64,000 bases of DNA from positions 1-64,000 of the forward strand of contig JAKVBQ010000011.1 in the NCBI GenBank assembly GCA_022447205.1. The letters run 5' to 3'. The DNA comes from Phycisphaerales bacterium. GTDB lineage: Bacteria > Planctomycetota > Phycisphaerae > Phycisphaerales > SM1A02. The translations under genes and the position numbers were made by a program. The stretch's first letter is position 1. Each line of letters opens with the position of its first letter. Positions 1 through 64,000 of the stretch are shown piece after piece. Below the pieces are notes generated by a model, which had not been told where the DNA came from, made no database searches, and was given only the letters and a program-made list of their open reading frames with translations.

Positions 1-405
1 GACGGCGAGTTCCGTGGTCCGTACGTCCCGAAGGGGAAGTCCGGTTACAAGGGCAAGGGTGGCTACAAGGACAAGGCTCCGCACGGCTCGAACGGCAAGC
101 CCGGCGGTTGGAAGCCGAAGCCGCGTCGCGACGACGACGGCGAGTTCCGTGGTCCGTACGTCCCGAAGGGGAAGCCCGGTTACAAGGGCAAGGGTGGCTA
201 CAAGGACAAGGCTCCGCACGGCTCGAACGGCAAGCCCGGTGGTTGGAAGCCGAAGCCGCGCCGCGATGACGACGGCGAGTTCCGTGGTCCGTACGTCCCG
301 AAGGGGAAGTCCGGCTACAAGGGCAAGGCCGGCTACAAGAGCAAGGCATCGCACGGCTCGAACGGCAAGGCCGGTGGTTGGAAGCCGAAGCCGCGTGGCC
401 GTGGA
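1..405 (+). repeat. Three in-frame 135-bp tandem repeats
   Basis: Units start at about 1, 136 and 271 and are exactly 135 bp (45 codons) long. Units 1 and 2 differ at only about four positions, three of them at third codon positions. Further downstream the pattern continues as shortened, diverged copies. The near identity at DNA level suggests recent duplication or continuing homogenisation by slippage or recombination inside the coding sequence. Confidence 0.9.
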
Positions 406-834
406 GACGATGATGGTGCACGGGGACCCTACGTGCCGAAGGGCAAGCCCAGGCATGGTGGGAAGACGCCGTATGCGCCGAAGGGCAAGGCCGGCGGCTG
501 GAAGCCGAAGCCGCATGGTCGTGGCAGTGATGGCGATTCCCGCGGGCCCTACGTTCCGAAGGGCAAGCCTGCGTACAAGGGCAAGGGCGGGCACGCATCG
601 AAGGGTCGATCCTCGGCCGGCTGGAAGCCCAAGCCGTATGCAGGTCCTGAGGGACCGCGTTCCGGCAAGGGGCAGGGCGGCGGAGGCACGCGCAAGTCTC
701 GTGGCACTGGTGGCAAGTGGACACCGAGAGGTGCCGGTGGCGCCGGACGTGGTGGCTACAAGAGCCGCGGTCAGGGCACCGGTCGGCCTGCGCGCTTCAG
801 CAACCGCTCACGAGGTTCCGGCTCGAGGGGTTGA
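1..834 (+). CDS. Lys/Gly/Pro-rich repeat protein, C-terminal part (5' end outside window)
   Basis: The reading frame is open from base 1 and stops with TGA at 832-834. What is visible is a low-complexity, strongly basic tail of about 277 residues made of repeats around the motifs GPYVPKGK, GGYKDK and GGWKPKP. Three near-identical 45-residue units are followed by two shorter, degenerate ones and a Gly/Arg/Ser-rich end with RGG-like stretches. No folded domain is in view. Tails of this kind occur at the C-termini of planctomycete RNA-acting enzymes such as rRNA pseudouridine synthases and DEAD-box helicases, where they probably contact RNA. Which enzyme, if any, lies upstream cannot be seen. 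The GTG codons within the tail are not credible starts because the repeat pattern continues upstream of them. Confidence 0.75.
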   Translation, partial: DGEFRGPYVPKGKSGYKGKGGYKDKAPHGSNGKPGGWKPKPRRDDDGEFRGPYVPKGKPGYKGKGGYKDKAPHGSNGKPGGWKPKPRRDDDGEFRGPYVPKGKSGYKGKAGYKSKASHGSNGKAGGWKPKPRGRGDDDGARGPYVPKGKPRHGGKTPYAPKGKAGGWKPKPHGRGSDGDSRGPYVPKGKPAYKGKGGHASKGRSSAGWKPKPYAGPEGPRSGKGQGGGGTRKSRGTGGKWTPRGAGGAGRGGYKSRGQGTGRPARFSNRSRGSGSRG

Positions 835-860
835 TCAACCGATGTCGGGGGTTGCTCGAT

Positions 861-1850
861 TCACCTGCCGGCTTCACGAGCCGGTCTCGGGAACGCATTC
901 CTGAGCAGTTCAAGGCTCTGGGGTATCGCGGTTCGATAGTCTTCCATGCCCTCGAACTCGAGTGAGATCCAGCCCCGATAGTTCGCGTCGTTGAGGATCC
1001 TGCCGATGCGGTCGTAGTCGAGGTCGAGGGTGTACCACTGTCCGCCGCCGTAGTAGGTCTTGGCCTGGACGAGGACCGTATGTGGTGCCAGCTGTTCAAG
1101 CCGCTTGTACGGGTCCTCCAGGAAATTGCCGCTGTCGGTGGTGATCTGGAGCCACGGTGAATCGACGGCATTCACGATCCGCAGGATGCCTTCAGGCGTG
1201 AGGCCGAGTCCCCAGTGATTCTCGAGGCCGAGGACGACACCGCAGCGTTCCGCCGTCGGCATGCACTTTTCGTACGCCTCGATCACCCAGGGGAAGGCAT
1301 CCTCGTCGGTGTAACCATCCAACGGCGGTTCGATGCCACGGTTTGCCATCAGTTCATCGAAGTCCTTCGACGTGCCCCAGGTGCCGCTGTTCACGCGCAT
1401 GGTGGGAATGCCCAGTTCATACGCCATCTCGATCTGGCCGATCGTGCGATCGATGTGGAACTGTCGCTTCTCCCGGTCCGGCGTGACGAAGCCCTGGTGG
1501 GTCGAGAGCCCCATCAGGGGAAGACCCAGTCGCTGGGCCCGACGCTTGTAGGACATCATCTTGGAACGACTGAGCATCTCGTTCTGACCGACCTGGTACA
1601 GGAGCAGTTCGATGCCGTCGAAACCGAATTCATCGGCGAGATCGATGCAGGTGTTCATGTCCCGGAGGTCGTCGTTGCGGAACCGCCAGAGTGAATAGGT
1701 CGACAGTGCGATCGGGTGGGTCTGGCGCGGACCAGGCAGTCCCGAGGCGGCTGGAGTCCGAGTTGATCCTGCGGATGCCGCGGAGAGCGGAATCAACGAG
1801 GCTGCTGCGCCGGCTCCGGCGGCAAGGAAGGCTCTTCGGTCGTCAGGCAT
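861..1850 (-). CDS. Tat-exported sugar phosphate isomerase/epimerase-like TIM-barrel protein
   Basis: A 329-residue protein of the xylose isomerase-like / AP endonuclease 2 TIM-barrel superfamily. The N-terminus has a twin-arginine type signal (DRRAFLAAGAGAA then an Ala/Ser/Leu-rich stretch), so it should be exported folded. Barrel features include a first strand LSTYSLWRF, GFDGIELLLYQ with a glutamate after strand two, GLENHWGLG, ITTDSGNF with a likely metal-binding aspartate, and LEFEGMEDY near the end. These carboxylates and the histidine fit a divalent-metal sugar isomerase, but the substrate is unknown. The frame stays open far upstream, where it lies antisense to the next gene; the ATG at 1850 is chosen because it places the Tat signal at the N-terminus. 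It is divergent from the flavoprotein gene. Confidence 0.85.
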   Translation of the reverse strand: MPDDRRAFLAAGAGAAASLIPLSAASAGSTRTPAASGLPGPRQTHPIALSTYSLWRFRNDDLRDMNTCIDLADEFGFDGIELLLYQVGQNEMLSRSKMMSYKRRAQRLGLPLMGLSTHQGFVTPDREKRQFHIDRTIGQIEMAYELGIPTMRVNSGTWGTSKDFDELMANRGIEPPLDGYTDEDAFPWVIEAYEKCMPTAERCGVVLGLENHWGLGLTPEGILRIVNAVDSPWLQITTDSGNFLEDPYKRLEQLAPHTVLVQAKTYYGGGQWYTLDLDYDRIGRILNDANYRGWISLEFEGMEDYRTAIPQSLELLRNAFPRPAREAGR

Positions 1851-1968
1851 GGTGGTCTTCTCGCGATCTGGGGTGCGTGGTCGATTCCCGTGAATCATCG
1901 TCGAGATGCACACTCCCGTCCATGCAGGCACTTGGGCGAGGAGGATGGCCAACCCGTATGCTGATGTG

Positions 1969-3216
1969 ATGGCTGTTTCCTCGGGTTCCCCGGATGTGAT
2001 CGTGGTCGGTGTCGGCGCCGCCGGCCTGTACGCCGCGATCCATGCCGGACGCTCGGGCGCACGCGTGCTCGCCCTGGATGGGGCTCGAACACTCGGTGCC
2101 AAGATCCTGGTCGCCGGTGGAGGACGCTGCAACGTCACGCACCATGCGGTGGACGAGAAGGCGTACGCGGGTTCCTCCTCGAACGCCATCCGCAAGGTGC
2201 TCCGGCGACATGGCGTCGATGACACCGTCGCCTTCTTCGAGGAACAGGGGGTCACCTTCAAGCAGGAGGACACCGGGAAGCTCTTTCCCACCACCGACCG
2301 TGCTCGAACCGTGCTCGATGCGTTGCTTCGTGCAGCGGAAGACGCGGGTGTCGAGATTCGATTCCCCCGCCGTGTGCTGGGAGTCGAACGAGTCGGCGAG
2401 CTCTTCGAGGTCTCCGGCGAGTGGGGGGTCGAAAGGGCACCACGAGTGATCCTCGCCACCGGAGGCAAGGCACTCCCACGTTCCGGTTCCGATGGTGCCG
2501 GCTATGACTTCGCACGCGCGTTCGGTCATTCGGTCACCGAACATGTCCTGCCCGCCCTTGTCCCGCTCATCCTGCCCGGCGGCCATCCGCTCCGGGAACT
2601 CACCGGGATCGCGGTGCCTGCGACCCTCGTCCTGCGAAGCGGTACGAGTCGCATCCTCAAGACATTCACGAACAGCCTCCTGTGCACGCACTTCGGATTG
2701 TCCGGCCCCTGTGCACTCGACATGAGTCGCTACTGGCGGGCTTCGCTCATCGAGGATCCTGGCACCACCCTGGAAGCGAATTTCCTGCCCGGAACGACGG
2801 AAGCGGAGTTCGATGCCCGGCTGCTCGCCCAACCCAATCTCACGCCGCTCGCCATTCTTCGCGAAGAACTCCCGGAACGCTTCGTGCGCACCCTCTGCGC
2901 CATGGCCGAGGTCGATCCGCAGGTCAGGCTCGGTCAGCTCAGTCGAGAGCGGCGGCGTGCACTGGTTCGCGCTTCGACCGCACAGGCGCTTCCCATCGAG
3001 GGAGATCGTGGCTTCACCCATGCCGAGGTGACGATGGGCGGGGTGCCGCTGCGTGAAGTGCGCCTCGAGTCGATGGCGTCTCGTCACTGCCCCGGGTTGC
3101 ACCTGATCGGAGAGCTGCTCGATGTCGATGGCAGGATCGGTGGCTTCAACTTCCAGTGGGCCTGGGCCACCGGCTACATCGCGGGTTCCAATGTGATGGC
3201 TTCTTCCGCCGTCTAG
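1969..3216 (+). CDS. BaiN/HI0933 (YhiN)-family NAD(P)/FAD-dependent oxidoreductase
   Basis: A 415-residue flavoprotein of the HI0933/YhiN/BaiN family. The dinucleotide-binding motif GVGAAG is at residues 14-19, followed by the family motif GAKILVAGGGRCNVTH and a closing block GELLDVDGRIGGFNFQWAWATG that contacts FAD. The family is widespread; BaiN acts on bile-acid intermediates, but the substrate of most members is unknown and none is inferred here. In-frame ATGs also exist at 1906 and 1945. ATG 1969 is preferred because TATGCT ends six bases before it, suggesting a leaderless transcript, and because it gives the short N-terminus usual for the family. AGGAGG lies directly against ATG 1945, too close for a normal ribosome-binding site. 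Confidence 0.88.
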   Translation: MAVSSGSPDVIVVGVGAAGLYAAIHAGRSGARVLALDGARTLGAKILVAGGGRCNVTHHAVDEKAYAGSSSNAIRKVLRRHGVDDTVAFFEEQGVTFKQEDTGKLFPTTDRARTVLDALLRAAEDAGVEIRFPRRVLGVERVGELFEVSGEWGVERAPRVILATGGKALPRSGSDGAGYDFARAFGHSVTEHVLPALVPLILPGGHPLRELTGIAVPATLVLRSGTSRILKTFTNSLLCTHFGLSGPCALDMSRYWRASLIEDPGTTLEANFLPGTTEAEFDARLLAQPNLTPLAILREELPERFVRTLCAMAEVDPQVRLGQLSRERRRALVRASTAQALPIEGDRGFTHAEVTMGGVPLREVRLESMASRHCPGLHLIGELLDVDGRIGGFNFQWAWATGYIAGSNVMASSAV

Positions 3217-3356
3217 GCGGTGGCGCCTGTTTCGGCGTTCTCCTGCAAGCCGGGCCTCCCGACTCCGGGCCAAAAAAAGGGGTTGAGGGTGCTTCTTTGT
3301 GGGGCAGCGCGGTGCAACCCATTTCCCGGGCGTGCGCCGAGCGTATGCTGCTCTCC

Positions 3357-5384
3357 ATGAAAACCATCGTCATCGCCATGATGTCACTCTTCTTCGCTCA
3401 TCAGGCGGCGGTGGCTGCGCCACCTGACGATCGTGAACTCATGGTCTGGTCGATCGAACAGTCTGCCGGGCCCGAGTTCCTCCAGCGCGCCGCAACCGAC
3501 GAAGTGATGACGAATTTCCTCGAGGCGCTCACTGCCGACGAGTCCTGGATGCAGGACCTGCTCGACAGCGGTCCCCTGGAGAATGGTCCCCGAGTCCTTG
3601 CATTCCTCGCCAGGGCCTGGGCGGATGATCCCGGCCTGGTGGATCGCCCCATCGATCGATCGATGGCCACGGCGTGTGCCCTTGAATTGAAGGCATCCGA
3701 CCGAACCGAGGACTGGATGTGGTCACGCTGGCTCTGGTTCCGGGACCGCCATGCCGCGGGTCTCCTGAACCGGTGCTACGACGATCTCCAGACCTGGGAG
3801 CGTCGCTTTCTCGCGCGTGGTGCGCAGTACATCTCCTGGACTTCGCCCGAGGCGCTGGACTACCTCAACGAACGAATCTGCTGGCCGCGAGCCGAGTACG
3901 TGCGTGCCTGCTGGCAGGCACCGTACCGGGGGTACAACTGCTTCGGCGACAGCGTCCAGGGCTGGCTGTACTACCACCCCTTCAGGGGATCCTTCCGCTG
4001 TGATCCCGAAATGGCGATCAAGGTCGGCGGTGTCTGTGGTGCGCTTTCGAACACCGGAGCTGCCGCAGCCATCGCCAACGGCATTCCTGCACTGACCATG
4101 GGCGAGCCCGGTCACTGTGCCTACGCGGTGCAGACCGCACCGGGTGTCTGGACGCCTGCCTATTCCCTCAGCTGGAAACGAGGTCTGCACAGCGCCATCC
4201 ATCGGGGCACCTGGGGCAGTCATCTGCTGGCTCAGGCCTGTTTCGAACGTCCCGCATCGGTGCGGTCCTCCGGTGAGCAGGCAAGACTCGCTCGGTGGGA
4301 GGAGGCGAACGGCTCGTTCAATCGAGCCGACAACGCGTATCGGAAAGCACTCCAACTCAACGATCTCGACGAGGGGCTCTGGGTCGAGTACCTCGGGTTC
4401 GGTGCGCGGCACGATCTCGATGCGAGCTGGTGGCGCAGAACGATCCGCATGCTTCAGGAAGCACTCCTGCCCGACCACCCCGAGGTCGCCTGGACCCTCA
4501 TGAAGGACCATGTCTTCGGTGAGATTCTCGCTGATGCGTCCGTTCGTGACCGGACCACGCTCTTCAATCGTTTCCTTTCCAGCCTCGACGGCTGGGGGAC
4601 CGGGCGTTGGAACATCGAGTCGGCCTGGAGCTGGATGGCCGATCGTGTCGAGGACGAACGACTCCAGCGCCAGTTCGTCATGAACCTGCTGCGTGATGCG
4701 ATCGATTCATCCGATCTCGGCCCGCCGTTCATCAGCTGGGCATCGAGTCGATTCGAAGGAGACGAGGTCACGCGTGACCTGTTCGAAGAGACCCTGTTGA
4801 GCAACACCCGTCGTTCCGGCGAGGGCAAGGACCTGGTGCTTCGCCAGCTGGCACGCACCATGCTTCCTGCTGCGGCCGAAGCCAATGACCTGCAGGCCTT
4901 CCAACGGATCGGCAAGGCCGCATCCCGTCTCTACGAGCCGCGGCCTTCGCTTGCCGAAGCGGGGATCGAGCCCTTCCCGGGCATCCTGCTGAGTAGTGGC
5001 GGTGCACTGCGGATCTGGGAACCGGGCAACCGCTGGGATGCGCCGGAGGCGCATTGGGGCGTGCTCGAGGAGCGTGGCGGGAATTTCCACACCCAGGTCG
5101 GCGAACAACCGTGGTTCGAGGTGGAACTGCCGCACTTCGGGGAGATCGAAGGCATCATTCTCGAGGGTCGTCGCGGGCAGGCGCACCGTGGTGCTGGCGC
5201 ACGCATCCTCGTCAGTCGTGACGGCAAGGACTGGGAGCAGGTCGCGACCCTGGAGGGGGCGCACATCTGGTACCGCGTCGATCTCTCCGAGACACGGCCT
5301 CGTGGCCGGTTCATTCGTGTCGAGCGTGACGGGAAGTGCATGCACTTCCCGCGGGTCCTCGTCTATGGAAGGCGGTCCAGCTGA
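3357..5384 (+). CDS. Secreted transglutaminase-like protein with C-terminal discoidin (F5/8 C) domain
   Basis: A 675-residue secreted protein. Residues 1-18 are a signal peptide ending AAVA. A transglutaminase-like core is suggested by Cys227 in GGVCGALSNTG and His253 in GEPGHCAYAV, spaced as in the papain-like fold, preceded by a Tyr/Trp-rich region. The usual third residue (Asp) is not obvious, so activity is uncertain. The middle is helical, and the last 130 residues (IWEPGNRWD onward, PWFEVELP, RFIRVERDG) look like an F5/8 type C carbohydrate-binding domain. TATGCT lies seven bases before ATG 3357; the alternative ATG at 3345 lies inside that hexamer. The stop overlaps the next start by one base, so the pair is probably translationally coupled. 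Confidence 0.72.
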   Translation: MKTIVIAMMSLFFAHQAAVAAPPDDRELMVWSIEQSAGPEFLQRAATDEVMTNFLEALTADESWMQDLLDSGPLENGPRVLAFLARAWADDPGLVDRPIDRSMATACALELKASDRTEDWMWSRWLWFRDRHAAGLLNRCYDDLQTWERRFLARGAQYISWTSPEALDYLNERICWPRAEYVRACWQAPYRGYNCFGDSVQGWLYYHPFRGSFRCDPEMAIKVGGVCGALSNTGAAAAIANGIPALTMGEPGHCAYAVQTAPGVWTPAYSLSWKRGLHSAIHRGTWGSHLLAQACFERPASVRSSGEQARLARWEEANGSFNRADNAYRKALQLNDLDEGLWVEYLGFGARHDLDASWWRRTIRMLQEALLPDHPEVAWTLMKDHVFGEILADASVRDRTTLFNRFLSSLDGWGTGRWNIESAWSWMADRVEDERLQRQFVMNLLRDAIDSSDLGPPFISWASSRFEGDEVTRDLFEETLLSNTRRSGEGKDLVLRQLARTMLPAAAEANDLQAFQRIGKAASRLYEPRPSLAEAGIEPFPGILLSSGGALRIWEPGNRWDAPEAHWGVLEERGGNFHTQVGEQPWFEVELPHFGEIEGIILEGRRGQAHRGAGARILVSRDGKDWEQVATLEGAHIWYRVDLSETRPRGRFIRVERDGKCMHFPRVLVYGRRSS

Positions 5385-6637
5385 TGCCCGTCATCACATG
5401 GCTCTGCGCACTCTGCTCCGTCGCCGGGGATGTCACCTGGACCTCCGGCTTCGCCGACGGCCTTGAGACCGCGGCACGGCGTTCGGTTCCACTGGTGGTC
5501 TTCGTTCACGGGAGTGACTGGAATCGTCAGGGCGAGCGGATCGAGACATCGGTCTGGCGTGATCGAAGGACACGTTCGCGCCTCGAGGATTCGAAGCTCG
5601 AGATCGACGCCGTCTTCACCGATGTCGATGTCCTGCAGTCTCCGACGCCCGAGCAGCTGGACGCGTTCGAAGTCGCGAATGCCGGCTGGAAGGGACAGGG
5701 TTTGATCACCTATCCCGCCTTCATCGCCTTTCTTCCGGATGGAACGGTGCTCGGTTCGCGGCAGGGCGAGACCCTGCCGCGTGAGACCGAGGCCGCACGA
5801 GACGCCCTGGTCGAACTGGCCCGTTCCGCCGCCGTGAGTCATGACCTTCGGGAACGCATCGAGGAGGTCGGCACGGAAGGTCGGGCCGGACGGGAAATCG
5901 AGTTGATTCACCAGCTGGCGGAACTGCCGCTTGATCCACCTGTCGCCTTCTTCGATCGGTTGGGGGTCATCGATCCGGACGATGCCTCCGGAATCAGGCG
6001 TCGCGCCACGTTGCCACCCTGGCACACGATGATCGCCGAAGCCACGAAGGATGCGAAGGAAGGTCGCGCCAAGCAGGCGCTCGAACGGCTCGGCGCGCTG
6101 CTCGAGGACTCCGCGTACACCGATGCACAGCGGGCCTGGGTGCTTGTCGCGATCGGTGCGGTGCACCGGAACTCCGATGCTCCCGAAGCCGAGGCTGCGG
6201 AGTCTTTCAGGAACGCGTGGTCACTCGATCCCGGCGGCATCGCAGGCAATGCAGGCATGCGTTGGTACCTGCGCTTCTATTCCGATCCGACCCTGCTCTT
6301 CGGTTGGACCCCTTCGCAGTGTTCCTCCGAACTGGTGTCGTGGAAGATCGAGGACCTGCCCGCGGAACTTTCTCCCGGCACCTGGATCTTCACCGCCGAC
6401 TACACGAAGGGACCGCACGGTCTCGAGATCGTGGAGGTCGCCCTCGTCGACGGTGCAGGCAATCGTGTCGCCGTCGATACCCATGAGGGGTTCACCGGAA
6501 CCCGCGATCGCCAGAACACCTGGCGACTCGAGCTTCGGGATTCGGTCAGTGATCCACACCTGCTGATCCGCTGTCGCACGGATGGGGGGACCAACTCCCA
6601 TGGCAATCTGCTCTTCGAGCCGCTTCAGGACTCCTGA
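5384..6637 (+). CDS. Secreted thioredoxin-fold protein lacking the CxxC motif
   Basis: A 417-residue protein that begins on the last base of the upstream stop codon (TGATG). A short hydrophobic N-terminus (ITWLCALCSVAGDV) could be a signal peptide. Residues 25-130 resemble the thioredoxin-like domain of planctomycete redox proteins: VPLVVFVHGSDWN, then YPAFIAFLPDGTVLG with the cis-proline region. The redox CxxC is replaced by DWNRQG, so it is unlikely to act as a disulfide reductase. The middle may hold TPR-like helices (KEGRAKQALERL, EAAESFRNAWSLDP), and the C-terminal 120 residues resemble a beta-sandwich. Coupling to the transglutaminase-like protein suggests a joint extracytoplasmic role; no specific function can be given. 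Confidence 0.6.
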   Translation: MPVITWLCALCSVAGDVTWTSGFADGLETAARRSVPLVVFVHGSDWNRQGERIETSVWRDRRTRSRLEDSKLEIDAVFTDVDVLQSPTPEQLDAFEVANAGWKGQGLITYPAFIAFLPDGTVLGSRQGETLPRETEAARDALVELARSAAVSHDLRERIEEVGTEGRAGREIELIHQLAELPLDPPVAFFDRLGVIDPDDASGIRRRATLPPWHTMIAEATKDAKEGRAKQALERLGALLEDSAYTDAQRAWVLVAIGAVHRNSDAPEAEAAESFRNAWSLDPGGIAGNAGMRWYLRFYSDPTLLFGWTPSQCSSELVSWKIEDLPAELSPGTWIFTADYTKGPHGLEIVEVALVDGAGNRVAVDTHEGFTGTRDRQNTWRLELRDSVSDPHLLIRCRTDGGTNSHGNLLFEPLQDS

Positions 6638-6879
6638 GACCACCGCCAGATCCTGATCCAGTCTCGGCAAGCGAGTGCGGCTGCCGCGGGCCTGCCTGCA
6701 TGGAGCCAGCCCGAAACACACGTTTTGTTTTCGTGATTTCCGGGGCTTCTTCGTGCTGGCCTGTCGAAAAGTCTGTATCCTTCATGTGAACGATTTGAAC
6801 GTTTTGAGGGCCGTGTGCTTCCCTCACGAGTCCAGAACCCCTCTTTTTCGATCAGACCTGCTTACTTGAGAGTACCGAC

Positions 6880-8154
6880 ATGATGCTACTGGCCGCCGTT
6901 CTTGGTTCCTCGCTTCTCGCTGCCCCGGCGGATTCGATCGCCGGTGTCGCGGCTTCTTCGGATCAGCTGAAGACCCTGGTCGCAGCGGCTTCTGCTGCGG
7001 ATCTCGTCGAGCTGCTCGATACCAGCGAGTCGCTGACGGTCTTTGCTCCCACGGATGATGCCTTCTCCGCCATCGATGCCTCGACCCTCAACAGCCTGCT
7101 CGAGGAGCCCGGCACGCCGACGCTCAAGCGAATCCTCGCCCACCATGTCGTCGCCGGCAGCGTCCGCGCAGGTGACCTGGTCGGTGTCGAGTCCGTCGAG
7201 ACCCTCGCCGGCACCACCCTCCCGGTGGCGATCGTCCAGGGCCGGGTCCTGATCGGCAACGCCGTCGTCGAGATGGCGGACATCGAAGCCGACAACGGCG
7301 TGGTGCATGTCATCGATCGCGTCCTCCTTCCGCCGGCTCAGGAACCCGCACTCGTGCGTTACCTGGCCAGTGCGGTCGAGCGAGGCGTGCCCGTCTTCAA
7401 TGACGGCAACGAAGGCGCCTGCGCCGACATCTACGCGACCGCCGTCGAGGCCCTGGTGCTCTCGAACGGTTGGGATCTCTCTTCCGAAGAGCGTTCCTAC
7501 CTCGCGCGAACCAACGAAGAGGCCTCCTCCATGACATCCGACCGTGACCGGGCATGGGCCTACCGCCGCATCATCGATGATCTTCTTCGTCCCCGACTGG
7601 ACGGCACGAAGGCGGCCAGCAACGTCAGGACGCCCAGCAACGAGTACACCCTGCTCGACTTCGAGCAGGCCTCCGAGGGGAAGGCCTGGCAGGTCGTCCT
7701 CGACGGCGTGATGGGCGGACTCTCGACCGGCAAGGTCGAGATCGTGGACGGCAGCATGGTCTTCACCGGCGAAACGTCCCTCCGCAACAACGGCGGCTTC
7801 TCCTCGATCAGGCGTGGACTGCCCGAAGGCGCGATGCAGGGTCGGGACTCGCTCCGCCTGCGCGTTCGTGGTGACGGCCGGACCTGGATCGTCGGTACCC
7901 GCAAGTCACGACGCATGGGTGCGGACAGCTTCTGGACCCGTTTCGACACCAGGGACGGCGAATGGATGACCATCGACGTTCCGGTCCGGGACATGGAACG
8001 TCACTACTACGGCAATCGCATCGCAGGTTCGATCGATCCTGACGAGGTCGCCGCCCTCGAGTTCTACATGTACGACAAGAAGGCCGGACCCTTCCGCCTC
8101 GAGGTCGCGGAGATCGAGGCCGTCAACGAAGAGGAACTCATCGCCAGCCGGTGA
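6880..8154 (+). CDS. Secreted fasciclin (FAS1) - CIA30 domain protein
   Basis: A 424-residue protein with a signal peptide in the first 15-20 residues. A FAS1 adhesion-type domain spans roughly residues 28-150 (LTVFAPTDDAFSAI, ILAHHVVAG, NGVVHVIDRVLLP). A helical linker follows with an Asn/Cys-containing stretch, and residues of about 252-415 match the CIA30/NDUFAF1-type galactose-binding-like fold (LLDFEQ, VLDGVMGGLSTG, LRNNGGFSSIRR). FAS1 domains mediate cell-surface contacts; the bacterial role of CIA30 is unclear. Two ATGs sit at 6880 and 6883 and either could serve. A transcription terminator follows. The combination of the two domains in one secreted protein is uncommon. Confidence 0.8.
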   Translation: MMLLAAVLGSSLLAAPADSIAGVAASSDQLKTLVAAASAADLVELLDTSESLTVFAPTDDAFSAIDASTLNSLLEEPGTPTLKRILAHHVVAGSVRAGDLVGVESVETLAGTTLPVAIVQGRVLIGNAVVEMADIEADNGVVHVIDRVLLPPAQEPALVRYLASAVERGVPVFNDGNEGACADIYATAVEALVLSNGWDLSSEERSYLARTNEEASSMTSDRDRAWAYRRIIDDLLRPRLDGTKAASNVRTPSNEYTLLDFEQASEGKAWQVVLDGVMGGLSTGKVEIVDGSMVFTGETSLRNNGGFSSIRRGLPEGAMQGRDSLRLRVRGDGRTWIVGTRKSRRMGADSFWTRFDTRDGEWMTIDVPVRDMERHYYGNRIAGSIDPDEVAALEFYMYDKKAGPFRLEVAEIEAVNEEELIASR

Positions 8155-8191
8155 ACGGCCCTCTGAAGCACAGAACATCAGTGCCCCCACG

Positions 8192-8237
8192 GACTCGCCG
8201 ATGCCAGGTTCCCCCTGGTGTCGGCGAGTCTCTTTTC
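8192..8237 (+). terminator. Intrinsic terminator after the FAS1-CIA30 gene
   Basis: A ten-base-pair GC-rich stem (8192-8201 with 8221-8230), extended by CCAG/CTGG after a two-base mismatch, is followed by TCTTTTC. It sits between convergent genes and fits rho-independent termination of the plus-strand gene. Confidence 0.75.
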
Positions 8238-8280
8238 AATCCGGACCGCTGGAGGCTGCGCGGCGCTTGAGGTGTGTCGC

Positions 8281-9441
8281 TCAGGGTTGGATGACCTGGA
8301 TCGTCCGCTTCTTGCCGGCCATGTCGACCGCATGGATGACACCATCCTCGACCAGCAGTCCCTCGCCTTCGCCGGGCTTGGACCACTTGACGTCGATCCC
8401 GAGCACGCGCTTCTTCGCGTCGAGCCAGCCGATGTCATCGACCACGGTGTGCCCGATCACGATGTGCTTCGCCTCGTTGCGTTCGAGGATCGCATCGAGC
8501 TGTTCGTCGGTCGGCTTCCCACCCCATTGGGCCGCATAGGTATCGAAGTGCCCTCGGTACCACATCGGTCCCTGCTGATGCCAGATCAGGTGCGGGCCGA
8601 GCTGGTCGCGCTCTGGCCAGGCGGGGGGGCCGATCGTGTCCCGGATCCGCTGGTTGATCTCGTCTCGGTCGAGACCGAGGGTGTCGAGTTCCGGTGAGTA
8701 GCCTGCATGAACGAAGAGGAAGTCGCCGATCCGCACCACGGAGTTGTGGCTGCGAAGCCAGCGGCCGAGTTCGGTGTCCGGACCGAAGAGCGCTTCGTAG
8801 CTCTTGCCCATGCGTTCACTGGTCACCTGATACTTGGGATGGATGTAGCGCAGGTCGCCGGCAAGCACCATCGTCTCGTGGTTGCCGAGGACGTAGTGGA
8901 CCCGTCCACCAGCCGCCTTCGCTTCGCGTTCGAGTCGTTGGATCAGCCAGAGGATCTCCGTGACCTTGTCACCGCGGTCGACGATGTCGCCGTCGAAGAC
9001 CAGGTGGCCCTTGCCCCATGCCCACTTGCCCTTCTCGTCGATCACGCCGTTGGTGCGAAGGAACTCGAGGAACGTGTCGTGGTTGCCTTCGAGGTCGCTG
9101 ACCACGAGCAGGCGATCCGGCATCGGCCAGGTCGAGGCGGAGGGCGTGTAGCCACCGGGGTTCAGATGGACGGTCGGCACGCCGGGATAGGGCGTGCGCA
9201 TCTCGACCGGTTCGGTGATGTCGGCGACCCGGGTGCTGACGACCTTCCCGTCCAGGTGTCCGAGGAGCAGTGCGTCGGTCGGTGTCTCCCAGAAGACGTA
9301 CGGCCCGTCGTCGAACGCCTTCACGTCGACCGGCTGTTCCTGCGCGACCTGCGTCGCATCGGTCTGCGCGGTGAGGTCCGCGGTGAGCAGCGCACAGGCG
9401 GTGAGGCACCAGCTCGTGAGGAGGGTTCGGGTGGTCTGCAT
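8281..9441 (-). CDS. Secreted calcineurin-like metallophosphoesterase
   Basis: A 386-residue protein with a signal peptide (TLLTSWCLTACALLTADLTAQ). The metallophosphoesterase blocks are present: VVSDLEGNHD, FDGDIVDRGD, YVLGNHE, and later IGHTVVDD with histidines. This order matches the PPP-like/bacterial Shewanella-like phosphatases, which use a two-metal centre to hydrolyse phosphoesters. The first block normally reads DxH; here it is DLE, so one metal ligand is changed from His to Glu. Export places it in the periplasm. The start has an AAGGA sequence upstream, and it is divergent from the esterase lipoprotein. Confidence 0.82.
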   Translation of the reverse strand: MQTTRTLLTSWCLTACALLTADLTAQTDATQVAQEQPVDVKAFDDGPYVFWETPTDALLLGHLDGKVVSTRVADITEPVEMRTPYPGVPTVHLNPGGYTPSASTWPMPDRLLVVSDLEGNHDTFLEFLRTNGVIDEKGKWAWGKGHLVFDGDIVDRGDKVTEILWLIQRLEREAKAAGGRVHYVLGNHETMVLAGDLRYIHPKYQVTSERMGKSYEALFGPDTELGRWLRSHNSVVRIGDFLFVHAGYSPELDTLGLDRDEINQRIRDTIGPPAWPERDQLGPHLIWHQQGPMWYRGHFDTYAAQWGGKPTDEQLDAILERNEAKHIVIGHTVVDDIGWLDAKKRVLGIDVKWSKPGEGEGLLVEDGVIHAVDMAGKKRTIQVIQP

Positions 9442-9490
9442 GGGGCGGTTCCTTTCGGTTCAGATCGCCTCCGAGGGTATCCTCTCTGGC

Positions 9491-10381
9491 ATGAAACGCC
9501 ACTTGCCGTCGTTCGTCGTCGGTTGTCTCCTGACTCTGTTGACGGGGTGCTCGACGCCCGAGGGCGGCCCTGCCGTCTTCGAGCATGACGGCCTCCAACG
9601 CAGCTACCACCTCCACGCCCCCCGTGATCGTCCCGGTGAGGCGCCGCTGGTGGTGGTGATGCATGGGTACGGTGGCAATGGGGATTCGATGCGGACGCAG
9701 TACGGCTGGGTCGAGTTGGCGAATCGGGAGGGGTTTGCCGTCTGTTTTCCCGACGGCACGATCGACGCGCGTGGCCGACCGTTCTGGAACGTCGGCTACG
9801 ACCAGCATCTCGACTCCGAGGTCGACGACACCGGCTTCATCGTCGCGCTGGTCGGACACCTCCAGGACCGTCATGACCTCGATGCCGAGCGGACGTTCGC
9901 GACCGGTCTTTCGAACGGTGGCGACATGAGCATCCAGCTGTCCGCACGCGCGTCGGAACACTTCGCGGCGATCGGTCCCGTGGTGGGCACGATGATGGAG
10001 CGCCTGTACCGCGACTGTGACCCCTCGGTTCCGAGGCCGATGATCGCCTTCAACGGGACCGATGATCGCATCACCCGCTTCGACGGTGACATCGAGAACG
10101 CGGACGGGTGGGGACCCTACCGAAGCACGCCCGAAGTGATGGCGCTGTGGAGCGGTCTGCTCGGGACGACCGAAGCCGACACCATCCGTTTGCCCGACCG
10201 TGCGCCGGATGATGGAAGCGTGGTCGAATTCGAACGCCACCATGGTGCCGACCATGGTCGTGAACTCCACTTCTACCGGGTCGTCGGTGGGGGCCACGAC
10301 TGGCCCGGCGCCTACGGCAACATGGATGTCGAGGCCACCGAGTTGATCTGGGCGTTCTTCGAGTCGGTGGGGGAGTCATGA
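9491..10381 (+). CDS. Lipoprotein esterase of the PHB depolymerase / LpqC type
   Basis: A 296-residue alpha/beta hydrolase with a lipobox LTGC giving lipidation at Cys20. The catalytic elements are HGYGGNG (oxyanion region), GLSNGG containing the nucleophile serine, NGTDD with the acid, and GGGHDWPG with the histidine. This arrangement is typical of the poly(3-hydroxybutyrate) depolymerase / feruloyl esterase-like family (LpqC), which cleaves ester-linked polymers or side chains; the substrate is unknown. TATCCT ends seven bases before the ATG, predicting a leaderless mRNA. Confidence 0.85.
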   Translation: MKRHLPSFVVGCLLTLLTGCSTPEGGPAVFEHDGLQRSYHLHAPRDRPGEAPLVVVMHGYGGNGDSMRTQYGWVELANREGFAVCFPDGTIDARGRPFWNVGYDQHLDSEVDDTGFIVALVGHLQDRHDLDAERTFATGLSNGGDMSIQLSARASEHFAAIGPVVGTMMERLYRDCDPSVPRPMIAFNGTDDRITRFDGDIENADGWGPYRSTPEVMALWSGLLGTTEADTIRLPDRAPDDGSVVEFERHHGADHGRELHFYRVVGGGHDWPGAYGNMDVEATELIWAFFESVGES

Positions 10382-10406
10382 ATCGTCGTTCGCGTATCGT
10401 GTGTGC

Positions 10407-10850
10407 ATGATGACCGAACCGCCTCCACGCACTCCACCCTCCGAGGACGCGATCGAACGAGCGCCCCATCTCGATGTGCCGCCTCGTCCCGTCCGCAACG
10501 TGTTGCTTGCCTTCGCGGTCGCGCTTCTCTGGCCGCTCCTCCTTGGTGGCATCGGCTGGTCGTTCGGATGGCTTTCCGCGCAGGCACCGGATGAGTTCAT
10601 CCTGCTCTTTGGCGGCCTGTCGGTCATCTTCCTGATGCCGATCGCCTTCCTCATCCCCCAGCAGGCCGAGCTCATGATGATGATCCTCATCCCCGTGCTC
10701 TGGTTTGCCGTCGTCGCCCTGCTGCCGTACCTGCTTCGGCGCAAGCTGTGGAATCGGACGCGCCTCTTCCTGATGCTCCTGGGCATCTCCCTCTTCTCGC
10801 TCATCCAGTGCCTCATGGGTCTCTTCATGATTGCCGTGAAGAATGTCTGA
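10407..10850 (+). CDS. Small integral membrane protein
   Basis: A 147-residue protein with a proline-rich cytoplasmic N-terminus and about four hydrophobic segments (VLLAFAVALLWPLLL, FILLFGGLSVIFLMPIAFLI, LMMMILIPVLWFAVVALL, LFLMLLGISLFSLIQCLMGLFMI). I recognise no family. TATCGT ends six bases before ATG 10407; GTG 10401 and ATG 10410 are alternative starts. It overlaps the next gene by eight bases, so the two are probably one unit. Confidence 0.65.
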   Translation: MMTEPPPRTPPSEDAIERAPHLDVPPRPVRNVLLAFAVALLWPLLLGGIGWSFGWLSAQAPDEFILLFGGLSVIFLMPIAFLIPQQAELMMMILIPVLWFAVVALLPYLLRRKLWNRTRLFLMLLGISLFSLIQCLMGLFMIAVKNV

Positions 10851-11514
10851 GGAAGCACCGCGCTACTGCCTGAAGTGCTTCTACGCGCTCCGCGATCTCG
10901 ACTCCCACAGCTGTCCCGAATGCGGTCGTGGGTTCGACCCGGATGATTCGAGGACGACTTCCGCCCGGCCGATCCGTTCGATCCCGCGGAGCATCGCCCT
11001 GTTTGCGACCATCCTCACCTTCGTGCTCGCCGGCGTGACACTCCTGATGATCCCGTTTTTGGCGCTTGTTCCCGACATGATCCTCCACTACCTGCTCGGG
11101 CTGGCACTGGCGCCGTTCGTGCTGGTCCTGCTTGCGCTCGTCGCGTTGCCGATGCTGCCGATCGACTGGCGCGTCCGGGTCCTGGCGGTGGCGTGCACGG
11201 GCCTTGTCCTGAGCATCGTCACCCTGGGGTGGCCGTTCCAGCTGGTCTTCAAGCTGCACCAGTCCGCGTTCGAGGAACGGGTCGCCCTGATCCGCTCCGG
11301 GGAACTGGCGGAACCGACGGGACCGGTCACGATCGGGATCCTGACCCTCAAGACCATCAGGGAATCGAAGGGGAACATCGGGTTCCAGCTCACCGGTGGC
11401 GGTCACGGCGGCGTCTTCGTCGTGCACCTCGCCCCGGATGCCACCTCCGTCTGGCACAACACCAACTGGGAGATCACCCTCGACGACGACTGGGTCTGGG
11501 TGTACGAGGATTGA
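10843..11514 (+). CDS. Zinc-ribbon membrane protein
   Basis: A 223-residue protein opening with a zinc-ribbon of the form YCLKC...CPECGRGFDP (two CxxC pairs 15 residues apart), followed by three hydrophobic helices and a soluble C-terminal domain of about 90 residues. This N-terminal ribbon plus membrane layout is recurrent in planctomycetes, with no assigned function. It overlaps the preceding membrane protein gene by eight bases. A second zinc-ribbon membrane protein lies at 15772-16431. Confidence 0.72.
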   Translation: MSEEAPRYCLKCFYALRDLDSHSCPECGRGFDPDDSRTTSARPIRSIPRSIALFATILTFVLAGVTLLMIPFLALVPDMILHYLLGLALAPFVLVLLALVALPMLPIDWRVRVLAVACTGLVLSIVTLGWPFQLVFKLHQSAFEERVALIRSGELAEPTGPVTIGILTLKTIRESKGNIGFQLTGGGHGGVFVVHLAPDATSVWHNTNWEITLDDDWVWVYED

Positions 11515-11541
11515 AGGCGCCGATCGACGCGGTCGGAGCGA

Positions 11542-12483
11542 TCACTTCAGCGTGCAGAGCTCGAGCATCCGGCGCCCCATGGCATCGCCGATCAGGTAGT
11601 ACGTCTCCGCGTTGCTGTTCCAGTGGTACTGCTGACCGGACGGGGAGACCTCCGGCGCACGGTAGAACGCCCGGGTGCCGACGAATCCGACGTTCCCCTT
11701 GAACTCCTCGCGTTCCGCGACCGCGGCCTGCGCCGCCATCAGCGAAAGGGCACGCGGGTGCTTCTCGTCCTTGCCGCTCATCCCGGTCTCCGCGATCACG
11801 AAGGGGAGCTCGGGTGAATCGAGTTCGGTGCGAAGGTCGCGGATGAGGTTCGAGAGGTTCTCTTCGTAGGCATCGTTGAACGCCTGGTTCACGCGATCGT
11901 TCCAGCCCTGGTGCCAGCCGATCCCCGCCAGTTCGAACGTCCGTCCCTCGAGTTCCGGGAAGTGCGTCGCCATGTCTCGCATGACGTCCTTCGTCATGTC
12001 GACCAGCATCCGGTAGTTGGGGCCGACCTCGCCGCCGGAACTCGGCGGTCGGAAGTCCTTGCCGATGCTCTTGCCGCCCCAGGCGATCTTGATCAGGATC
12101 ACCGGTTCCTCACACGCCTCGCCGAGGACGGACCCGAACCCGAGTTCCGGGCCGATCGTGTCCCGGTTCGCGCCGTAGCCCGGTTCGAGTTCGCCGGTGC
12201 GACCGAGGTACCAGATCATGACGTCATCACGACTCGACCAGCTGCCGTCCTCCTCCCGGAGGTGCTGGTAGCGGGCCTTCTCCGGTGACTCCTCGACGAG
12301 CCATTCGAGGGAGCCCATGCCGCCGTTGCGATCGGGGTTCGCCTCGACCCTGCCCGCACCCACCATGTTGGACTGGCCGGCGAGGACGAAGACCGGGATC
12401 GGGTCCTCCGCGACGGAGGGACTCGAGAGGATCGCAAGCATGCTGAAAAGGAGGAGTGACGGCATCGATCGGTGGTCGGACAT
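11542..12483 (-). CDS. Sialate O-acetylesterase-type (SASA) secreted esterase
   Basis: A 313-residue secreted protein with a signal peptide (SLLLFSMLAILSSPSVA). VFVLAGQSNMVG near the N-terminus carries the nucleophilic serine of the SASA family (GQSNM), and IGWHQGWNDRV carries the conserved Trp-His-Gln-Gly element. IKIAWGGKSI is also family-typical. SASA enzymes remove acetyl groups from sialic acids and plant xylans, and marine planctomycetes have many; the substrate here is unknown. The frame is open farther upstream, but ATG 12483 gives a clean signal peptide. It is divergent from the DUF6288-like gene. Confidence 0.85.
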   Translation of the reverse strand: MSDHRSMPSLLLFSMLAILSSPSVAEDPIPVFVLAGQSNMVGAGRVEANPDRNGGMGSLEWLVEESPEKARYQHLREEDGSWSSRDDVMIWYLGRTGELEPGYGANRDTIGPELGFGSVLGEACEEPVILIKIAWGGKSIGKDFRPPSSGGEVGPNYRMLVDMTKDVMRDMATHFPELEGRTFELAGIGWHQGWNDRVNQAFNDAYEENLSNLIRDLRTELDSPELPFVIAETGMSGKDEKHPRALSLMAAQAAVAEREEFKGNVGFVGTRAFYRAPEVSPSGQQYHWNSNAETYYLIGDAMGRRMLELCTLK

Positions 12484-12658
12484 GAGCTCGAGTCTCCCTT
12501 GGGTGGTGTCGCTCGCACTCATGCTATGCGAGTGCGGCAGGCCCCGGGTGGTCTTCCGAATCCCATGAACGCGATGGTGTCCGGTCGGTGCTCCGGGGTA
12601 TGATCGATCCCGGTTCCCCCCGTCCTCGATCGACCGCCGAGACCGAAAGGCCGACCCG

Positions 12659-15076
12659 ATGTTCACACGACTCCGAGCCGTTCCTCTCATCGTGCTCGCT
12701 TCCTTCGCCTGTGCACTCGTCCACGGCGCGCCGGTCGGACCACCTTCGAAGATCGAGAATCCCGACTTCACGCAAGGCGGCACGATCCCCGAGGGCGCGA
12801 CGCACGACTGGAACCTCGGCCCGACCGGGGCGAGAGGGTGGATGTACAGCAACAAGCTCGAGACCAGCGAGGCGCGTCAGGTGCTGATCACCAGCGTCGA
12901 GGCGGGCTCCCCGGCGGACGGCGTGCTTCAGGAGGGTGATGTCCTGCTTGGCGTCGGGGGTCGACCCTTTCAATTCGATCCTCGAACCGAGATCGGTCGG
13001 GCCATCACCGAAGCCGAGGACCTGAGTGGTCGACTCGTCCTGACCCGCTGGCGTGACGGACGCAGGCGGAGGGTCACGATCGAACTTCCCGTCTTCGGAC
13101 GGTATTCGCGCACGGCGCCGTTCGATTGCGCGAAGTCGAAGGCGATCCTCGAGGCCGGCTGTGCCGCACTCGCGGAACGCATGAAGGCGGATCCCGGCAA
13201 GGGCAGTCCGATCGAACGCTGCTACAACGCGCTTGCGCTGCTCGCGAGTGGGAACCCCGACTACCTGCCGGTGGTTCGCCAGCAGGTCGAGGCCTTCTCC
13301 ACCTATACCGATCCGGATCGAAGGGAGTACCACTCCTGGTGGTACGGACCGATCAACATCCTGATGGCCGAGTACGTCCTGGTGACCGGTGACCGGACCT
13401 TCATGCCCGCGCTGGAGCGCATCACGATGGAGATCGTCCGTGGCCAGAGCCCGGTCGGTTCCTGGGGACATCGATTCATCCAGGACAGTGGTCGCCTCGC
13501 CGGCTACGGGATGATGAATGCTCCGGGTCTGCCACTTGCGATCTCACTGGTCCTTGCCCGGCAGGCAGGTGTCGACAACCCCGAACTCGATCAGGCGATC
13601 GAGAAGAGTGCCCGTCTCATCAGGTTCTACGTCGGGAAGGGTTGCGTGCCCTACGGCGACCACAATCCCTGGATCGAGACCCACGACGACAATGGGAAGA
13701 ACGGTGCCGCAGCGGTGCTCTTCAATCAGCTTGGCGATGTCGAGGCGACCGAGTACTTCTCGAGGATGAGCGTCGCCTCCCACGGCAATGAACGGGACAA
13801 CGGCCACACCGGCAACTACTTCAACATGCTCTGGGCGATGCCGGGTGTCGCACTCTCCGGCCCGCTGGCCAGTGGGGCCTGGATGAAGGAGTTCGGCTGG
13901 TACTACGACCTCGCCCGCCGCTGGGACGGGACGTTCCGCCATCAGGGGCCACCCCAGGTGAAGCCGGACAGCTACCGGAACTGGGACGCCTCCGGCACCT
14001 TCCTCCTGGCATACGCCCAGTCGCTCGGCAAGACCGCGATGACCGGTCGGACAGCGAGCATCGCACCTTCCGTCGACTACCGAACCGCACAGTCCCTGAT
14101 CGATGATGGTCGGGACTGGGGATCCCGGACCCGACTGGCCGAATGGGCTCATCGTTCGACATCGACCCTGCTGCAGAACCTGGGCAGCTGGTCGCCGGTG
14201 GTGCGTGAACGCGCCGCCATGGAGATCGCCCGGCGTGATGAGGATGTGAATCGCAATCTGGCCACGATGCTTCGACGCGATGACCTCTACGAACAGATCG
14301 GTGCATGCCAGGCCGTGACCAAGCTCAAGAAGCGCGCTGCGCCTCTGGTTCCCGGACTGCTGCCCCTGCTCGAGGCCGAGGATCTCTGGTTGCGCATCAA
14401 GGCGGCCGAAGCGCTGGCTGCGATCGGTGAACCCGCGATGAACGTGGTCCCGGTGCTGCTGACCATGCTGGCCGAGGAGCCGGATGCCTCCGACCCCCGC
14501 GGCATGCAGCAGCGTTACCTGTGCTTCGCACTCTTCGACCGCCGCAACGGCATGCTGGGACGTTCCCTCGAGGGCGTCGACCCTGCCGAGTTGCGAACGG
14601 CAGTCGTCGCCGGACTTCGCAACGAGGATGCACGCGCACGGGGGAGTTTCCGTTCCGTCTATCAGAACCTCTCGTACGAGTCGATCGAACCGCTCCTGCC
14701 GGTCATTCACGAAGCGGTCGTCGCACCCGCGCCCAGTGGCATCATGTTCGCCGACGAGATTCGCCTCGCCGGCCTTGAAGTCATGGCGGAGCATCGGATC
14801 GCGGAGGGGATCCCGCTCTGCACGATGATGATCGATCCCGATCGGTGGGGGCTCGGCAACCGGATCAATCGATGCCTTGGCGTGCTGCGGACCTATGGTG
14901 GCGCGGCAAGGAGCGAACTGCCTCGACTTCGCGGCCTCGAAGCCGAGCTCGCGGAGAAGCGGTGGAATCAGGAGAAGATCGATGCCCTGGGGATTCCGGA
15001 GCTGATCCAGTTGATCGAGGCTGACGCCGAACCGATCGAGTTGCGTCCGCTTTCCTCGACAAGCACTGCTGGGTAA
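12659..15076 (+). CDS. Secreted DUF6288-like protein with PDZ and HEAT-type repeats
   Basis: An 805-residue secreted protein. After the signal peptide (VPLIVLASFACALVHGA), residues 40-135 form a PDZ-like domain (ITSVEAGSPADGVLQEGDVLLGVGG). Residues of about 170-480 form an alpha-helical toroid-like region rich in Trp/His/Asn (YHSWWYGPINILMAEY, GSWGHRF, GNERDNGHTGNYFN), which I associate with the DUF6288 family. Residues of about 510-620 look like HEAT repeats (VRERAAMEIARRDEDV, LWLRIKAAEALAAIGEPA). The toroid region recalls terpenoid-cyclase-like or glycosidase folds, but no catalytic residues can be named. The family assignment is from memory and is less sure than the domain description. Confidence 0.7.
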   Translation: MFTRLRAVPLIVLASFACALVHGAPVGPPSKIENPDFTQGGTIPEGATHDWNLGPTGARGWMYSNKLETSEARQVLITSVEAGSPADGVLQEGDVLLGVGGRPFQFDPRTEIGRAITEAEDLSGRLVLTRWRDGRRRRVTIELPVFGRYSRTAPFDCAKSKAILEAGCAALAERMKADPGKGSPIERCYNALALLASGNPDYLPVVRQQVEAFSTYTDPDRREYHSWWYGPINILMAEYVLVTGDRTFMPALERITMEIVRGQSPVGSWGHRFIQDSGRLAGYGMMNAPGLPLAISLVLARQAGVDNPELDQAIEKSARLIRFYVGKGCVPYGDHNPWIETHDDNGKNGAAAVLFNQLGDVEATEYFSRMSVASHGNERDNGHTGNYFNMLWAMPGVALSGPLASGAWMKEFGWYYDLARRWDGTFRHQGPPQVKPDSYRNWDASGTFLLAYAQSLGKTAMTGRTASIAPSVDYRTAQSLIDDGRDWGSRTRLAEWAHRSTSTLLQNLGSWSPVVRERAAMEIARRDEDVNRNLATMLRRDDLYEQIGACQAVTKLKKRAAPLVPGLLPLLEAEDLWLRIKAAEALAAIGEPAMNVVPVLLTMLAEEPDASDPRGMQQRYLCFALFDRRNGMLGRSLEGVDPAELRTAVVAGLRNEDARARGSFRSVYQNLSYESIEPLLPVIHEAVVAPAPSGIMFADEIRLAGLEVMAEHRIAEGIPLCTMMIDPDRWGLGNRINRCLGVLRTYGGAARSELPRLRGLEAELAEKRWNQEKIDALGIPELIQLIEADAEPIELRPLSSTSTAG

Positions 15077-15237
15077 AGAGCTTCCCTCCTTCGACCGCAT
15101 CATCGGTCGATCGAAACACCAGAGGAGGGTCGGACGCGCCTTGAGGTGTTCTTCCGACGTGGCTTCCACTGGTCCCCATGTCGTGGCCGGTTGACGGGCG
15201 CGCACCGGATGTTCCTCCTTGCCGTTCCTCGGGAAGC

Positions 15238-15261
15238 GTCTGATACCATCAGACACGGAGG
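15238..15261 (+). promoter_or_regulatory. Inverted repeat followed directly by a ribosome-binding site
   Basis: GTCTGAT at 15238-15244 and ATCAGAC at 15248-15254 form a perfect 7-bp inverted repeat with a 3-base loop. GGAGG follows at 15257-15261, six bases-plus from the ATG at 15267. The repeat could be an operator or an RNA hairpin that limits ribosome access to the cupin gene. It is too short to be certain. Confidence 0.4.
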
Positions 15262-15266
15262 CACCC

Positions 15267-15713
15267 ATGAACAGAGAAGCCCCTCATTCACGATCCATCA
15301 TCAGGTTCGTTGCTGTCCTTGCAATCGCCCAGGCAATGGTCGGCTGTTCATCCAGTCGTGCGGTCACGACGGCGACCACGCGGCAGGTGGACCTGCTGCG
15401 ACAACAGGCGTTGGCCGAGGAGATCGCTCCCGGACGCGAGGTCGTCGTCACCTCCGCGGTGAATCCACCGAACAAGGTCGGCAAGTGGCACTGGCATCCC
15501 GCCGAGACCTTCCACTACTACCTTGAAGGCCGCGTCGAGATCGAGTTTCGAGACGGGACCACGATCGTCGGCGTGCCGGGTCGGGTGAACCATGTTCCCT
15601 ACGGCGCCTGGCATCGTGCGATCACCGGCGAAGAGGGTGTGCGAACGCTCATCTTCCGCGTGCATCAGACCGGGGAGCCGGTCCGTCATCTCGAAGAGCA
15701 TGATCACGACTGA
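15267..15713 (+). CDS. Cupin-domain lipoprotein
   Basis: A 148-residue lipoprotein (lipobox VGCSS). The cupin fold is clear from motif 1, with HWHPAETFHYYLEG giving the HxH, Glu and His metal ligands and the following Gly, and motif 2, VPYGAWHRAI with the last His. Such single-domain cupins bind Fe, Mn or Zn and act as dioxygenases, isomerases or sensors; nothing here decides between these. The start has a clear GGAGG site, unlike many genes in this window. Confidence 0.82.
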   Translation: MNREAPHSRSIIRFVAVLAIAQAMVGCSSSRAVTTATTRQVDLLRQQALAEEIAPGREVVVTSAVNPPNKVGKWHWHPAETFHYYLEGRVEIEFRDGTTIVGVPGRVNHVPYGAWHRAITGEEGVRTLIFRVHQTGEPVRHLEEHDHD

Positions 15714-15771
15714 GCGATGATCTGCGCCTGTCGAGCTGTTCCCGCTCGACACGACGAGGCACCGGGATCGA

Positions 15772-16431
15772 TCAGTCCCACCACCAGGAGACGAACTGGT
15801 CCGGTGCGAACGGCAGCAGGCCGATGCAGATGCAGCTGGACATGGTGAAGATGCCCAGGTGGTAGATCCACTGTTGGCTGCGCCTCGTGCAGCCGAAGCC
15901 CAGAAGCATGGCCCAGGCAAGCAGGTTCGAAAGCAACAGGATCGTGAATCCGAACATGGCGAGGTCCGCGTGGATCTCCAGACTCCTGCTGAACCCTCCG
16001 GTTCCGATGGTCTTCGGCCAGCCACCCAGGCTCATGTACATGTGGATCGCCAGTGAAGTGATCAGCGCCACGACGGCAAGGGCCGGCATGGTCATCAACA
16101 TCGAGATCCTCAGGTCCGGTCGAGAACGACGCAGCAGGATTCCCGTCAGCATCGAGAGGCATCCGATCGATCCCGTGACCACCAGCAGGAACAGCGTGCT
16201 GTCCGCGTAGGTTCGAACGGCATGCACGACCTCCAGTGCGAGCAGGATCAGCACCAGTGCGAACCACCCGAACTGCCTCTTCCGCCATCCACACCCGGGG
16301 AACGGCATGAACGTTCCGCTGTCGGCGGGGTCGAACCGCTTCCGGCATTCCGGGCAGGTTCCCGTCGTCAGGCCTTCGAGTTGGTAGTCACATCCCGTGC
16401 AGTACACCGTCGATCCTTCCGATGTCGGCAC
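15772..16431 (-). CDS. Zinc-ribbon membrane protein (second)
   Basis: A 219-residue protein with an N-terminal zinc ribbon YCTGCDYQLEG...CPECRKRFDP, then about five hydrophobic segments and a short acidic/aromatic end (VSWWWD). It starts with GTG at 16431. The layout matches the protein at 10843-11514, though the membrane parts are not clearly similar. Function unknown. It converges with the cupin lipoprotein gene and is divergent from the sulfatase. Confidence 0.7.
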   Translation of the reverse strand: MPTSEGSTVYCTGCDYQLEGLTTGTCPECRKRFDPADSGTFMPFPGCGWRKRQFGWFALVLILLALEVVHAVRTYADSTLFLLVVTGSIGCLSMLTGILLRRSRPDLRISMLMTMPALAVVALITSLAIHMYMSLGGWPKTIGTGGFSRSLEIHADLAMFGFTILLLSNLLAWAMLLGFGCTRRSQQWIYHLGIFTMSSCICIGLLPFAPDQFVSWWWD

Positions 16432-16541
16432 CGGGTGAACCAGGCAACGCTTGATGAGGTTCCCTGCCCGGTTGACGCCCGACCTTATCGATTCAAGCCT
16501 TCCGGTTCCATCACTCTCCTCGGCGTTGTGAGCTCGGCACC

Positions 16542-16550
16542 TGCTATAAA
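16542..16550 (+). promoter_or_regulatory. Extended -10 promoter element for the sulfatase gene
   Basis: TGC followed by TATAAA at 16545-16550 matches an extended -10 element (TGN plus hexamer). No good -35 is visible. Transcription would begin at or next to the ATG at 16557, so the mRNA would be leaderless. Confidence 0.5.
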
Positions 16551-16556
16551 CGAACC

Positions 16557-17963
16557 ATGAACCACACCCGCATGCTCCTGATCATCTCCCTGGCCGCACT
16601 GATCGGATGTTCCACATCGACCTCGACACCGGGGGCCGCCACATCAGGTCTCGGCTCCGACGCGGAACCGACGCAGCAGAAGAGGCCGAACATCGTCCTC
16701 CTGTACGCCGATGATGCAGGCTGGGTCGACTTCGGTTTCCAGGACCAGGCTGCCGAAGATCTTGCCTCGATGACTCCGAACATCGACCGGATCGCCGGGG
16801 AGGGCGTGGTCTGCACGCGAGCCTACATGAGCGGCGTGGTCTGCTCCCCGAGCCGGGCCGGCATGCTCACCGGCCGCTACCAGCAGCGGTTCGGCCACGA
16901 GAACAACATCCCCCCCGGATACATGGACGGGGGGATGGATCTCGAGCAGCGCACCATCGCGGATCGCCTGCGCGATCTCGGCTACGTCACCGGGTTGGTG
17001 GGGAAGTGGCATCTCGGTTACCCGACCGGCTATCACCCGCAGGATCGCGGCTTTGACGAGTTCGTCGGCCTGCTCCAGGGGGCGCGCAGCTACCATCCGA
17101 TCGAGAACGTCTCCGCGCACCGGGTGATCCAGCACAACGGCCGGCCGCTTCCGGAGGAGGGGTATGTCACCGATCGCTTCGGTGACGCCGCGTGCGAGTT
17201 CATCCAAGCGCATCACGATCGCCCCTTCTTCCTCTTCGTCTCCTTCACCGCACCACACGGGCCGATGCAGCCTCGCCGCAGCGACGTGGCGATGCTGGCC
17301 GAGCTGGGGATCGAACCACAGCGTCGTCGACGCTACGCCGGCATGGTCCATGCGATGGACCAGAACGTGGGCCGCATCCTGGACACCCTTGACGAGAGCG
17401 GTCTCGACGAGAACACCCTCATCATCTTCACCAATGACAACGGTGGACAGACCCTGACCGGTGCCTCCAACGGACCGTTGCGCGGGCGGAAGGGGAACGT
17501 GTACGAGGGTGGGACCCGTGTCCCGATGGCATTTCGGTGGACGGGTGAGCTGCCGCCGGGAACCCGGGTCGACAGCCCGGTCAGCTCCCTCGACTTCCTG
17601 CCCACCTTCGTCGACATGGCCGGTGGCTCGATGGCCGACATCCCACATGACGGAGTCGACGTCCTGCCCCTGCTGCGTTCCGAACATCCTTCGGAACCGG
17701 ATCGCCCGCTCTACTGGCGGCATGCGGGTCCGCAGGGTGATGTCGCGATGCTCGACACCCCGTGGAAAGTGGTCTGGCAACGACGTGCCGATCTCGAACC
17801 GGAACTCTACGACCTCTCTCGGGACCCTGGCGAACAATCCGACCTCTCGTCCTCGGAACCGGAACGACTCCAGGCGATGCTCGAGGCGGTCGCCGCATGG
17901 GAGTCCGAGCTGGAGGATCCGAGGTGGGGGCCGGGTTCGGAGTCGAGTTCCAGTGACGGTTGA
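16557..17963 (+). CDS. Formylglycine-dependent sulfatase lipoprotein
   Basis: A 468-residue type I sulfatase. The signature CSPSR (Cys converted to formylglycine by FGE) sits in GVVCSPSRAGMLTGRYQQR. Metal and substrate residues are visible in NIVLLYADDAGWVD, GKWHLG, FVSFTAPHGPMQP and IIFTNDNGGQ. A lipobox (LIGC) after residues 1-17 predicts a membrane-anchored periplasmic enzyme. Marine planctomycetes use many sulfatases on algal sulfated polysaccharides, which fits the nearby SASA-type esterase; the exact substrate cannot be read. The stop codon directly abuts the stop of the convergent DUF418 gene. No sulfatase-maturing enzyme is in the window. Confidence 0.93.
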   Translation: MNHTRMLLIISLAALIGCSTSTSTPGAATSGLGSDAEPTQQKRPNIVLLYADDAGWVDFGFQDQAAEDLASMTPNIDRIAGEGVVCTRAYMSGVVCSPSRAGMLTGRYQQRFGHENNIPPGYMDGGMDLEQRTIADRLRDLGYVTGLVGKWHLGYPTGYHPQDRGFDEFVGLLQGARSYHPIENVSAHRVIQHNGRPLPEEGYVTDRFGDAACEFIQAHHDRPFFLFVSFTAPHGPMQPRRSDVAMLAELGIEPQRRRRYAGMVHAMDQNVGRILDTLDESGLDENTLIIFTNDNGGQTLTGASNGPLRGRKGNVYEGGTRVPMAFRWTGELPPGTRVDSPVSSLDFLPTFVDMAGGSMADIPHDGVDVLPLLRSEHPSEPDRPLYWRHAGPQGDVAMLDTPWKVVWQRRADLEPELYDLSRDPGEQSDLSSSEPERLQAMLEAVAAWESELEDPRWGPGSESSSSDG

Positions 17964-19193
17964 TCACCTGCGCCGCATCGGCTGCAGCTTCCAGTAGCTC
18001 AGGCTGCGCCACAGCCACTCGACCGGGCCGAACCTGAAACGTCGCAACCACCATGCACTCGCCGCGACCTGCATCCCGAAGATCAGGATCGATGCCGCGA
18101 TGCAGAGTGTGCCGCCGATCCGCCCGATCAGCCCGAAGCCGATGCCGTAGAGCACCAGCACCATCAATACGCTCTGCATGATGTAGTTGGTGAGCGCCGT
18201 GCGGCCGACCGGGGCCAGGGATCCGATGATGCGTCGCCCCGTCCCACGGTTCCAGAGGATGACCAGGATGCAGGCGTACCCCGCGGCAAGTGCCACCGAG
18301 GCGAACTCGACCGGAACCATCAGGAGTCGAGCCCAGGGTCCTCCGCTGCTCAGCCAGACATCCCATCCGACCAACGAGACGACCGGGATCGAGCCGACGG
18401 TCAGGCCGATGAGCAGGGTCCAGGGCAGCAGGCGCCTGGCGATTCTCGCGAGGTCTTCGGGTCGTTCATGCAGGCCGGACAGCCCGATCGCGTAGCCGAT
18501 CAGCGCCTTCCACAACGGTCCCAGGTACCAGATGACGGCGCTGCTGGCGATGTCTCCGAACACCTTCGCATAGTCACTTCGGATGACATCCATGTTCATG
18601 CGCACGATGTCGAGGTAGCTTCCTTCGGTCATCGTCTGGTACCGACGAGCAAGCACCTCCTCCGAGCCCGGATCGACACCACTCTGGCCGAGCAGCAAGC
18701 CGATCCAGGGCATCAGGCCGCTGAGCACGCCCAGGCAGAGTCCGCTCATCAGGATGGTGCGTTGCGAGAAGCGGCCGAAGACCAGCAGGGTCACGCCCGC
18801 CACCGCGTAGTACTGAAGGATGTCACCGTGCCAGACGAACACGGCGTGCGCCATGCCGATCAACCACAGGACGAGCATCCGCCTGAAGAGGAACCCACCG
18901 ATCGGCTGGCCGCGTTCCCGGGCCCTGCGAACCTGCATCGCCAGGCCCAGCCCGAAGAGCATCGAGAAGAGTGAGATGAACTTGTGGTCGACGAGGTAGA
19001 GGAGCGCCAGGTCGACGTATCCGTCGATCGTCGCCGTGGCCATCGATTCCAGGACCGATTCCGGGGTGGCGAACCACTGGGCCGTGAATGCCAGGTTCGC
19101 CACCAGCACGCCGAAGAGGGCGAATCCCCTGACGATGTCGATGATCTCGTGCCGCTGGGACGGTGCTACCGGGGAGGATCGCGCATCGGTCAT
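17964..19193 (-). CDS. DUF418 (YeiB-like) multipass membrane protein
   Basis: A 409-residue integral membrane protein with about ten hydrophobic helices. The N-terminal DIVRGFALFGVLVANL and C-terminal PVGRTALTNYIMQS...FGLIGRIG blocks are typical of DUF418/YeiB proteins, which are related to membrane acyltransferases. A role in acyl transfer or envelope modification is plausible but unproven. On this strand TAAGGT ends six bases before the ATG, suggesting leaderless transcription. It shares a zero-gap convergent end with the sulfatase gene. Confidence 0.85.
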   Translation of the reverse strand: MTDARSSPVAPSQRHEIIDIVRGFALFGVLVANLAFTAQWFATPESVLESMATATIDGYVDLALLYLVDHKFISLFSMLFGLGLAMQVRRARERGQPIGGFLFRRMLVLWLIGMAHAVFVWHGDILQYYAVAGVTLLVFGRFSQRTILMSGLCLGVLSGLMPWIGLLLGQSGVDPGSEEVLARRYQTMTEGSYLDIVRMNMDVIRSDYAKVFGDIASSAVIWYLGPLWKALIGYAIGLSGLHERPEDLARIARRLLPWTLLIGLTVGSIPVVSLVGWDVWLSSGGPWARLLMVPVEFASVALAAGYACILVILWNRGTGRRIIGSLAPVGRTALTNYIMQSVLMVLVLYGIGFGLIGRIGGTLCIAASILIFGMQVAASAWWLRRFRFGPVEWLWRSLSYWKLQPMRRR

Positions 19194-19286
19194 GGGGTGA
19201 CCTTACACCATCGGAACCCCGCCGGTCCGCGGGAGGAGCCTGACGGTGGGCAGTCGACGCACAACTCGAAAGTGGCCTGATCAGGC

Positions 19287-19323
19287 AAGAAAGAACCCCA
19301 GGGTCGATGTGACCCTGGGGTTC
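19287..19323 (-). terminator. Intrinsic terminator of the initiator tRNA gene
   Basis: A perfect 13-bp stem (19293-19305 with 19311-19323) with a 5-base loop is followed on the minus strand by TTTCTT. It begins seven bases after the tRNA 3' end. Confidence 0.9.
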
Positions 19324-19329
19324 GGTGCA

Positions 19330-19403
<74 letters not shown>

Positions 19404-19430
19404 ATCAGTCGCGTTGATTGCGAACCGGGG

Positions 19431-19458
19431 AGTATAGGGAGCATGCCCTGACTGTCAA
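19431..19458 (-). promoter_or_regulatory. Sigma-70-type promoter of the tRNA-fMet gene
   Basis: On the minus strand TTGACA (19453-19458) is a perfect -35, followed by a 16-base spacer and TATACT (19431-19436) as -10. Transcription should start near 19424, about 20 bases before the mature tRNA 5' end. Confidence 0.85.
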
Positions 19459-19792
19459 GAAACCGAGACCCGGCACCCCTTGGTGGTGCTTCGCGGGATG
19501 GCAGGGGCTCCATGTGGATAATCTGTTCTCTTCTGCTCGAGATCGAGATATTCGGTTGCCTCCGTTCAAGCTGGGGGTACCTTGAGGTGTAGGACGGAGA
19601 TGACGGTCCTTCCGGTGGTGCTTTCTGGGGTGCCTCGACGGGATCGGTAGAGCAAAGGGGATCCGTAGATGAACGAACGACCGGGAAGCGCTCCACGCGT
19701 GCAGGCAGCAGCCTCCATGACGTCGCGTACCTGAGTCGAACCACAACCGGACATCGCTGCCCCCCCCTGGCAGCCTGTCCGACATGTCCAAG
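19459..19792. other. Gene-free region between the tRNA-fMet promoter and the gad leader hairpins
   Basis: No protein gene is credible here on either strand; the long minus-strand open frame is the mirror of glutamate decarboxylase. The terminator-like hairpin that follows implies a plus-strand transcript starting in this stretch, but I could not identify a convincing promoter or a known RNA family. Confidence 0.4.
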
Positions 19793-19874
19793 GGCGCCCT
19801 CGAGGCGCCGTTGAAAGAGGATCCTTCCCTCTTCAATACTCTGGCCCCGGTCCGCAAGGATCGGGGCCTTCTTC
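19793..19874 (+). promoter_or_regulatory. Three consecutive hairpins ending in a terminator-like structure, upstream of gad
   Basis: Hairpin 1 pairs GGCGCC 19793-19798 with 19804-19809. Hairpin 2 pairs 19811-19820 with 19828-19836 (one bulge). Hairpin 3 pairs 19843-19853 with 19858-19868 as an 11-bp stem (one G-T pair) capped by a GCAA tetraloop, followed by TTCTTC. Hairpin 3 looks like an intrinsic terminator 80 bases before the glutamate decarboxylase start. It may attenuate that gene or end a separate small RNA. Confidence 0.55.
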
Positions 19875-19954
19875 ATGTGATCGGACTCCTTTCGATGGAG
19901 GTGCTCGTGAACGGCTTGTCGGGTATCGTGCCGGAACATCGAAGGAGGCCCCAA

Positions 19955-21355
19955 TTGAGCGACCGAACGAATGATCAGGCCCTTGGCGGAAGTTCCCGAC
20001 TGATTCCGACCTATGCGGCACGTGGGATGGAACTCGACATCCCGAAGAACGAACTCCCGAAGGGAAGCATGCTTCCCTCGACGGCGTACCAGATCATTCA
20101 CGACGAACTCCGCCTCGACGGTTACTCGCTGCTGAACCTCGCGACCTTCGTCACGACCTGGATGGAGGATGAGGCCGACAAGCTGATCCATGAGACGCTG
20201 GACAAGAACATGGTGGACCGGGACGAGTATCCCCAGACCGCCCAGCTGGAACAGCGCTGCATCAGGATGGTCGCGGATCTCTGGAACGCTCCTGATCACG
20301 AGAACGCCGTAGGCACCTCGACGATCGGATCGAGCGAGGCCTGCATGCTGGGCGGGATGGCCATGAAGTGGCGTTGGCGCAACAAGCGCAAGGCGAACGG
20401 CGATTCGACCGACAAGCCGAATCTCGTCATGGGGGCGAACGTCCAGGTCTGCTGGCACAAGTTCTGCCGCTACTGGGATGTCGAACCGCGTGAAGTGCCC
20501 AGTGAGGGTGATCGATTCACCTTGAACGCCGAGGAGGCGCTCAAGCTCGTCGATGAGAACACGATCGGCGTGGTGGTCATCATGGGATCGACCTTCGACG
20601 GCAGGTACGAACCGGTCGAGGAGGTGGCCAAGGCGCTTGATGATCATGAAGCGAAGACCGGGCAGGACATCCCGATCCATGTCGATGGTGCGAGCGGGGG
20701 GTTCGTGGCTCCGTTCCTGCAGCCGGAGATCAAGTGGGACTTCCGGCTGCCGAGGGTGAAGTCGATCAACGCCTCCGGTCACAAGTACGGGCTGGTCTAT
20801 CCCGGTGTCGGCTGGGTGATCTTCCGGGACAAGGATGCACTGCCCGAGGAACTCGTCTTCCATGTCAAGTACCTCGGCGGTGACATGCTCGACCTCTCGA
20901 TCAACTTCTCCCGCCCGGGCAACCGTGTCGTCGCGCAGTACTACAACTTCCTGAGGCTCGGTCACGAGGGATACCGACGGATTCATGCGGCCAGCCAGAA
21001 GGTCGCGATGTCGCTCAGCCGTTCGATCGGGGAGCTCGAACCGTTCGATCTCATCACCGACGGCAGTGACATCCCCGTCTTCTGCTGGAAGATGAACGAT
21101 GAATACGCGAAGACCGCGAACTTCTCCCTGTACGACCTGGCGGACAAGCTTCGCGAACGCGGTTGGCTGGTTCCGGCGTATCCGATGCCGAAGAACCGGA
21201 GCGACCTCGTGGTCCAGCGCATCGTCGTCAAGGAGGATTTCAGCCTCGATGTCGCCCAGATGCTTCTCGATGACATCAAGCGCAGCGTCGCCTGGTTCGA
21301 GTCACGTGAGGATCTCAAGCCCACGCAGGCCCCGCAGTCCCGCTTCCATCACTGA
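19955..21355 (+). CDS. gad: Glutamate decarboxylase
   Basis: A 466-residue PLP enzyme that converts glutamate to GABA and CO2, consuming a proton. The start is TTG at 19955: AAGGAGG lies six bases before it, and the resulting length equals that of E. coli GadA/GadB. The PLP lysine is Lys277 in INASGHKYG (Lys276 in GadB), and HVDGASGGFVAP carries the PLP-contacting aspartate. An upstream in-frame ATG at 19784 would run the protein through the leader hairpins and is rejected. The gene ends 7 bp inside the convergent K+ channel gene. No GABA antiporter is nearby, so whether it serves acid resistance or GABA metabolism is open. Confidence 0.96.
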   Translation: MSDRTNDQALGGSSRLIPTYAARGMELDIPKNELPKGSMLPSTAYQIIHDELRLDGYSLLNLATFVTTWMEDEADKLIHETLDKNMVDRDEYPQTAQLEQRCIRMVADLWNAPDHENAVGTSTIGSSEACMLGGMAMKWRWRNKRKANGDSTDKPNLVMGANVQVCWHKFCRYWDVEPREVPSEGDRFTLNAEEALKLVDENTIGVVVIMGSTFDGRYEPVEEVAKALDDHEAKTGQDIPIHVDGASGGFVAPFLQPEIKWDFRLPRVKSINASGHKYGLVYPGVGWVIFRDKDALPEELVFHVKYLGGDMLDLSINFSRPGNRVVAQYYNFLRLGHEGYRRIHAASQKVAMSLSRSIGELEPFDLITDGSDIPVFCWKMNDEYAKTANFSLYDLADKLRERGWLVPAYPMPKNRSDLVVQRIVVKEDFSLDVAQMLLDDIKRSVAWFESREDLKPTQAPQSRFHH

Positions 21356-22119
21356 TCCTGGTCGAGGTCGCTCTCTCCAGCTGATGCGCCTCCGTCCTTC
21401 GACTGCTGCTCCCGGATCATCTCGTACAACTCGTCGAGACGAGCGGCCACGTCGGCATTCGTGACCTGCTTCCCTCCGGTCGCGAGCCGTCGCAACGGCT
21501 CGAGCAGGAAGCCGGCAAGACTGGCGAAGACGCCGATGCCGCTGAACATGAGGACCGCTGCGCAGATCCTTGCGCCGGTGGTCACCGGCACGATCTCGCC
21601 GTACCCGACGGTCGAGACGGTCACCAGGCCGAACCAGAGCGCCTCGTCTCCGGTCTTGATCATCGAGTCGGGGTCCTGTGATTCGAAGGCGAGGATGCCG
21701 GCACAGGTCCCCGTGTACACGAGGAGCAGCGTGAGGAGCAGGAGGTAGAGAAGCGAGGAGGACGGATCCCGCTGGATCGCCTTCTTCAGGGCGCCAGGGG
21801 TCCTGATCAGCCAGACGACCCTGCCCAGTCTCAGGATCCTGATGAACCGGAGCACGGGGAGGAAGGGTATCGCCGAAGCGAGGTCCAGGATGCCCCAGGT
21901 GAAGATGTACCGGAGGCGGTCCTTCTCGAAGATCACGTGGTGGATGAACGCGAGGATGAAGATCAGGCAGACCAGTCGGTCGAACGACTCGAAGAGTCGC
22001 TGCATCTCCATGCCGGTATGGAGGAAGATCCGGAGTCCGGCGACGGTCATTCCGTAGGCCGACACCCCGGCCATGAACAGTTCGAAGGGGATCACGTTTC
22101 GTCGGTTCTCGTGCTTCAT
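21349..22119 (-). CDS. Voltage-gated-type potassium channel subunit
   Basis: A 256-residue 6TM-type channel. The pore has the selectivity filter TVGYGE in LVTVSTVGYGEIVPVT, preceded by a pore helix and followed by an inner helix (ARICAAVLMFSGIGVFASLAGFLL). An S4-like helix with spaced arginines (FLPVLRFIRILRLGRVVWLIR) suggests voltage sensing, as in KvAP-like bacterial channels. The C-terminus is an acidic cytoplasmic helix (DVAARLDELYEMIREQQ) that could form a coiled coil. ATG 22119 is chosen; an upstream in-frame start adds a hydrophilic segment without support. It overlaps the end of gad by 7 bp on the opposite strand. Confidence 0.9.
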   Translation of the reverse strand: MKHENRRNVIPFELFMAGVSAYGMTVAGLRIFLHTGMEMQRLFESFDRLVCLIFILAFIHHVIFEKDRLRYIFTWGILDLASAIPFLPVLRFIRILRLGRVVWLIRTPGALKKAIQRDPSSSLLYLLLLTLLLVYTGTCAGILAFESQDPDSMIKTGDEALWFGLVTVSTVGYGEIVPVTTGARICAAVLMFSGIGVFASLAGFLLEPLRRLATGGKQVTNADVAARLDELYEMIREQQSKDGGASAGESDLDQDQ

Positions 22120-22215
22120 GGGCTGGTTCCGTGGTGTCCTCTGGTTCCCGGCACCGTAGCACAACCCAAGTCGGGCCGGTATCTTGTCCACTCCCATCCG
22201 TGAACGGAGCCGCGC

Positions 22216-23901
22216 ATGAGCAACGAGTCGGAAAAGATCATCTTCTCGATGATGGACATCTCCAAGACGATCAACAAGCGGGAGATCATCAAGGACATCT
22301 CGCTGTCGTTCTACTACGGGGCGAAGATCGGTGTCCTGGGTTTGAACGGGGCGGGGAAGAGCACGGTCCTCCGCATCATCGCGGGGGTCGACAAGGAATA
22401 CGAGGGCACGGTCCAGATGGCCAAGGGCTTCTCGGTCGGCTACCTCGAGCAGGAGCCGCTCCGGAACGAGAAGAGGACCGTCCTCGAGGTCGTCGAGGAG
22501 GGTGCCTCCGCGGTCACGTCCCTGCTCAGGGAGTTCGAGGAGATCTCCGAGAAGTTCGCCGAGGAGATGACACCCGAGGAGATGGAGAAGCTGCTCGAAC
22601 GCCAGGGAGAGGTCCAGGAGAAGATCGAACTCGCCAACGGCTGGGAACTCGAATCACAATTGAAGCAGGCGATGGACGCGCTTCGCTGCCCGCCCCCGGA
22701 CCAGAACTGCGACACCCTCTCCGGAGGTGAGAAGCGACGCGTGGCGCTCTGTCGGCTCCTGCTCAGCAATCCCGACATCCTGCTCCTCGACGAACCGACC
22801 AACCACCTCGATGCAGAGAGCGTGCAGTGGCTTGAACAGCATCTCGCACGCTTTCCAGGGACGATCATCGCGGTCACCCACGATCGCTACTTCCTGGACA
22901 ACGTCGCGGGTTGGATCCTGGAACTCGATCGCGGGCACGGCATTCCCTGGAAGGGCAACTACTCCTCATGGCTCGAGCAGAAGGATGCTCGTCTCGCCAT
23001 CGAGGAGAAGCAGTCCCACAAGAGACGACGTGCGCTCCAGCGGGAACTCGACTGGGTGCGCCAGAACCCCCAGGGCAGGCAGTCCAAGAGCAAGGCTCGT
23101 CTCAACGCCTACGAGTCGATGGTCTCGGAGGAACAGAACAAGCGTGCCGACGAGATCGAGATCTACATCCCGCCGGGTCCGCGGCTCGGAAGCCAGGTGA
23201 TCGAGGCGAAGGGGATCGCGAAGGCGTTCGGGGAGAAGCTCCTCTACGAGGATCTCTCCTTCGAGATCCCGCCGAACGCGATCGTCGGCATCGTCGGTCC
23301 CAACGGCGCCGGCAAGACGACCCTCTTCCGCATGATCCTCGGGACGGAGACTCCGGATTCCGGCAGCTTCGACGTTGGTGCGACGGTCAAGCTCGGATAC
23401 GTCGAGCAGGGGCGTGATTCCATCCCCGAGGGGATGTCGATCTGGGAGGCCATCTCCGATGGCGACGAGGAGATCAAGCTCGGGAAGTTGAAGCTGAATT
23501 CACGGGCCTACGTCGCTCGGTTCGGTTTCACCGGTACCGAGCAGCAGAAGATCTGCGACGATCTCTCCGGTGGGGAACGCAATCGCGTGCACCTCGCCCG
23601 GATGCTGCGCAGCGAGTCGAACGTCCTTCTCCTCGACGAACCGACCAACGATCTCGATGTGAACATCATGCGAGCACTGGAGGAGGCCATCCAGAACTTC
23701 GCCGGTTGCGCGGTCGTGGTCAGCCACGATCGCTGGTTCCTCGATCGGGTCGCGACGCACATCCTCGCCTTCGAGGGTGAATCGAGGGTGACCTGGTTCA
23801 ATGGGAACTGGAGTGCATACGAGGCGGATCGCCGCAAGCGTCTCGGGCAGGAGGCGGATCAGCCTCGACCGATCAAGTATCGAAAACTGACCCGGAGCTG
23901 A
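22216..23901 (+). CDS. ettA: Energy-dependent translational throttle protein EttA (ABC-F ATPase)
   Basis: A 561-residue ABC-F protein with two ATPase domains and no membrane part. Domain 1 has Walker A GLNGAGKST, signature LSGGEKRRVALCRLLL and Walker B LLLDEPTNHLDAES. Domain 2 has GPNGAGKTT, LSGGERNRVHLARML and LLLDEPTNDLDVNI. The length and the order of the linker match EttA (about 555 residues), which binds the ribosomal E site and gates entry into the elongation cycle according to ATP/ADP ratio. A CGGAG element lies upstream of the ATG. Confidence 0.94.
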   Translation: MSNESEKIIFSMMDISKTINKREIIKDISLSFYYGAKIGVLGLNGAGKSTVLRIIAGVDKEYEGTVQMAKGFSVGYLEQEPLRNEKRTVLEVVEEGASAVTSLLREFEEISEKFAEEMTPEEMEKLLERQGEVQEKIELANGWELESQLKQAMDALRCPPPDQNCDTLSGGEKRRVALCRLLLSNPDILLLDEPTNHLDAESVQWLEQHLARFPGTIIAVTHDRYFLDNVAGWILELDRGHGIPWKGNYSSWLEQKDARLAIEEKQSHKRRRALQRELDWVRQNPQGRQSKSKARLNAYESMVSEEQNKRADEIEIYIPPGPRLGSQVIEAKGIAKAFGEKLLYEDLSFEIPPNAIVGIVGPNGAGKTTLFRMILGTETPDSGSFDVGATVKLGYVEQGRDSIPEGMSIWEAISDGDEEIKLGKLKLNSRAYVARFGFTGTEQQKICDDLSGGERNRVHLARMLRSESNVLLLDEPTNDLDVNIMRALEEAIQNFAGCAVVVSHDRWFLDRVATHILAFEGESRVTWFNGNWSAYEADRRKRLGQEADQPRPIKYRKLTRS

Positions 23902-23928
23902 CCAGTCTCGGTTTCCGGAGAGGCGTGT

Positions 23929-24270
23929 TCAGTTGAACTTGTCGAGCGTCATGGAGCCGCCGGTGCTCGGATCGGTGAACACCAGGCTGTCCTCGTCCTG
24001 TCGGACCTCGTAGGTTCGCTCGCCGAAGGGTTCGCCGTACAAGATGATCGTGTCTCCGGTCATCGACCAGGTTCCCGAAACCGCACGGGTGTTGTCGGCG
24101 TACTTCGCCTCGGCGGTGTAGGTCCCGTCGGGTGCGAAGGTCACGGATCCGAAGCTGAACGGTCTTTCGCCGGTATCACCGCGTCCCTGCCATGTGCCTG
24201 AGATCGAGCTGGCGCATGCCGTGAGCATGCTGGTCGCGAGGAGTGTCGTTGCAAGCACGAGTCGAGGCAT
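23929..24270 (-). CDS. Small secreted lipoprotein
   Basis: A 113-residue protein with signal and lipobox (LLATSMLTAC). The mature part looks like a small beta-barrel or lipocalin-like sheet (SGTWQGRG, GSVTFAPDGTYTAEAKY, VSGTWSMTGDTIILYGE), a pattern common in short 'GTW' repeat proteins. Function unknown. GGGAG lies about nine bases before the ATG. It converges with ettA and is divergent from the M24 peptidase. Confidence 0.72.
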   Translation of the reverse strand: MPRLVLATTLLATSMLTACASSISGTWQGRGDTGERPFSFGSVTFAPDGTYTAEAKYADNTRAVSGTWSMTGDTIILYGEPFGERTYEVRQDEDSLVFTDPSTGGSMTLDKFN

Positions 24271-24375
24271 GGCAGGTCTCCCTGGTCGATTCGGTCCGGT
24301 CTTTCACGCTACCCTGTGTTTCGGCAGGACCATGCCGATCCCGCCAGACTGACTCCAGAGATTCGGAAGCCGACC

Positions 24376-25527
24376 ATGCCTGACAAGAACACAGCACGTC
24401 TCATCGCCGGAATCCCCTCCCAGAACAACGCCCTCTTCCATCGGATCCGGTTCAAGGCAGGTGACCCCGCCGCCTGGATGGCGCTCCCCGACGGGACCGA
24501 AGCACTCCTTATCCGCGACATCGAGTCCGATCGGGCGCGTCGCGAGGTCGATGTCGACAGCGTCTGCATACCGGCCGACTACGAGCCGGAGACGGGATTG
24601 AGCGGTGATCGCGAGACGGCGACCGCACAAGCCGTGGCGGAATGCCTGCATCGTTCCGGTGCCGATCGAGTCGTCGTCGACCGGAGCACGCCTCATGTCT
24701 ACACCCATCACCTCGCCCTCCTCGGACTGGATGTCGTCTACGACGAGGATCTGGGTGTCCTGGAGCGGCGATCGAAGGATGGGTCCGAACTCGACGCGCT
24801 CCGTTCGGCGCAGGCCGCCACGGAACGCGCGATGGAGCTGGCCTGTCGGACGATCGGTCGTGCGGAGGTCGGTCCCGACGGCATGCTTCTCCACGAGGGA
24901 GAGCCCCTGACTTCCGAACGCGTGAAGGTGATGATCGATGTGAAGCTCCTTGAACTGGGATACGCCTGTCCGGGCTCGATCGTGGCAGGGGGACCCGATG
25001 GTGCGGACTGCCACTTCACCGGAGCCGGTCCGCTTCGAACCGGCGAGCCGGTGATCGTCGACATCTATCCCCAGAGCAAGACGACGCGCTACAACGGCGA
25101 CTGCACCCGGACCGTCGTGAACGGAACCGTTTCACCGGAACTCGAGCGGATGCATGCCGTGGTCAGGGAGGCCAAGGCCGCGGGTATCTCCGCGGTTCGT
25201 GCAGGTGTCACCGGTGAATCCGTCCATCAGGCCACCATCGATGTCATCATCGCGAACGGCTATGCCACCGGGCTTCCGCCCGCGGATGCGCCCGCCGACT
25301 TCTGCGGGATGGTGCACGGCACCGGCCATGGTGTCGGTCTCGACGTCCACGAACCACCGCTCCTCGACTTCAAGGGGCCGCTGCTCGTCGAGGGTGACGT
25401 GCTCACGGTGGAACCGGGACTCTACGGTTCCGCCATCGGTGGCATCCGCATCGAGGACATGGTCGCGGTCACTGCCGAGGGATGCGAGAACTTCAACTCC
25501 CTGCCGGAGGGACTTGACTGGACATGA
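24376..25527 (+). CDS. M24-family metallopeptidase (Xaa-Pro aminopeptidase-like)
   Basis: A 383-residue pita-bread-fold peptidase. The five metal ligands of the M24 family can be placed: two Asp in VDIYPQSKTTRYNGDCTR, His in HGTGHGVGLDVHE, Glu in LTVEPGLY and Glu in IRIEDMVAV. A creatinase-like N-terminal domain covers about residues 1-140. Members remove N-terminal residues preceding proline (PepP/PepQ-type) with two Mn or Co ions. ATG 24376 is preferred over a GTG 60 bases upstream because it gives the normal N-terminus. Its stop overlaps the next ATG (ATGA). Confidence 0.9.
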   Translation: MPDKNTARLIAGIPSQNNALFHRIRFKAGDPAAWMALPDGTEALLIRDIESDRARREVDVDSVCIPADYEPETGLSGDRETATAQAVAECLHRSGADRVVVDRSTPHVYTHHLALLGLDVVYDEDLGVLERRSKDGSELDALRSAQAATERAMELACRTIGRAEVGPDGMLLHEGEPLTSERVKVMIDVKLLELGYACPGSIVAGGPDGADCHFTGAGPLRTGEPVIVDIYPQSKTTRYNGDCTRTVVNGTVSPELERMHAVVREAKAAGISAVRAGVTGESVHQATIDVIIANGYATGLPPADAPADFCGMVHGTGHGVGLDVHEPPLLDFKGPLLVEGDVLTVEPGLYGSAIGGIRIEDMVAVTAEGCENFNSLPEGLDWT

Positions 25528-26126
25528 GCAGTCGGGTCTTCATCACCGCGGACACCCACTTCGGCCATGTCGACGCCCTCGAGCGGTTCGATCGACCCTT
25601 TTCCGACGTGGAGGCCATGGATCTCGCCCTCGTCGAGGGCATCAACCGGGTCGTCGGCGGGGACGACCTGCTCTATCACCTCGGCGACTTCGTCGGGCCG
25701 ACTCCCAAGGGGGTCTCACGGACCCGACATGCCGTCTCCATTCGTGAGCGGATCGACTGCAGGCGGATCATCCTGGTCCGCGGCAATCATGATCCGCGTG
25801 GGAAGCCAGCCTTCGACGCGCTCTTCGAATCCGTCGACGACCTGCTGAGCTTTCGTGGCTGGGAGGATGCGGGTCGGCAGGGGGAGCACCGGGTCGTCAT
25901 GGCGCACTACGGGATGCGCATCTGGCAGGGACGGCGTGACGGATCGCTGCATGTCCACGGTCATACCCATGGCACGTTGCCTGAAGTCGGCCGTTCCACC
26001 GATGTGGGTGTCGACTGCTGGGGACTGCGCCCTCGTCCGCTGGGTGACGTGCTCTCGATGCTCGCGAATCGCGAGATCGACATGGACGAGGGGAATGGAC
26101 GGGTCCAGCCCGTGCGTGGCGACTGA
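25524..26126 (+). CDS. Calcineurin-like phosphoesterase
   Basis: A 200-residue cytosolic metallophosphoesterase. Blocks: ITADTHFGH (DxH), YHLGDFVG (GD), VRGNHDPRG (GNHD), MAHYG and HVHGHTHGTLPE (GHxH). The set is complete, unlike in the secreted phosphatase at 8281-9441. The short form with DTHFGH resembles YfcE-unrelated phosphoesterases found near phage and housekeeping loci; the substrate is unknown. A four-base ATGA overlap with the peptidase gene indicates translational coupling. Confidence 0.85.
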   Translation: MSSRVFITADTHFGHVDALERFDRPFSDVEAMDLALVEGINRVVGGDDLLYHLGDFVGPTPKGVSRTRHAVSIRERIDCRRIILVRGNHDPRGKPAFDALFESVDDLLSFRGWEDAGRQGEHRVVMAHYGMRIWQGRRDGSLHVHGHTHGTLPEVGRSTDVGVDCWGLRPRPLGDVLSMLANREIDMDEGNGRVQPVRGD

Positions 26127-26134
26127 GCCCCTGG

Positions 26135-26791
26135 TCAGCCGTCCGGCTGTTCGCTCGAGGCGGCGATCATGCAGATCTCCTCGAGCGCGTCATGGAGCCG
26201 TGCATGATCCGGGATCGAATCGAGCCGGTCGAGCAGGGCATCGATCTGCTTGATGATCAGGGTTCCGGTGTCGACGGATTCGATCGCGGTCTCTCCCAGT
26301 TCGTTCATGGCGGTCAGGAACCACTCCATGTCGGGGCTTGCATCGTCCGCGGCGGGCAGGACCCGGGCGCGGACCGTGATCCGTCCGATCGCCACGATGG
26401 GACGGAGCTTCGTCTCGGTCAGTGGCTCCCTGCAGACGGTGGCGACGGGCACGCCCTGTTCCAGGGCCGCGAGTCGGAGTGCGCGTGCGTCCGCTCCCAC
26501 CAGGGGGGGCTGCACCAGATAGCACCCGGGTTCGACGGATTCGCCCTCTTCGGGGCGCTTCTCGAGATGCAGAATCGACTCGCCCGCTTCGATCGCGGCT
26601 TCCAGCCGTGCGGATCGTGCATCGCGCAGGGTGGGGATGATGTCCGTCATCACCTTGAACTCGGAGGCGGAGCGGGCCTCTTCCAGTGCGGCGAGCGCAA
26701 GGCGTTCCGCCTCGAAGAAGTCGCCACTTTCCAGGGCCTTCTCGGCTCGGCGGACATCTGCGTGAAGTGTCTTGCTGGTCGTTCCGCTCAT
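26135..26791 (-). CDS. Uncharacterised protein with N-terminal helical repeat
   Basis: A 218-residue protein of unknown family. Residues 5-70 look like TPR-type helices (ADVRRAEKALESGDFFEAERLALAAL is one such pair), residues 80-150 form a compact alpha/beta part (YLVQPPLVGADARALRLAAL, GVPVATVCREP), and the end is helical. No signal peptide or membrane segment, so probably cytosolic. Its start overlaps the stop of the upstream gene by one base, and the two form an operon. Confidence 0.6.
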   Translation of the reverse strand: MSGTTSKTLHADVRRAEKALESGDFFEAERLALAALEEARSASEFKVMTDIIPTLRDARSARLEAAIEAGESILHLEKRPEEGESVEPGCYLVQPPLVGADARALRLAALEQGVPVATVCREPLTETKLRPIVAIGRITVRARVLPAADDASPDMEWFLTAMNELGETAIESVDTGTLIIKQIDALLDRLDSIPDHARLHDALEEICMIAASSEQPDG

Positions 26792-27423
26792 CAACGGGTC
26801 TCCGTGGTGTCCTGTCCGCTTCCGTCGAGTGCCTTCGTGCACTTCGAGAAGAAGTCGGTCCAGCGTGTGGCGGTTTCCGGGAATTCATAGAGCAGCGAAT
26901 CGCTCAGCGCGGAGCTGTCTCCACTTCCGATCGCCTGCCTGATCGTGGCAAGCGCCTCTTCGAGTGCCTGTACGAGGGCGTTGAACTCATCATGGGTCGG
27001 CGCTCCCGGAGTCGAATTCAGGACCGTGGGGACCGCTTCCCTGAGCACGTGTTCGTCGAGCGTCTGCCAGAGTTCGAGCCCCTCCTGGAGTGGGGCGGCC
27101 GCTTCGCCCGCGTTCCCGGCCTGCAAGGCATGGGCAGCGAGCGCGAAGCGTTCGTTCGCGGCATCAACCGCGTTCGTCCCGAGGTCGAGGCTCGCAAGCA
27201 GGACCTCGCGTGGTTCGAGGCTGGTGAGCGCCACGGTTTCGGCGCGGCCTCCGGTGAATTCGGGATCGCCGAGTTCGGCGACATCGAGCGTGCGCTCATC
27301 GACGTCGACCTGGACGACGATGCGCCCGGCCTCGTGGGCCAGGGTGCAGCCGCCTTCGATCGCTTCGGCGATCGTGCTGGCATCCAGGTCTTCGCAGGTG
27401 TTTCCATCGAGGGTGATGCGCAT
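26791..27423 (-). CDS. Uncharacterised protein, operon partner
   Basis: A 210-residue acidic protein of unknown family, without a signal peptide. The first 90 residues form a small alpha/beta part (MRITLDGNTCEDLDASTIAEAI), and the rest is helical. ATG 27423 is chosen because GGAG lies six bases before it; an in-frame ATG four codons upstream (27435) is the alternative. It is followed by the gene at 26135-26791 with a TGATG overlap. Both lie downstream of lpxC-fabZ on the same strand after a 130-base gap, so they may or may not belong to that unit. Confidence 0.6.
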   Translation of the reverse strand: MRITLDGNTCEDLDASTIAEAIEGGCTLAHEAGRIVVQVDVDERTLDVAELGDPEFTGGRAETVALTSLEPREVLLASLDLGTNAVDAANERFALAAHALQAGNAGEAAAPLQEGLELWQTLDEHVLREAVPTVLNSTPGAPTHDEFNALVQALEEALATIRQAIGSGDSSALSDSLLYEFPETATRWTDFFSKCTKALDGSGQDTTETR

Positions 27424-27553
27424 CTCGTACTCCATTGGCCCAGAGGCGCTTATCGGCCGGTTTCGGGCGCGACTTCAGTTGAAAGAGAGAACCCCGGGGA
27501 AAGCGGCTTCATTCGTCGAAATCACCACTGGCGGCCTCTGGAGGCGGGGAGGG

Positions 27554-28912
27554 TTATTCGGCCTCGGCATCGACCATCATGAACTTCACGTGTGCTTCCG
27601 CAGCGACCTTGCCGCCGACCAGCGCCCGGCATTTCACGTTGCCGCTGCGCGCAGTGGCCCTGATCGATTCCGCCTCGAGGACCAGCTGGTCGCCGGGCAC
27701 CACCGGGCGTCGGAGCTTCACTCGATCGAGGCTGAGCAGCACCGCCACCTTGCCGGTGAGTTCGAGCTTCCTGCTGAGGAGGAGCCCGCCCATCTGGGCC
27801 ATGGCTTCCACGATGAGGACGCCGGGCATGATCGGGGTTCCCGGATAGTGCCCCTGGAAGAACGGCTCGTTGATCGTCACGTTCTTGACCCCGATCGCCT
27901 TCCGGTCGCCATCGGCGTAGATGAGGCGGTCGACCAGCAGCATCGGGAAGCGGTGCGGCATCAGCTTCTGGATCGCCCTGGCGTCCATCACCTGGCCTTC
28001 GAGCAGCAGGTGTTCCTGATCGACGACCGCCATCTGTTCCCGGATCTTCGTCACCATTCGGCGATTCAGGGCATGCCCGGAACGATAGGCGAGGATCCTG
28101 CACTGGACCGGACGCCCCACCAGGTAGAGGTCACCGATGACATCGAGGACCTTGTGGCGGACAGGCTCGTCATCGAAGCGGAATTCGTTTTCGATGGGGC
28201 CGTCTTCCCCGATGACCAGCACTTCCTTCGGCGTGAGGTGCCTGCACATCCCGCGTTCCCACAGTGCTTCCGCCTCTTCCTTGAGGCTGTAGGTCCGGGC
28301 CGGTGCGATCTCCTCCACGTAGTTGGCGGTGGTCGGATCGAAACTGACGGTCTGGCGCGGGATGCGGTCGGAGTTCTTGCCGTAGTCGAGGTCGAAGATG
28401 ATTCGCGTGCCTGGATCCTCCGAAGGAACCGCTGCAAGCATCGTTCCACCGTCCTCGAGGACGATCGGTTCACGGAGCTTGAACACGCGCCGTGGCGGTT
28501 CCTGTTCGGTCAGACCGACCTCCATGATCGGATCGACGAAGAGCCTCGCGGATCCGTCTCCGCATGGGAGTTCCGGTCCGCTCAGTTCGATGATGGCGTT
28601 GTCGATCTGAAGTCCGGCCAGAGCGGACATGCAGTGTTCGATCGTTTCGATCGTCGCCTCGCCCGTCTTCAAGGTGGTTCGTCGTGCTCTTGAGACGACG
28701 CGATCGACGGTCGCGGGAATCCTGACCGGTGGGTCGAGGTCCACCCGTTCGAAGACGATGCCGGTCTCGGGGGGGGCAGGCTTGATCTCGACCTTTGCCG
28801 GTTGCCCCAGCATCAGGCCGATTCCGTCGACACTCACGGTGCCCGCGACGGTCCGCTGGCGGGGTGCCGTGACGTCAGGGGTCTGATCGATTGTGGCGTC
28901 GAGTTCACTCAT
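27554..28912 (-). CDS. lpxC-fabZ: Bifunctional UDP-3-O-acyl-GlcNAc deacetylase / 3-hydroxyacyl-ACP dehydratase (LpxC-FabZ fusion)
   Basis: A 452-residue fusion. Residues 20-300 are LpxC, the committed zinc deacetylase of lipid A synthesis: [11 protein letters not shown] carries the zinc histidine and catalytic glutamate, and [11 protein letters not shown] carries the HKxxD zinc ligands and catalytic residues. Residues 310-452 are FabZ, the dehydratase of fatty-acid elongation: [11 protein letters not shown] with the catalytic His and [20 protein letters not shown] with the catalytic Glu. Both act on or compete for 3-hydroxyacyl-ACP, so the fusion may balance lipid A against membrane lipid. 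The same fusion is known in Bacteroidetes, Chlorobi and planctomycetes. Its ATG overlaps the lpxD stop by four bases. Confidence 0.96.
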
Positions 28913-29961
28913 TCTGCATCCGTCTTGCCGTCTTCATTCTGGCTGAAGAACCGGCGGAGCTGCTTGGACCAGTCCGGAAGTCTCCGAACTGCAGCGATTT
29001 CCCTCATTATACGGCTCCGCTTTCCGGCTGGCGTGCCGACCCACGTCTCTCCGTCAGGTATGTCGTTGATGACCCCTGAGCGGGCTCCAATGGACACGCT
29101 ACGTCCGATCACCAGATGATCAGCGATGCCAGCGGCGCCACCAATCATGGTCCCGTCACCGATCTTCGTGCTGCCGGCCACCCCGACCTGACCGCAGAGC
29201 ACGCAGCAACGACCGATGTCGCAGTTGTGCCCGATCTGGCAGAGGTTGTCGATCTTGGTGCCGGTGCCGATCCTCGTCGCGCCGAACTTGCCGCGGTCGA
29301 TGCAGGTGCAGGCTCCGATCTCGACGTCGTCCTCGATGACCACGGAACCGATGTGCGGGAAGCGCACCAGGCCGTTTCCGTCCTCCGAGGGACGGAAACC
29401 GAAGCCGTCGGTGCCGATCACGACGTTGGCGTGGATCACCACGTCGCTTCCGATGGTGCACCGTTCCCTGATGATCACACCGTCATGGAGCGTCGAGCGC
29501 GAGCCGATCGTCACTCCTCGGTGGAGTCTCGTCCCGGCGGTCAGGGTCACGTCGTCTCCAAGCACGCAGTCCTCGTGCACCTGGCACGAGGGACCGATCC
29601 GTGCTTCAGTGCCGATCTTCGCGGACGGATCCACGATCGCGGTCGGATGGATGCCGACCGGAGGGAGGCTCGGTTCAGGCGCGAACGCCTCGAGCATCGA
29701 GATCATCGCCAGCTCCGGGTCCTTCACCCGGATGATCGCCACATCATCCGTCCGTTCGGGCAGTTCCGTCGTGAGTCCGGTCACCAGGCTCCTGGCCTTC
29801 GAGTCCTGCCAGAGACGAGCGTTGTTCGCATCGTTGGCGAAGGTCAGCTGGTCCGCACGTGCATCCCCGATGCCCGAGACACCTTCGACGGGGATCGAAC
29901 CGTCGCCTTCCAGCGTTCCACCAACTCGCTCGGCGACTTCGGCGGTGTTGAATCGAGCCAT
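28909..29961 (-). CDS. lpxD: UDP-3-O-(3-hydroxyacyl)glucosamine N-acyltransferase
   Basis: A 350-residue LpxD, which adds the second 3-hydroxyacyl chain from ACP after LpxC acts. The N-terminal uridine-binding domain (about 1-105, with [13 protein letters not shown]) is followed by a left-handed beta-helix of hexapeptide repeats and a helical C-terminus. The catalytic histidine lies in [11 protein letters not shown]. Start: ATG 29961; a GTG three codons upstream is the alternative. Its stop overlaps the LpxC-FabZ start (ATGA), so the two lipid A steps are translationally coupled. Confidence 0.94.
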
Positions 29962-29984
29962 GGCTGTCACTCGCCGCCGTCTCT

Positions 29985-30581
29985 TCAGCCCGCGCCTGCG
30001 GCGTTCATCATCGCGATGAGTTCTTCGGTGATGTCGAGACTGGTGCCGGCATAGAGGATCCTTCGCGAGGAGATCTGTTCGAGGGTGCCTGCCGAGTCCG
30101 ACGGTTCCATCATCGGGATCGAGTCGTTCAGGAGCACGACGTCGATGCCTTCCTTCTTCGAGTATTCAGCGGCGGATGTCCTGATCCTCTCGTAGGTTTC
30201 GCGGAGGTCGTTCGCCTGTTCCCGCTCCAGGAGCAGGGCGGCGTACTTCTGGTAGGCCCGGAGCCGACCCGCGACCGAGACGACGCTCTCGTTCATGTCC
30301 GCCATCGCGGTGCTGCCCGGTTCGAGGCTCTCCAGCTCCGCCTGGAGCAGCTCGAGTTCCTCGCGCATGGTGGTGGTCTTCTGTTCCATCGTCTTGGCAA
30401 GTTCGACGATGGCTGCCTCGGATGCCTGGCGACTGTCGAGGCTGTTGAAGACCTTCTCGATGTCGATGAAGGCGACGACTGCAGGCTGCAGCCTGAGCTG
30501 CGCCGCATAGCCCGCCATGAAGGTGAAGCCGAGGGCGAGTGCTGCGATGACGGATCCCGTTACGAGACGAGTGCGAGCCAT
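29985..30581 (-). CDS. OmpH/Skp-family periplasmic chaperone (second copy)
   Basis: A 198-residue protein with an N-terminal hydrophobic export segment ([18 protein letters not shown]). It has the OmpH start ([14 protein letters not shown]), then long helical arms ([33 protein letters not shown]) and a returning strand ([12 protein letters not shown]) as in Skp. Skp trimers hold unfolded outer-membrane proteins on the way to BamA. It lies between a sister copy and lpxD, the usual site for skp. It may be anchored rather than cleaved. Confidence 0.85.
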
Positions 30582-30639
30582 GTGATGGACCCCTTCGATG
30601 CGTTCCCTGATGGTCCCTGGCGGGACTCGGTCTTCCTTG

Positions 30640-31266
30640 TCAGGGCTTGAGGTTGTTGATTCGGACGATGAGTTGTTCAGTGATGTCGGTCATGGTGTCC
30701 GCGTAGAGCATCCTGCGGTTGAGGATCTGGGTGATGACCTGCTGCTCACGGCTGACGTTGGCATTGTCGTTGAGCTTGATGTCCCCAAGGGAGTCGTTCA
30801 CCAGCACGATGTCCCAGCCATCCGCCTTCGCGAGAGCGACCAACTGCTCGCGGACGGCGCCGTACATGCTCTGCCACATGAGGGCTCGTTCGCGGTCCAT
30901 CTCGAGCTGCTTGAGGCCGAACCACTCGTCGCGCTCGAGTTTCATGAGGGCGACTCCGTCTCGGATCCGCTGGGCCTCGTCGGGATTCGATTCGTTGAGG
31001 CCCTCGGCCTTCTGGAGTTCCGTGTTGATGGCTTCGGTACGTCGGTTCGCCTCGCTGTTGAGCTTGTCGGCGAGGGCGTTGAGCTGGATCTCCCACGGGG
31101 TGTTGGCCTCGATGCGTTCGAAGACCTTCGCAAGATCGACGGTGGCGACCTTGGTGGCCGGGGCGCTCGCCGGGCGGGTGCCCAGGGCATCGTGTCCGAC
31201 GAGGATGATCGCGGCTGCGATCGTGAATGCGATGGGGAGGCTCAAGGCTCGTTTGGCGGGGTTCAT
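30640..31266 (-). CDS. OmpH/Skp-family periplasmic chaperone (first copy)
   Basis: A 208-residue protein with a signal segment (SLPIAFTIAAAIILVGHDAL), a VATVDLAKVFERI opening, charged helical arms and the returning strand (ADGWDIVLVNDSL), all as in Skp/OmpH. It shares overall architecture and the closing pattern (RRxLYA, DITEQLIV) with the gene downstream, so the two are tandem paralogues that could form hetero-oligomers. On its strand TACAAT lies about 35 bases before the ATG and may be a -10 element separate from bamA. Confidence 0.87.
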   Translation of the reverse strand: MNPAKRALSLPIAFTIAAAIILVGHDALGTRPASAPATKVATVDLAKVFERIEANTPWEIQLNALADKLNSEANRRTEAINTELQKAEGLNESNPDEAQRIRDGVALMKLERDEWFGLKQLEMDRERALMWQSMYGAVREQLVALAKADGWDIVLVNDSLGDIKLNDNANVSREQQVITQILNRRMLYADTMTDITEQLIVRINNLKP

Positions 31267-31358
31267 GACCGACCTCTCTGTGTGGGAGTCCTGTGTGCCC
31301 AGATTGTAGGGGGAAGTCCCGGCTCGGGTTGCGGAGGGCGGTTTCCCACCGAGAGCGC

Positions 31359-33812
31359 TCAGACGGGGAGGGCCATCGTGAAGCTGAAGAGCTGCCGCTC
31401 GTCCTCCACCTGCGACAGGATCGGGAACCCGAAATCGAAGGCGAGCGGGGCCGGGCCGAGCTGCGGGATGTACACGCGGATGCCGAACCCGACCGATGCA
31501 CGGTAGCCCTCGAAATCGATGGAGTTCTCCACCGTGCCGCTGTCAGCGAAGACCACCCCGTTGAAGCTGTCTCCCACGATCGGGAACTCGTACTGCGCCC
31601 CGGCGAAGAACATGAAGGAGCCGCCGACCGGGTCGTTGATCGGGACCGTCGGGGCACCGATCGAACCGACCGCCTTCGGGCTGATGGTTCGGAACTGGAA
31701 TCCTCGGAAGGTGATGCCGCCGAGATAGAACTTCTCGTACGTCGGCGCTGAGCCACCGAAGATGTAGGCCGCACGTGAGGAGAGCTTGAGGACCGAGCGC
31801 CGGCCCAGAAAATCCTCATCGAGGGTGAGGAACGTGGTGAGGGCCAGATCGGTATTGACGAAGGATTCACCTGTCTCCGCCACCCAGTAGGGGGCGACGC
31901 TCAGGGCCAGCCTGGATCCACGGCTCGGCCTGAAGAAGTTGTTGATGGTCGAACGGGTCAGGGTCATCCGGAGATCAAGCAGGGTGTCCGGTCCACGGTC
32001 GTCGTAGACCTCGATCGCCGTGGTCGGGGCGAAGTTCGAGAGGGTCACCTTCTGGAGCCTGCCGGTCGCACCGATGTTCCAGACGTCCCCGAGCCTCCTG
32101 CCGAGGCCGAACGCCGCGCTCAGTCGTTCCTCGTGGTAGTTGGTGTAGAAGCGGTTTCGATAGAAACCGGTGAAGTTCGCCGAGATGTCGGTGTCGAAGA
32201 GATGGGGTTCGCCGAGCGAGAACGAGTAGGTGCTGACTTCATCACCCGGAGACAAGGTGACGTTCATCGTCTGGCCCGCGCCGCGGAAGGCCCGGGCGGT
32301 GGTCAGTTCCTTGAAGGACAGCGGCCAGTCCGCAATGTCGAAGTTTCGCTGGTTCGCCGAGATCTCCCCGAAGACGCCCGCATCGGAACTCAATCCGACC
32401 CCGAAGTTGAAGCTGCCGGTGTTGCGTTCCCTGACCTCGACCAGGACGTCACGAATCTCGGAGTCCGGCGGAACTGGTCGCTGGACCGTCACTCGGACGT
32501 CACCGAAGAGCTGTGTCGCCTCCAGCCGGCGCTCGGCCAGTTCGATCTCCCTGCCATCGAGCGGGCGCCCCGGCTCGACCCTGACGAGGCGACGAATCAC
32601 CTTGTCCTTGGTCAGGAAGTTGCCCTGGATCTTCACGAGCCCGGTGGTGACCTGCCGGCCTTCGTTGATGGGGAGCAGGAGGTCGACCTCGGGGCTTTCG
32701 CCGACGCGCATGTGCTCGCTGGTCACTCGAGCATCGACGTATCCCATCAGCTGGTAGCTCTGCTGGAGTTCCTCGATCGAACGATCCACCATGAGGGAGT
32801 TGTAGGTGTCACCGGGCCGGATCGTGATCAGATCCTGAATCTGCTCCGTCGAGAACACCTCGGTCAGCCCGCTCGGGGTGTTCGCGCTCACCACGATGTT
32901 CCGGATGCGATACTGCCTGCCCTCCTCGATCAGGAAGACGACCTTCGCTTCGCGGTTGTTGGGTGAGAGCAGGATCCGACTGTCGATCCGCACGTCCACG
33001 TAGCCGTTGCCCTTGTAGAAGGCATCGAGTGCGGCCACATCGTCGATGATCTTGTCCGGTTCGAGCTGGCCCTTCCTGAAGAAGGGGATGTAGGGCTTCG
33101 TGGTGATCTCGACCGACAGTTCCTTCGCCGGGAACGAGCTGTTGCCGACGAAGGCGATCTCCTTGATTCTGACCCTCGGCCCCTCGACGACCCGGATGAT
33201 CAGGATGCCGCTGTCCTTCAGCCTGGATTCATCGACCTCGATCTCTGCGAGGTAGAAGCCCTTGTCACGGTAGAGGTCCTTGATCCTCAGGATCGCCTGC
33301 TCCAGGAGGAAGTCGTCTCTCGGTCCTCCCGGGTAGAGCGGAACAGCCTGCATCAGGGCCTGGTCGCTGATCGCCTTGTTGCCGACGACCTGGATCGCGG
33401 CGATGAGTGGCTGTTCCTGGACGGTGTAGATGACGTCGACCGTGCCGTCCTCGTTGAGGACCGCGTCCGCCTGGACGGTGTCGAACTGGCCGAGTCTGGA
33501 CAGGGTCCGGACGTCTTCGGTGATCGCGGTCGCATCGAAGGGCTGGCCGGGTGCCGTTCTCAGGTTGTTCCTGACGAGCTGTTCCGCGGTTCGTTCGATG
33601 CCTTCGAGCCTGACCCGGGCGATCGGACGATCCGCCAGGGCCTCGTCCTGGATGTCCTGGCGGATGGTTTCCGAGCCGGCTTGTGCGATCGGGGTGCACA
33701 CCCCGACCAGAAGCAGCAGGACCAGGGTCCGGACGAGTCCAGCTCGCCGCAGGAGCGGGGAGTGGTTCCGGAGCCGAGGTCGCGTCTTCGATCGAGGGTC
33801 TCGTTGTTCCAT
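31359..33812 (-). CDS. bamA: Outer membrane protein assembly factor BamA
   Basis: An 817-residue Omp85 protein. A signal peptide (RTLVLLLLVGVCTPIAQA) is followed by five POTRA domains to about residue 430 (first: IARVRLEGIERTAEQLVRNN; later: VVEGPRVRIKEIAFVGN, VFLIEEGRQYRIRNIVV) and a C-terminal 16-strand barrel ending TMALPV rather than the common terminal Phe. The conserved VRGF/Y element of loop 6 appears as FRGFQFR. BamA inserts barrel proteins into the outer membrane, so this is direct evidence for a true outer membrane. ATG 33812 is used; TATCCT lies ten bases upstream. It heads the skp-skp-lpxD-lpxC/fabZ run. Confidence 0.95.
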   Translation of the reverse strand: MEQRDPRSKTRPRLRNHSPLLRRAGLVRTLVLLLLVGVCTPIAQAGSETIRQDIQDEALADRPIARVRLEGIERTAEQLVRNNLRTAPGQPFDATAITEDVRTLSRLGQFDTVQADAVLNEDGTVDVIYTVQEQPLIAAIQVVGNKAISDQALMQAVPLYPGGPRDDFLLEQAILRIKDLYRDKGFYLAEIEVDESRLKDSGILIIRVVEGPRVRIKEIAFVGNSSFPAKELSVEITTKPYIPFFRKGQLEPDKIIDDVAALDAFYKGNGYVDVRIDSRILLSPNNREAKVVFLIEEGRQYRIRNIVVSANTPSGLTEVFSTEQIQDLITIRPGDTYNSLMVDRSIEELQQSYQLMGYVDARVTSEHMRVGESPEVDLLLPINEGRQVTTGLVKIQGNFLTKDKVIRRLVRVEPGRPLDGREIELAERRLEATQLFGDVRVTVQRPVPPDSEIRDVLVEVRERNTGSFNFGVGLSSDAGVFGEISANQRNFDIADWPLSFKELTTARAFRGAGQTMNVTLSPGDEVSTYSFSLGEPHLFDTDISANFTGFYRNRFYTNYHEERLSAAFGLGRRLGDVWNIGATGRLQKVTLSNFAPTTAIEVYDDRGPDTLLDLRMTLTRSTINNFFRPSRGSRLALSVAPYWVAETGESFVNTDLALTTFLTLDEDFLGRRSVLKLSSRAAYIFGGSAPTYEKFYLGGITFRGFQFRTISPKAVGSIGAPTVPINDPVGGSFMFFAGAQYEFPIVGDSFNGVVFADSGTVENSIDFEGYRASVGFGIRVYIPQLGPAPLAFDFGFPILSQVEDERQLFSFTMALPV

Positions 33813-34116
33813 GGACGAACGGAGGATATCCGGCCCATTCTTCCGGTGCCATGTGATCGAAGGGGCATGTCGGGATTTGATCGACACTCCCGAGTCGCCT
33901 TCACGTGAAGCTGGAATCCGAAGCCGTTGTCCCTGGGTCTCGGATCCCCGGGATGGGGCAGCGAGACCTCGCTGGCCAGGCGCCTCGGGCGCTCCATGCT
34001 GTTCGGTGTCGGATAGCCGTGCCGGCTCATGTTCGGCAGGCGGGAAGCGCTCGAACGCCCCCTCGATGCGGGGGTCAACACGGACCGAGGGTCCGCAATG
34101 CTGCTTCAGGAGCGGG
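33813..34116. other. Gene-free region upstream of bamA
   Basis: No credible protein gene on either strand. It holds the bamA promoter (TATCCT at 33823-33828 on the minus strand) and two hairpins: a C5/G5 stem near 34061-34077 and CGGACC/GGTCCG at 34081-34095 just after the small membrane peptide gene. Neither hairpin has a T tract. Confidence 0.4.
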
Positions 34117-34239
34117 TCAGGTGCTCATGATCGCGGCGATGATCATGCCGACCGCGACGAGGACCATTGCGGCCTGGGCCCACTTGAGATCGTCTGATGC
34201 CGTTCGGCTGCTCGCTCGTGTCCTGGTGACTCGTGTCAT
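34117..34239 (-). CDS. Predicted 40-residue single-pass membrane peptide
   Basis: A small open frame of 40 codons from ATG 34239 to TGA 34117. It has a basic Arg/Thr/Ser-rich N-terminus (MTRVTRTRASSRTASDDLK) and a hydrophobic helix (AAMVLVAVGMIIAAIM), so N-inside topology is expected. GGGAGG lies eight bases before the ATG, a stronger ribosome-binding site than most genes here have. It sits alone between bamA and gcvT. Function unknown; the basic/hydrophobic pattern resembles small membrane regulators or type I toxin-like peptides, but no antitoxin RNA was identified. Confidence 0.5.
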   Translation of the reverse strand: MTRVTRTRASSRTASDDLKWAQAAMVLVAVGMIIAAIMST

Positions 34240-34404
34240 CTTCCCGTCCTCCCTCGCGTCCCGCTTCATGCGTTCCGCTACCCGAGGCATCGGTCCTGCA
34301 AGTGCCCTGGTTGGGTCCTGCCCTCCGATCCGGTGCCGTTTGTGCGGGTCATGTCGGTAGGCATGGCACTGGCACTGACCGCGTGGTCCGGATACCGTTC
34401 CGGG

Positions 34405-35550
34405 ATGACCACATCCACCGAATCAAGTCCTAAAAGCACGCCCTTCGCAGCCTTCCACGAGCAGTACGGCGGCCAGATGGTCGACTTCACCGGATGGAGC
34501 CTGCCCATTCGCTACGGGTCGATCCTCGAGGAGCATGCCCAGGTTCGGAACAGTGGTGGGTTCTTCGACGTCTCGCACATGGGACGTTTGCGGTTCCGCG
34601 GTCGCGATGCGGCGCGTTGCCTCGATCGGATCTGCACCCGTCAGATCCAGGGGATGGCTCCCGGCCTCTGTCGGTACTCCCTGGTCTGCAATGAGCGGGG
34701 GGGATGCCGCGACGACGTCCTGGTCTACTGCATGGGCCCGGAGGAGTACCTGATGGTCTGCAACGGGGCCAACCGGGCGAAGATCATCGACCATGTCGAG
34801 CAGAACCGTGGTTCCTTCGACTTCAAGTTCGACGACCAGACCGAGAAGACGGCGATGTGCGCGGTCCAGGGACCGAAGGTGATGGAACTGATCGGGAGTT
34901 TCTCGAAGGAGATTCCCGGTCTCAAGCGTTTCCGCTTCGTCACCAAGAACCTGATGGTGCTCAAGGCGATCATCTCCCGAACGGGGTACACCGGTGAGGA
35001 TGGCGTCGAGGTCATCCTCGATTCCAAGATGGCCGCCCCGGCGCTGAAGATGCTGCTCAAGGATCTCGGGGAAGCCGACTCGATCATCAAGCCCTGCGGC
35101 CTGGGGGCACGTGACACCCTTCGGATGGAGGCGGGCATGCCCCTGTACGGGCATGAACTCACCGAGGAGATCGATCCGCTCTCCGCTGGTCTCGGATTCG
35201 CCGTGAAGCTCGACAAGGGCGAGTCCGTCCCCGAGGGCGAGCCGCCCGTGGAACGCTTCATCGGGCAGGATGCACTCCAGGCGATCGCCGCGGAAGGCCC
35301 CGCCCGGACCCTCGTTGGATTGTTCGTGGAGGGCAGGCGTGCCGCCCGCCAGTCGATGCCGATCCTTCTCGGAGACGAGGTGATCGGGGAGGTCACCAGC
35401 GGGTGTGTCAGCCCCACGCTCGAGCGGTCGATCGCCATGGGCTATGTGAACAGTGCCCATGGCGAACCGGGCACCGCGGTGGAGATCGATCTCGGTCGAA
35501 GCCGGGTGGCGGCGGAGCTCTGCGCACTCCCGCTCTACAAGCGACCCTGA
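34405..35550 (+). CDS. gcvT: Glycine cleavage system T protein (aminomethyltransferase)
   Basis: A 381-residue GcvT, which transfers the methylene group from H-protein-bound aminomethyl to tetrahydrofolate and releases ammonia. Typical blocks: FHEQYGGQMVDFTGWSLPI, GGFFDVSHMGR, RYSLVCNERGG with the folate-site region, SRTGYTGEDGVE, CGLGARDTLRMEAGMPLYGHEL and the C-terminal SGCVSPTLERSIAMGYV. TACCGT ends six bases before ATG 34405, so a leaderless mRNA is likely; a farther upstream in-frame start adds a non-homologous hydrophobic segment and is rejected. The gene is alone: no gcvH or gcvP is adjacent. Confidence 0.95.
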   Translation: MTTSTESSPKSTPFAAFHEQYGGQMVDFTGWSLPIRYGSILEEHAQVRNSGGFFDVSHMGRLRFRGRDAARCLDRICTRQIQGMAPGLCRYSLVCNERGGCRDDVLVYCMGPEEYLMVCNGANRAKIIDHVEQNRGSFDFKFDDQTEKTAMCAVQGPKVMELIGSFSKEIPGLKRFRFVTKNLMVLKAIISRTGYTGEDGVEVILDSKMAAPALKMLLKDLGEADSIIKPCGLGARDTLRMEAGMPLYGHELTEEIDPLSAGLGFAVKLDKGESVPEGEPPVERFIGQDALQAIAAEGPARTLVGLFVEGRRAARQSMPILLGDEVIGEVTSGCVSPTLERSIAMGYVNSAHGEPGTAVEIDLGRSRVAAELCALPLYKRP

Positions 35551-35558
35551 CTCATGAA

Positions 35559-35584
35559 GACGCCCACCGTGTTCGGTGGGCGTC
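35559..35584. terminator. Hairpin between gcvT and the sigma factor gene
   Basis: A perfect 11-bp stem (35559-35569 with 35574-35584) with a TGTT loop lies between two convergent genes. There is no long T tract on either side (TTCAT on the minus strand), so termination is likely but may be inefficient. It could serve both directions. Confidence 0.6.
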
Positions 35585-35623
35585 GCGTGTGTTCGTGCAT
35601 TCCCGGTCGATGACGAGGCGGGC

Positions 35624-36541
35624 TCATGAGGCGCGCCTGATGCCCTCGTCTTCGTTCCTGGATCGATCCGCCGCCCTTCTGGGCTGGATGGACTTTCCGA
35701 CGAAGCGTGTCGGACGATCATCGAGGAGCTGGCTCTGAAGCCTCTGCAGCGCTTCTGCCTGGATCTGGCGCACTCGTTCACGGGTCAGTCCGACTTCCTT
35801 GCCGATCTCCTTGAGCGTCAGTGGTTCCTTCCCTTCGAGGCCGAACCTGAGCTTCAGGATCCTCGCGTCTCGTTCGTCGATCGAATCGAGCAGCCTGAGG
35901 AGAACGCCGTACTCCTCGCGTTGAGCGATGTCGTGCTCGGGTGATGCATTCCTGGTGTCGGGACAGATCTCCGCGAAGTCGAGCGCCTCGCCGTTCTCGC
36001 CCTGGGGCGCGGAGTTCGGGGCGTTGAACGCGCGGATCGCCCGGCGAATGATCTGGATCTTCCTGACGGGAAGCCCCATCTCTTCTGCAAGCTCGCCGGC
36101 GGACGGGAGTCGGCCGATGCGTTCCTCCAGGCGTCGCGTGGCTTCCTTGGCTCGAGCGATCAGTTCGACCATGTAGGCGGGGATGTGGATCGGCTGAACG
36201 GCATTGATCAGCGTTCGCTTGATCGCCTGCTTGATCCACCACGAGGCGTAGGTCGAGAAGCGTGCTCCCTGTGCGGGATCGAAGCCCTCGACCGCCCGGA
36301 TCAGACCGATGTTCCCCTCCTCGATGAGGTCGGAGAGCGTCAGTCCGCGCTTGGTGTAGTTCTTGCCGATGGCGATGACCAGCCGCAGGTTGGCGCGGAT
36401 CATCCGTTCCTTCGCGGCGAGGTCGTTGTCGTTGATGACTTTCCAGCCCAGCTCCTTCTCCTCCTCGGCAGTGAGAAGGGGGACCTGGTTGACCTCCCTG
36501 AGGTACAGCTGGAGTTCTGTCTGCAAGGCTCTCTTGCTCAT
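35624..36541 (-). CDS. RNA polymerase sigma-70 family factor, RpoD/RpoS-like
   Basis: A 305-residue group 1/2 sigma factor without the acidic region 1.1. Region 1.2 is LQLYLREVNQVPLLTAEEE. Region 2 is RANLRLVIAIGKNY through LSDLIEEGNIGLIRAVEGFD and RFSTYASWWIKQAI (-10 recognition). Region 3 is IHIPAYMVELI through LAEEMG. Region 4 is RILKLRFGLEGKEPLTLKEIG and LTRERVRQIQAEALQRL (-35 recognition). ATG 36541 has GGGAGGG upstream; the open frame extends 35 codons further but without homology. Absence of region 1.1 and the short length suggest an alternative primary-like factor (planctomycetes often carry several) rather than the main RpoD. The 5' untranslated region may be long. Confidence 0.92.
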   Translation of the reverse strand: MSKRALQTELQLYLREVNQVPLLTAEEEKELGWKVINDNDLAAKERMIRANLRLVIAIGKNYTKRGLTLSDLIEEGNIGLIRAVEGFDPAQGARFSTYASWWIKQAIKRTLINAVQPIHIPAYMVELIARAKEATRRLEERIGRLPSAGELAEEMGLPVRKIQIIRRAIRAFNAPNSAPQGENGEALDFAEICPDTRNASPEHDIAQREEYGVLLRLLDSIDERDARILKLRFGLEGKEPLTLKEIGKEVGLTRERVRQIQAEALQRLQSQLLDDRPTRFVGKSIQPRRAADRSRNEDEGIRRAS

Positions 36542-36854
36542 GGTCAGCGACCCTCCCTTGTCCGGAAGCCCCAGTCCGGGAAGTTCGTGTCGAATACCCT
36601 CACCACTCGGTGTGCATGCCTCAAGATCGCTCTCCCTCCGAATCACCTGCTTCGAGGTGATCGCATTCCATGAGAGGAATGCCTTCCCTGGACTCCTCTG
36701 TCCGCATCCGGTACGTAAAGGATGCCGACGAAGCGAACTTCGGCAGGAGAATCTTCAGTCTTGAGTGCATCCACTCTTTGTGGGGAGGGCTCGACCTCCT
36801 GTCCCGATAGTATGCAGCTCACAGGAAAGTCAACCGACCGATAGTCACGATTCC
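36542..36854. other. Divergent intergenic region between the sigma factor and UVR-motif genes
   Basis: No gene seen. On the minus strand TTGACT (36828-36833) and TACTAT (36807-36812) with a 15-base spacer form a possible promoter, which would give the sigma factor mRNA a leader of about 250 bases. The spacer is short, so this is weak evidence. No clear plus-strand promoter was found. Confidence 0.35.
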
Positions 36855-37592
36855 ATGGAAAACACTTCACTCAGCGAACTCCTGCGGGAATGGCCCCATG
36901 AACCCGGTCGCCTGAACGTCCGAATTGTCGAGGCGGACGACGGCAGGCCCCTGGTCCAGGTTCGCGTCGAGCTCGGGGTGCTCCAGCTCGAGCGACACGG
37001 CCGACCCGACGGATTGCGGCCGGATGGCTGCGAATCCCTGTTTCATAGGGTTCTCGAACAGGCCCTCGGGCAGGGTCCGGACGAGGTTTCCGCTGATCCC
37101 GGAACCTGTGCCGCCCTGAGGCACGAGGCCGGACTCTACTCTTATCGGAGCGCGGTTCTTTCCATCCTCGACGACTACGCGGGTGTGCTCGAGGACACGA
37201 ATCGGAACCTCGAGGTCGCGGTGTTCATCGTCCGGCACGCGGCGAGCGATGAGGATCGGGCGATGGCGGGTCGATCCATTCCGAACCTGCTGATGATGCG
37301 GGCGCGTGCGTCGTCGACACTCGCACTCCGGTCCGGCGACATGAAGTCCGCGCGGGCGGCGATCGAATCGGGTCTTCACGATCTCGAGGAGGCCTGCCGT
37401 TCCCGGGGAACCGGCGCATCCTTCGAATCGATGCCCGAGGTGAAGGTGCTGCGTGGCATGCGGGAGATGCTCGTTCCCAAGTTGCCCTCGAGTCAGCGTC
37501 TTGAACTCGAGGCACGCCTGAAGGAAGCGCTGGCGGTGGAGAACTTCGAGCTTGCCGCGATCCTGAGGAACGAACTTCGACTCATGAGTTGA
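36855..37592 (+). CDS. UVR-motif protein of unknown function
   Basis: A 245-residue cytosolic protein. The N-terminal 130 residues are alpha/beta (LNVRIVEADDGRPLVQVRVELGVLQLERHGR), the middle is helical with a TPR-like part (ARASSTLALRSGDMKSARAAIESGLHDLEE is split across two helices), and the last 25 residues match a UVR motif (LKEALAVENFELAAILRNEL). UVR motifs mediate UvrB-UvrC contact and also occur in McsA and Clp proteins as protein-protein contacts. This is not UvrB, UvrC or McsA. It is divergent from the sigma factor gene. Confidence 0.68.
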   Translation: MENTSLSELLREWPHEPGRLNVRIVEADDGRPLVQVRVELGVLQLERHGRPDGLRPDGCESLFHRVLEQALGQGPDEVSADPGTCAALRHEAGLYSYRSAVLSILDDYAGVLEDTNRNLEVAVFIVRHAASDEDRAMAGRSIPNLLMMRARASSTLALRSGDMKSARAAIESGLHDLEEACRSRGTGASFESMPEVKVLRGMREMLVPKLPSSQRLELEARLKEALAVENFELAAILRNELRLMS

Positions 37593-37616
37593 AACTCACC
37601 GCCCCCTTTGGTGCGT

Positions 37617-40082
37617 TCAACCCTGCCTTTGCCTCGCGTGAAGCGCCTCGAACTCGGACTTGAAACGCGGGCCACCCAGTTCGGGGTCGATCAGTCGAAG
37701 CCGTTCGATGCGGGGATTGATCCGATCAAGCGACCGGCCGACCTGTTCGAGGATCAGCAGCTGTCTCAATTGTGCCTCCCACCATGTCGATGCGGGCACG
37801 AGGATGCCCGGTTGCCCCCGTCCGAGCGAGCGGTAGATCCTCATCGCGTCGGCCAGGAACTCCTCCTTTTCGAGCCTCCACAGCACGTTGGCCCTGCCCA
37901 CCAGGACTTCAAGGGTGCCCGGATGTTCCTCCTCGAGGTTGTTCCAGGCGTCGAGTGCGCTCTCCAGGCGGCCGCCTTCGGCCAGGATGCGTGCGATCGA
38001 GAGGCGGTCGAGGATCCTCGGACTCGGTGGCGTTCCCGACTCGAATGCGAAGGCGAACGGTCTCAGGTCCGTTCTGCCGATGCGGTTCGCTTCTGCGTGG
38101 TCCCCGCGTTCCCGGGCGCGTTCGATCTCCTCGAGCCTGGTGAGTGCGGATTCCAGGAGCATGTCCCGTCCCGCCGTTCCATTGATGCGAAGGGCTTCGA
38201 TGAGATCCGGGGCGAGCTCCATCGCCGTCTGGTTCTCGAGCCTGGAGTCCATCCGCATCCGGTGTCTCATGATCAATGCCTGGATCCTCGTCTCGTCGTC
38301 GAGCAGTTCGTCATCCGCGATCGACTGGATCCTCCGCACATCATCCTGGTCGGTGTTTCCCGTGCTCATCCGGGTCCGGGCCGACTCGAGTGAACTGATG
38401 GCACCGGCGTGGTGAAGACCGGGATGGGCGGAACCGAACCTCACCGTCAGCGAACGATGGTTGCTTGCGATCTCACGGTGCGTCTTTCGAGCGGTGGCTT
38501 CATCGATCTCCTTCGCCATGAGCATCTCGTGATTGATCCGCGCACGATTCGCGATGACCCTCGCGGATGTCGTGGGGGACTCGCTCCTGATCGATTCCAG
38601 AATCGCGACGGCTTCCTCGCGCCTGATGTTCGACGCCAGGTGCTCCGCGAGCCTCACCAACCGCAGCAGGCGTCGTTCTTCCAGTTCGCCCGAGTTCGAG
38701 CTCGCCTCACCACACCGTCGAAGCGCTCTTTCGAAGCTGGTCGCGATCCACGGTTGGCCAAGGTCGATCACCGGCTCCAGGAGATCCGCGACCATGCCGG
38801 GATCGGCATCCGGTGCGTCGGGATGGGTCAGGTAGAGTGCTTCAAGGGCTCGTGCCGTGGCGAGTCGGTCCCCATCCGCCATGGCAAGGCGTCCCAGCAC
38901 CGACAGGGCCCTGGGGTGGGCCGGGTCATCTTCGTCGGCGCTCTCCAGCATCCTTTCCAATCGAGCCCTGCCATCACCGGATGGTGCCCCGGTCTCTCGT
39001 GAGACGAGTTCGAGTTCGCCGAGCGCCCACGCCGCGGCAAGCGGCATGGAGTCCTCACCGAGCCGCTCCGTCAGTGCAGCGAGACGTCTGGCGAGTGCTG
39101 GATCATGTGATCGATCATTGCCACCAGACTCGTCGTCGAGCATCCTGATCCAGAGGTCGCCTCGCTCCTCGCTCCAGCCGGCTTCTTTGCCGAGTTCGAG
39201 TTCCAGCGCCCGTTCCCGCAAGTCCGAAAGGAGCAGCCTTCGATACCGATTCTCATCCAGTTCCATCTGGTGGCGTCGCGCGGCCAGCGATGCCGCGGCC
39301 CGTGGCGATTTCAGCACCATCATCGCGCGGATCCTGTCCTGGTCCTCTTCAATCGACTCGAGGTCCGGTGCCACTGCCTCGAGGGCCGATCGGTCGCCCG
39401 ATTCGATCGCGGCCAGAAGGAGCCAGCGGTCGATGACCGGCTTGATCTCGGCATCTCCCGAATGCGTGCTCTCGAGGCGGGTCAGGATGTCGAGGGCCCT
39501 GCCAGCCGCCTGTTCATCGATGCGTGATGCAAGCACCAGCCCGATCGCTTCGAGCAGTGGTGCCCGCACCTCCGCTTCGAAGCGCAGCCGTTGGGCCAGA
39601 CGCGCGACTTCGACCGTTGGTCGTTCCTCCGATGCCTCGAGTGCCTCGACCGCAGTTCCGGCGGTCGAGGCCGCGAGCATCGCCTCCTCCAGGCCCCGTG
39701 CCACGATCAACGGGATCTCCGGGGGGAGGATCGGGCAGGCGGGATCGGCATTGAGGAGATGGGGAGTCCAGCTGGTGGGATATTCGATTCGCTTCAGGAG
39801 CAGGTCCTCCGCCTGATCCGCATGCCAGCTCGCCCTTCGCGGATCGTCCTCGCCGGCTCGGATCAGACGCTCCCGGAATTCGATCGCTTCGTCGAGGGCG
39901 TTCGACCTTCGGACGGGATCCACTGCCTCGTCGAGAACCACGGTCTCCAGCAGGTCGATCGTCTCGATCATCCTGTCGATCGACGGAGACGTTGTCTCCT
40001 GGGGCAGGCTGGTGCTCGCGATGAGCATCAGGCATGCGACTGCACACGCCCCCGACCATTGCCTTTTGCGCGGTAGGCCCAT
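37617..40082 (-). CDS. Large secreted helical-repeat (TPR-like) protein
   Basis: An 821-residue protein with a signal peptide (ACAVACLMLIASTSLP) and an almost wholly alpha-helical mature part with TPR/SEL-like pairs (RALSVLGRLAMADGDRLATARALEAL, ILAEGGRLESALDAWNNLEEEHPGTLEVL are each split over two helices). It is probably a periplasmic scaffold. It starts six bases after the stop of the ExbD gene and is the last gene of the minus-strand cluster ExbB-ExbD-ExbD-TPR, so it likely acts with that proton-driven complex, perhaps as its periplasmic partner. No enzyme motif is visible. Confidence 0.72.
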   Translation of the reverse strand: MGLPRKRQWSGACAVACLMLIASTSLPQETTSPSIDRMIETIDLLETVVLDEAVDPVRRSNALDEAIEFRERLIRAGEDDPRRASWHADQAEDLLLKRIEYPTSWTPHLLNADPACPILPPEIPLIVARGLEEAMLAASTAGTAVEALEASEERPTVEVARLAQRLRFEAEVRAPLLEAIGLVLASRIDEQAAGRALDILTRLESTHSGDAEIKPVIDRWLLLAAIESGDRSALEAVAPDLESIEEDQDRIRAMMVLKSPRAAASLAARRHQMELDENRYRRLLLSDLRERALELELGKEAGWSEERGDLWIRMLDDESGGNDRSHDPALARRLAALTERLGEDSMPLAAAWALGELELVSRETGAPSGDGRARLERMLESADEDDPAHPRALSVLGRLAMADGDRLATARALEALYLTHPDAPDADPGMVADLLEPVIDLGQPWIATSFERALRRCGEASSNSGELEERRLLRLVRLAEHLASNIRREEAVAILESIRSESPTTSARVIANRARINHEMLMAKEIDEATARKTHREIASNHRSLTVRFGSAHPGLHHAGAISSLESARTRMSTGNTDQDDVRRIQSIADDELLDDETRIQALIMRHRMRMDSRLENQTAMELAPDLIEALRINGTAGRDMLLESALTRLEEIERARERGDHAEANRIGRTDLRPFAFAFESGTPPSPRILDRLSIARILAEGGRLESALDAWNNLEEEHPGTLEVLVGRANVLWRLEKEEFLADAMRIYRSLGRGQPGILVPASTWWEAQLRQLLILEQVGRSLDRINPRIERLRLIDPELGGPRFKSEFEALHARQRQG

Positions 40083-40088
40083 GATCCG

Positions 40089-40547
40089 TCACTCCGGTGG
40101 TGCGAAGACCACGCTCCTGAAACCCGAGCGAACCGCTGCGTTGAAGGTGCCGACCACGTGTTCCCAGCGGGTCGTCGGTGACGGGACGATCATCACCGGA
40201 TGGTCCTTCCTGAACAATGCCGCGCCACGGTCCTCCAGGCTGTTTCTGAGGAACGTCTCGAGTTCGGCGAGATCATTCGGCTGCGGGTAGGGGCCTTCGA
40301 TCGAGACGAGGGCGGTCTCGCCATCCCGGCCTCCGGATCGGACGATGATGCGCAGCGGCTCCTCCTCGAGCACGAACGGGTCGGACTCCATGGAGGCACC
40401 TCCCCGGTCCGGGAGGTCCAGCCTGAAGACCTGCTCGCCCAGTGCGAAGTTGGTCGCGACGAGGAAGTAGATGAGCAGCTGGAACACGACATCGATCATC
40501 GGTGTGATGTTGAGTCTTGATCGACCTTGTGGGTGCCGCTTACGCAT
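40089..40547 (-). CDS. ExbD/TolR-type biopolymer transport protein (second copy)
   Basis: A 152-residue protein with the ExbD layout: short basic N-terminus (MRKRHPQGRSRLNITPMID), one transmembrane helix (VVFQLLIYFLVATNFAL) with the proton-path Asp in PMIDVVF, and a periplasmic domain. ExbD units pair with ExbB to convert proton flow into mechanical work on periplasmic partners. It overlaps the preceding ExbD gene by eight bases. Confidence 0.88.
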   Translation of the reverse strand: MRKRHPQGRSRLNITPMIDVVFQLLIYFLVATNFALGEQVFRLDLPDRGGASMESDPFVLEEEPLRIIVRSGGRDGETALVSIEGPYPQPNDLAELETFLRNSLEDRGAALFRKDHPVMIVPSPTTRWEHVVGTFNAAVRSGFRSVVFAPPE

Positions 40548-41019
40548 CGGGACTCTCCCGGTCCACGATCACCACGAGGTTCACTCGAGCGGCTTCCGAA
40601 CGATTCGAGGCACTCGATGCCTGGTTGATCGCATCGAAGACCGGATCGATGAAGCGTTGTTCGGTCCTGCGGTCGGCACGCAGGTTGATGCGAAGGTCCG
40701 GTTGGACATCGTACAGGCGCGTGAGTTCCTGTCGGAGTCCCCGGATGCCCTCGGCTCCCAGCGGGAAGTCGGTCGAATTGAGCCGATACCCGGTCGCCGC
40801 ACCGTCCTCGTCGGGAAGTACGTTCAGAACGCTTCGAGATTCCTCCGGGGGAGGTGCGCTGGCCGAAGGCACCGGTTTCGGGAGTTCCATCTCCACACTC
40901 TCGATCTCGCTGATCTGCGACACCAGCACGAAGAACACGACCAGGAGGAAGGTCATGTCGATCATCGGCGTGAGATCCGCTTCGATCCTCGCCATGCCTC
41001 GGCGATGGAGCCGGCTCAC
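40540..41019 (-). CDS. ExbD/TolR-type biopolymer transport protein (first copy)
   Basis: A 159-residue ExbD homologue: MARIEADLTPMIDMTFLLVVFFVLVSQ gives the helix with its proton-path Asp, split here from a periplasmic domain (RINLRADRRTEQRFIDPVFDAI, VNLVVIVDRE). It starts with GTG that overlaps the ExbB stop by four bases. Two unequal ExbD genes behind one ExbB suggest a hetero-dimeric ExbD core, as in Gld/Tol-like systems. Confidence 0.88.
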   Translation of the reverse strand: MSRLHRRGMARIEADLTPMIDMTFLLVVFFVLVSQISEIESVEMELPKPVPSASAPPPEESRSVLNVLPDEDGAATGYRLNSTDFPLGAEGIRGLRQELTRLYDVQPDLRINLRADRRTEQRFIDPVFDAINQASSASNRSEAARVNLVVIVDRESPDA

Positions 41020-41864
41020 TCCGTTCGCTCCTCACCGGCGTCGGACCCTCCGGACGGCTTGAACCGCTCCAGGAGTTCCACCGTCGTGGATTCCGCTTCG
41101 CTGTTGAGGGCGTCCACTCGATTCCGGATGAACGCATATCCGGCCAGCGCAGGAATCGCGACCAGGAGTCCCCAGAACGTGGTGACGAGTGCGGTGCCGA
41201 TCCCGCCTGCCAGCGCGACCGGATCCGCATTGCCGCCACTCGCGACGATCGACTGGAACGCAACGATCATGCCGTAGACGGTTCCGAACAATCCGATCAT
41301 CGGGGCGACCTGTCCAAGCACGTTCAGCGGCTCGATCCTCCGGAACCTGTCGGTCGCGGTCTCGATCGCCACCTGTTCGGTGCGTGCGACCATCGCGGCG
41401 AAGCCCTGCGGAGCCTCCCTCAGTGCAGCCTGGATCATCAGACCGAAGTCGGAATCATCGTCACGGCTCAGGACCATCGCTTCCTTCCAGGAGCCGCGCT
41501 TCAGCAGGGACCTGACCTTGTCGACCTGTGATCGGGGAAGGATCGTCTGCCTGGAGTTGAGTGTCGCGAGATTCAGGGCCAGTCCGAAGCCGGTGACCGA
41601 GAGGAGCAGGAGGATCCAGATCAGGATCGTTCCGAACCACTCGATCCTCAGGACGCCGTCCGGACCCGCACTCCTTGAAGCGAAGAACATGCCCACGAAA
41701 CCGGTCGATTCGACCGAGCTTCCTGCTCCGGTTGCCGCGTGTGCGAGACCGGTCGCCGCAAGTGCGGTGAATGCGGCGGACGCGATGATGATGCGACCAT
41801 GACGATGTCGACTCTTCGGCTGCATGGATCTGTGGTCCGGATTGATGCGGGTTTTGACGGTCAT
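41016..41864 (-). CDS. MotA/TolQ/ExbB proton channel family protein
   Basis: A 282-residue ExbB/TolQ-type protein. An N-terminal export-like hydrophobic segment (IIIASAAFTALAATGLAHA) precedes the first core helix (GTILIWILLLLSVTGFGLALNL). The family block lies at RIEPLNVLGQVAPMIGLFGTVYGMI and the last helix at VTTFWGLLVAIPALAGYAF. ExbB pentamers surround an ExbD dimer and form the proton-driven motor. ATG 41864 is used; an ATG 13 codons later (41825) is also possible. Confidence 0.9.
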   Translation of the reverse strand: MTVKTRINPDHRSMQPKSRHRHGRIIIASAAFTALAATGLAHAATGAGSSVESTGFVGMFFASRSAGPDGVLRIEWFGTILIWILLLLSVTGFGLALNLATLNSRQTILPRSQVDKVRSLLKRGSWKEAMVLSRDDDSDFGLMIQAALREAPQGFAAMVARTEQVAIETATDRFRRIEPLNVLGQVAPMIGLFGTVYGMIVAFQSIVASGGNADPVALAGGIGTALVTTFWGLLVAIPALAGYAFIRNRVDALNSEAESTTVELLERFKPSGGSDAGEERTE

Positions 41865-41892
41865 GATGCGGATCCCTTGTTCGAGTCTATCC

Positions 41893-42876
41893 TCATTCCG
41901 GCCTGCCCAGAGGGTTCAGTCCCAGCTCGGTGCGTCCGAGGAACCTGTAGCCGTCATCCGAGCCGTGTTCCGACACGATGCTCCGAAGTGCATCCAGGGG
42001 ATCGGGATCGAGGAACTGGATGCAGTTGATGATCGTCCTGCGTCTGCCCGTCGATGGATCCTCCGGATTCAACTCATCCAGTTCAGCCATCAGGTCTTCC
42101 AGATCGACCGCGTAGATGCCCGATCCCGTCACGTTGCTGCTCAGCAGGAAGATCACCTCGGGTTCGAGTGCCAGTGCCTCGGTCAGGGCGGACATCGGAT
42201 TGCTGCGGCCGGTTGGAACGACGGTGGGGGGAGCATTGGGTTCCCCCCTGATCCAGCGGAGGGTCTTCTCGACATGCTCCCGGGTCGCGGAGTTCAGCCG
42301 ACCTCGTGGTGGAGCAGGCAGTGCTTCGTCCCTTTGGAAGAAGATCACCGAGTAGCTCTGAGCCGGTGAGAGTTTTTCGAGGCTTCGCTGGAGCTCGTCG
42401 ATGACGAAGGGGAAGACGCCGATCATCGAACCGGATGCATCGACGACGAATGCGATCCGACGCGCCGCCCCGGCTCCGAGCCCCGCGAATTCAACCCTGC
42501 CGAGCGAGATCAGGGACCCGCCTCCGATCCCGCCACCCAGGCGACCCGCCTCTCCGGGGAGGGCGAGGCCGCCCGACGGCGCCATCGCCTCGAGGCTTCG
42601 GATCTCCTGCGCAAGTTCGACCGGCACGTCTTCCTCGGTCTCCTCGAGGGTGATCATCGGGATGGCATCGGCCGCCGTTTCCGGAATCTCGGCCCTGACC
42701 ACCGGGGTGGTCTTCTCCTCTCGCACGTTGTTGAGGTTCCAGGTCAGGAGGATGACCGCGCCGATGATCAGCAGGTGGACGAGAACCGATCCGATCCAGG
42801 GAACGCCCCGTTTCGACAGGTTCCGGTCTGCCGGATGTCTTCCAGCAGGTGATGCCCGCTTGTTGGATGGGCTCAT
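41893..42876 (-). CDS. Membrane-anchored von Willebrand factor A (VWA) protein
   Basis: A 327-residue protein with one N-terminal membrane helix (WIGSVLVHLLIIGAVILLTWN), a TonB-like Glu/Pro linker (REEKTTPVVRAEIPETA) and a VWA domain from about residue 140. The MIDAS metal site begins with FVVDASGSM, followed by the Thr/Ser region (GRSNPMSALTEAL) and a later aspartate. The N-terminal layout recalls TonB/TolA, which couple to ExbBD, and the gene sits 28 bases upstream of exbB, so it may be the energised effector of this system. This functional link is inference. Confidence 0.82.
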   Translation of the reverse strand: MSPSNKRASPAGRHPADRNLSKRGVPWIGSVLVHLLIIGAVILLTWNLNNVREEKTTPVVRAEIPETAADAIPMITLEETEEDVPVELAQEIRSLEAMAPSGGLALPGEAGRLGGGIGGGSLISLGRVEFAGLGAGAARRIAFVVDASGSMIGVFPFVIDELQRSLEKLSPAQSYSVIFFQRDEALPAPPRGRLNSATREHVEKTLRWIRGEPNAPPTVVPTGRSNPMSALTEALALEPEVIFLLSSNVTGSGIYAVDLEDLMAELDELNPEDPSTGRRRTIINCIQFLDPDPLDALRSIVSEHGSDDGYRFLGRTELGLNPLGRPE

Positions 42877-42964
42877 CTGGAGTCGCCTCTCACCGATTCC
42901 GAAGTCATGCGTGGTGGAACGGACCGTTGCTGCCAGGACGACCGGATCCGGGTCCTGAGCGGAC

Positions 42965-43597
42965 TCATTCCTCCTCGAACTCCTCGTCCTCGTGATAGGC
43001 CTTCGACTTCGATGGCCCTCCGAAGATCATGCGGTCGAGGCTGATGCCTCCACCACCGCAGACGAGGATGCCGAGCGCCACGATGAAGAATCCGAGGTGG
43101 AACGTGACCTGGTTGAAGTCAGCCATCGGGAGTTTGGTGAACGCCGTCAAGGAGGTGGAGACCAGCGGCCAGGAGGTCAACGTGAAGCCGGCACCGAGCA
43201 CCACGCAGAGGCCGAAGCCCCACAGCCTGGAGAGCAGGCCGGGGAGGAGCAGTGCTCCGCCCACGAGCTGGGTGAGCGCTCCGATCCATGCCAGGAGCAG
43301 CGGGCTGTTCCAGCCCGCATCTTCCATGGCCAGCGCGGATCGACACAGGGCTCGTGCACGGTAGGTCCCGTCCTCCTGCGTCTCGCCCGATCGGACGTTC
43401 GTGCTGGTGGTGTCCGTCTCGATGAGTATCGGCCGGGACTCCGGCGATTGTTCGAGGCGACGAATCCTGACGGCATCCTCGCCGCTGAACTCGACCATCC
43501 TGAGGTCCTGGATGCCTGCAATGACAAAGACCAGGAACAGCACGATCCTGACCAGCAGCAGGTATGGAGTGAGCGCGATCGGTGCGCGTGCGGCCAT
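42965..43597 (-). CDS. DoxX-like membrane protein
   Basis: A 210-residue protein with four membrane helices: YLLLVRIVLFLVFVIAGIQDL, then a 60-residue extracytoplasmic loop, LLLAWIGALTQLVGGALLL, LWGFGLCVVLGAGFTLTSW and FHLGFFIVALGILVCGGGG. Positions of glycines and aromatic residues and the terminal GGISLDRM block fit the DoxX/SURF4 superfamily (for example quinol oxidase subunit-like proteins), function not defined. The acidic tail ends DEEFEEE. It lies 88 bases upstream of the VWA gene on the same strand and could be first gene of that cluster. Confidence 0.75.
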   Translation of the reverse strand: MAARAPIALTPYLLLVRIVLFLVFVIAGIQDLRMVEFSGEDAVRIRRLEQSPESRPILIETDTTSTNVRSGETQEDGTYRARALCRSALAMEDAGWNSPLLLAWIGALTQLVGGALLLPGLLSRLWGFGLCVVLGAGFTLTSWPLVSTSLTAFTKLPMADFNQVTFHLGFFIVALGILVCGGGGISLDRMIFGGPSKSKAYHEDEEFEEE

Positions 43598-43743
43598 GCA
43601 GTGACTCCGTGAGGCGGGTGATGGTTCCCTGACCGTCTTCCTGGGGCATTCTATCCATCAAGGGGAGGGAGTTGCACCCATCACATATCGGTCTTCTCGT
43701 GTTTCCGGGGGAGAAGTGGTCAGGATTCCGATTACCGGGCCGC

Positions 43744-43772
43744 TTGTCTACCGCTTCTGCGGGTCGTAGCAT
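43744..43772 (+). promoter_or_regulatory. Possible promoter of tRNA-Leu
   Basis: TTGTCT (43744-43749), a 17-base spacer and TAGCAT (43767-43772) place the transcription start about five bases before the tRNA 5' end. Each hexamer matches consensus at four of six positions. Confidence 0.45.
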
Positions 43773-43783
43773 CCCGGAAGTCC

Positions 43784-43868
43784 GCGGGCGTGGCGGAATT
43801 GGTAGACGCGCGGGATTTAGGTTCCCGTGGGGGCCAACCCCGTGCAGGTTCAAGTCCTGTCGCCCGCA
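43784..43868 (+). tRNA. tRNA-Leu (anticodon TAG)
   Basis: An 85-base cloverleaf with acceptor pairs GCGGGCG/CGCCCGC, discriminator A at 43868, anticodon stem CGGGA/TCCCG around loop TTTAGGT (anticodon TAG), a long variable arm (type II tRNA, as expected for Leu), and TTCAAGT T loop. CCA is not encoded. Confidence 0.95.
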
Positions 43869-43894
43869 ATCTTCCACCCGGTCGATCAGCCGGG

Positions 43895-45334
43895 ATGTTG
43901 GAGCATGTCGTGGATCCAGATGCAGCATCACAAGCCTCCGCCGGTCCATCTCCGTCAGGAGTCGGGCCCTCCGCATGGAGCCCGGAGTCCTGGAGGGATC
44001 GCCCCGCGCTGCAGCAGCCCCGATACGAGGATCCCGAGGAGGTCCGTTCGGTCGTCGCACAGCTCAAGGCGCTGCCGCCCCTGGTCACCAGCTGGGAGAT
44101 CGAATCCCTGAGGGGGCAGCTTGCGGAAGCGGCTCGCGGCAATCGGTTCCTCCTCCAGGGTGGTGACTGTGCGGAGCGGTTCGACGAATGCACGCCCGAT
44201 CGCATCACCTCGAAGCTGAAGATCCTGCTCCAGATGAGTCTGGTCCTCGTGCATGGTGGTGGCCGTCGAGTGATCCGGGTGGGGCGGTTCGCCGGACAAT
44301 ACGCGAAGCCCCGTTCAGCGGACATGGAGACGCGGGACGGTGTCGAGCTTCCTTCCTATCGAGGCGACAACGTCAACCTGTCGAGCTTCGATGCGGAGGC
44401 CCGACGACCCGATCCGGCGAGGCTCATTCGAGGGCACACCTGTTCGGCGATGTCACTGAACTTCATCAGGGCGCTCATCGACGGCGGGTTCGCCGACCTG
44501 CACCACCCCGAGTACTGGGATCTCGGCTTCGTCGAGCATTCCCCGCTTCGTGCCGAGTACGAACGCATGGCGGAATCGATCGGCGAGTCCCTTCGGTTCA
44601 TGGAATCGGTCGCCGACGCGACGGTCGGGCAGATCAATCGAGTCGATTTCTTCACGAGCCACGAGGCGCTCGTCCTGCTCTACGAATCCGCGATGACCCG
44701 CTCCGTGCCGCATCGTGAGGGATACTGGAACCTCTCGACGCACATGCCCTGGGTCGGCGTGCGGACCGGTGATCCCGATGGTGCACACGTGGAATACCTG
44801 CGGGGGATCCGCAACCCCATCGGTGTGAAGGTCGGTCCCTCGACCGACACGCAATCACTGCTCAAGGTGCTCGACCTGCTCGATCCCGACGACGAGCCCG
44901 GTCGCATCAATCTCATCCACCGGTTCGGGGCGCACGAGATCGGACGCGGCCTGCGGCCGGTCCTCGAGGCGGTCAAGGCGACTGGGCGGACTGTTCTGTT
45001 CTGCTGCGACCCGATGCACGGCAACACGGAGACCGTCGTCCCCGGATCCGGTCCCTGGGAGGGGATGAAGGTCAAGACACGGAAGTTCGCCCACATCCTC
45101 GCCGAGCTCGAACAGGCGATCGAGATTCACGAGCGGGTGGGCACCCTGCTTGGTGGCGTTCATTTCGAGCTGACGGGTGATGACGTGACCGAATGCACCG
45201 GGGGCGCCCGCGGCCTCACCGACGAGGATCTCGCCCGTTCCTACCGCACCCATGTCGACCCGCGCCTCAACTACGAGCAGGCCCTCGAGATGGCGATGTT
45301 GATCGCCAAACGCATGGGTCGCGGTCCTCGATAG
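43895..45334 (+). CDS. aroG: Class II 3-deoxy-7-phosphoheptulonate (DAHP) synthase
   Basis: A 479-residue plant/actinobacterial-type (class II) DAHP synthase, the first step of the shikimate pathway, joining phosphoenolpyruvate and erythrose 4-phosphate. Blocks: FLLQGGDCAERF with the metal Cys, RVGRFAGQYAKPRS, GYWNLSTHMPWVG, GIRNPIGVKVGPS, CDPMHGNTE with the metal His, and HVDPRLNYEQALEMA. The open frame begins inside the tRNA, so ATG 43895, 26 bases after the tRNA, is the first plausible start. The spacing implies that tRNA-Leu and this gene may share one transcript. Class II enzymes are usually inhibited by aromatic amino acids; that cannot be judged here. Confidence 0.94.
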   Translation: MLEHVVDPDAASQASAGPSPSGVGPSAWSPESWRDRPALQQPRYEDPEEVRSVVAQLKALPPLVTSWEIESLRGQLAEAARGNRFLLQGGDCAERFDECTPDRITSKLKILLQMSLVLVHGGGRRVIRVGRFAGQYAKPRSADMETRDGVELPSYRGDNVNLSSFDAEARRPDPARLIRGHTCSAMSLNFIRALIDGGFADLHHPEYWDLGFVEHSPLRAEYERMAESIGESLRFMESVADATVGQINRVDFFTSHEALVLLYESAMTRSVPHREGYWNLSTHMPWVGVRTGDPDGAHVEYLRGIRNPIGVKVGPSTDTQSLLKVLDLLDPDDEPGRINLIHRFGAHEIGRGLRPVLEAVKATGRTVLFCCDPMHGNTETVVPGSGPWEGMKVKTRKFAHILAELEQAIEIHERVGTLLGGVHFELTGDDVTECTGGARGLTDEDLARSYRTHVDPRLNYEQALEMAMLIAKRMGRGPR

Positions 45335-45413
45335 GCCCCTTCCGGGCGTTGTGGCCGGATTCACCAGCATCGGGGACCACGTCAGGGATCGTGACGGGTA
45401 CACTTCCGCTCCC

Positions 45414-46772
45414 ATGACCACTCAAAGACGTCGTGTCGTCATCACCGGGCTGGGGCCCATCTGCACCTTCGGCATCGGCATCAAGCCGATGTGGGAAGGC
45501 ATGGTCGCCGGCGCGAGCGGCATCCGACCCATCGAGAGCTACGACGCATCGGCGTTCGACTGCCCGCTGGCGGCGCAGCTTGCCGCTGACGATTTCGATG
45601 TCCGCAAGCTGGTGCCGAAGACGTATCGGAAGGCGACCAAGGTCATGGCGAGGGACATCGCCCTTGCAGTCGGTGGTGCGGCGATGGCGGTCGAGGATGC
45701 CGGATTGGTCACGCGAGCGACCGACCCTGACGGCGAGCCCACGATCCCGCCTTCCCGGACCGGATGCCACATCGGTGCGGGCCTGATCGCCGCGGACGTG
45801 AACGAGCTCTCCCTGGCGGTCTCGACCAGCGTCGACGAGGACGGCGAATTCGACCTCTCGAAGTGGGGCGATTCCGGCATGGGCAACCTGACTCCGCTGT
45901 GGCTCCTCAAGTACCTGCCGAACATGCTCGCCTGCCACGTCACGATCATCCATGACTGCCAGGGTCCGTCGAACACCATCACCTGTGCGGAAGCCTCGAG
46001 CGGCCTCAGCATCGGTGAGTCGATGCGTGTGATCTCTCGCGGTCATGCCGACGTCTGCCTGAGCGGTGGTGCCGAATGCAAGCTCGACCCGATGGGCGTG
46101 CTTCGTCAGCAGTTCGCAGGACGCCTTGCAACGGTTCGTGACGGGGACGACCCGACTCGCGTGGTTCGTCCCTTCATGGAGGATGCCGGCGGAAGCGTGC
46201 TGGGTGAAGGTGGGGGGATCCTGGTCCTCGAAGCACTCGAAAGCGCACGTTCAAGAGGTGTCGCCCCCATCGCCGAGATCGCCGGATTCGGCGCTTCGCA
46301 GGCGGCGTGTCCGGACACGGTGGGACTCGTCTATGCCGATGACGACCGGTCGGTCCAGGCCGCGATCACGTGTGCACTCGCTTCCGCCGACTGTTCGCCG
46401 GAGGACATCGACGCGATCCTTCCTCTCGGCTCGGGCATACCTGTCAGGGATGCCATCGACCGACGGGCGATCCAGGATGTCTTCGGTGATCGTGCGTCCG
46501 AGCTGCCCCTCATCACCTGCGTGCCCAACATCGGGTTGTGCGGTGCCGGATCGGGTGCACTGGCCACGGCGCTCGCCGCCGAGTGCCTTCGCCGCCAGAT
46601 GCTGCCGGCCCGGATCGGTGAAGAGGGCGCGGAGACACCCGGGCTCGACGCAGGTCCGATCGAGGCGAGATCCGCCGAGCTCCGCTCGATCCTCGTCTTC
46701 ACCACCAGCATGGGCGGACAGAACACCGCTCTCGTGCTTCGCCGTTTCGATGAAGAGGAGGTGGATGGATGA
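45414..46772 (+). CDS. Ketosynthase-fold protein lacking the catalytic residues (chain-length-factor-like)
   Basis: A 452-residue thiolase-fold protein of the beta-ketoacyl synthase family (VVITGLGPICTFG at the start, GGQNTALVLRRF at the end). The nucleophile position within GPSNTITCAEASSG aligns with Glu193 in place of the FabF Cys (a Cys is present two residues earlier), the HGTGT histidine is lost (LPLGSGIPV instead) and the KSxxGH histidine is lost (VPNIGLCGAG instead). Such changes define chain-length factors (KS-beta), which dimerise with an active ketosynthase. The next gene encodes an intact ketosynthase and overlaps by four bases. TACACT lies nine bases before the ATG. Condensation activity on its own is unlikely. 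Confidence 0.85.
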   Translation: MTTQRRRVVITGLGPICTFGIGIKPMWEGMVAGASGIRPIESYDASAFDCPLAAQLAADDFDVRKLVPKTYRKATKVMARDIALAVGGAAMAVEDAGLVTRATDPDGEPTIPPSRTGCHIGAGLIAADVNELSLAVSTSVDEDGEFDLSKWGDSGMGNLTPLWLLKYLPNMLACHVTIIHDCQGPSNTITCAEASSGLSIGESMRVISRGHADVCLSGGAECKLDPMGVLRQQFAGRLATVRDGDDPTRVVRPFMEDAGGSVLGEGGGILVLEALESARSRGVAPIAEIAGFGASQAACPDTVGLVYADDDRSVQAAITCALASADCSPEDIDAILPLGSGIPVRDAIDRRAIQDVFGDRASELPLITCVPNIGLCGAGSGALATALAAECLRRQMLPARIGEEGAETPGLDAGPIEARSAELRSILVFTTSMGGQNTALVLRRFDEEEVDG

Positions 46773-48091
46773 GCGAATCCCCTCGCGTGGTGCTGACGGG
46801 AATCGGCTGGGTCACCCCACTGGGGTGCGACATCGATTCGGTCTGGAAGAAGCTGGTCTCCGGAGCCTCCGGCATGGCTCCGATCACCCGGTTCGATGCC
46901 AGGACGTTTCCCACCTCCTTCGCCGCTGAGGTCAAGGACTACGACGTCGCCGAGTACCTGCGTGATCCGAGCCTTCACCAACATGCCGGATTGAACTCGC
47001 AGTTCGCGCTCGGTGCGGCGTCCCAGGCCTGGAGACGGGCCGGCCTCGACCGCTTCGAACAGCTCGATCGTTCACGTGTCGGTCTCTACCTCGGCGCCGG
47101 TGAAGGCGTCCTCGACACCGAGAACTACATGCGTGCGAATCTCCGTGGCTGGGATCCCGAGGCGCGTTGCATCGACGGCGTTCGATGGGCTGAAAACGCA
47201 CTCGAGTGCATGCACGCCCAGAAGGAGATCGAGCAGGAGCCGAACATGCCCCTCGCTCACCTCGCGCGGGAGTTCGAGGTCAACGGACCTGCCTACAACT
47301 GCCTGACCGCGTGTGCGGCGAGCACCCAGGCGATCGGCGAGGCCTTCGACATCATTCGTCGGGGCGAGGCGGACGTGATGATCTCGGGTGGCGCCCACAC
47401 CATGATCCATCCCCTCGGCGTGACCGGATTCAATCGACTGACTGCGCTCAGCACGCACAAGGGTGATCCTGCGGAGGCTTCGAGACCCTTTGATCGCACT
47501 CGAGACGGTTTCGTCATGGGTGAGGGTTCGGGGATCGTCGTCATCGAGTCACTCGAACATGCGGCAGCGCGCGGGGCGACCCCGCTCGCCGAGATCATCG
47601 GGTACGGGTCGAGTTGCGATGCCTTTCGCATCACCGACATCCAGCCTGACGGACGTGGTGCGGCCGCGGCGATGGAGATGGCGCTCGACCAGGCTGGCAT
47701 CGATCCCGGGAGGCTCGCGGAGAACGGTCGTCCTCCGATCGACTACATCTCCGCGCACGGCACGGGGACCCAGGAGAACGACTCGATCGAGACGCGTGCC
47801 GTGAGGCGTGTCTTCGGCGACCTGGCACCAAGCATTCCGATGAGCTCGATCAAGAGCATGATGGGACACCTGATCGCCGCGGCTGGCGCCGTCGAGTTGA
47901 TCACCTGTGTGATGGCCATCCAGCAGGGTGAACTCCCACCCACGCGAAACCTGCACCATCCCGACCCCGAACTCGATCTCGACTACGTTCCGAACGAGTC
48001 GCGCAAGGCCCCGGTGGACACCTGCCTCTCGAACAACTTCGGATTCGGCGGGCAGAACGACACCCTGATCGTCACGAGGTTCAAGGGGTGA
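46769..48091 (+). CDS. Beta-ketoacyl-ACP synthase II-type ketosynthase
   Basis: A 440-residue FabF/KS-alpha-type enzyme that condenses acyl groups with malonyl-ACP. The catalytic triad is complete: Cys182 in CLTACAAST, His330 in SAHGTGTQEND and His367 in KSMMGHLIAAAGAVE. The end NNFGFGGQNDTLIV is also typical. It overlaps its CLF-like partner by ATGA and the next gene by GTGA. Order here is CLF-like first and KS second, the reverse of most aromatic polyketide clusters. No acyl carrier protein, ketoreductase or acyltransferase is adjacent, so it is more likely a special fatty-acid condensing pair than a full polyketide cluster. Confidence 0.92.
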   Translation: MSESPRVVLTGIGWVTPLGCDIDSVWKKLVSGASGMAPITRFDARTFPTSFAAEVKDYDVAEYLRDPSLHQHAGLNSQFALGAASQAWRRAGLDRFEQLDRSRVGLYLGAGEGVLDTENYMRANLRGWDPEARCIDGVRWAENALECMHAQKEIEQEPNMPLAHLAREFEVNGPAYNCLTACAASTQAIGEAFDIIRRGEADVMISGGAHTMIHPLGVTGFNRLTALSTHKGDPAEASRPFDRTRDGFVMGEGSGIVVIESLEHAAARGATPLAEIIGYGSSCDAFRITDIQPDGRGAAAAMEMALDQAGIDPGRLAENGRPPIDYISAHGTGTQENDSIETRAVRRVFGDLAPSIPMSSIKSMMGHLIAAAGAVELITCVMAIQQGELPPTRNLHHPDPELDLDYVPNESRKAPVDTCLSNNFGFGGQNDTLIVTRFKG

Positions 48092-48786
48092 GCGAGGATC
48101 AGGCAGGGAACGATCGTCGCGGGTGTCGATCGACGTTCCTCATCGGTGCGATCCTGGCCTGCCTGCTTCTGGTCACGGGATTCGTCCTCACGTTGTTCCA
48201 ACCCGACGGGCATCTGCCTCCCTCCGCATCCGATCCGGTCGTCGTCGATCGTTCCAACATCTTCGAGCAGGAGTTCGCCTCGGCATGCTCACGCGTTCGT
48301 GAGGACGAGTCACCCTGGGCGATCCGGTTGCGTGAGGAGGACCTGAACGCCTGGCTCTGGGTCCGCCTGCCCGCGTGGGTCGCGCACCTCGGGGGGACCG
48401 ATGCCTACGGCACGACTCCGATGTTCCAGGCTCGTGTCGAGCCTGGTCGCGTGGTCATCACCACCGATACCGTCGCGATCGCCTTTCGATCGGAACTCGT
48501 GGATGGGGATCTCCGGATCATGCCCGCCACTGGCAGTTCGATGGGACGACTCCCCGTTCCCTCGCGAATGGTCGAACTGCTCATGGGATCGATCGAGCTG
48601 CCGACGATCGGCGACGTGCTGCTCCCCGGGGGTGACGGCGCGACCTACGGACTCGAGGATGGTGAGCTGGTCGTGCCCGCTCGTCATCGGCTCGGTGACG
48701 ATCGAGTGGTCGAGCTCCTTGAAGTCCAGATTGATGAGGGCGAAGTCGTTCTCGTGATGCGGACCCTGCCACCCCCGTCGGGGTGA
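48088..48786 (+). CDS. Membrane-anchored protein coupled to the ketosynthase pair
   Basis: A 232-residue protein with one N-terminal membrane helix (STFLIGAILACLLLVTGFVLTLF) and an extracytoplasmic domain of about 190 residues, rich in beta strands (FQARVEPGRVVITTDTVAIAF, VVELLEVQIDEGEVVLVMR). I recognise no family; the pattern of amphipathic strands could suit lipid binding, but this is speculation. Its GTG start overlaps the ketosynthase stop (GTGA), so all three genes should be made together, and the protein probably serves the same lipid or polyketide product. Confidence 0.65.
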   Translation: MSEDQAGNDRRGCRSTFLIGAILACLLLVTGFVLTLFQPDGHLPPSASDPVVVDRSNIFEQEFASACSRVREDESPWAIRLREEDLNAWLWVRLPAWVAHLGGTDAYGTTPMFQARVEPGRVVITTDTVAIAFRSELVDGDLRIMPATGSSMGRLPVPSRMVELLMGSIELPTIGDVLLPGGDGATYGLEDGELVVPARHRLGDDRVVELLEVQIDEGEVVLVMRTLPPPSG

Positions 48787-48876
48787 ACAAGCCGCTTCGG
48801 TCACCGGTCGTTGAAATCGAAAACCACCGTTTCGGTTCAAACTTCTTGACCGGATCCGACCCCGTCAGCCATGCAC

Positions 48877-48975
48877 AAAAAAAAGATCGGGCCAGCCCCC
48901 ACTGCCGGCCCGATCGAGGTTCGGTCTCCACCGGTTGTTATCAACCAGGAGCCCGACACGAGTGCTGTCCCCGTC
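48877..48975 (-). ncRNA. Candidate orphan small RNA, about 100 nt
   Basis: On the minus strand a promoter-like pair (see 48982-49009) is followed about 100 bases later by a strong intrinsic terminator: a 9-bp stem (48885-48893 with 48907-48915) and eight T residues (A tract 48877-48884). Both flanking protein genes are on the plus strand, so this terminator serves neither. Between them the RNA can form a GGTTG/CAACC hairpin with an ATAA loop inside a CTCC/GGAG stem. It does not carry the conserved core of SRP RNA, 6S RNA, RNase P or tmRNA as far as I can see. The 5' end is inferred from the promoter position. Confidence 0.55.
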
Positions 48976-48981
48976 AACTGA

Positions 48982-49009
48982 ACTCTACCAGAGGGGTACC
49001 CCCTCGCAA
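48982..49009 (-). promoter_or_regulatory. Promoter-like element for the candidate small RNA
   Basis: On the minus strand TTGCGA (49004-49009), a 16-base spacer and TAGAGT (48982-48987). Four of six positions match in each hexamer. The spacer contains a GGGGTACCCC palindrome that could be a regulator site. Confidence 0.45.
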
Positions 49010-49098
49010 GTACTTCTTCCTTTTTCTAGGACGAGAACACCGGATTGAAGTCAGGAAACGGGCTTGGCGCAGTCTTCACGTGTGTACCCTGAGCGGCA

Positions 49099-51954
49099 AT
49101 GACGTCGAGTTCGAGGTCTCAATTGCAAACGTTCGTTGTTGTTTCGATGGTAGGCTGGGAAGACTCACCTGCGTGCACAGGTGCCCGTCGCCTCATGGAA
49201 CTCGCACGGGATGGCAACCTTGCCCGGACTGCAGTCCTCGTGCCGGGACGACGCGCTGGTCGGCTGCTGCATCGCGAGCTCCTTCGTGATGGTCCCACCT
49301 TCCTCGAGCCTCCGACCATCCTCACCCCGACCGGTCTCGTCGAATCCTTCATGGCACCGGTCGACGACCTGCTGCCCGCTACCGACATCTTCGCGGAGCT
49401 GGTCTGGCGAGAGGCACTGGCCACGCTCGATGCCGAATCGGAACAGTTGTTTCCCGGCATGCCTCGGCCGCGAGATGTGCGTGAGTCACTCTCACGTGCG
49501 AAGGCGCTCCGCAAGGTCTGCGATGACCTCGACTCGATCGGCCTGACGCCCGCCGAAGTCGGGTCACGACCGGAGGTCCTCGATGGACGCGATCGGTGGA
49601 ACGCGCTCGACACGGTTCGTGACGATGTCCATCGTCGCCTTGCCGAAGTCGGACGAATCGAATCCACCCTCATGCGTTCCCGGATGTTGTCCGCCGGAGT
49701 CATCAAGGAAGGTGCGCCGGATCGCCTGCTCGTCCTGGCGGTCAGTGATCCCGGGCCCCTGGCCTGCGCGACCATCGATGTGCTCGGTGATCGATGCGAA
49801 CTCCTGATCGATGCCCCCGAGTCGGAGGCGCACGCCTTCGATCGTTGGGGGAGGCCTCTTCCCGAAGCGTGGAACGAACGTCCATCCGTGGTGAACCCCG
49901 AGGAGATCGAACTCGTTGATCGTCCCATCGAGGCCGCGGAGCAGGTGCTCGAGGATCTTGCGGACCTGCACCGGACGGGAGGGCCGTTGGTTCCGGGTCG
50001 AGTGGTGGTCGGGGTGTGTGATGAATCGATCAACCCCGTCCTCGAGCGCGCCGGTCGTCGAGCCGGCGTGCCGTTGCGGGTCCCGGTCGGTCGCAGTTCG
50101 GTGCGAGGTGAGCTCGGTTCGCTCCTTGCGGCCCTTCGGGAGCACCTCATGAACCCGGGCATCGAGAGTTTCGCGATGCTCCTTCGCGAGCCCGTGATCG
50201 AATCCTTGCTGACTGCGGAGATTGCAGGTGACGATCATGCGGAATCGGAAGACATGGACGATCTCGTCGGCCTGCTCGATCGCTGGCGTTCGGATCGGAT
50301 CGGTGGGGGGCTCGATGATCTGCGTGCCGGACGCTCCGGGCCCAGCAGGAAGATCCCCGTCGGCATCCTGCGCAAGGCCCTGGTCGCGCTTGAGTCCTTG
50401 CTCGAGCCGCTGGTCACTGCCGGAAGTCACGAATCAGCCGCCGACTCGCTTCGCGAACTCGTCCGCCTCTGTTTCGCCTCCCGAACCGAGGGTGACGACC
50501 TGCGCGAGGACCTCCTCGTCATGTCCGCGGTGCTCGATGAACTGCTCGACCTGCCACCGGCTCATGACCCTGATTCGATTCCATCGGTCCTTCTCGAGCT
50601 GCTGCTCGGGCGAATGGCTCGGCACCACCTCACGCCGGAAGCGGATGTCGGGGCGATCGAGCTGCTCGGCTGGCTCGAACTTCGCCATGAGCCGTCCACC
50701 GACCTGGTCCTCGTCGGACTCAACGAGTCCGGAGAACTTTCCGGTAGGCACTCGGATGGCTGGCTCCCGGATTCACTTCGTGCCGAACTGGGACTTGCCT
50801 GCCAGGCGAGTCGCATGGCGCGTGACGTGCATGCGATGCACGTTCTCCGTGCTCGCAACCGAAGCCTTCGGGCGCTTGTCCTGAAGCATGACGCGGGCGG
50901 GGATCCGCTGTCGCCGAGTCACCTCGTTCTTGCGGAGCGGGGGACCGAACTGGCTCGCAGGGTCGTCGACATCTTCGAGGGAACACCTCGCATCACGAAG
51001 CCGGGCATGCTTGCCGGGACACCCGCACCTGCCGAAAGGAAGGGGTTTCCGCCGCCGCAACCCGAGGGTGCTCGAGAGATCACCTCGCTCAGCGTCACTG
51101 ACTTCGCCTCATGGCTTCGCTCGCCGCACGAGCACTGGTTGCAGCGGATGGAAGGACTGGATGACCAGGATCCGTCCGCTCTCGAACTCGATGCCCGCCG
51201 GTTCGGCATACTCGCACATGATGTCGTCGAGATCCTCGAGGAGTCGTCGATCCGCACCTCGAGCGAACCACTCAAGATCGAACGAGCCCTGCTGGCCCGG
51301 CTCGATGAACTCGTCAGGGAACGTCATGGTCGCAGGCCGCCACCCGCCGTGATCTTCCAGCGACGAACCCTCGAGGCTCGGTTGAAGGCCTTCGCCCATG
51401 TCCAGGCGGAACTGGTCGAGGCCGGGTGGGAGATCGAGACCGTCGAGGGTTCTCTCAAGGAGCCGCTCGACATTCCGGGTCAGGAGCCGGTCACGATCCA
51501 CGGCCGCATCGATCGCATCGATCGGCATCCCGATGGTCGGATCCGCGTGCTCGACTACAAGACTTCCGACAAGCCCGTCGAACTCTCGAAGAAGCGGAAG
51601 AAGGACGGAACTTGGACCGACCTTCAGCTCCCGCTCTACGATCATCTCCTGCGTCTCAAGCGGAACATGCCAGACGCCAGGATCGAACTCGGGTACATCT
51701 CGCTGCCCACCGATCCTGCAGGTGTCGGTGTCGAGGTCGGCCTCAAGTGGACGCCGGAGATGCTTGCCGAGGGTGTGGATCAGGCACGAGCCATCGTCAA
51801 GGCGATGCGAAGCGGGGATTTCTCGTCGCAGACACCCGCCCGATCCACCGCCCCCTGGCGAGGCAGGCCCAGGCCCATCGACCGCATCCTGCGCACCGGC
51901 GCACTCGATGTCTCGGCATCCGGTGACGATTCCGAGGAAGGGGGGGAGTCATGA
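49099..51954 (+). CDS. AddB/RecB-like protein with PD-(D/E)XK nuclease domain
   Basis: A 951-residue protein resembling AddB, the non-motor subunit of AddAB-type DNA end resection. The N-terminal 600 residues are a degenerate helicase-like region (AVLVPGRRAGRLLHREL; DLVLVGLNESGEL), and the C-terminus is a RecB-family nuclease with HGRIDRIDRHPDGRIRVLDYKTSD giving Asp and Asp-x-Lys catalytic residues, then LQLPLYDHLL. The segment where AddB proteins usually carry the first iron-sulfur cysteine reads SVTDFASWLRSPHEHWL, without Cys, so the FeS staple seems absent. TACCCT ends eight bases before the ATG. The next gene (AddA-like) overlaps by ATGA. Confidence 0.82.
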   Translation: MTSSSRSQLQTFVVVSMVGWEDSPACTGARRLMELARDGNLARTAVLVPGRRAGRLLHRELLRDGPTFLEPPTILTPTGLVESFMAPVDDLLPATDIFAELVWREALATLDAESEQLFPGMPRPRDVRESLSRAKALRKVCDDLDSIGLTPAEVGSRPEVLDGRDRWNALDTVRDDVHRRLAEVGRIESTLMRSRMLSAGVIKEGAPDRLLVLAVSDPGPLACATIDVLGDRCELLIDAPESEAHAFDRWGRPLPEAWNERPSVVNPEEIELVDRPIEAAEQVLEDLADLHRTGGPLVPGRVVVGVCDESINPVLERAGRRAGVPLRVPVGRSSVRGELGSLLAALREHLMNPGIESFAMLLREPVIESLLTAEIAGDDHAESEDMDDLVGLLDRWRSDRIGGGLDDLRAGRSGPSRKIPVGILRKALVALESLLEPLVTAGSHESAADSLRELVRLCFASRTEGDDLREDLLVMSAVLDELLDLPPAHDPDSIPSVLLELLLGRMARHHLTPEADVGAIELLGWLELRHEPSTDLVLVGLNESGELSGRHSDGWLPDSLRAELGLACQASRMARDVHAMHVLRARNRSLRALVLKHDAGGDPLSPSHLVLAERGTELARRVVDIFEGTPRITKPGMLAGTPAPAERKGFPPPQPEGAREITSLSVTDFASWLRSPHEHWLQRMEGLDDQDPSALELDARRFGILAHDVVEILEESSIRTSSEPLKIERALLARLDELVRERHGRRPPPAVIFQRRTLEARLKAFAHVQAELVEAGWEIETVEGSLKEPLDIPGQEPVTIHGRIDRIDRHPDGRIRVLDYKTSDKPVELSKKRKKDGTWTDLQLPLYDHLLRLKRNMPDARIELGYISLPTDPAGVGVEVGLKWTPEMLAEGVDQARAIVKAMRSGDFSSQTPARSTAPWRGRPRPIDRILRTGALDVSASGDDSEEGGES

Positions 51955-54900
51955 CGAACCCCGATCCCCGGCACATCCGGATCCTCGCTTCCGCTGGTAC
52001 CGGCAAGACCTACCAACTCGCCTCCCGTTTCCTGAAGCTGGTGCTGGACGGCGCCGACCCGACGACCATCCTCGCCACCACCTTCACGCGCGCGGCAGCG
52101 GCGGAGATCCGTGATCGGGTCCTGACCACGGTGGCGCATGGCGTGCTCGATGAGGAGAAGCGTTCGGTGCTTGCGGGTCGTACCGGGCGTTCCGCCCTCG
52201 AGCAGGAGGAGGTCGACCGGGTGCTCGAAACCCTGGTCCGCGATCTCGACCGCCTGCAGATCCAGACCATCGACAGCACCTTCGCGAGCATCGCCGGTGC
52301 CGCCGCCCCTGAACTCGGCCTGCCCGCGGACCTTGGCATCCTCGAATCCGATGACCAGGTCGGGCTCGACCGACTTGCCATGGCGGCGGCTCTCGAGGAG
52401 ACGGTGCAGTCGGGTGATCCGGATGCCTTCCTCGAGGCGCTGCAGTCGCTGGGGAAAGGTGGTGCTTCCGGCCGGTCCGTGGTCGAACTCATGGATCGGA
52501 CGATCAACGAGAACCTGCTCACCTACCACGACGCGGAAGGTGAGCCCGGACCCTGGCTCTGGGCGGATCGAACGATCCCGCCTCCGCTCGACCCCGATGC
52601 GTGCGTTGAACGTCTTCGTTCCGGTGCGGCATCGAGGGAGGCTTCGGTCGGCAAGAACGATGCCATCTGCAAGAACCTCCGGTTGCTTGCAGACCGGTTC
52701 GTAGCGGCGGTCACCAGCCGAGGCGGCCCGGGCCTCCTTCCGGAGGACTGGACGCTGCTCTTCAAGACCGGCGTCGTCAAGAAGATCCTGGACGGTGAAT
52801 CCACCTATTCGGGCTGTGAGATCGATGAAGAGACGCATGAGATCGTCCGGCCCTTGATCCAGCAGATGCATGACGTCGCGCTTGCCGACTATGCCCGGCG
52901 AACCGCATCGACCTTCTACCTCATCGACGGGCATGCACGCTCCCGTGAGGCCTTGCGCAGCGCACTCGGTGTGGCGACCTTCGACGATGTCGTGCGCCTG
53001 CTCCGGAAGGACAAGGGTTCGCTCACGCGTGAGGATCTCTGGTTCCGGCTCGATGCCCGGGTGCGCCACCTCATGCTCGATGAGTTCCAGGACACGTCGC
53101 TGGCCCAGTGGAAGGTTCTCCAACCACTGGCCGAGGAGATCGTCTCGGATGCCGGTGGTGAGCGGACCTTCTTCTGTGTCGGGGATGTCAAGCAGTCGAT
53201 CTACGGATGGCGGGGCGGACTTCCCGGGATTCTCGAGCATCTCGACAGGATGATCCTGTCGAGCGGTCTTCCCGCAGGCCTTGCCGGTCAGACCCTGTCG
53301 AAGAGCTGGCGTTCCGCACCCCAGGTGCTCGACGCCGTCAACATGACGTTCGGTTCCCTCGAGAGCAATCCGGCGATCGATGGCAACACGGTCGAGGCGG
53401 CCCGGTCGATCTCATCACAGTGGGAGGATCATCTCCCCGCGCGCGACGGGCTCCAGGGTCTTGTCGAACTCAGGTCCCTCTCCCCGGCTTCCGCCAGGTC
53501 CGCTGATGTGAAGAGGGCCGCTGCCGAAGAGGCTGCAGCACTCGTCCAATCGATCCTCGTCGATCATTCGAATCTCTCGATCGGTGTCCTCGCGCCTCGA
53601 AACGACGTCGTCGGCTCCATCGTCACCCGTCTTCGCGACCTTGGGGTCGAGGCGACCGGTGAAGGTGGTGGCTCCTTCCTTGATTGCGGGGCGACCGTGG
53701 TCATGATGGATGCACTGCATCTTGCCGCCTTCCCCGGTGCACGTGCCGCCGCCTTCAACGTCCTGCATTCCCCGCTCGGTCCCGTCATCGGGCTCGATGC
53801 GATGGATCAGGCGGCATCCGTCGCTCGTCGGCTTCGGATGACCTTCCGTGAAGACGGTCTTGCCCGGACCGTCGAACACTGGGTGGATGCACTTGAAGGC
53901 AGCCTGGATCGCCGTGAAACAGGTCGTGTCCAGCGCATGGTGATCGAGCTGGAACTGATCGAACAGTCCGGAGAATCGCGACCCGACATGGTCGCCCGCC
54001 TGCTCGAACGAACCCGCCTCGATGAGCCCGGAGGTGAAACCGTCAAGGTCATGACGATTCACAAGTCGAAGGGGCTCGAGTTCGATGTTGTCGTGCTCAC
54101 CGGTCTCGACGGCAACCTCTTCACGCGTGCCGCCCTGGCACATGAGCGCGTCTTGCCACCCGGGGACATCACCAGGGTCTTCCGCTGGGCGAACGAGACC
54201 GTTCGACCACCTTCCGTCGAAGCGCTTCATCAATCGACCCGGGTCGAGTGCGTTCGTGAGCGGCTCTGTCAGCTCTATGTGGCGATGACCCGAGCTCGTC
54301 GCGGACTGTTCATGCTCGTCGGACCCGCTCCAAAGGATGGCAAGGGTGAGCACAAGTCGATGGCGGGCATTCTTCGAGGTGCGCTGACCGGACATGGTGT
54401 CGAGGTCACCGAGGAGTCCGACGTCCTCGCCCGTTTCGGAACGCCCGAGGGATTCCGGAGTGCCGAAGCGGGAGTGGGCGACGATGCCGGGTCCGATCAG
54501 GCTCCTCCTTCATGCACCATCGAGATCGATGCCGAAGCCAGCCAGGTCCTTCTCCAGGGTGCTGCACCTTCATCGAAGGGTGAACAGCCACCTCCCATCG
54601 AGGCGCTGGGAGCGTCTGGTCGGGAGGCTGCCGCCATCGGAACCGCCTGGCACCACCTGATGGAGCAGGTGGACTGGATCGAGGACTGGGAGGGTGATGC
54701 CGCCCCGTCGCGTGATGCACTTGCTCATGGGCTGCACCGTCTGATGCCGACGCATCCGGTCAGCTGGCATCAGGCGGTCGTCGATCAGTTCCTCCACTCC
54801 CTCACGATGCCGGCCGTTCGCCAGGCGCTCTCGCGGGAACTTCTCAAGGCTCCAGCGGTGGTCCACCGCGAGTGGGAATGGCTGGGGCGAACCGATTCCG

Positions 54901-55181
54901 GGGCATCCAGGGTCGGCATCATCGACCGCGTGGTCATCGAGGAGGGGGACGCCTCGGATCGCCGGGCGATGGTCATCGACTGGAAGACGGATCAGGTGTC
55001 CCCCGGCCAGCATGCCGGGCATGCCGAGCGCTATCGGGATCAATTGAACGCCTATCGGGCAGCCGTGGGGGGGCTCGCGGGCCTTGATGCCAGCTCGATT
55101 CGATGTGCCGTGGTCTTCGTCCGGGATGGGATTTGCGTGGAACTGGACCCTGAAGGGGATGCTTCCGATTCCGATCGGTGA
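51951..55181 (+). CDS. AddA/RecB-like UvrD-family helicase-nuclease
   Basis: A 1076-residue superfamily 1A helicase with a C-terminal nuclease. Motif I is ASAGTGKT, Ia TTFTRAAAAEIRDRV, II LMLDEFQDTS, III GDVKQSIYGWRGG, V TIHKSKGLEFDVVVLTGL, VI LYVAMTRARRGL. The C-terminal RecB-type nuclease is marked by SRVGIIDRVVI and MVIDWKTDQV. With the AddB-like partner upstream (4-base overlap), it should form a dual-nuclease resection complex that loads RecA at double-strand breaks. RecBCD would need a separate RecC/RecD, which are not here. Confidence 0.9.
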   Translation: MTNPDPRHIRILASAGTGKTYQLASRFLKLVLDGADPTTILATTFTRAAAAEIRDRVLTTVAHGVLDEEKRSVLAGRTGRSALEQEEVDRVLETLVRDLDRLQIQTIDSTFASIAGAAAPELGLPADLGILESDDQVGLDRLAMAAALEETVQSGDPDAFLEALQSLGKGGASGRSVVELMDRTINENLLTYHDAEGEPGPWLWADRTIPPPLDPDACVERLRSGAASREASVGKNDAICKNLRLLADRFVAAVTSRGGPGLLPEDWTLLFKTGVVKKILDGESTYSGCEIDEETHEIVRPLIQQMHDVALADYARRTASTFYLIDGHARSREALRSALGVATFDDVVRLLRKDKGSLTREDLWFRLDARVRHLMLDEFQDTSLAQWKVLQPLAEEIVSDAGGERTFFCVGDVKQSIYGWRGGLPGILEHLDRMILSSGLPAGLAGQTLSKSWRSAPQVLDAVNMTFGSLESNPAIDGNTVEAARSISSQWEDHLPARDGLQGLVELRSLSPASARSADVKRAAAEEAAALVQSILVDHSNLSIGVLAPRNDVVGSIVTRLRDLGVEATGEGGGSFLDCGATVVMMDALHLAAFPGARAAAFNVLHSPLGPVIGLDAMDQAASVARRLRMTFREDGLARTVEHWVDALEGSLDRRETGRVQRMVIELELIEQSGESRPDMVARLLERTRLDEPGGETVKVMTIHKSKGLEFDVVVLTGLDGNLFTRAALAHERVLPPGDITRVFRWANETVRPPSVEALHQSTRVECVRERLCQLYVAMTRARRGLFMLVGPAPKDGKGEHKSMAGILRGALTGHGVEVTEESDVLARFGTPEGFRSAEAGVGDDAGSDQAPPSCTIEIDAEASQVLLQGAAPSSKGEQPPPIEALGASGREAAAIGTAWHHLMEQVDWIEDWEGDAAPSRDALAHGLHRLMPTHPVSWHQAVVDQFLHSLTMPAVRQALSRELLKAPAVVHREWEWLGRTDSGASRVGIIDRVVIEEGDASDRRAMVIDWKTDQVSPGQHAGHAERYRDQLNAYRAAVGGLAGLDASSIRCAVVFVRDGICVELDPEGDASDSDR

Positions 55182-55243
55182 GGCAGCCTGCTACCATCTC
55201 TCACTTCCGAGTCCCCCATGCACAGGTCCTGACAGAGGTAGCG

Positions 55244-56893
55244 ATGCCGACGGTCACCATCAACGGCACAGAGGTCGAGTTCGAGCCCGGGATTTCGGTC
55301 CTGCAGCTGGCCATCGATCATGGTCTCGAGATTCCCCATTACTGCTATCACCAGTCCCTGAGCGTCCCTGCGAACTGCCGGATCTGCCTTGCCGAGATCT
55401 GGCAGCCGAATCCTCGGAACGACAACAAGCTGGAATACCTGGGCAAGCTCGTGCCCACCTGCACCACGCCGGCAGCCGACGGCATGGTCGTCTACACCGA
55501 CAGCCCGCGGGCGATCGCCAACCAGAAGGCGGTCATGGAGCTGCTCCTGGTCAATCATCCTGTGGACTGCCCCGTCTGTGACCAGGCCGGTGAATGCCAC
55601 CTCCAGGACTACTCCTACCAGTACGGACGCGGGGAAAGCCGCTTCCAGGAGGACAAGAACAAGCAGCCGAAGAAGGATCTCGGCCCCAATGTCCTCCTGT
55701 ATTCCGACCGCTGCATCATGTGCACGCGGTGCGTGCGATTCACGCGGGAGGTCACGGGCACCGGGGAGTTGATGATCGAGGGCCGCGGCTCGCAGAACCA
55801 GATCGACGTGTTCCCCGGCGTGGGGCTGGATAACGAGCTCTCGGCCAACGTCATCGATCTCTGCCCCGTGGGAGCCCTTCTGGACAAGGATTTCCTGTTT
55901 CAGCAGCGGGTCTGGTTCCTCAAGAAGACGCCCTCGATCGACGGGCTCACTGCGAGTGGTGACAACCTCCATGTCGAGCACAACGAAGGCACCGTCTACC
56001 GTGTGAAGCCACGCCGGAACGATGACATCAACAAGTGGTGGATCACCGATGAGGTCCGCTACGGCTGGAAATTCGTTCATTCCGAGGATCGCCACGTCAT
56101 GCCCGTCGTCCGGGGCGAGGATCCCTTCCTGCCCGAGCAGGCCGGGGAAGCCTGGTCGATCGCAGTGCACGAGGCGAATCGAATCGCGGGAGAAGCGGTC
56201 GCTGGTGGGGGACGACTTGCGCTCCTGGTCAGTCCCATGCTCACGTGTGAAGATGCGTTTCATCTCGTCCAGTGGGCGAGGACCGTTGATCCGGAGGCCC
56301 TCATCGGCATGGGGCCGGTTCCCACCCAGGGTGAGGACAAGACGTTCCCCGGTGGCTTCACGGTCTGCTCCGAGAAGGCACCGAACGCTCGAGGTGTCCG
56401 CAGGGTTCTGCAGGCGCTGGCACCGGGTTTCCAGGAGTCCGATGCGTTCTTCAAGCTCCTGGGTGAAGGCGTCGGCTGTGCGGTCCTGACGGGTGGCTAT
56501 CCAAGTGCCTGGGTGACTGATGTCATGGCGGAGGCGGTCGGTACGACACCGCTGGTCCTCATGGATCTGCTCCCGAACAGCCTTGATGACCTTGCCTCGG
56601 TTCTGCTCCCGACCGCTTCCTGGGTGGAAAAGCCCGGGACCTTCGAGAATCGCAATGGCGTCCTTCAGTGCTTCGAGCGTGCCATCGACCCCATCGACTA
56701 CTGCAAGAGCGAAGCCCAGACAGCGCTCGACCTTCTTGCCGGTGTCTCCGGAAGTCGGGCCGAGTCCTTTGATGGGGCACGGACTCGACAGCTCATGGGG
56801 GCCACTTCCGGGCTGGAGGCCCTCGCCGGGCTGGAGGTCCCCGCTGCGAGCGAGGGGGCGGCGTCCAGCGACATGGTGCTTGTGGACCTCTAG
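55244..56893 (+). CDS. nuoG: NADH-quinone oxidoreductase subunit G-like iron-sulfur protein
   Basis: A 549-residue NuoG-type protein. The N-terminal 2Fe-2S domain has CYHQSLSVPANCRICLAE and a later Cys (VPTCTTP); the HxxxCxxC 4Fe-4S ligands lie in NHPVDCPVCDQAGEC; a further 4Fe-4S site is DRCIMCTRCVRFTRE with LCPVGAL. The remaining 300 residues are a shortened molybdopterin-oxidoreductase-like domain without evident Mo cofactor ligands, so the protein is much shorter than E. coli NuoG. Start: ATG 55244. No other nuo gene adjoins it; the preceding genes are DNA-repair genes. It may be the complex I subunit encoded apart, or part of a different NADH or hydrogenase-type complex. Confidence 0.88.
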   Translation: MPTVTINGTEVEFEPGISVLQLAIDHGLEIPHYCYHQSLSVPANCRICLAEIWQPNPRNDNKLEYLGKLVPTCTTPAADGMVVYTDSPRAIANQKAVMELLLVNHPVDCPVCDQAGECHLQDYSYQYGRGESRFQEDKNKQPKKDLGPNVLLYSDRCIMCTRCVRFTREVTGTGELMIEGRGSQNQIDVFPGVGLDNELSANVIDLCPVGALLDKDFLFQQRVWFLKKTPSIDGLTASGDNLHVEHNEGTVYRVKPRRNDDINKWWITDEVRYGWKFVHSEDRHVMPVVRGEDPFLPEQAGEAWSIAVHEANRIAGEAVAGGGRLALLVSPMLTCEDAFHLVQWARTVDPEALIGMGPVPTQGEDKTFPGGFTVCSEKAPNARGVRRVLQALAPGFQESDAFFKLLGEGVGCAVLTGGYPSAWVTDVMAEAVGTTPLVLMDLLPNSLDDLASVLLPTASWVEKPGTFENRNGVLQCFERAIDPIDYCKSEAQTALDLLAGVSGSRAESFDGARTRQLMGATSGLEALAGLEVPAASEGAASSDMVLVDL

Positions 56894-56968
56894 GCGGTTC
56901 AGCGCCCTCTGTCCCCCCCTCAGCCCATTCTCAGGGTTCAAACGACAGTTTCCCGCTTCAGGACCTTG

Positions 56969-56991
56969 AAACAGGGTTTACGGCCTGTTTT
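56969..56991 (+). terminator. Possible terminator after the nuoG-like gene
   Basis: AAACAGG (56969-56975) pairs with CCTGTTT (56984-56990) around an 8-base loop, followed by T and TCTC. The stem is only 7 bp, so confidence is moderate. Confidence 0.4.
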
Positions 56992-57293
56992 CTCGGGTTG
57001 AACAAGACTGGAATCCTGCTTATCCGACCAAGGGTGAGGTCATCGCCGGCCAGGATTTGGATTCCGTACGTTCTTTTGTTTTACGTTTCCTCGCCAAAGT
57101 CTTGCGGTCCCTCGAATAGGGATTAACCTCGTCTGTGCTCCGTGTGCTCCCTCTTAAGCACATGGGCTGGCTCAGTTGAGAGAGAGCCAAGCATTTTGAG
57201 GGTCCGGGCAAAGGGTGTCGACGTCGATCGGATCGATGGCGGCAGGCTTTGGATATCCATCACATAGTGCTTATTAGAGAAGGAGACTCCCTC
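56992..57293. other. AT-richer intergenic region before the PEP-CTERM genes
   Basis: No gene on either strand. The stretch is visibly richer in A/T than its surroundings and should hold the promoter of the PEP-CTERM genes, but no convincing -35/-10 pair was found (TTGCGG/TAACCT near 57110-57135 is weak). AGAAGGAG at 57278-57285 is a good ribosome-binding site for the next gene. Confidence 0.4.
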
Positions 57294-57830
57294 ATGACAA
57301 AAGCACACACTCTTCTTGGCGTCGCTGCTGCTGCTTCACTCGCAGCTGTTGCTAGCGCTGACTTGAACATGACCCTTGACGGCTTCACTGCGGCTGGTGC
57401 ACAGTTCGGCATGTACCAATCATACGCTTTGGATGCAGACCATGGCTTCTTGGAATCGGTCAACGGCGACTTCATGCTGGACGCCGATGGCGAGAACTGG
57501 ACTTGGTGCGACGACCTCTGCGTCCTGATCGCCAACGAAGATCTCTCCGACCTCCACGTCCAGATCGGTGGCTACAGCGACTTCGGTGCAACCAACCGTT
57601 TCACGTGGGAATTCGGATCCTCGGGTGATGCAGGCACCGCTGGTGGCGGCAACATCGACGTCGGCGGCATCGACTGCACCGGCTACTACGTCTGGATCGG
57701 CAACGGCTACTCCAGCGGTGGCGCAGGTACCTGGTCCGGCAACATCGACCTCATCGGTACAATCCCGGCTCCTGGTGCACTCGCACTTCTCGGTCTTGGT
57801 GGCCTCGTTGCTCGTCGTCGTCGCGCCTGA
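57294..57830 (+). CDS. PEP-CTERM-type secreted protein 1
   Basis: A 178-residue secreted protein: signal peptide (TLLGVAAAASLAAVASA), a Gly/Asp/Trp-rich beta-sandwich-like body, and a C-terminal sorting tail IPAPGALALLGLGGLVARRRRA (motif, hydrophobic helix, arginine cluster). Such tails direct exosortase-dependent anchoring, often of extracellular-matrix or storage proteins. In Phycisphaerales the motif is often PAPGA rather than PEP. A good AGAAGGAG site precedes the ATG. No exosortase gene is in the window. Together with the next gene it probably forms a unit. Confidence 0.9.
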   Translation: MTKAHTLLGVAAAASLAAVASADLNMTLDGFTAAGAQFGMYQSYALDADHGFLESVNGDFMLDADGENWTWCDDLCVLIANEDLSDLHVQIGGYSDFGATNRFTWEFGSSGDAGTAGGGNIDVGGIDCTGYYVWIGNGYSSGGAGTWSGNIDLIGTIPAPGALALLGLGGLVARRRRA

Positions 57831-57925
57831 GCATTCTGCTTCAGTTCGTAACGACAACGTTCAACATCGACCATTCCATCGCGCCGGCACTGGCCTGCGC
57901 GTGAATACAGAAAGGCTTTACTAAG

Positions 57926-58567
57926 ATGAAGAATGTTCTCTTCGCTGCTTCAGCAGCAATGATCCTGGCCGGTTCTGCGACTGCAGACTTCACCGGTTTC
58001 CAGGGCGACGTTTCCACGTACGATGATGGCGCGACCACCTGGGAAGTCATCGACATGTACGCTGAATTCGACGGCGCTCAGGCAGTGCTCAACGTTTTCA
58101 ACGCTGATATCGTTGGCGACTTCAACCACAACGACCTGGCTGATGCTCAGGGTGGTTCCTGGAAGCCCAGCTTCTCATTCGAGGTTCCCACCGTCTACGA
58201 TCCCATGCGTGACTCCTACGTCACCATCGGTTACGGCGTTGGTGCAATGGCTGCGCTCAACCAGACCGCTCTTGACCCGAACTTCGGTACGGGTCTCGGC
58301 AGCAGCATCCCGACGGGTGCAGGTTGGTTCAACCTGGCTCCTGACAACCCCCAGTACGCCACAGATGATGGCACCGGTACTTACCGGCTCCACATCGGTC
58401 AGTTCGTTTCTACGGACATGTCCAACTTCAGCTTCACCGCTGACATCGGCTTCAACGATGGCCCCGGTACCGAAGTTTCCTTCGGTAACGGCAGCTGGGT
58501 CCCGGCTCCTGGCGCGCTCGCGCTCCTCGGGCTTAGCGGGATCGTCGCTCGTCGTCGTCGCGCCTGA
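57926..58567 (+). CDS. PEP-CTERM-type secreted protein 2
   Basis: A 213-residue secreted protein with a signal peptide (KNVLFAASAAMILAGSATA), a beta-rich body (DMYAEFDGAQAVLNVFNADI; GDFNHNDLADAQGG) and the tail VPAPGALALLGLSGIVARRRRA. The tail and its DNA sequence are nearly the same as in the upstream gene, while the bodies are not obviously related. It lies 95 bases downstream of protein 1 and is followed by a very strong terminator. Role unknown; likely surface or matrix protein. Confidence 0.9.
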   Translation: MKNVLFAASAAMILAGSATADFTGFQGDVSTYDDGATTWEVIDMYAEFDGAQAVLNVFNADIVGDFNHNDLADAQGGSWKPSFSFEVPTVYDPMRDSYVTIGYGVGAMAALNQTALDPNFGTGLGSSIPTGAGWFNLAPDNPQYATDDGTGTYRLHIGQFVSTDMSNFSFTADIGFNDGPGTEVSFGNGSWVPAPGALALLGLSGIVARRRRA

Positions 58568-58610
58568 CTTCGGTCAGTCCGCGTCATTGACGTTTGACAC
58601 ATTGACTTGA

Positions 58611-58652
58611 ACAAGTGCCCTCCAGCTTCGGCTGGAGGGCACTTGTCTTTTT
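58611..58652 (+). terminator. Strong intrinsic terminator after the PEP-CTERM genes
   Basis: A perfect 16-bp stem (58611-58626 with 58631-58646) closed by a TTCG tetraloop, followed by CTTTTTC. Confidence 0.95.
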
Positions 58653-58751
58653 CACCTTGGGACCGGCCATTTTCAGTTCGAGGTCGCAGCTGTTTCGACC
58701 TTCAGGCGGTCCACGGACGAGTTCGCAGGCCCTGCTGGCGTTCTGTGGGTG

Positions 58752-58780
58752 TTGTTGCTTCGCCTTCGGGCGGCTAGAAT
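58752..58780 (+). promoter_or_regulatory. Promoter of the TPR/alpha-CTD gene
   Basis: TTGTTG (58752-58757), a 17-base spacer and TAGAAT (58775-58780; five of six consensus). Transcription would start near 58787, giving a leader of about 93 bases. The rest of the 58653-58879 gap shows no gene. Confidence 0.6.
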
Positions 58781-58879
58781 GCCTGATTCACCCCGGAGAA
58801 CCGCCGAGCTGACAGGACTCCAGCTGGCCATGGTCGATCGGGGTAAACCACCTGATTTCAGGTAGATGGAGTTCGACAG

Positions 58880-59812
58880 ATGATTGATGAAGGCCTCGAT
58901 ACCGTCATTGGTGCAACGATCAAGACTGCGGACCCCGCAGCAGCAGCAGCTCGTGCCTCGGAAGGCAAGTCCCTCGAGGAGGCTGGAGATCGCGTGGGTG
59001 CGATCGCCGCATACCGTGAAGCCGCGGAGCTCGGCAGTGACGTGCAGGCGCTCTTCCGTCTTGCATGGCTGCTGGACCAGCATGGCGAGGAGGACGAGGC
59101 GCTCGCAGCGTACGAGCGTTGCTGCCAGGTGGATGGACTTCCCCCGGTCAATGCGATGATCAACATCGCCGTGATCTACGAGGATCGTGGCGAGATTTCG
59201 AACGCCCAGCGATGCCTTCGCAAGGTCCTTGACAGCGATCCGAACAACCAGAGGGCCCGGCTCTTCATGAAGGATGTGCTCGCGTCCGAGGACATGTACT
59301 ACGACGAGGAGCATGATCGCAACCTCGCCAAGCGCAGTGCACTTCTCGACACGCCGGTGACCGATTTCGAGTTGAGCGTCAGGGCTCGAAACTGTCTCAA
59401 GAAGATGAAGATTCGGACGCTTGGTGATCTGCTGAAGATCTCCGAGGCCGAACTGCTCTCCTACAAGAACTTCGGTGAGACCTCCCTCGTCGAGATCAAG
59501 AACATGCTGTCCTCCAAGGGACTTCGCCTCGGTCAGGGTCTCGAAGGCCGTTACAGCCAGGCTCGCAAGGAGATCTACGACGATCTCCGCGGCAAGGCGC
59601 CGGACCACGTGCTCAACAAGCCGGTTTCCGTGCTCGAGCTTTCGGTCCGTGCACGAAAGGCACTTCAGCAGCTTGGGATCCAGACCATCGGGGATCTGGC
59701 TTCGAGGACAGAGGCCGAACTGATGGGCGTCAAGAACTTCGGCCAGACCAGCCTCGTCGAGATCACCCAGAAGCTGAACCAGTACAACCTGGAGCTTCGG
59801 TCCCTCGACTAG
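58880..59812 (+). CDS. TPR protein with two RNA polymerase alpha-CTD-like domains
   Basis: A 310-residue cytosolic protein. Residues 25-145 are TPR repeats (GAIAAYREAAELG, EALAAYERCCQ, NAQRCLRKVLDSDPNN). Residues of about 165-232 match the C-terminal domain of RNA polymerase alpha: VTDFELSVRARNCLK keeps the positions of E. coli Asp259, Glu261, Arg265, Asn268 and Cys269, and YKNFGETSLVEIK keeps Gly296 and Ser299. A second copy (VSVLELSVRARKALQ, VKNFGQTSLVEI) keeps the Arg but has Lys at the Asn268 position. Alpha-CTD binds UP-element DNA and activators, so this may recruit or tether transcription machinery. Similar proteins occur in planctomycetes; function untested to my knowledge. Confidence 0.9.
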   Translation: MIDEGLDTVIGATIKTADPAAAAARASEGKSLEEAGDRVGAIAAYREAAELGSDVQALFRLAWLLDQHGEEDEALAAYERCCQVDGLPPVNAMINIAVIYEDRGEISNAQRCLRKVLDSDPNNQRARLFMKDVLASEDMYYDEEHDRNLAKRSALLDTPVTDFELSVRARNCLKKMKIRTLGDLLKISEAELLSYKNFGETSLVEIKNMLSSKGLRLGQGLEGRYSQARKEIYDDLRGKAPDHVLNKPVSVLELSVRARKALQQLGIQTIGDLASRTEAELMGVKNFGQTSLVEITQKLNQYNLELRSLD

Positions 59813-59884
59813 GCCGAGTTGATTTTCTGCATCGGTCGATCCGGCAGAGTTCCTTCGACCGGTTTTCCGCCTACCATGAAGGCA

Positions 59885-61288
59885 ATGAGAACCACCAGGT
59901 CGGATGCAACCTCGATTGAATCAAGAGCCTGGACTTCGGTCCGGCTCTTGTCTTTTGCACTGCCTCCGTCCCTCCTGATTCTGCTCGTCTTCATCGGCTG
60001 CGAGCAGCGCGGAGCCTTGGCGAGGGCGACCGACGGTGGTGCTGATCCCGCGATTGCGGTCGCTTCGGCCGACGTCGACACCGCCAACTGGCCTCTTCCA
60101 CCCTCGAAGGAACCGGAAGTGCGCGTCCGCTTCAGCGTCCGGGCCGCAGGTGTCGAGCCCTTTCATCTCGGTGTCGCGGGCCAGCCGCTCCTGCTCCTCG
60201 ACGGTGCAGTGGGTCGTCCCTGGCTTCTTGACGGGCCGCTGGACGTTGCGGTCGCCGGTTCCGGTTGGGCCGTTCTGGACGGTGCCGGCAGGCGGATCGC
60301 GATCGAACACCTCGGCCCACTCTCCATTCGCACACTTGGTGGGCGATCTCCACGGATCGAGTTCGAGGATGGCCAGTTGCCCGGTTCGATCGAACTGATC
60401 CCTCGATCAACGGACCCGATCCAGATCGATCTCGTCACCAGGATTCAGATCGAGGCGTACCTTCCCGGTGTGCTTGAGGGAGAACTCTTCGGGAGCTGGT
60501 CGCTGCCGACCTTCCAGGCTCAGGCGATCGCAGCCCGGAGTTACGCCGTCGCCGAGGCGGCTTTCTGGGGGCCGAGACGGCATTTCGACCTCGTTGCCGG
60601 GCCGGCAAGTCAGGCCTGGACGGGCCTTGATGCCTCTCCGAGGGCTCTCGAGGCCGTTGAATCCACGCGTGGCATGGTCCTTCTCCACTCTGGTCGGGTC
60701 ATCCCTGCTTACTACTCATCATGCTGTGGCGGGCGGAGTGCATCAGCTCACCAGTCGATCTCCGATCGCTCTTCACACAAGATCCAGCCGCTGCAGGCCC
60801 GGGTCGGTGATCATGGGACCTGCTGTGAGGAGGCATCAGTACGCGATTGGACGCTGTCCTTCGAGCTTGGTGCGGTCTCCAATGCCTGTGCTCGATGGGG
60901 GCGTACGCATGGCGAAAAGGCGCTCTCGGAGCTTGGACGCCTGCGTTCGGTGGACCTGGTCGACTCGAATCCGGCTGGACGACCGCTTCGATTCAAGCTG
61001 GTCGATCGCGCCGGCAGGAGTGCGGTGATCAAGGCAAACGACATGAGGCGACTGCTTGGCACCGTCGAGCGGGCCGATGGGGGGGCTCCAGCTCAGGTCC
61101 GGTCGGACGACCTGCGGCTTCGAGTTCGAGATGGTCGCCTCCATGTCACCGGGTCCGGGTACGGCCATGGTGTCGGATTGTGCCAGTACGGAACTCAGGC
61201 GATGGCAGCTGAAGGGGCGGATTGGGCTGCCATCCTGGCTCGCTATTACCCGGGTGCGGAGCCGACGCAGGTCTGGTCGCGCAACTGA
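59885..61288 (+). CDS. SpoIID/LytB-domain lipoprotein (peptidoglycan-acting)
   Basis: A 467-residue envelope protein with an N-terminal export segment and lipobox-like end (LLILLVFIGC). The SpoIID domain spans about residues 190-460: IEAYLPGVLEGEL, PTFQAQAIAARSYAVAE with the catalytic glutamate region, CCGGRS, and the end GSGYGHGVGLCQYGTQAMA. SpoIID is a lytic transglycosylase that trims peptidoglycan glycan strands denuded of stem peptides. It supports the presence of peptidoglycan in this planctomycete. ATG 59885 is chosen because TACCAT ends seven bases before it; ATG 59876 lies inside that hexamer. Confidence 0.88.
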   Translation: MRTTRSDATSIESRAWTSVRLLSFALPPSLLILLVFIGCEQRGALARATDGGADPAIAVASADVDTANWPLPPSKEPEVRVRFSVRAAGVEPFHLGVAGQPLLLLDGAVGRPWLLDGPLDVAVAGSGWAVLDGAGRRIAIEHLGPLSIRTLGGRSPRIEFEDGQLPGSIELIPRSTDPIQIDLVTRIQIEAYLPGVLEGELFGSWSLPTFQAQAIAARSYAVAEAAFWGPRRHFDLVAGPASQAWTGLDASPRALEAVESTRGMVLLHSGRVIPAYYSSCCGGRSASAHQSISDRSSHKIQPLQARVGDHGTCCEEASVRDWTLSFELGAVSNACARWGRTHGEKALSELGRLRSVDLVDSNPAGRPLRFKLVDRAGRSAVIKANDMRRLLGTVERADGGAPAQVRSDDLRLRVRDGRLHVTGSGYGHGVGLCQYGTQAMAAEGADWAAILARYYPGAEPTQVWSRN

Positions 61289-61356
61289 GACCCTTTCCCG
61301 GCCTACTGTTGCATGTGGGGCCGGAGCAAGCTGCCGTCAGGGGATTCAGGAAGTCC

Positions 61357-61392
61357 AAAAAATAGACATGGCCGTGAATCACGGCCATGTCT
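61357..61392. terminator. Bidirectional terminator after the SpoIID gene
   Basis: A perfect 13-bp stem (61364-61376 with 61380-61392) with a 3-base loop. On the minus strand it is followed by ATTTTTT, giving a strong terminator; on the plus strand the tail is CCCTTGTT, weaker. Confidence 0.8.
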
Positions 61393-62112
61393 CCCTTGTT
61401 CCCAACCCTACACATCAGCTGGTCAGTGTGGTACTCCCTCGAGTTCCTTCCCTCTCCGAACCAATGTTGAAGCAAGCTTCATCGTTGGATTCGGTCGGTA
61501 CGACTCCCATTGCTGGGGCCCTATTCCGTCTCTGCCCATTCGTCAGATCCCTCAATCGTTCGAATGTACATTGACTACCACACGTAGCGGACCGGCTTCC
61601 CTTTTCCCGTTGATGTCCGCGACCTTCTGATGCCCAGCCCTCGAAAGGACTGGCTTTAAAGAGAGAGAGAGCGCCGTGACTCCCAAGTAACGGCGCATCA
61701 GTAGACTATCCGAAGAATTGATTTCGTGGTTCCCGAAGTCACAAAAAGACCGCGCTTTCTTTTTCCTCAGATCACCCTATTTGCATGATCGGTGTAACCG
61801 GAATTCGCCCTTCTGGCCTCGTAAAAACCCCTTTTTTGGGTGTTGAGAGGGGTTTTTGTGGATTGATTCCTCGTACGCAGATGCCTCTCCCGTCTCCTCT
61901 GTTGGGAGTTGGCTTCCGATGATGCTTGAGCTCATCAGGGGGGGCTGCCTTGGCCAGGAAGGGGCTTTCTCGGCTTGGATCAGGCCCCTGCACCGCTGCA
62001 AGGCTCCGAGGCAAGTTGCCCCAGTTGGCAGCTGGCTCGTCTTTTCCGGACCTGACTTCACGCCCTGTGAGCCCTAGCATGACTGAAGTCCTTTCAGTGC
62101 CTGGAGCTGCAC
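61393..62112. other. Long gene-free, AT-richer region
   Basis: No protein gene is credible on either strand. It contains a GA dinucleotide run (61661-61670), a 7-bp GCGCCGT/ACGGCGC hairpin (61671-61677 with 61690-61696) that on the minus strand is followed by a TCTCTCTCTCTTT tail, and another terminator at 61823-61857. The set of terminator-like hairpins suggests one or more unrecognised small RNAs, but no clear promoter was found. TAGCAT at 62075-62080 may be the -10 of the next gene. Confidence 0.4.
61823..61857. terminator. Terminator-like hairpin AAAAACCCC/GGGGTTTTT
   Basis: Stem 61823-61831 with 61849-61857 around a 17-base loop; the A and T runs make it look like a terminator from both strands. 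There is no protein gene just upstream on the plus strand, so it may end an unannotated transcript. Confidence 0.6.
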
Positions 62113-63429
62113 ATGCACCCCATCATGCCCTTCCATGGCGCTCATCTGGTGTGTCTGATGATCCTGTCGTGCGTGTTTTCCGGCAGCGCATGGGGCAGTC
62201 AACAGGATGGAATCTCTTCCGAGGAGCAGGTTCTGCGTCTGCGTGCGCCCTGGGCGCTTCGAGCGGTCGACTACGGCACGTTCCCCCCGGATTCGATCCG
62301 AGTGGTCAGTGACGGCGATCGTGGGCAGGCGGAGCGATTGCTTCAACGGGTGCGTCTTGTCCGGGAGCTCTCTGCTCGTTGGTTCGGAGGTTTCCCGCTG
62401 CGTCGTCCGGATGCACCACGATTGCTCGTCTTCGAGCGACCGGAAGACATGCTTTTCACCTTGAGGACTGACCTGGCGGTCCGCATGCCACGGCTTCCTG
62501 CTCTGGCGGTCCTCCGGTCGGACGGGCCCGATCTTGCCGTTACCACGGGGTACGCATCAGAACTCGGCCTCGAACGTGCCGTGCAGAGGGAGGCTTTCCT
62601 GCAGTTCCTCATGCCAAGGTGTGCAGGGACCCTGCCACCCTGGGCGCGATACGGTCTCGCCGAGTGTTTCGGTGCGATGCTCGTCCATGGCGGGCGTCTT
62701 GGCCATGGCCATCAGCCACCGGACCTCGTGGCGCCACTGACGAAGGCGCTCCTCGGCGAGCGACTGGTTCCGTTCGACCGTTTGATCCGTCTGGATGAAG
62801 CAGGGTGGGATCATTTCGAATCGGTTCACGGAGCTGCGCTGATGCGGTCCCAGGCCTGGTCCCTCGTTCAGTTCCTGCTCCACGGTGGGACCGAAGATCT
62901 CGCACGGCGGTTTCTTCGTTGGGTCGAGCTGGCCTGCGCCGGCAATGATCCGGTTGATTCATTGGAGAGCGTGCTTTCGACCATGCCCGGTGGGGCATCA
63001 CTTGAGGAGCTCGGGGCGGCATGGCGGAACACGCTGGCCGGTCTCGAACCAGGTGCCCTTCATCTCGCGATCGAGCGTGCCGAGCTGCTTCGGGCCTGCC
63101 TCGAGGAGATCGAGGCCGAGGGCCTCCGTCCAGCTGATCCGGTGGCATTGATGAAACTGATCGCAGACCGGGACGAAGTCCGTCACGTCATGCGGTCCGG
63201 GTTGTTCTCGAGTTCCCTTTCCTCACATCGACAGGGCTGGCTTGATCCTTCGGTGCTCGAGTTCATCGCTCCGGTCGTCCGAGGCGGGCAGGTCGCTTCA
63301 GACGCCATCCCGCCTCCGGAGGTCTGGATCCGGGCGGTCGATGGATGGGATCTGGGTGTGACCTGGGCGCGAATCCCCGATCGTTCCCGTTGGTTCCCTC
63401 GCGTCGAACGAAGGCCCACTCGCCGATGA
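62113..63429 (+). CDS. Secreted peptidase-like protein without HExxH (DUF1570-like)
   Basis: A 438-residue secreted protein with a signal peptide (HLVCLMILSCVFSGSAWG). The segment AVQREAFLQFLMPR followed by PPWARYGLAECFGAML resembles planctomycete DUF1570/peptidase MA-like proteins, in which an HExxH zinc site is followed by a GLAEYF block. Here the histidines are missing (REAFL), so it is probably not an active zinc peptidase. C-terminal half helical, unknown. GGAG lies nine bases upstream of the ATG; a GTG five codons earlier is an alternative start. The family link is inference from pattern only. Confidence 0.6.
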   Translation: MHPIMPFHGAHLVCLMILSCVFSGSAWGSQQDGISSEEQVLRLRAPWALRAVDYGTFPPDSIRVVSDGDRGQAERLLQRVRLVRELSARWFGGFPLRRPDAPRLLVFERPEDMLFTLRTDLAVRMPRLPALAVLRSDGPDLAVTTGYASELGLERAVQREAFLQFLMPRCAGTLPPWARYGLAECFGAMLVHGGRLGHGHQPPDLVAPLTKALLGERLVPFDRLIRLDEAGWDHFESVHGAALMRSQAWSLVQFLLHGGTEDLARRFLRWVELACAGNDPVDSLESVLSTMPGGASLEELGAAWRNTLAGLEPGALHLAIERAELLRACLEEIEAEGLRPADPVALMKLIADRDEVRHVMRSGLFSSSLSSHRQGWLDPSVLEFIAPVVRGGQVASDAIPPPEVWIRAVDGWDLGVTWARIPDRSRWFPRVERRPTRR

Positions 63430-63468
63430 AACAAGGGCCGATCCGTCTTCGACGAATCGGCCCTGTTT
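63429..63468. terminator. Terminator hairpin between convergent genes
   Basis: GGGCCGAT (63435-63442) pairs with ATCGGCCC (63456-63463), extended outward by AAACA/TGTTT after a bulged A and inward by CGTC/GACG around TTC. It lies between two convergent genes and overlaps the last base of the plus-strand stop codon. Confidence 0.75.
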
Positions 63469-63516
63469 GTCGTGGGTGCCTCCCCGGCGGACAGACACCC
63501 CGTCACCATGCTTGGC

Positions 63517-64000
63517 TCAGTTTCCGCGCATCCACGCGAGGTCTTCCTGGTCTCCATCGAGGCCGAGCGTGTCGTTCCCAATGGTGATCTCCTCGCGTGC
63601 CTGGCGCTCATAGTCGCTCTTCACGCCATGCTTCTCCAGAGCCTGGAGTTGCGCTTCCTGCGTGACCCTCAGTTCCTCGAGCTTGGCTTCGAGCTGTCGG
63701 AGATTGCCGACCTTGCCGAGCTTCTCGTAGTTGCCGAGGATGGCCTGCTGTTCCTCCGTCATCGTGATGAGGCGATCATTGCGTTCGATCGCATCGATCT
63801 GGCGATCAAGCGCCCAGAGCTTCTCCTCGAACTGACCGTACTCGTTCTCGAGCTGGGTGAGGATTTCCGCAAGGCGTCCGCGCTGGTTGGCGAGCAGGGA
63901 GATCTGCTGGTCGTTGCTGACAAGCCGGTCCTTGTAGTTCGCGCGAATGCCCGCGATGCGTCGGCCCTCGCTGCGGGCCTGTTCGATGTTCACCCGGAAC
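63517..64000 (-). CDS. Coiled-coil protein, C-terminal part (5' end outside window)
   Basis: The frame is open from the window edge (the codon for Val-Asn-Ile at 63993 is preceded by Arg and Phe codons with no stop) and ends at 63517. About 160 residues are visible. They form one long heptad-rich coiled coil (QQISLLANQRGRLAEILTQL, EEKLWALDRQIDAI, LRQLEAKLEELRVTQEAQL) with a short acidic end (DGDQEDLAWMRGN). No enzymatic motif. It could be part of a structural or phage-shock-like protein, but the N-terminus is needed to tell. Confidence 0.65.
   Translation of the reverse strand, partial: FRVNIEQARSEGRRIAGIRANYKDRLVSNDQQISLLANQRGRLAEILTQLENEYGQFEEKLWALDRQIDAIERNDRLITMTEEQQAILGNYEKLGKVGNLRQLEAKLEELRVTQEAQLQALEKHGVKSDYERQAREEITIGNDTLGLDGDQEDLAWMRGN

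Follow-up and report, generated by a model that had tools for sequence, protein, structure and literature searches.

The window analysed is a 64,000-nucleotide stretch of a Phycisphaerales genome, and the features discussed here are collected in Table 1. The open reading frame of the central gene begins with ATG, fills the tabulated interval exactly and encodes a protein of 310 amino acids (P0001; referred to below as the TPR-CTD protein). The strong hairpin resembling an intrinsic terminator stands between this gene and an upstream gene for a secreted protein; over the whole region, terminator-like sites showed no excess relative to shuffled sequences. The reading frame of the SpoIID-domain gene is open from a TTG at 59819, with an ATG at about 59877 as its likely start. 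Upstream, positions 57249–57830 and 57926–58567 encode adjacent secreted-type proteins with near-identical tails (PAPGALALLGL.G.VARRRRA) that resemble a PEP-CTERM sorting signal.

Table 1. Features of the TPR-CTD locus (positions in the window).
Feature	Position	Strand	Basis
Intrinsic-terminator-like hairpin, 16 pairs then a T-run	58611..58646	+	Pattern match
TPR/tandem α-CTD protein gene (P0001)	58880..59812	+	ORF list, Pfam, orthologues
TPR solenoid, about residues 19–139, about three TPR units	58934..59296	+	Pfam, predicted helices 19–34 to 124–139
Helical connector into CTD1, conserved; residues 140–155, MYYDE motif region	59297..59344	+	Orthologues, model
CTD1, residues 156–220; DNA-contact and σ-facing residues kept	59345..59539	+	Pfam, residues, fold
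Inter-CTD linker, residues 221–244, 24 amino acids	59540..59611	+	Model, orthologues
CTD2, residues 245–309; Arg265, Asn294, Gly296, Ser299, Glu302; Lys at 268	59612..59806	+	Pfam, residues
SpoIID-domain gene, downstream of the P0001 gene	59877..61288	+	ORF list, neighbourhoods

The N-terminal part of P0001 was modelled as a TPR array, its best structural matches were TPR arrays, and the Pfam models TPR_2, TPR_8, TPR_1, TPR_6 and TPR_14 all scored above their cut-offs. In a fold search with the whole protein the best 50 matches listed were TPR proteins. The solenoid is longer in most other families of Planctomycetota than in P0001. The Pfam model RNA_pol_A_CTD (PF03118) matched two further stretches, CTD1 and CTD2, with 141.3 bits against a gathering cut-off of 23.8 (E = 7.6e-42). 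Across the genome of the window (3.25 Mb, 95% complete) PF03118 was found in three places only: the two CTDs of P0001 (77 and 71 bits) and the CTD of rpoA on another contig (71.6 bits). As both modules rival the CTD of the genome's own rpoA, a chance match is excluded for either. Searches of the PDB with phmmer returned the E. coli α-CTD for CTD1 (1lb2_B, E = 3.7e-14) and other bacterial α subunits for CTD2 (residues 242–307 of the protein, about 7e-10). The model of the CTD part has a mean pLDDT of 82, and all 50 Foldseek matches listed for it were RNA polymerase α chains or complexes containing α. Superposition of the CTD1 model on the E. coli α-CTD gave a Z-score of 14.1 and 0.8 Å over 67 residues at 49% identity, and the chains that it matched include α-CTDs solved with DNA, CAP and σ region 4 (1lb2, 3n97, 9zum); this structural alignment covers CTD1 alone, CTD2 being assigned by sequence (71 bits). 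The linker between the two modules measures 18–37 amino acids in orthologues (median 24), and the relative placement of the domains is uncertain in the models (pTM 0.48 and 0.44).

An earlier note on this DNA had described a TPR protein carrying two α-CTD modules, and had proposed fold prediction, alignment with RpoA and inspection of the genome's rpoA for retention of its CTD. The domain searches and the superposition bear out that description, and the genome's own RpoA is a full-length protein of 333 amino acids with its CTD present. The note had also considered an HhH-type fold unrelated to the α-CTD; this is rejected, since each of the 50 Foldseek matches listed contains RNA polymerase α. 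Its functional suggestions, that the protein could bind UP elements, compete with α or bridge polymerase and a partner, are kept below as possible modes of action.

In the E. coli α-CTD, Arg265 and its neighbours touch UP-element DNA, and Asp259 and Glu261 face σ region 4. The 265 determinant for DNA was taken as Arg265, Asn268, Cys269, Gly296, Lys298, Ser299 and Glu302 (E. coli numbering, used throughout). CTD1 of P0001 reads VTDFELSVRARNC...KNFGETS and has Asp259, Glu261, Arg265, Asn268, Cys269, Asn294, Gly296, Ser299 and Glu302; the determinant is thus complete except for Lys298, which is replaced by Thr. Thr also occupies position 298 in 90% of the sampled RpoA CTDs of Planctomycetota, and CTD1 orthologues have Thr or Ser there. 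In CTD2 the determinant is partial, with Arg265, Gly296, Ser299 and Glu302 retained but Lys268 and Ala269 present, and Val stands in place of Asp259. The assignment agrees with the earlier note, which had listed Arg265, Asn268, Gly296, Ser299 and the Asp259/Glu261 face for the first module and Arg265 with Lys at 268 for the second; the absence of Asp259 from CTD2 is added here.

Both residue patterns hold in 135 orthologues, a set weighted towards Phycisphaerales. In CTD1, Arg265, Asn294, Gly296 and Glu302 are each invariant (100%), followed by Ser299 (98%), Cys269 (95%) and Asn268 (74%), and the σ-facing residues are kept in 97% (Asp259) and 92% (Glu261). Nearly all of the CTD1 modules lacking Asn268 have Thr268, and those with Thr268 all come from relatives within the window's own order (one Phycisphaerales lineage). 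In CTD2, Arg265 and Glu302 are at 100% and Asn294, Gly296 and Ser299 at 97% each; position 268 is Lys or Arg in 89%, and 259/261 are not kept. The fixed positions of CTD1 that are unlike RpoA are Phe260, Arg267, Met273, Leu278 and Glu297. Because the conserved Glu297, which adjoins the DNA-contact loop, reverses the charge of the Lys in RpoA, and because Met273 replaces the usual residue, the surface of CTD1 is not simply that of RpoA. The free CTDs are slightly basic (mean charge +0.95 and +1.27), compared with −0.68 for RpoA CTDs.

Mean pairwise identities were compared in eight matched genomes. CTD1 reached 73%, against 61% for the RpoA CTD and 59% for the RpoA N-terminal domain, which in this small sample points to a stronger constraint on CTD1 than on the polymerase subunit; CTD2 and the TPR part of the P0001-type protein gave 43 and 44%, respectively. 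A tree of the CTDs was calculated with FastTree on about 65 residues, domains so short that resolution is limited. Clade supports were 0.95 for CTD1, 0.90 for CTD1 with CTD2 and 0.96 for their separation from all RpoA CTDs, with a weak 0.53 for the CTD2 clade. This topology fits a single ancestor for the two modules, separate from the RpoA CTDs, which would have been duplicated early.

The closest relatives of P0001 are found in Phycisphaerales (Planctomycetota) and are up to 80% identical. A match of the P0001 type was present in 197 of 199 genomes sampled from Planctomycetota, and a strong one (E of about 1e-44 or better) in 187 of the 199. Among good-quality genomes (completeness of 90% or more, contamination of 5% or less) the strong match was found in 112 of 114 (about 98%), and weak or missing matches fell mostly in incomplete genomes. 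Most Planctomycetota genomes have exactly three α-CTDs, a number consistent with a single domain in RpoA plus the pair in the TPR-CTD protein. Four records that bear the titles Limnohabitans, Cyanobacteria, Leptolyngbya and Dehalococcoidia (L129, L150, L167 and L181) contain TPR-CTD genes of the planctomycete kind and likewise show three CTDs; they are probably bins of planctomycetes under a wrong label. With regard to an origin from mobile elements, none of the plasmid or phage records covered 80% of P0001, and the annotated matches were mostly ordinary rpoA.

We propose, with a probability of roughly 0.5, that the TPR-CTD protein is an accessory factor found throughout Planctomycetota, in which a TPR docking scaffold carries two polymerase-free α-CTDs that act at A+T-rich promoter DNA. 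Judging from its residues and fold, CTD1 would use Arg265, Asn268, Asn294, Gly296 and Ser299 to enter the minor groove of UP-element-like DNA rich in A+T. Its Asp259 and Glu261, the two residues that suggest this contact, could allow it to sit beside σ region 4 at the −35 element. CTD2, with Lys or Arg at 268 and without the 261 face, may add DNA affinity on its tether of about 24 amino acids, and the two modules in one chain would mimic the two CTDs of an α dimer. The TPR part would hold a partner protein or RNA polymerase, and promoter output would be set in this way. Free α-CTDs next to σ parts do occur, as two large proteins of the phylum (L227, G019:C19; L229, G234:C889) join two or three α-CTDs to a following σ-region-4-like domain. 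Counted against the promoter reading are Glu297 and Met273 in CTD1, Thr268 in one Phycisphaerales lineage, the inter-domain arrangement, which the models leave uncertain, and the fact that the conserved neighbour ruvA is a recombination rather than a transcription gene. More tentatively, the protein may be a core transcription factor of Planctomycetota, its trans-acting α-CTD pair serving UP elements and σ region 4 independently of RpoA; planctomycete promoters would then be read both by the polymerase and by a separate, TPR-controlled α-CTD donor.

The main rival to the promoter reading, which we regard as unlikely, is a recombination or nucleoid role with RuvAB, in which the CTDs would serve as minor-groove/HhH binders of DNA in general, with the TPR part coupling DNA to the branch-migration machinery RuvAB or to the nucleoid. 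It draws on gene order: in 20 of the 39 loci sampled, representing 13 families, ruvA immediately follows the TPR-CTD gene in the same orientation, mostly after a gap of 12–100 bp, and the identities of the ruvA and ruvB neighbours were confirmed by NCBIfam. Several of the 39 loci have the fuller order TPR-CTD, ruvA, ruvB, SpoIID, tgt, yajC, and in about ten murA, ffh and rpsP lie divergently upstream. As tgt, yajC and SpoIID belong to the same cluster, however, the linkage to ruvA need not mean a shared function. It is also absent from about half of the loci and from the window genome, where the SpoIID-like neighbour alone remains of the wider cluster, and a recombination role leaves the retention of the σ-facing Asp259 and Glu261 unexplained. 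A stand-in for RuvC is rejected: Pfam found no RuvC domain in P0001, RuvC is encoded elsewhere in the window genome, 87 of 99 genomes have a RuvC, and none was seen beside the TPR-CTD gene in the sampled neighbourhoods.

Less likely again is a protein-only adaptor or decoy, the CTDs of which would dock activators, NusA or σ factors and titrate or reroute them without DNA. Activators and Spx are known to dock on the α-CTD (matched structures 1lb2, 1z3e and 8igr), and Phe260, Arg267, Met273 and Glu297, fixed in CTD1 and unlike RpoA, would suit a protein-binding face of its own; yet few positions in either CTD are better conserved than those that contact DNA, with an Arg265 that never varies in either and that a decoy would not need. 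We consider it improbable that the protein is a direct competitor of the RpoA CTD at UP elements, repressing in general instead of recruiting. Its DNA-contact residues are the same as those of RpoA and, being without the α N-terminal domain, it could sit on UP elements and bring no polymerase there, but a pure competitor needs neither the σ-facing residues nor the TPR domain, and both are conserved. The decoy and competitor models thus fit less well than promoter action, since conservation extends to DNA-contact residues, σ-facing residues and the TPR part alike. A mis-annotated or degenerate second RpoA is refuted to near certainty, as the rpoA models that are the best NCBIfam matches of P0001 fall far below their cut-offs (136.6 versus 302 bits) and are confined to the CTDs, Pfam and NCBIfam detect no α N-terminal domain in it, and a complete RpoA is encoded elsewhere in the genome.

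The α-CTD is familiar chiefly as the polymerase tail at which promoters and activators meet the enzyme. In this case another pair, free of the polymerase, is retained across a phylum, the first copy of which is held more tightly than the polymerase's own in the genomes compared. If the protein does act on promoters, it would be an undescribed general factor in bacteria in which transcription has been little studied. No dedicated Pfam or NCBIfam model for the TPR plus tandem α-CTD architecture was matched, so automatic annotation may label the protein 'RNA polymerase subunit alpha' and thereby hide it. The component domains are already known; a description of a TPR protein with tandem α-CTDs, or of this phylum-wide and tightly conserved architecture, was not found in the literature searched. 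Passages from the main text of a P. limnophila transposon study (PMC10632474) do not name the gene.

Single modules were also seen in other settings: an α-CTD-like one within a protein in which PurS-like and PurL parts of phosphoribosylformylglycinamidine synthase are joined (L226, G063:C145), and α-CTDs in a 137-amino-acid open frame with nothing else recognizable (L225, G121:C4) and in a 266-amino-acid hypothetical protein of the Sphingosinicella plasmid p1 (L198, 2950–3750), directly after an annotated RNA polymerase factor σ-32. Among known systems, the RNA polymerase α-CTD (PF03118; E. coli RpoA 250–320) shares with P0001 the CTD1 fold at about 45–50% identity, the DNA-contact residues and Asp259/Glu261. 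The CTDs of P0001 differ from it in lacking the α N-terminal domain, in standing in tandem and joined to TPRs, and in the signatures Glu297, Met273, Phe260 and Arg267 of CTD1 and Lys/Arg268 of CTD2. Short, hypothetical free α-CTD proteins (NCBIfam NF005841, PRK07758-like) likewise place the domain outside the polymerase, but their model has 95 positions and no TPRs, and P0001 scores 48 against its cut-off of 115. The BREX kinase PglW is another non-polymerase protein with an embedded α-CTD-like domain; it is, however, a kinase-based defence protein without the TPR-CTD-CTD layout, and its NCBIfam model gave P0001 44.7 against 990 bits, through the CTDs only, which places P0001 outside PglW. Proteins that join α-CTDs to a σ-region-4-like part (L227, L229 and MzaA-type σ factors) resemble P0001 in having several α-CTDs per chain, whereas those of the L227/L229 type carry the σ-4-like part instead of TPRs and occur in few of the genomes looked at.
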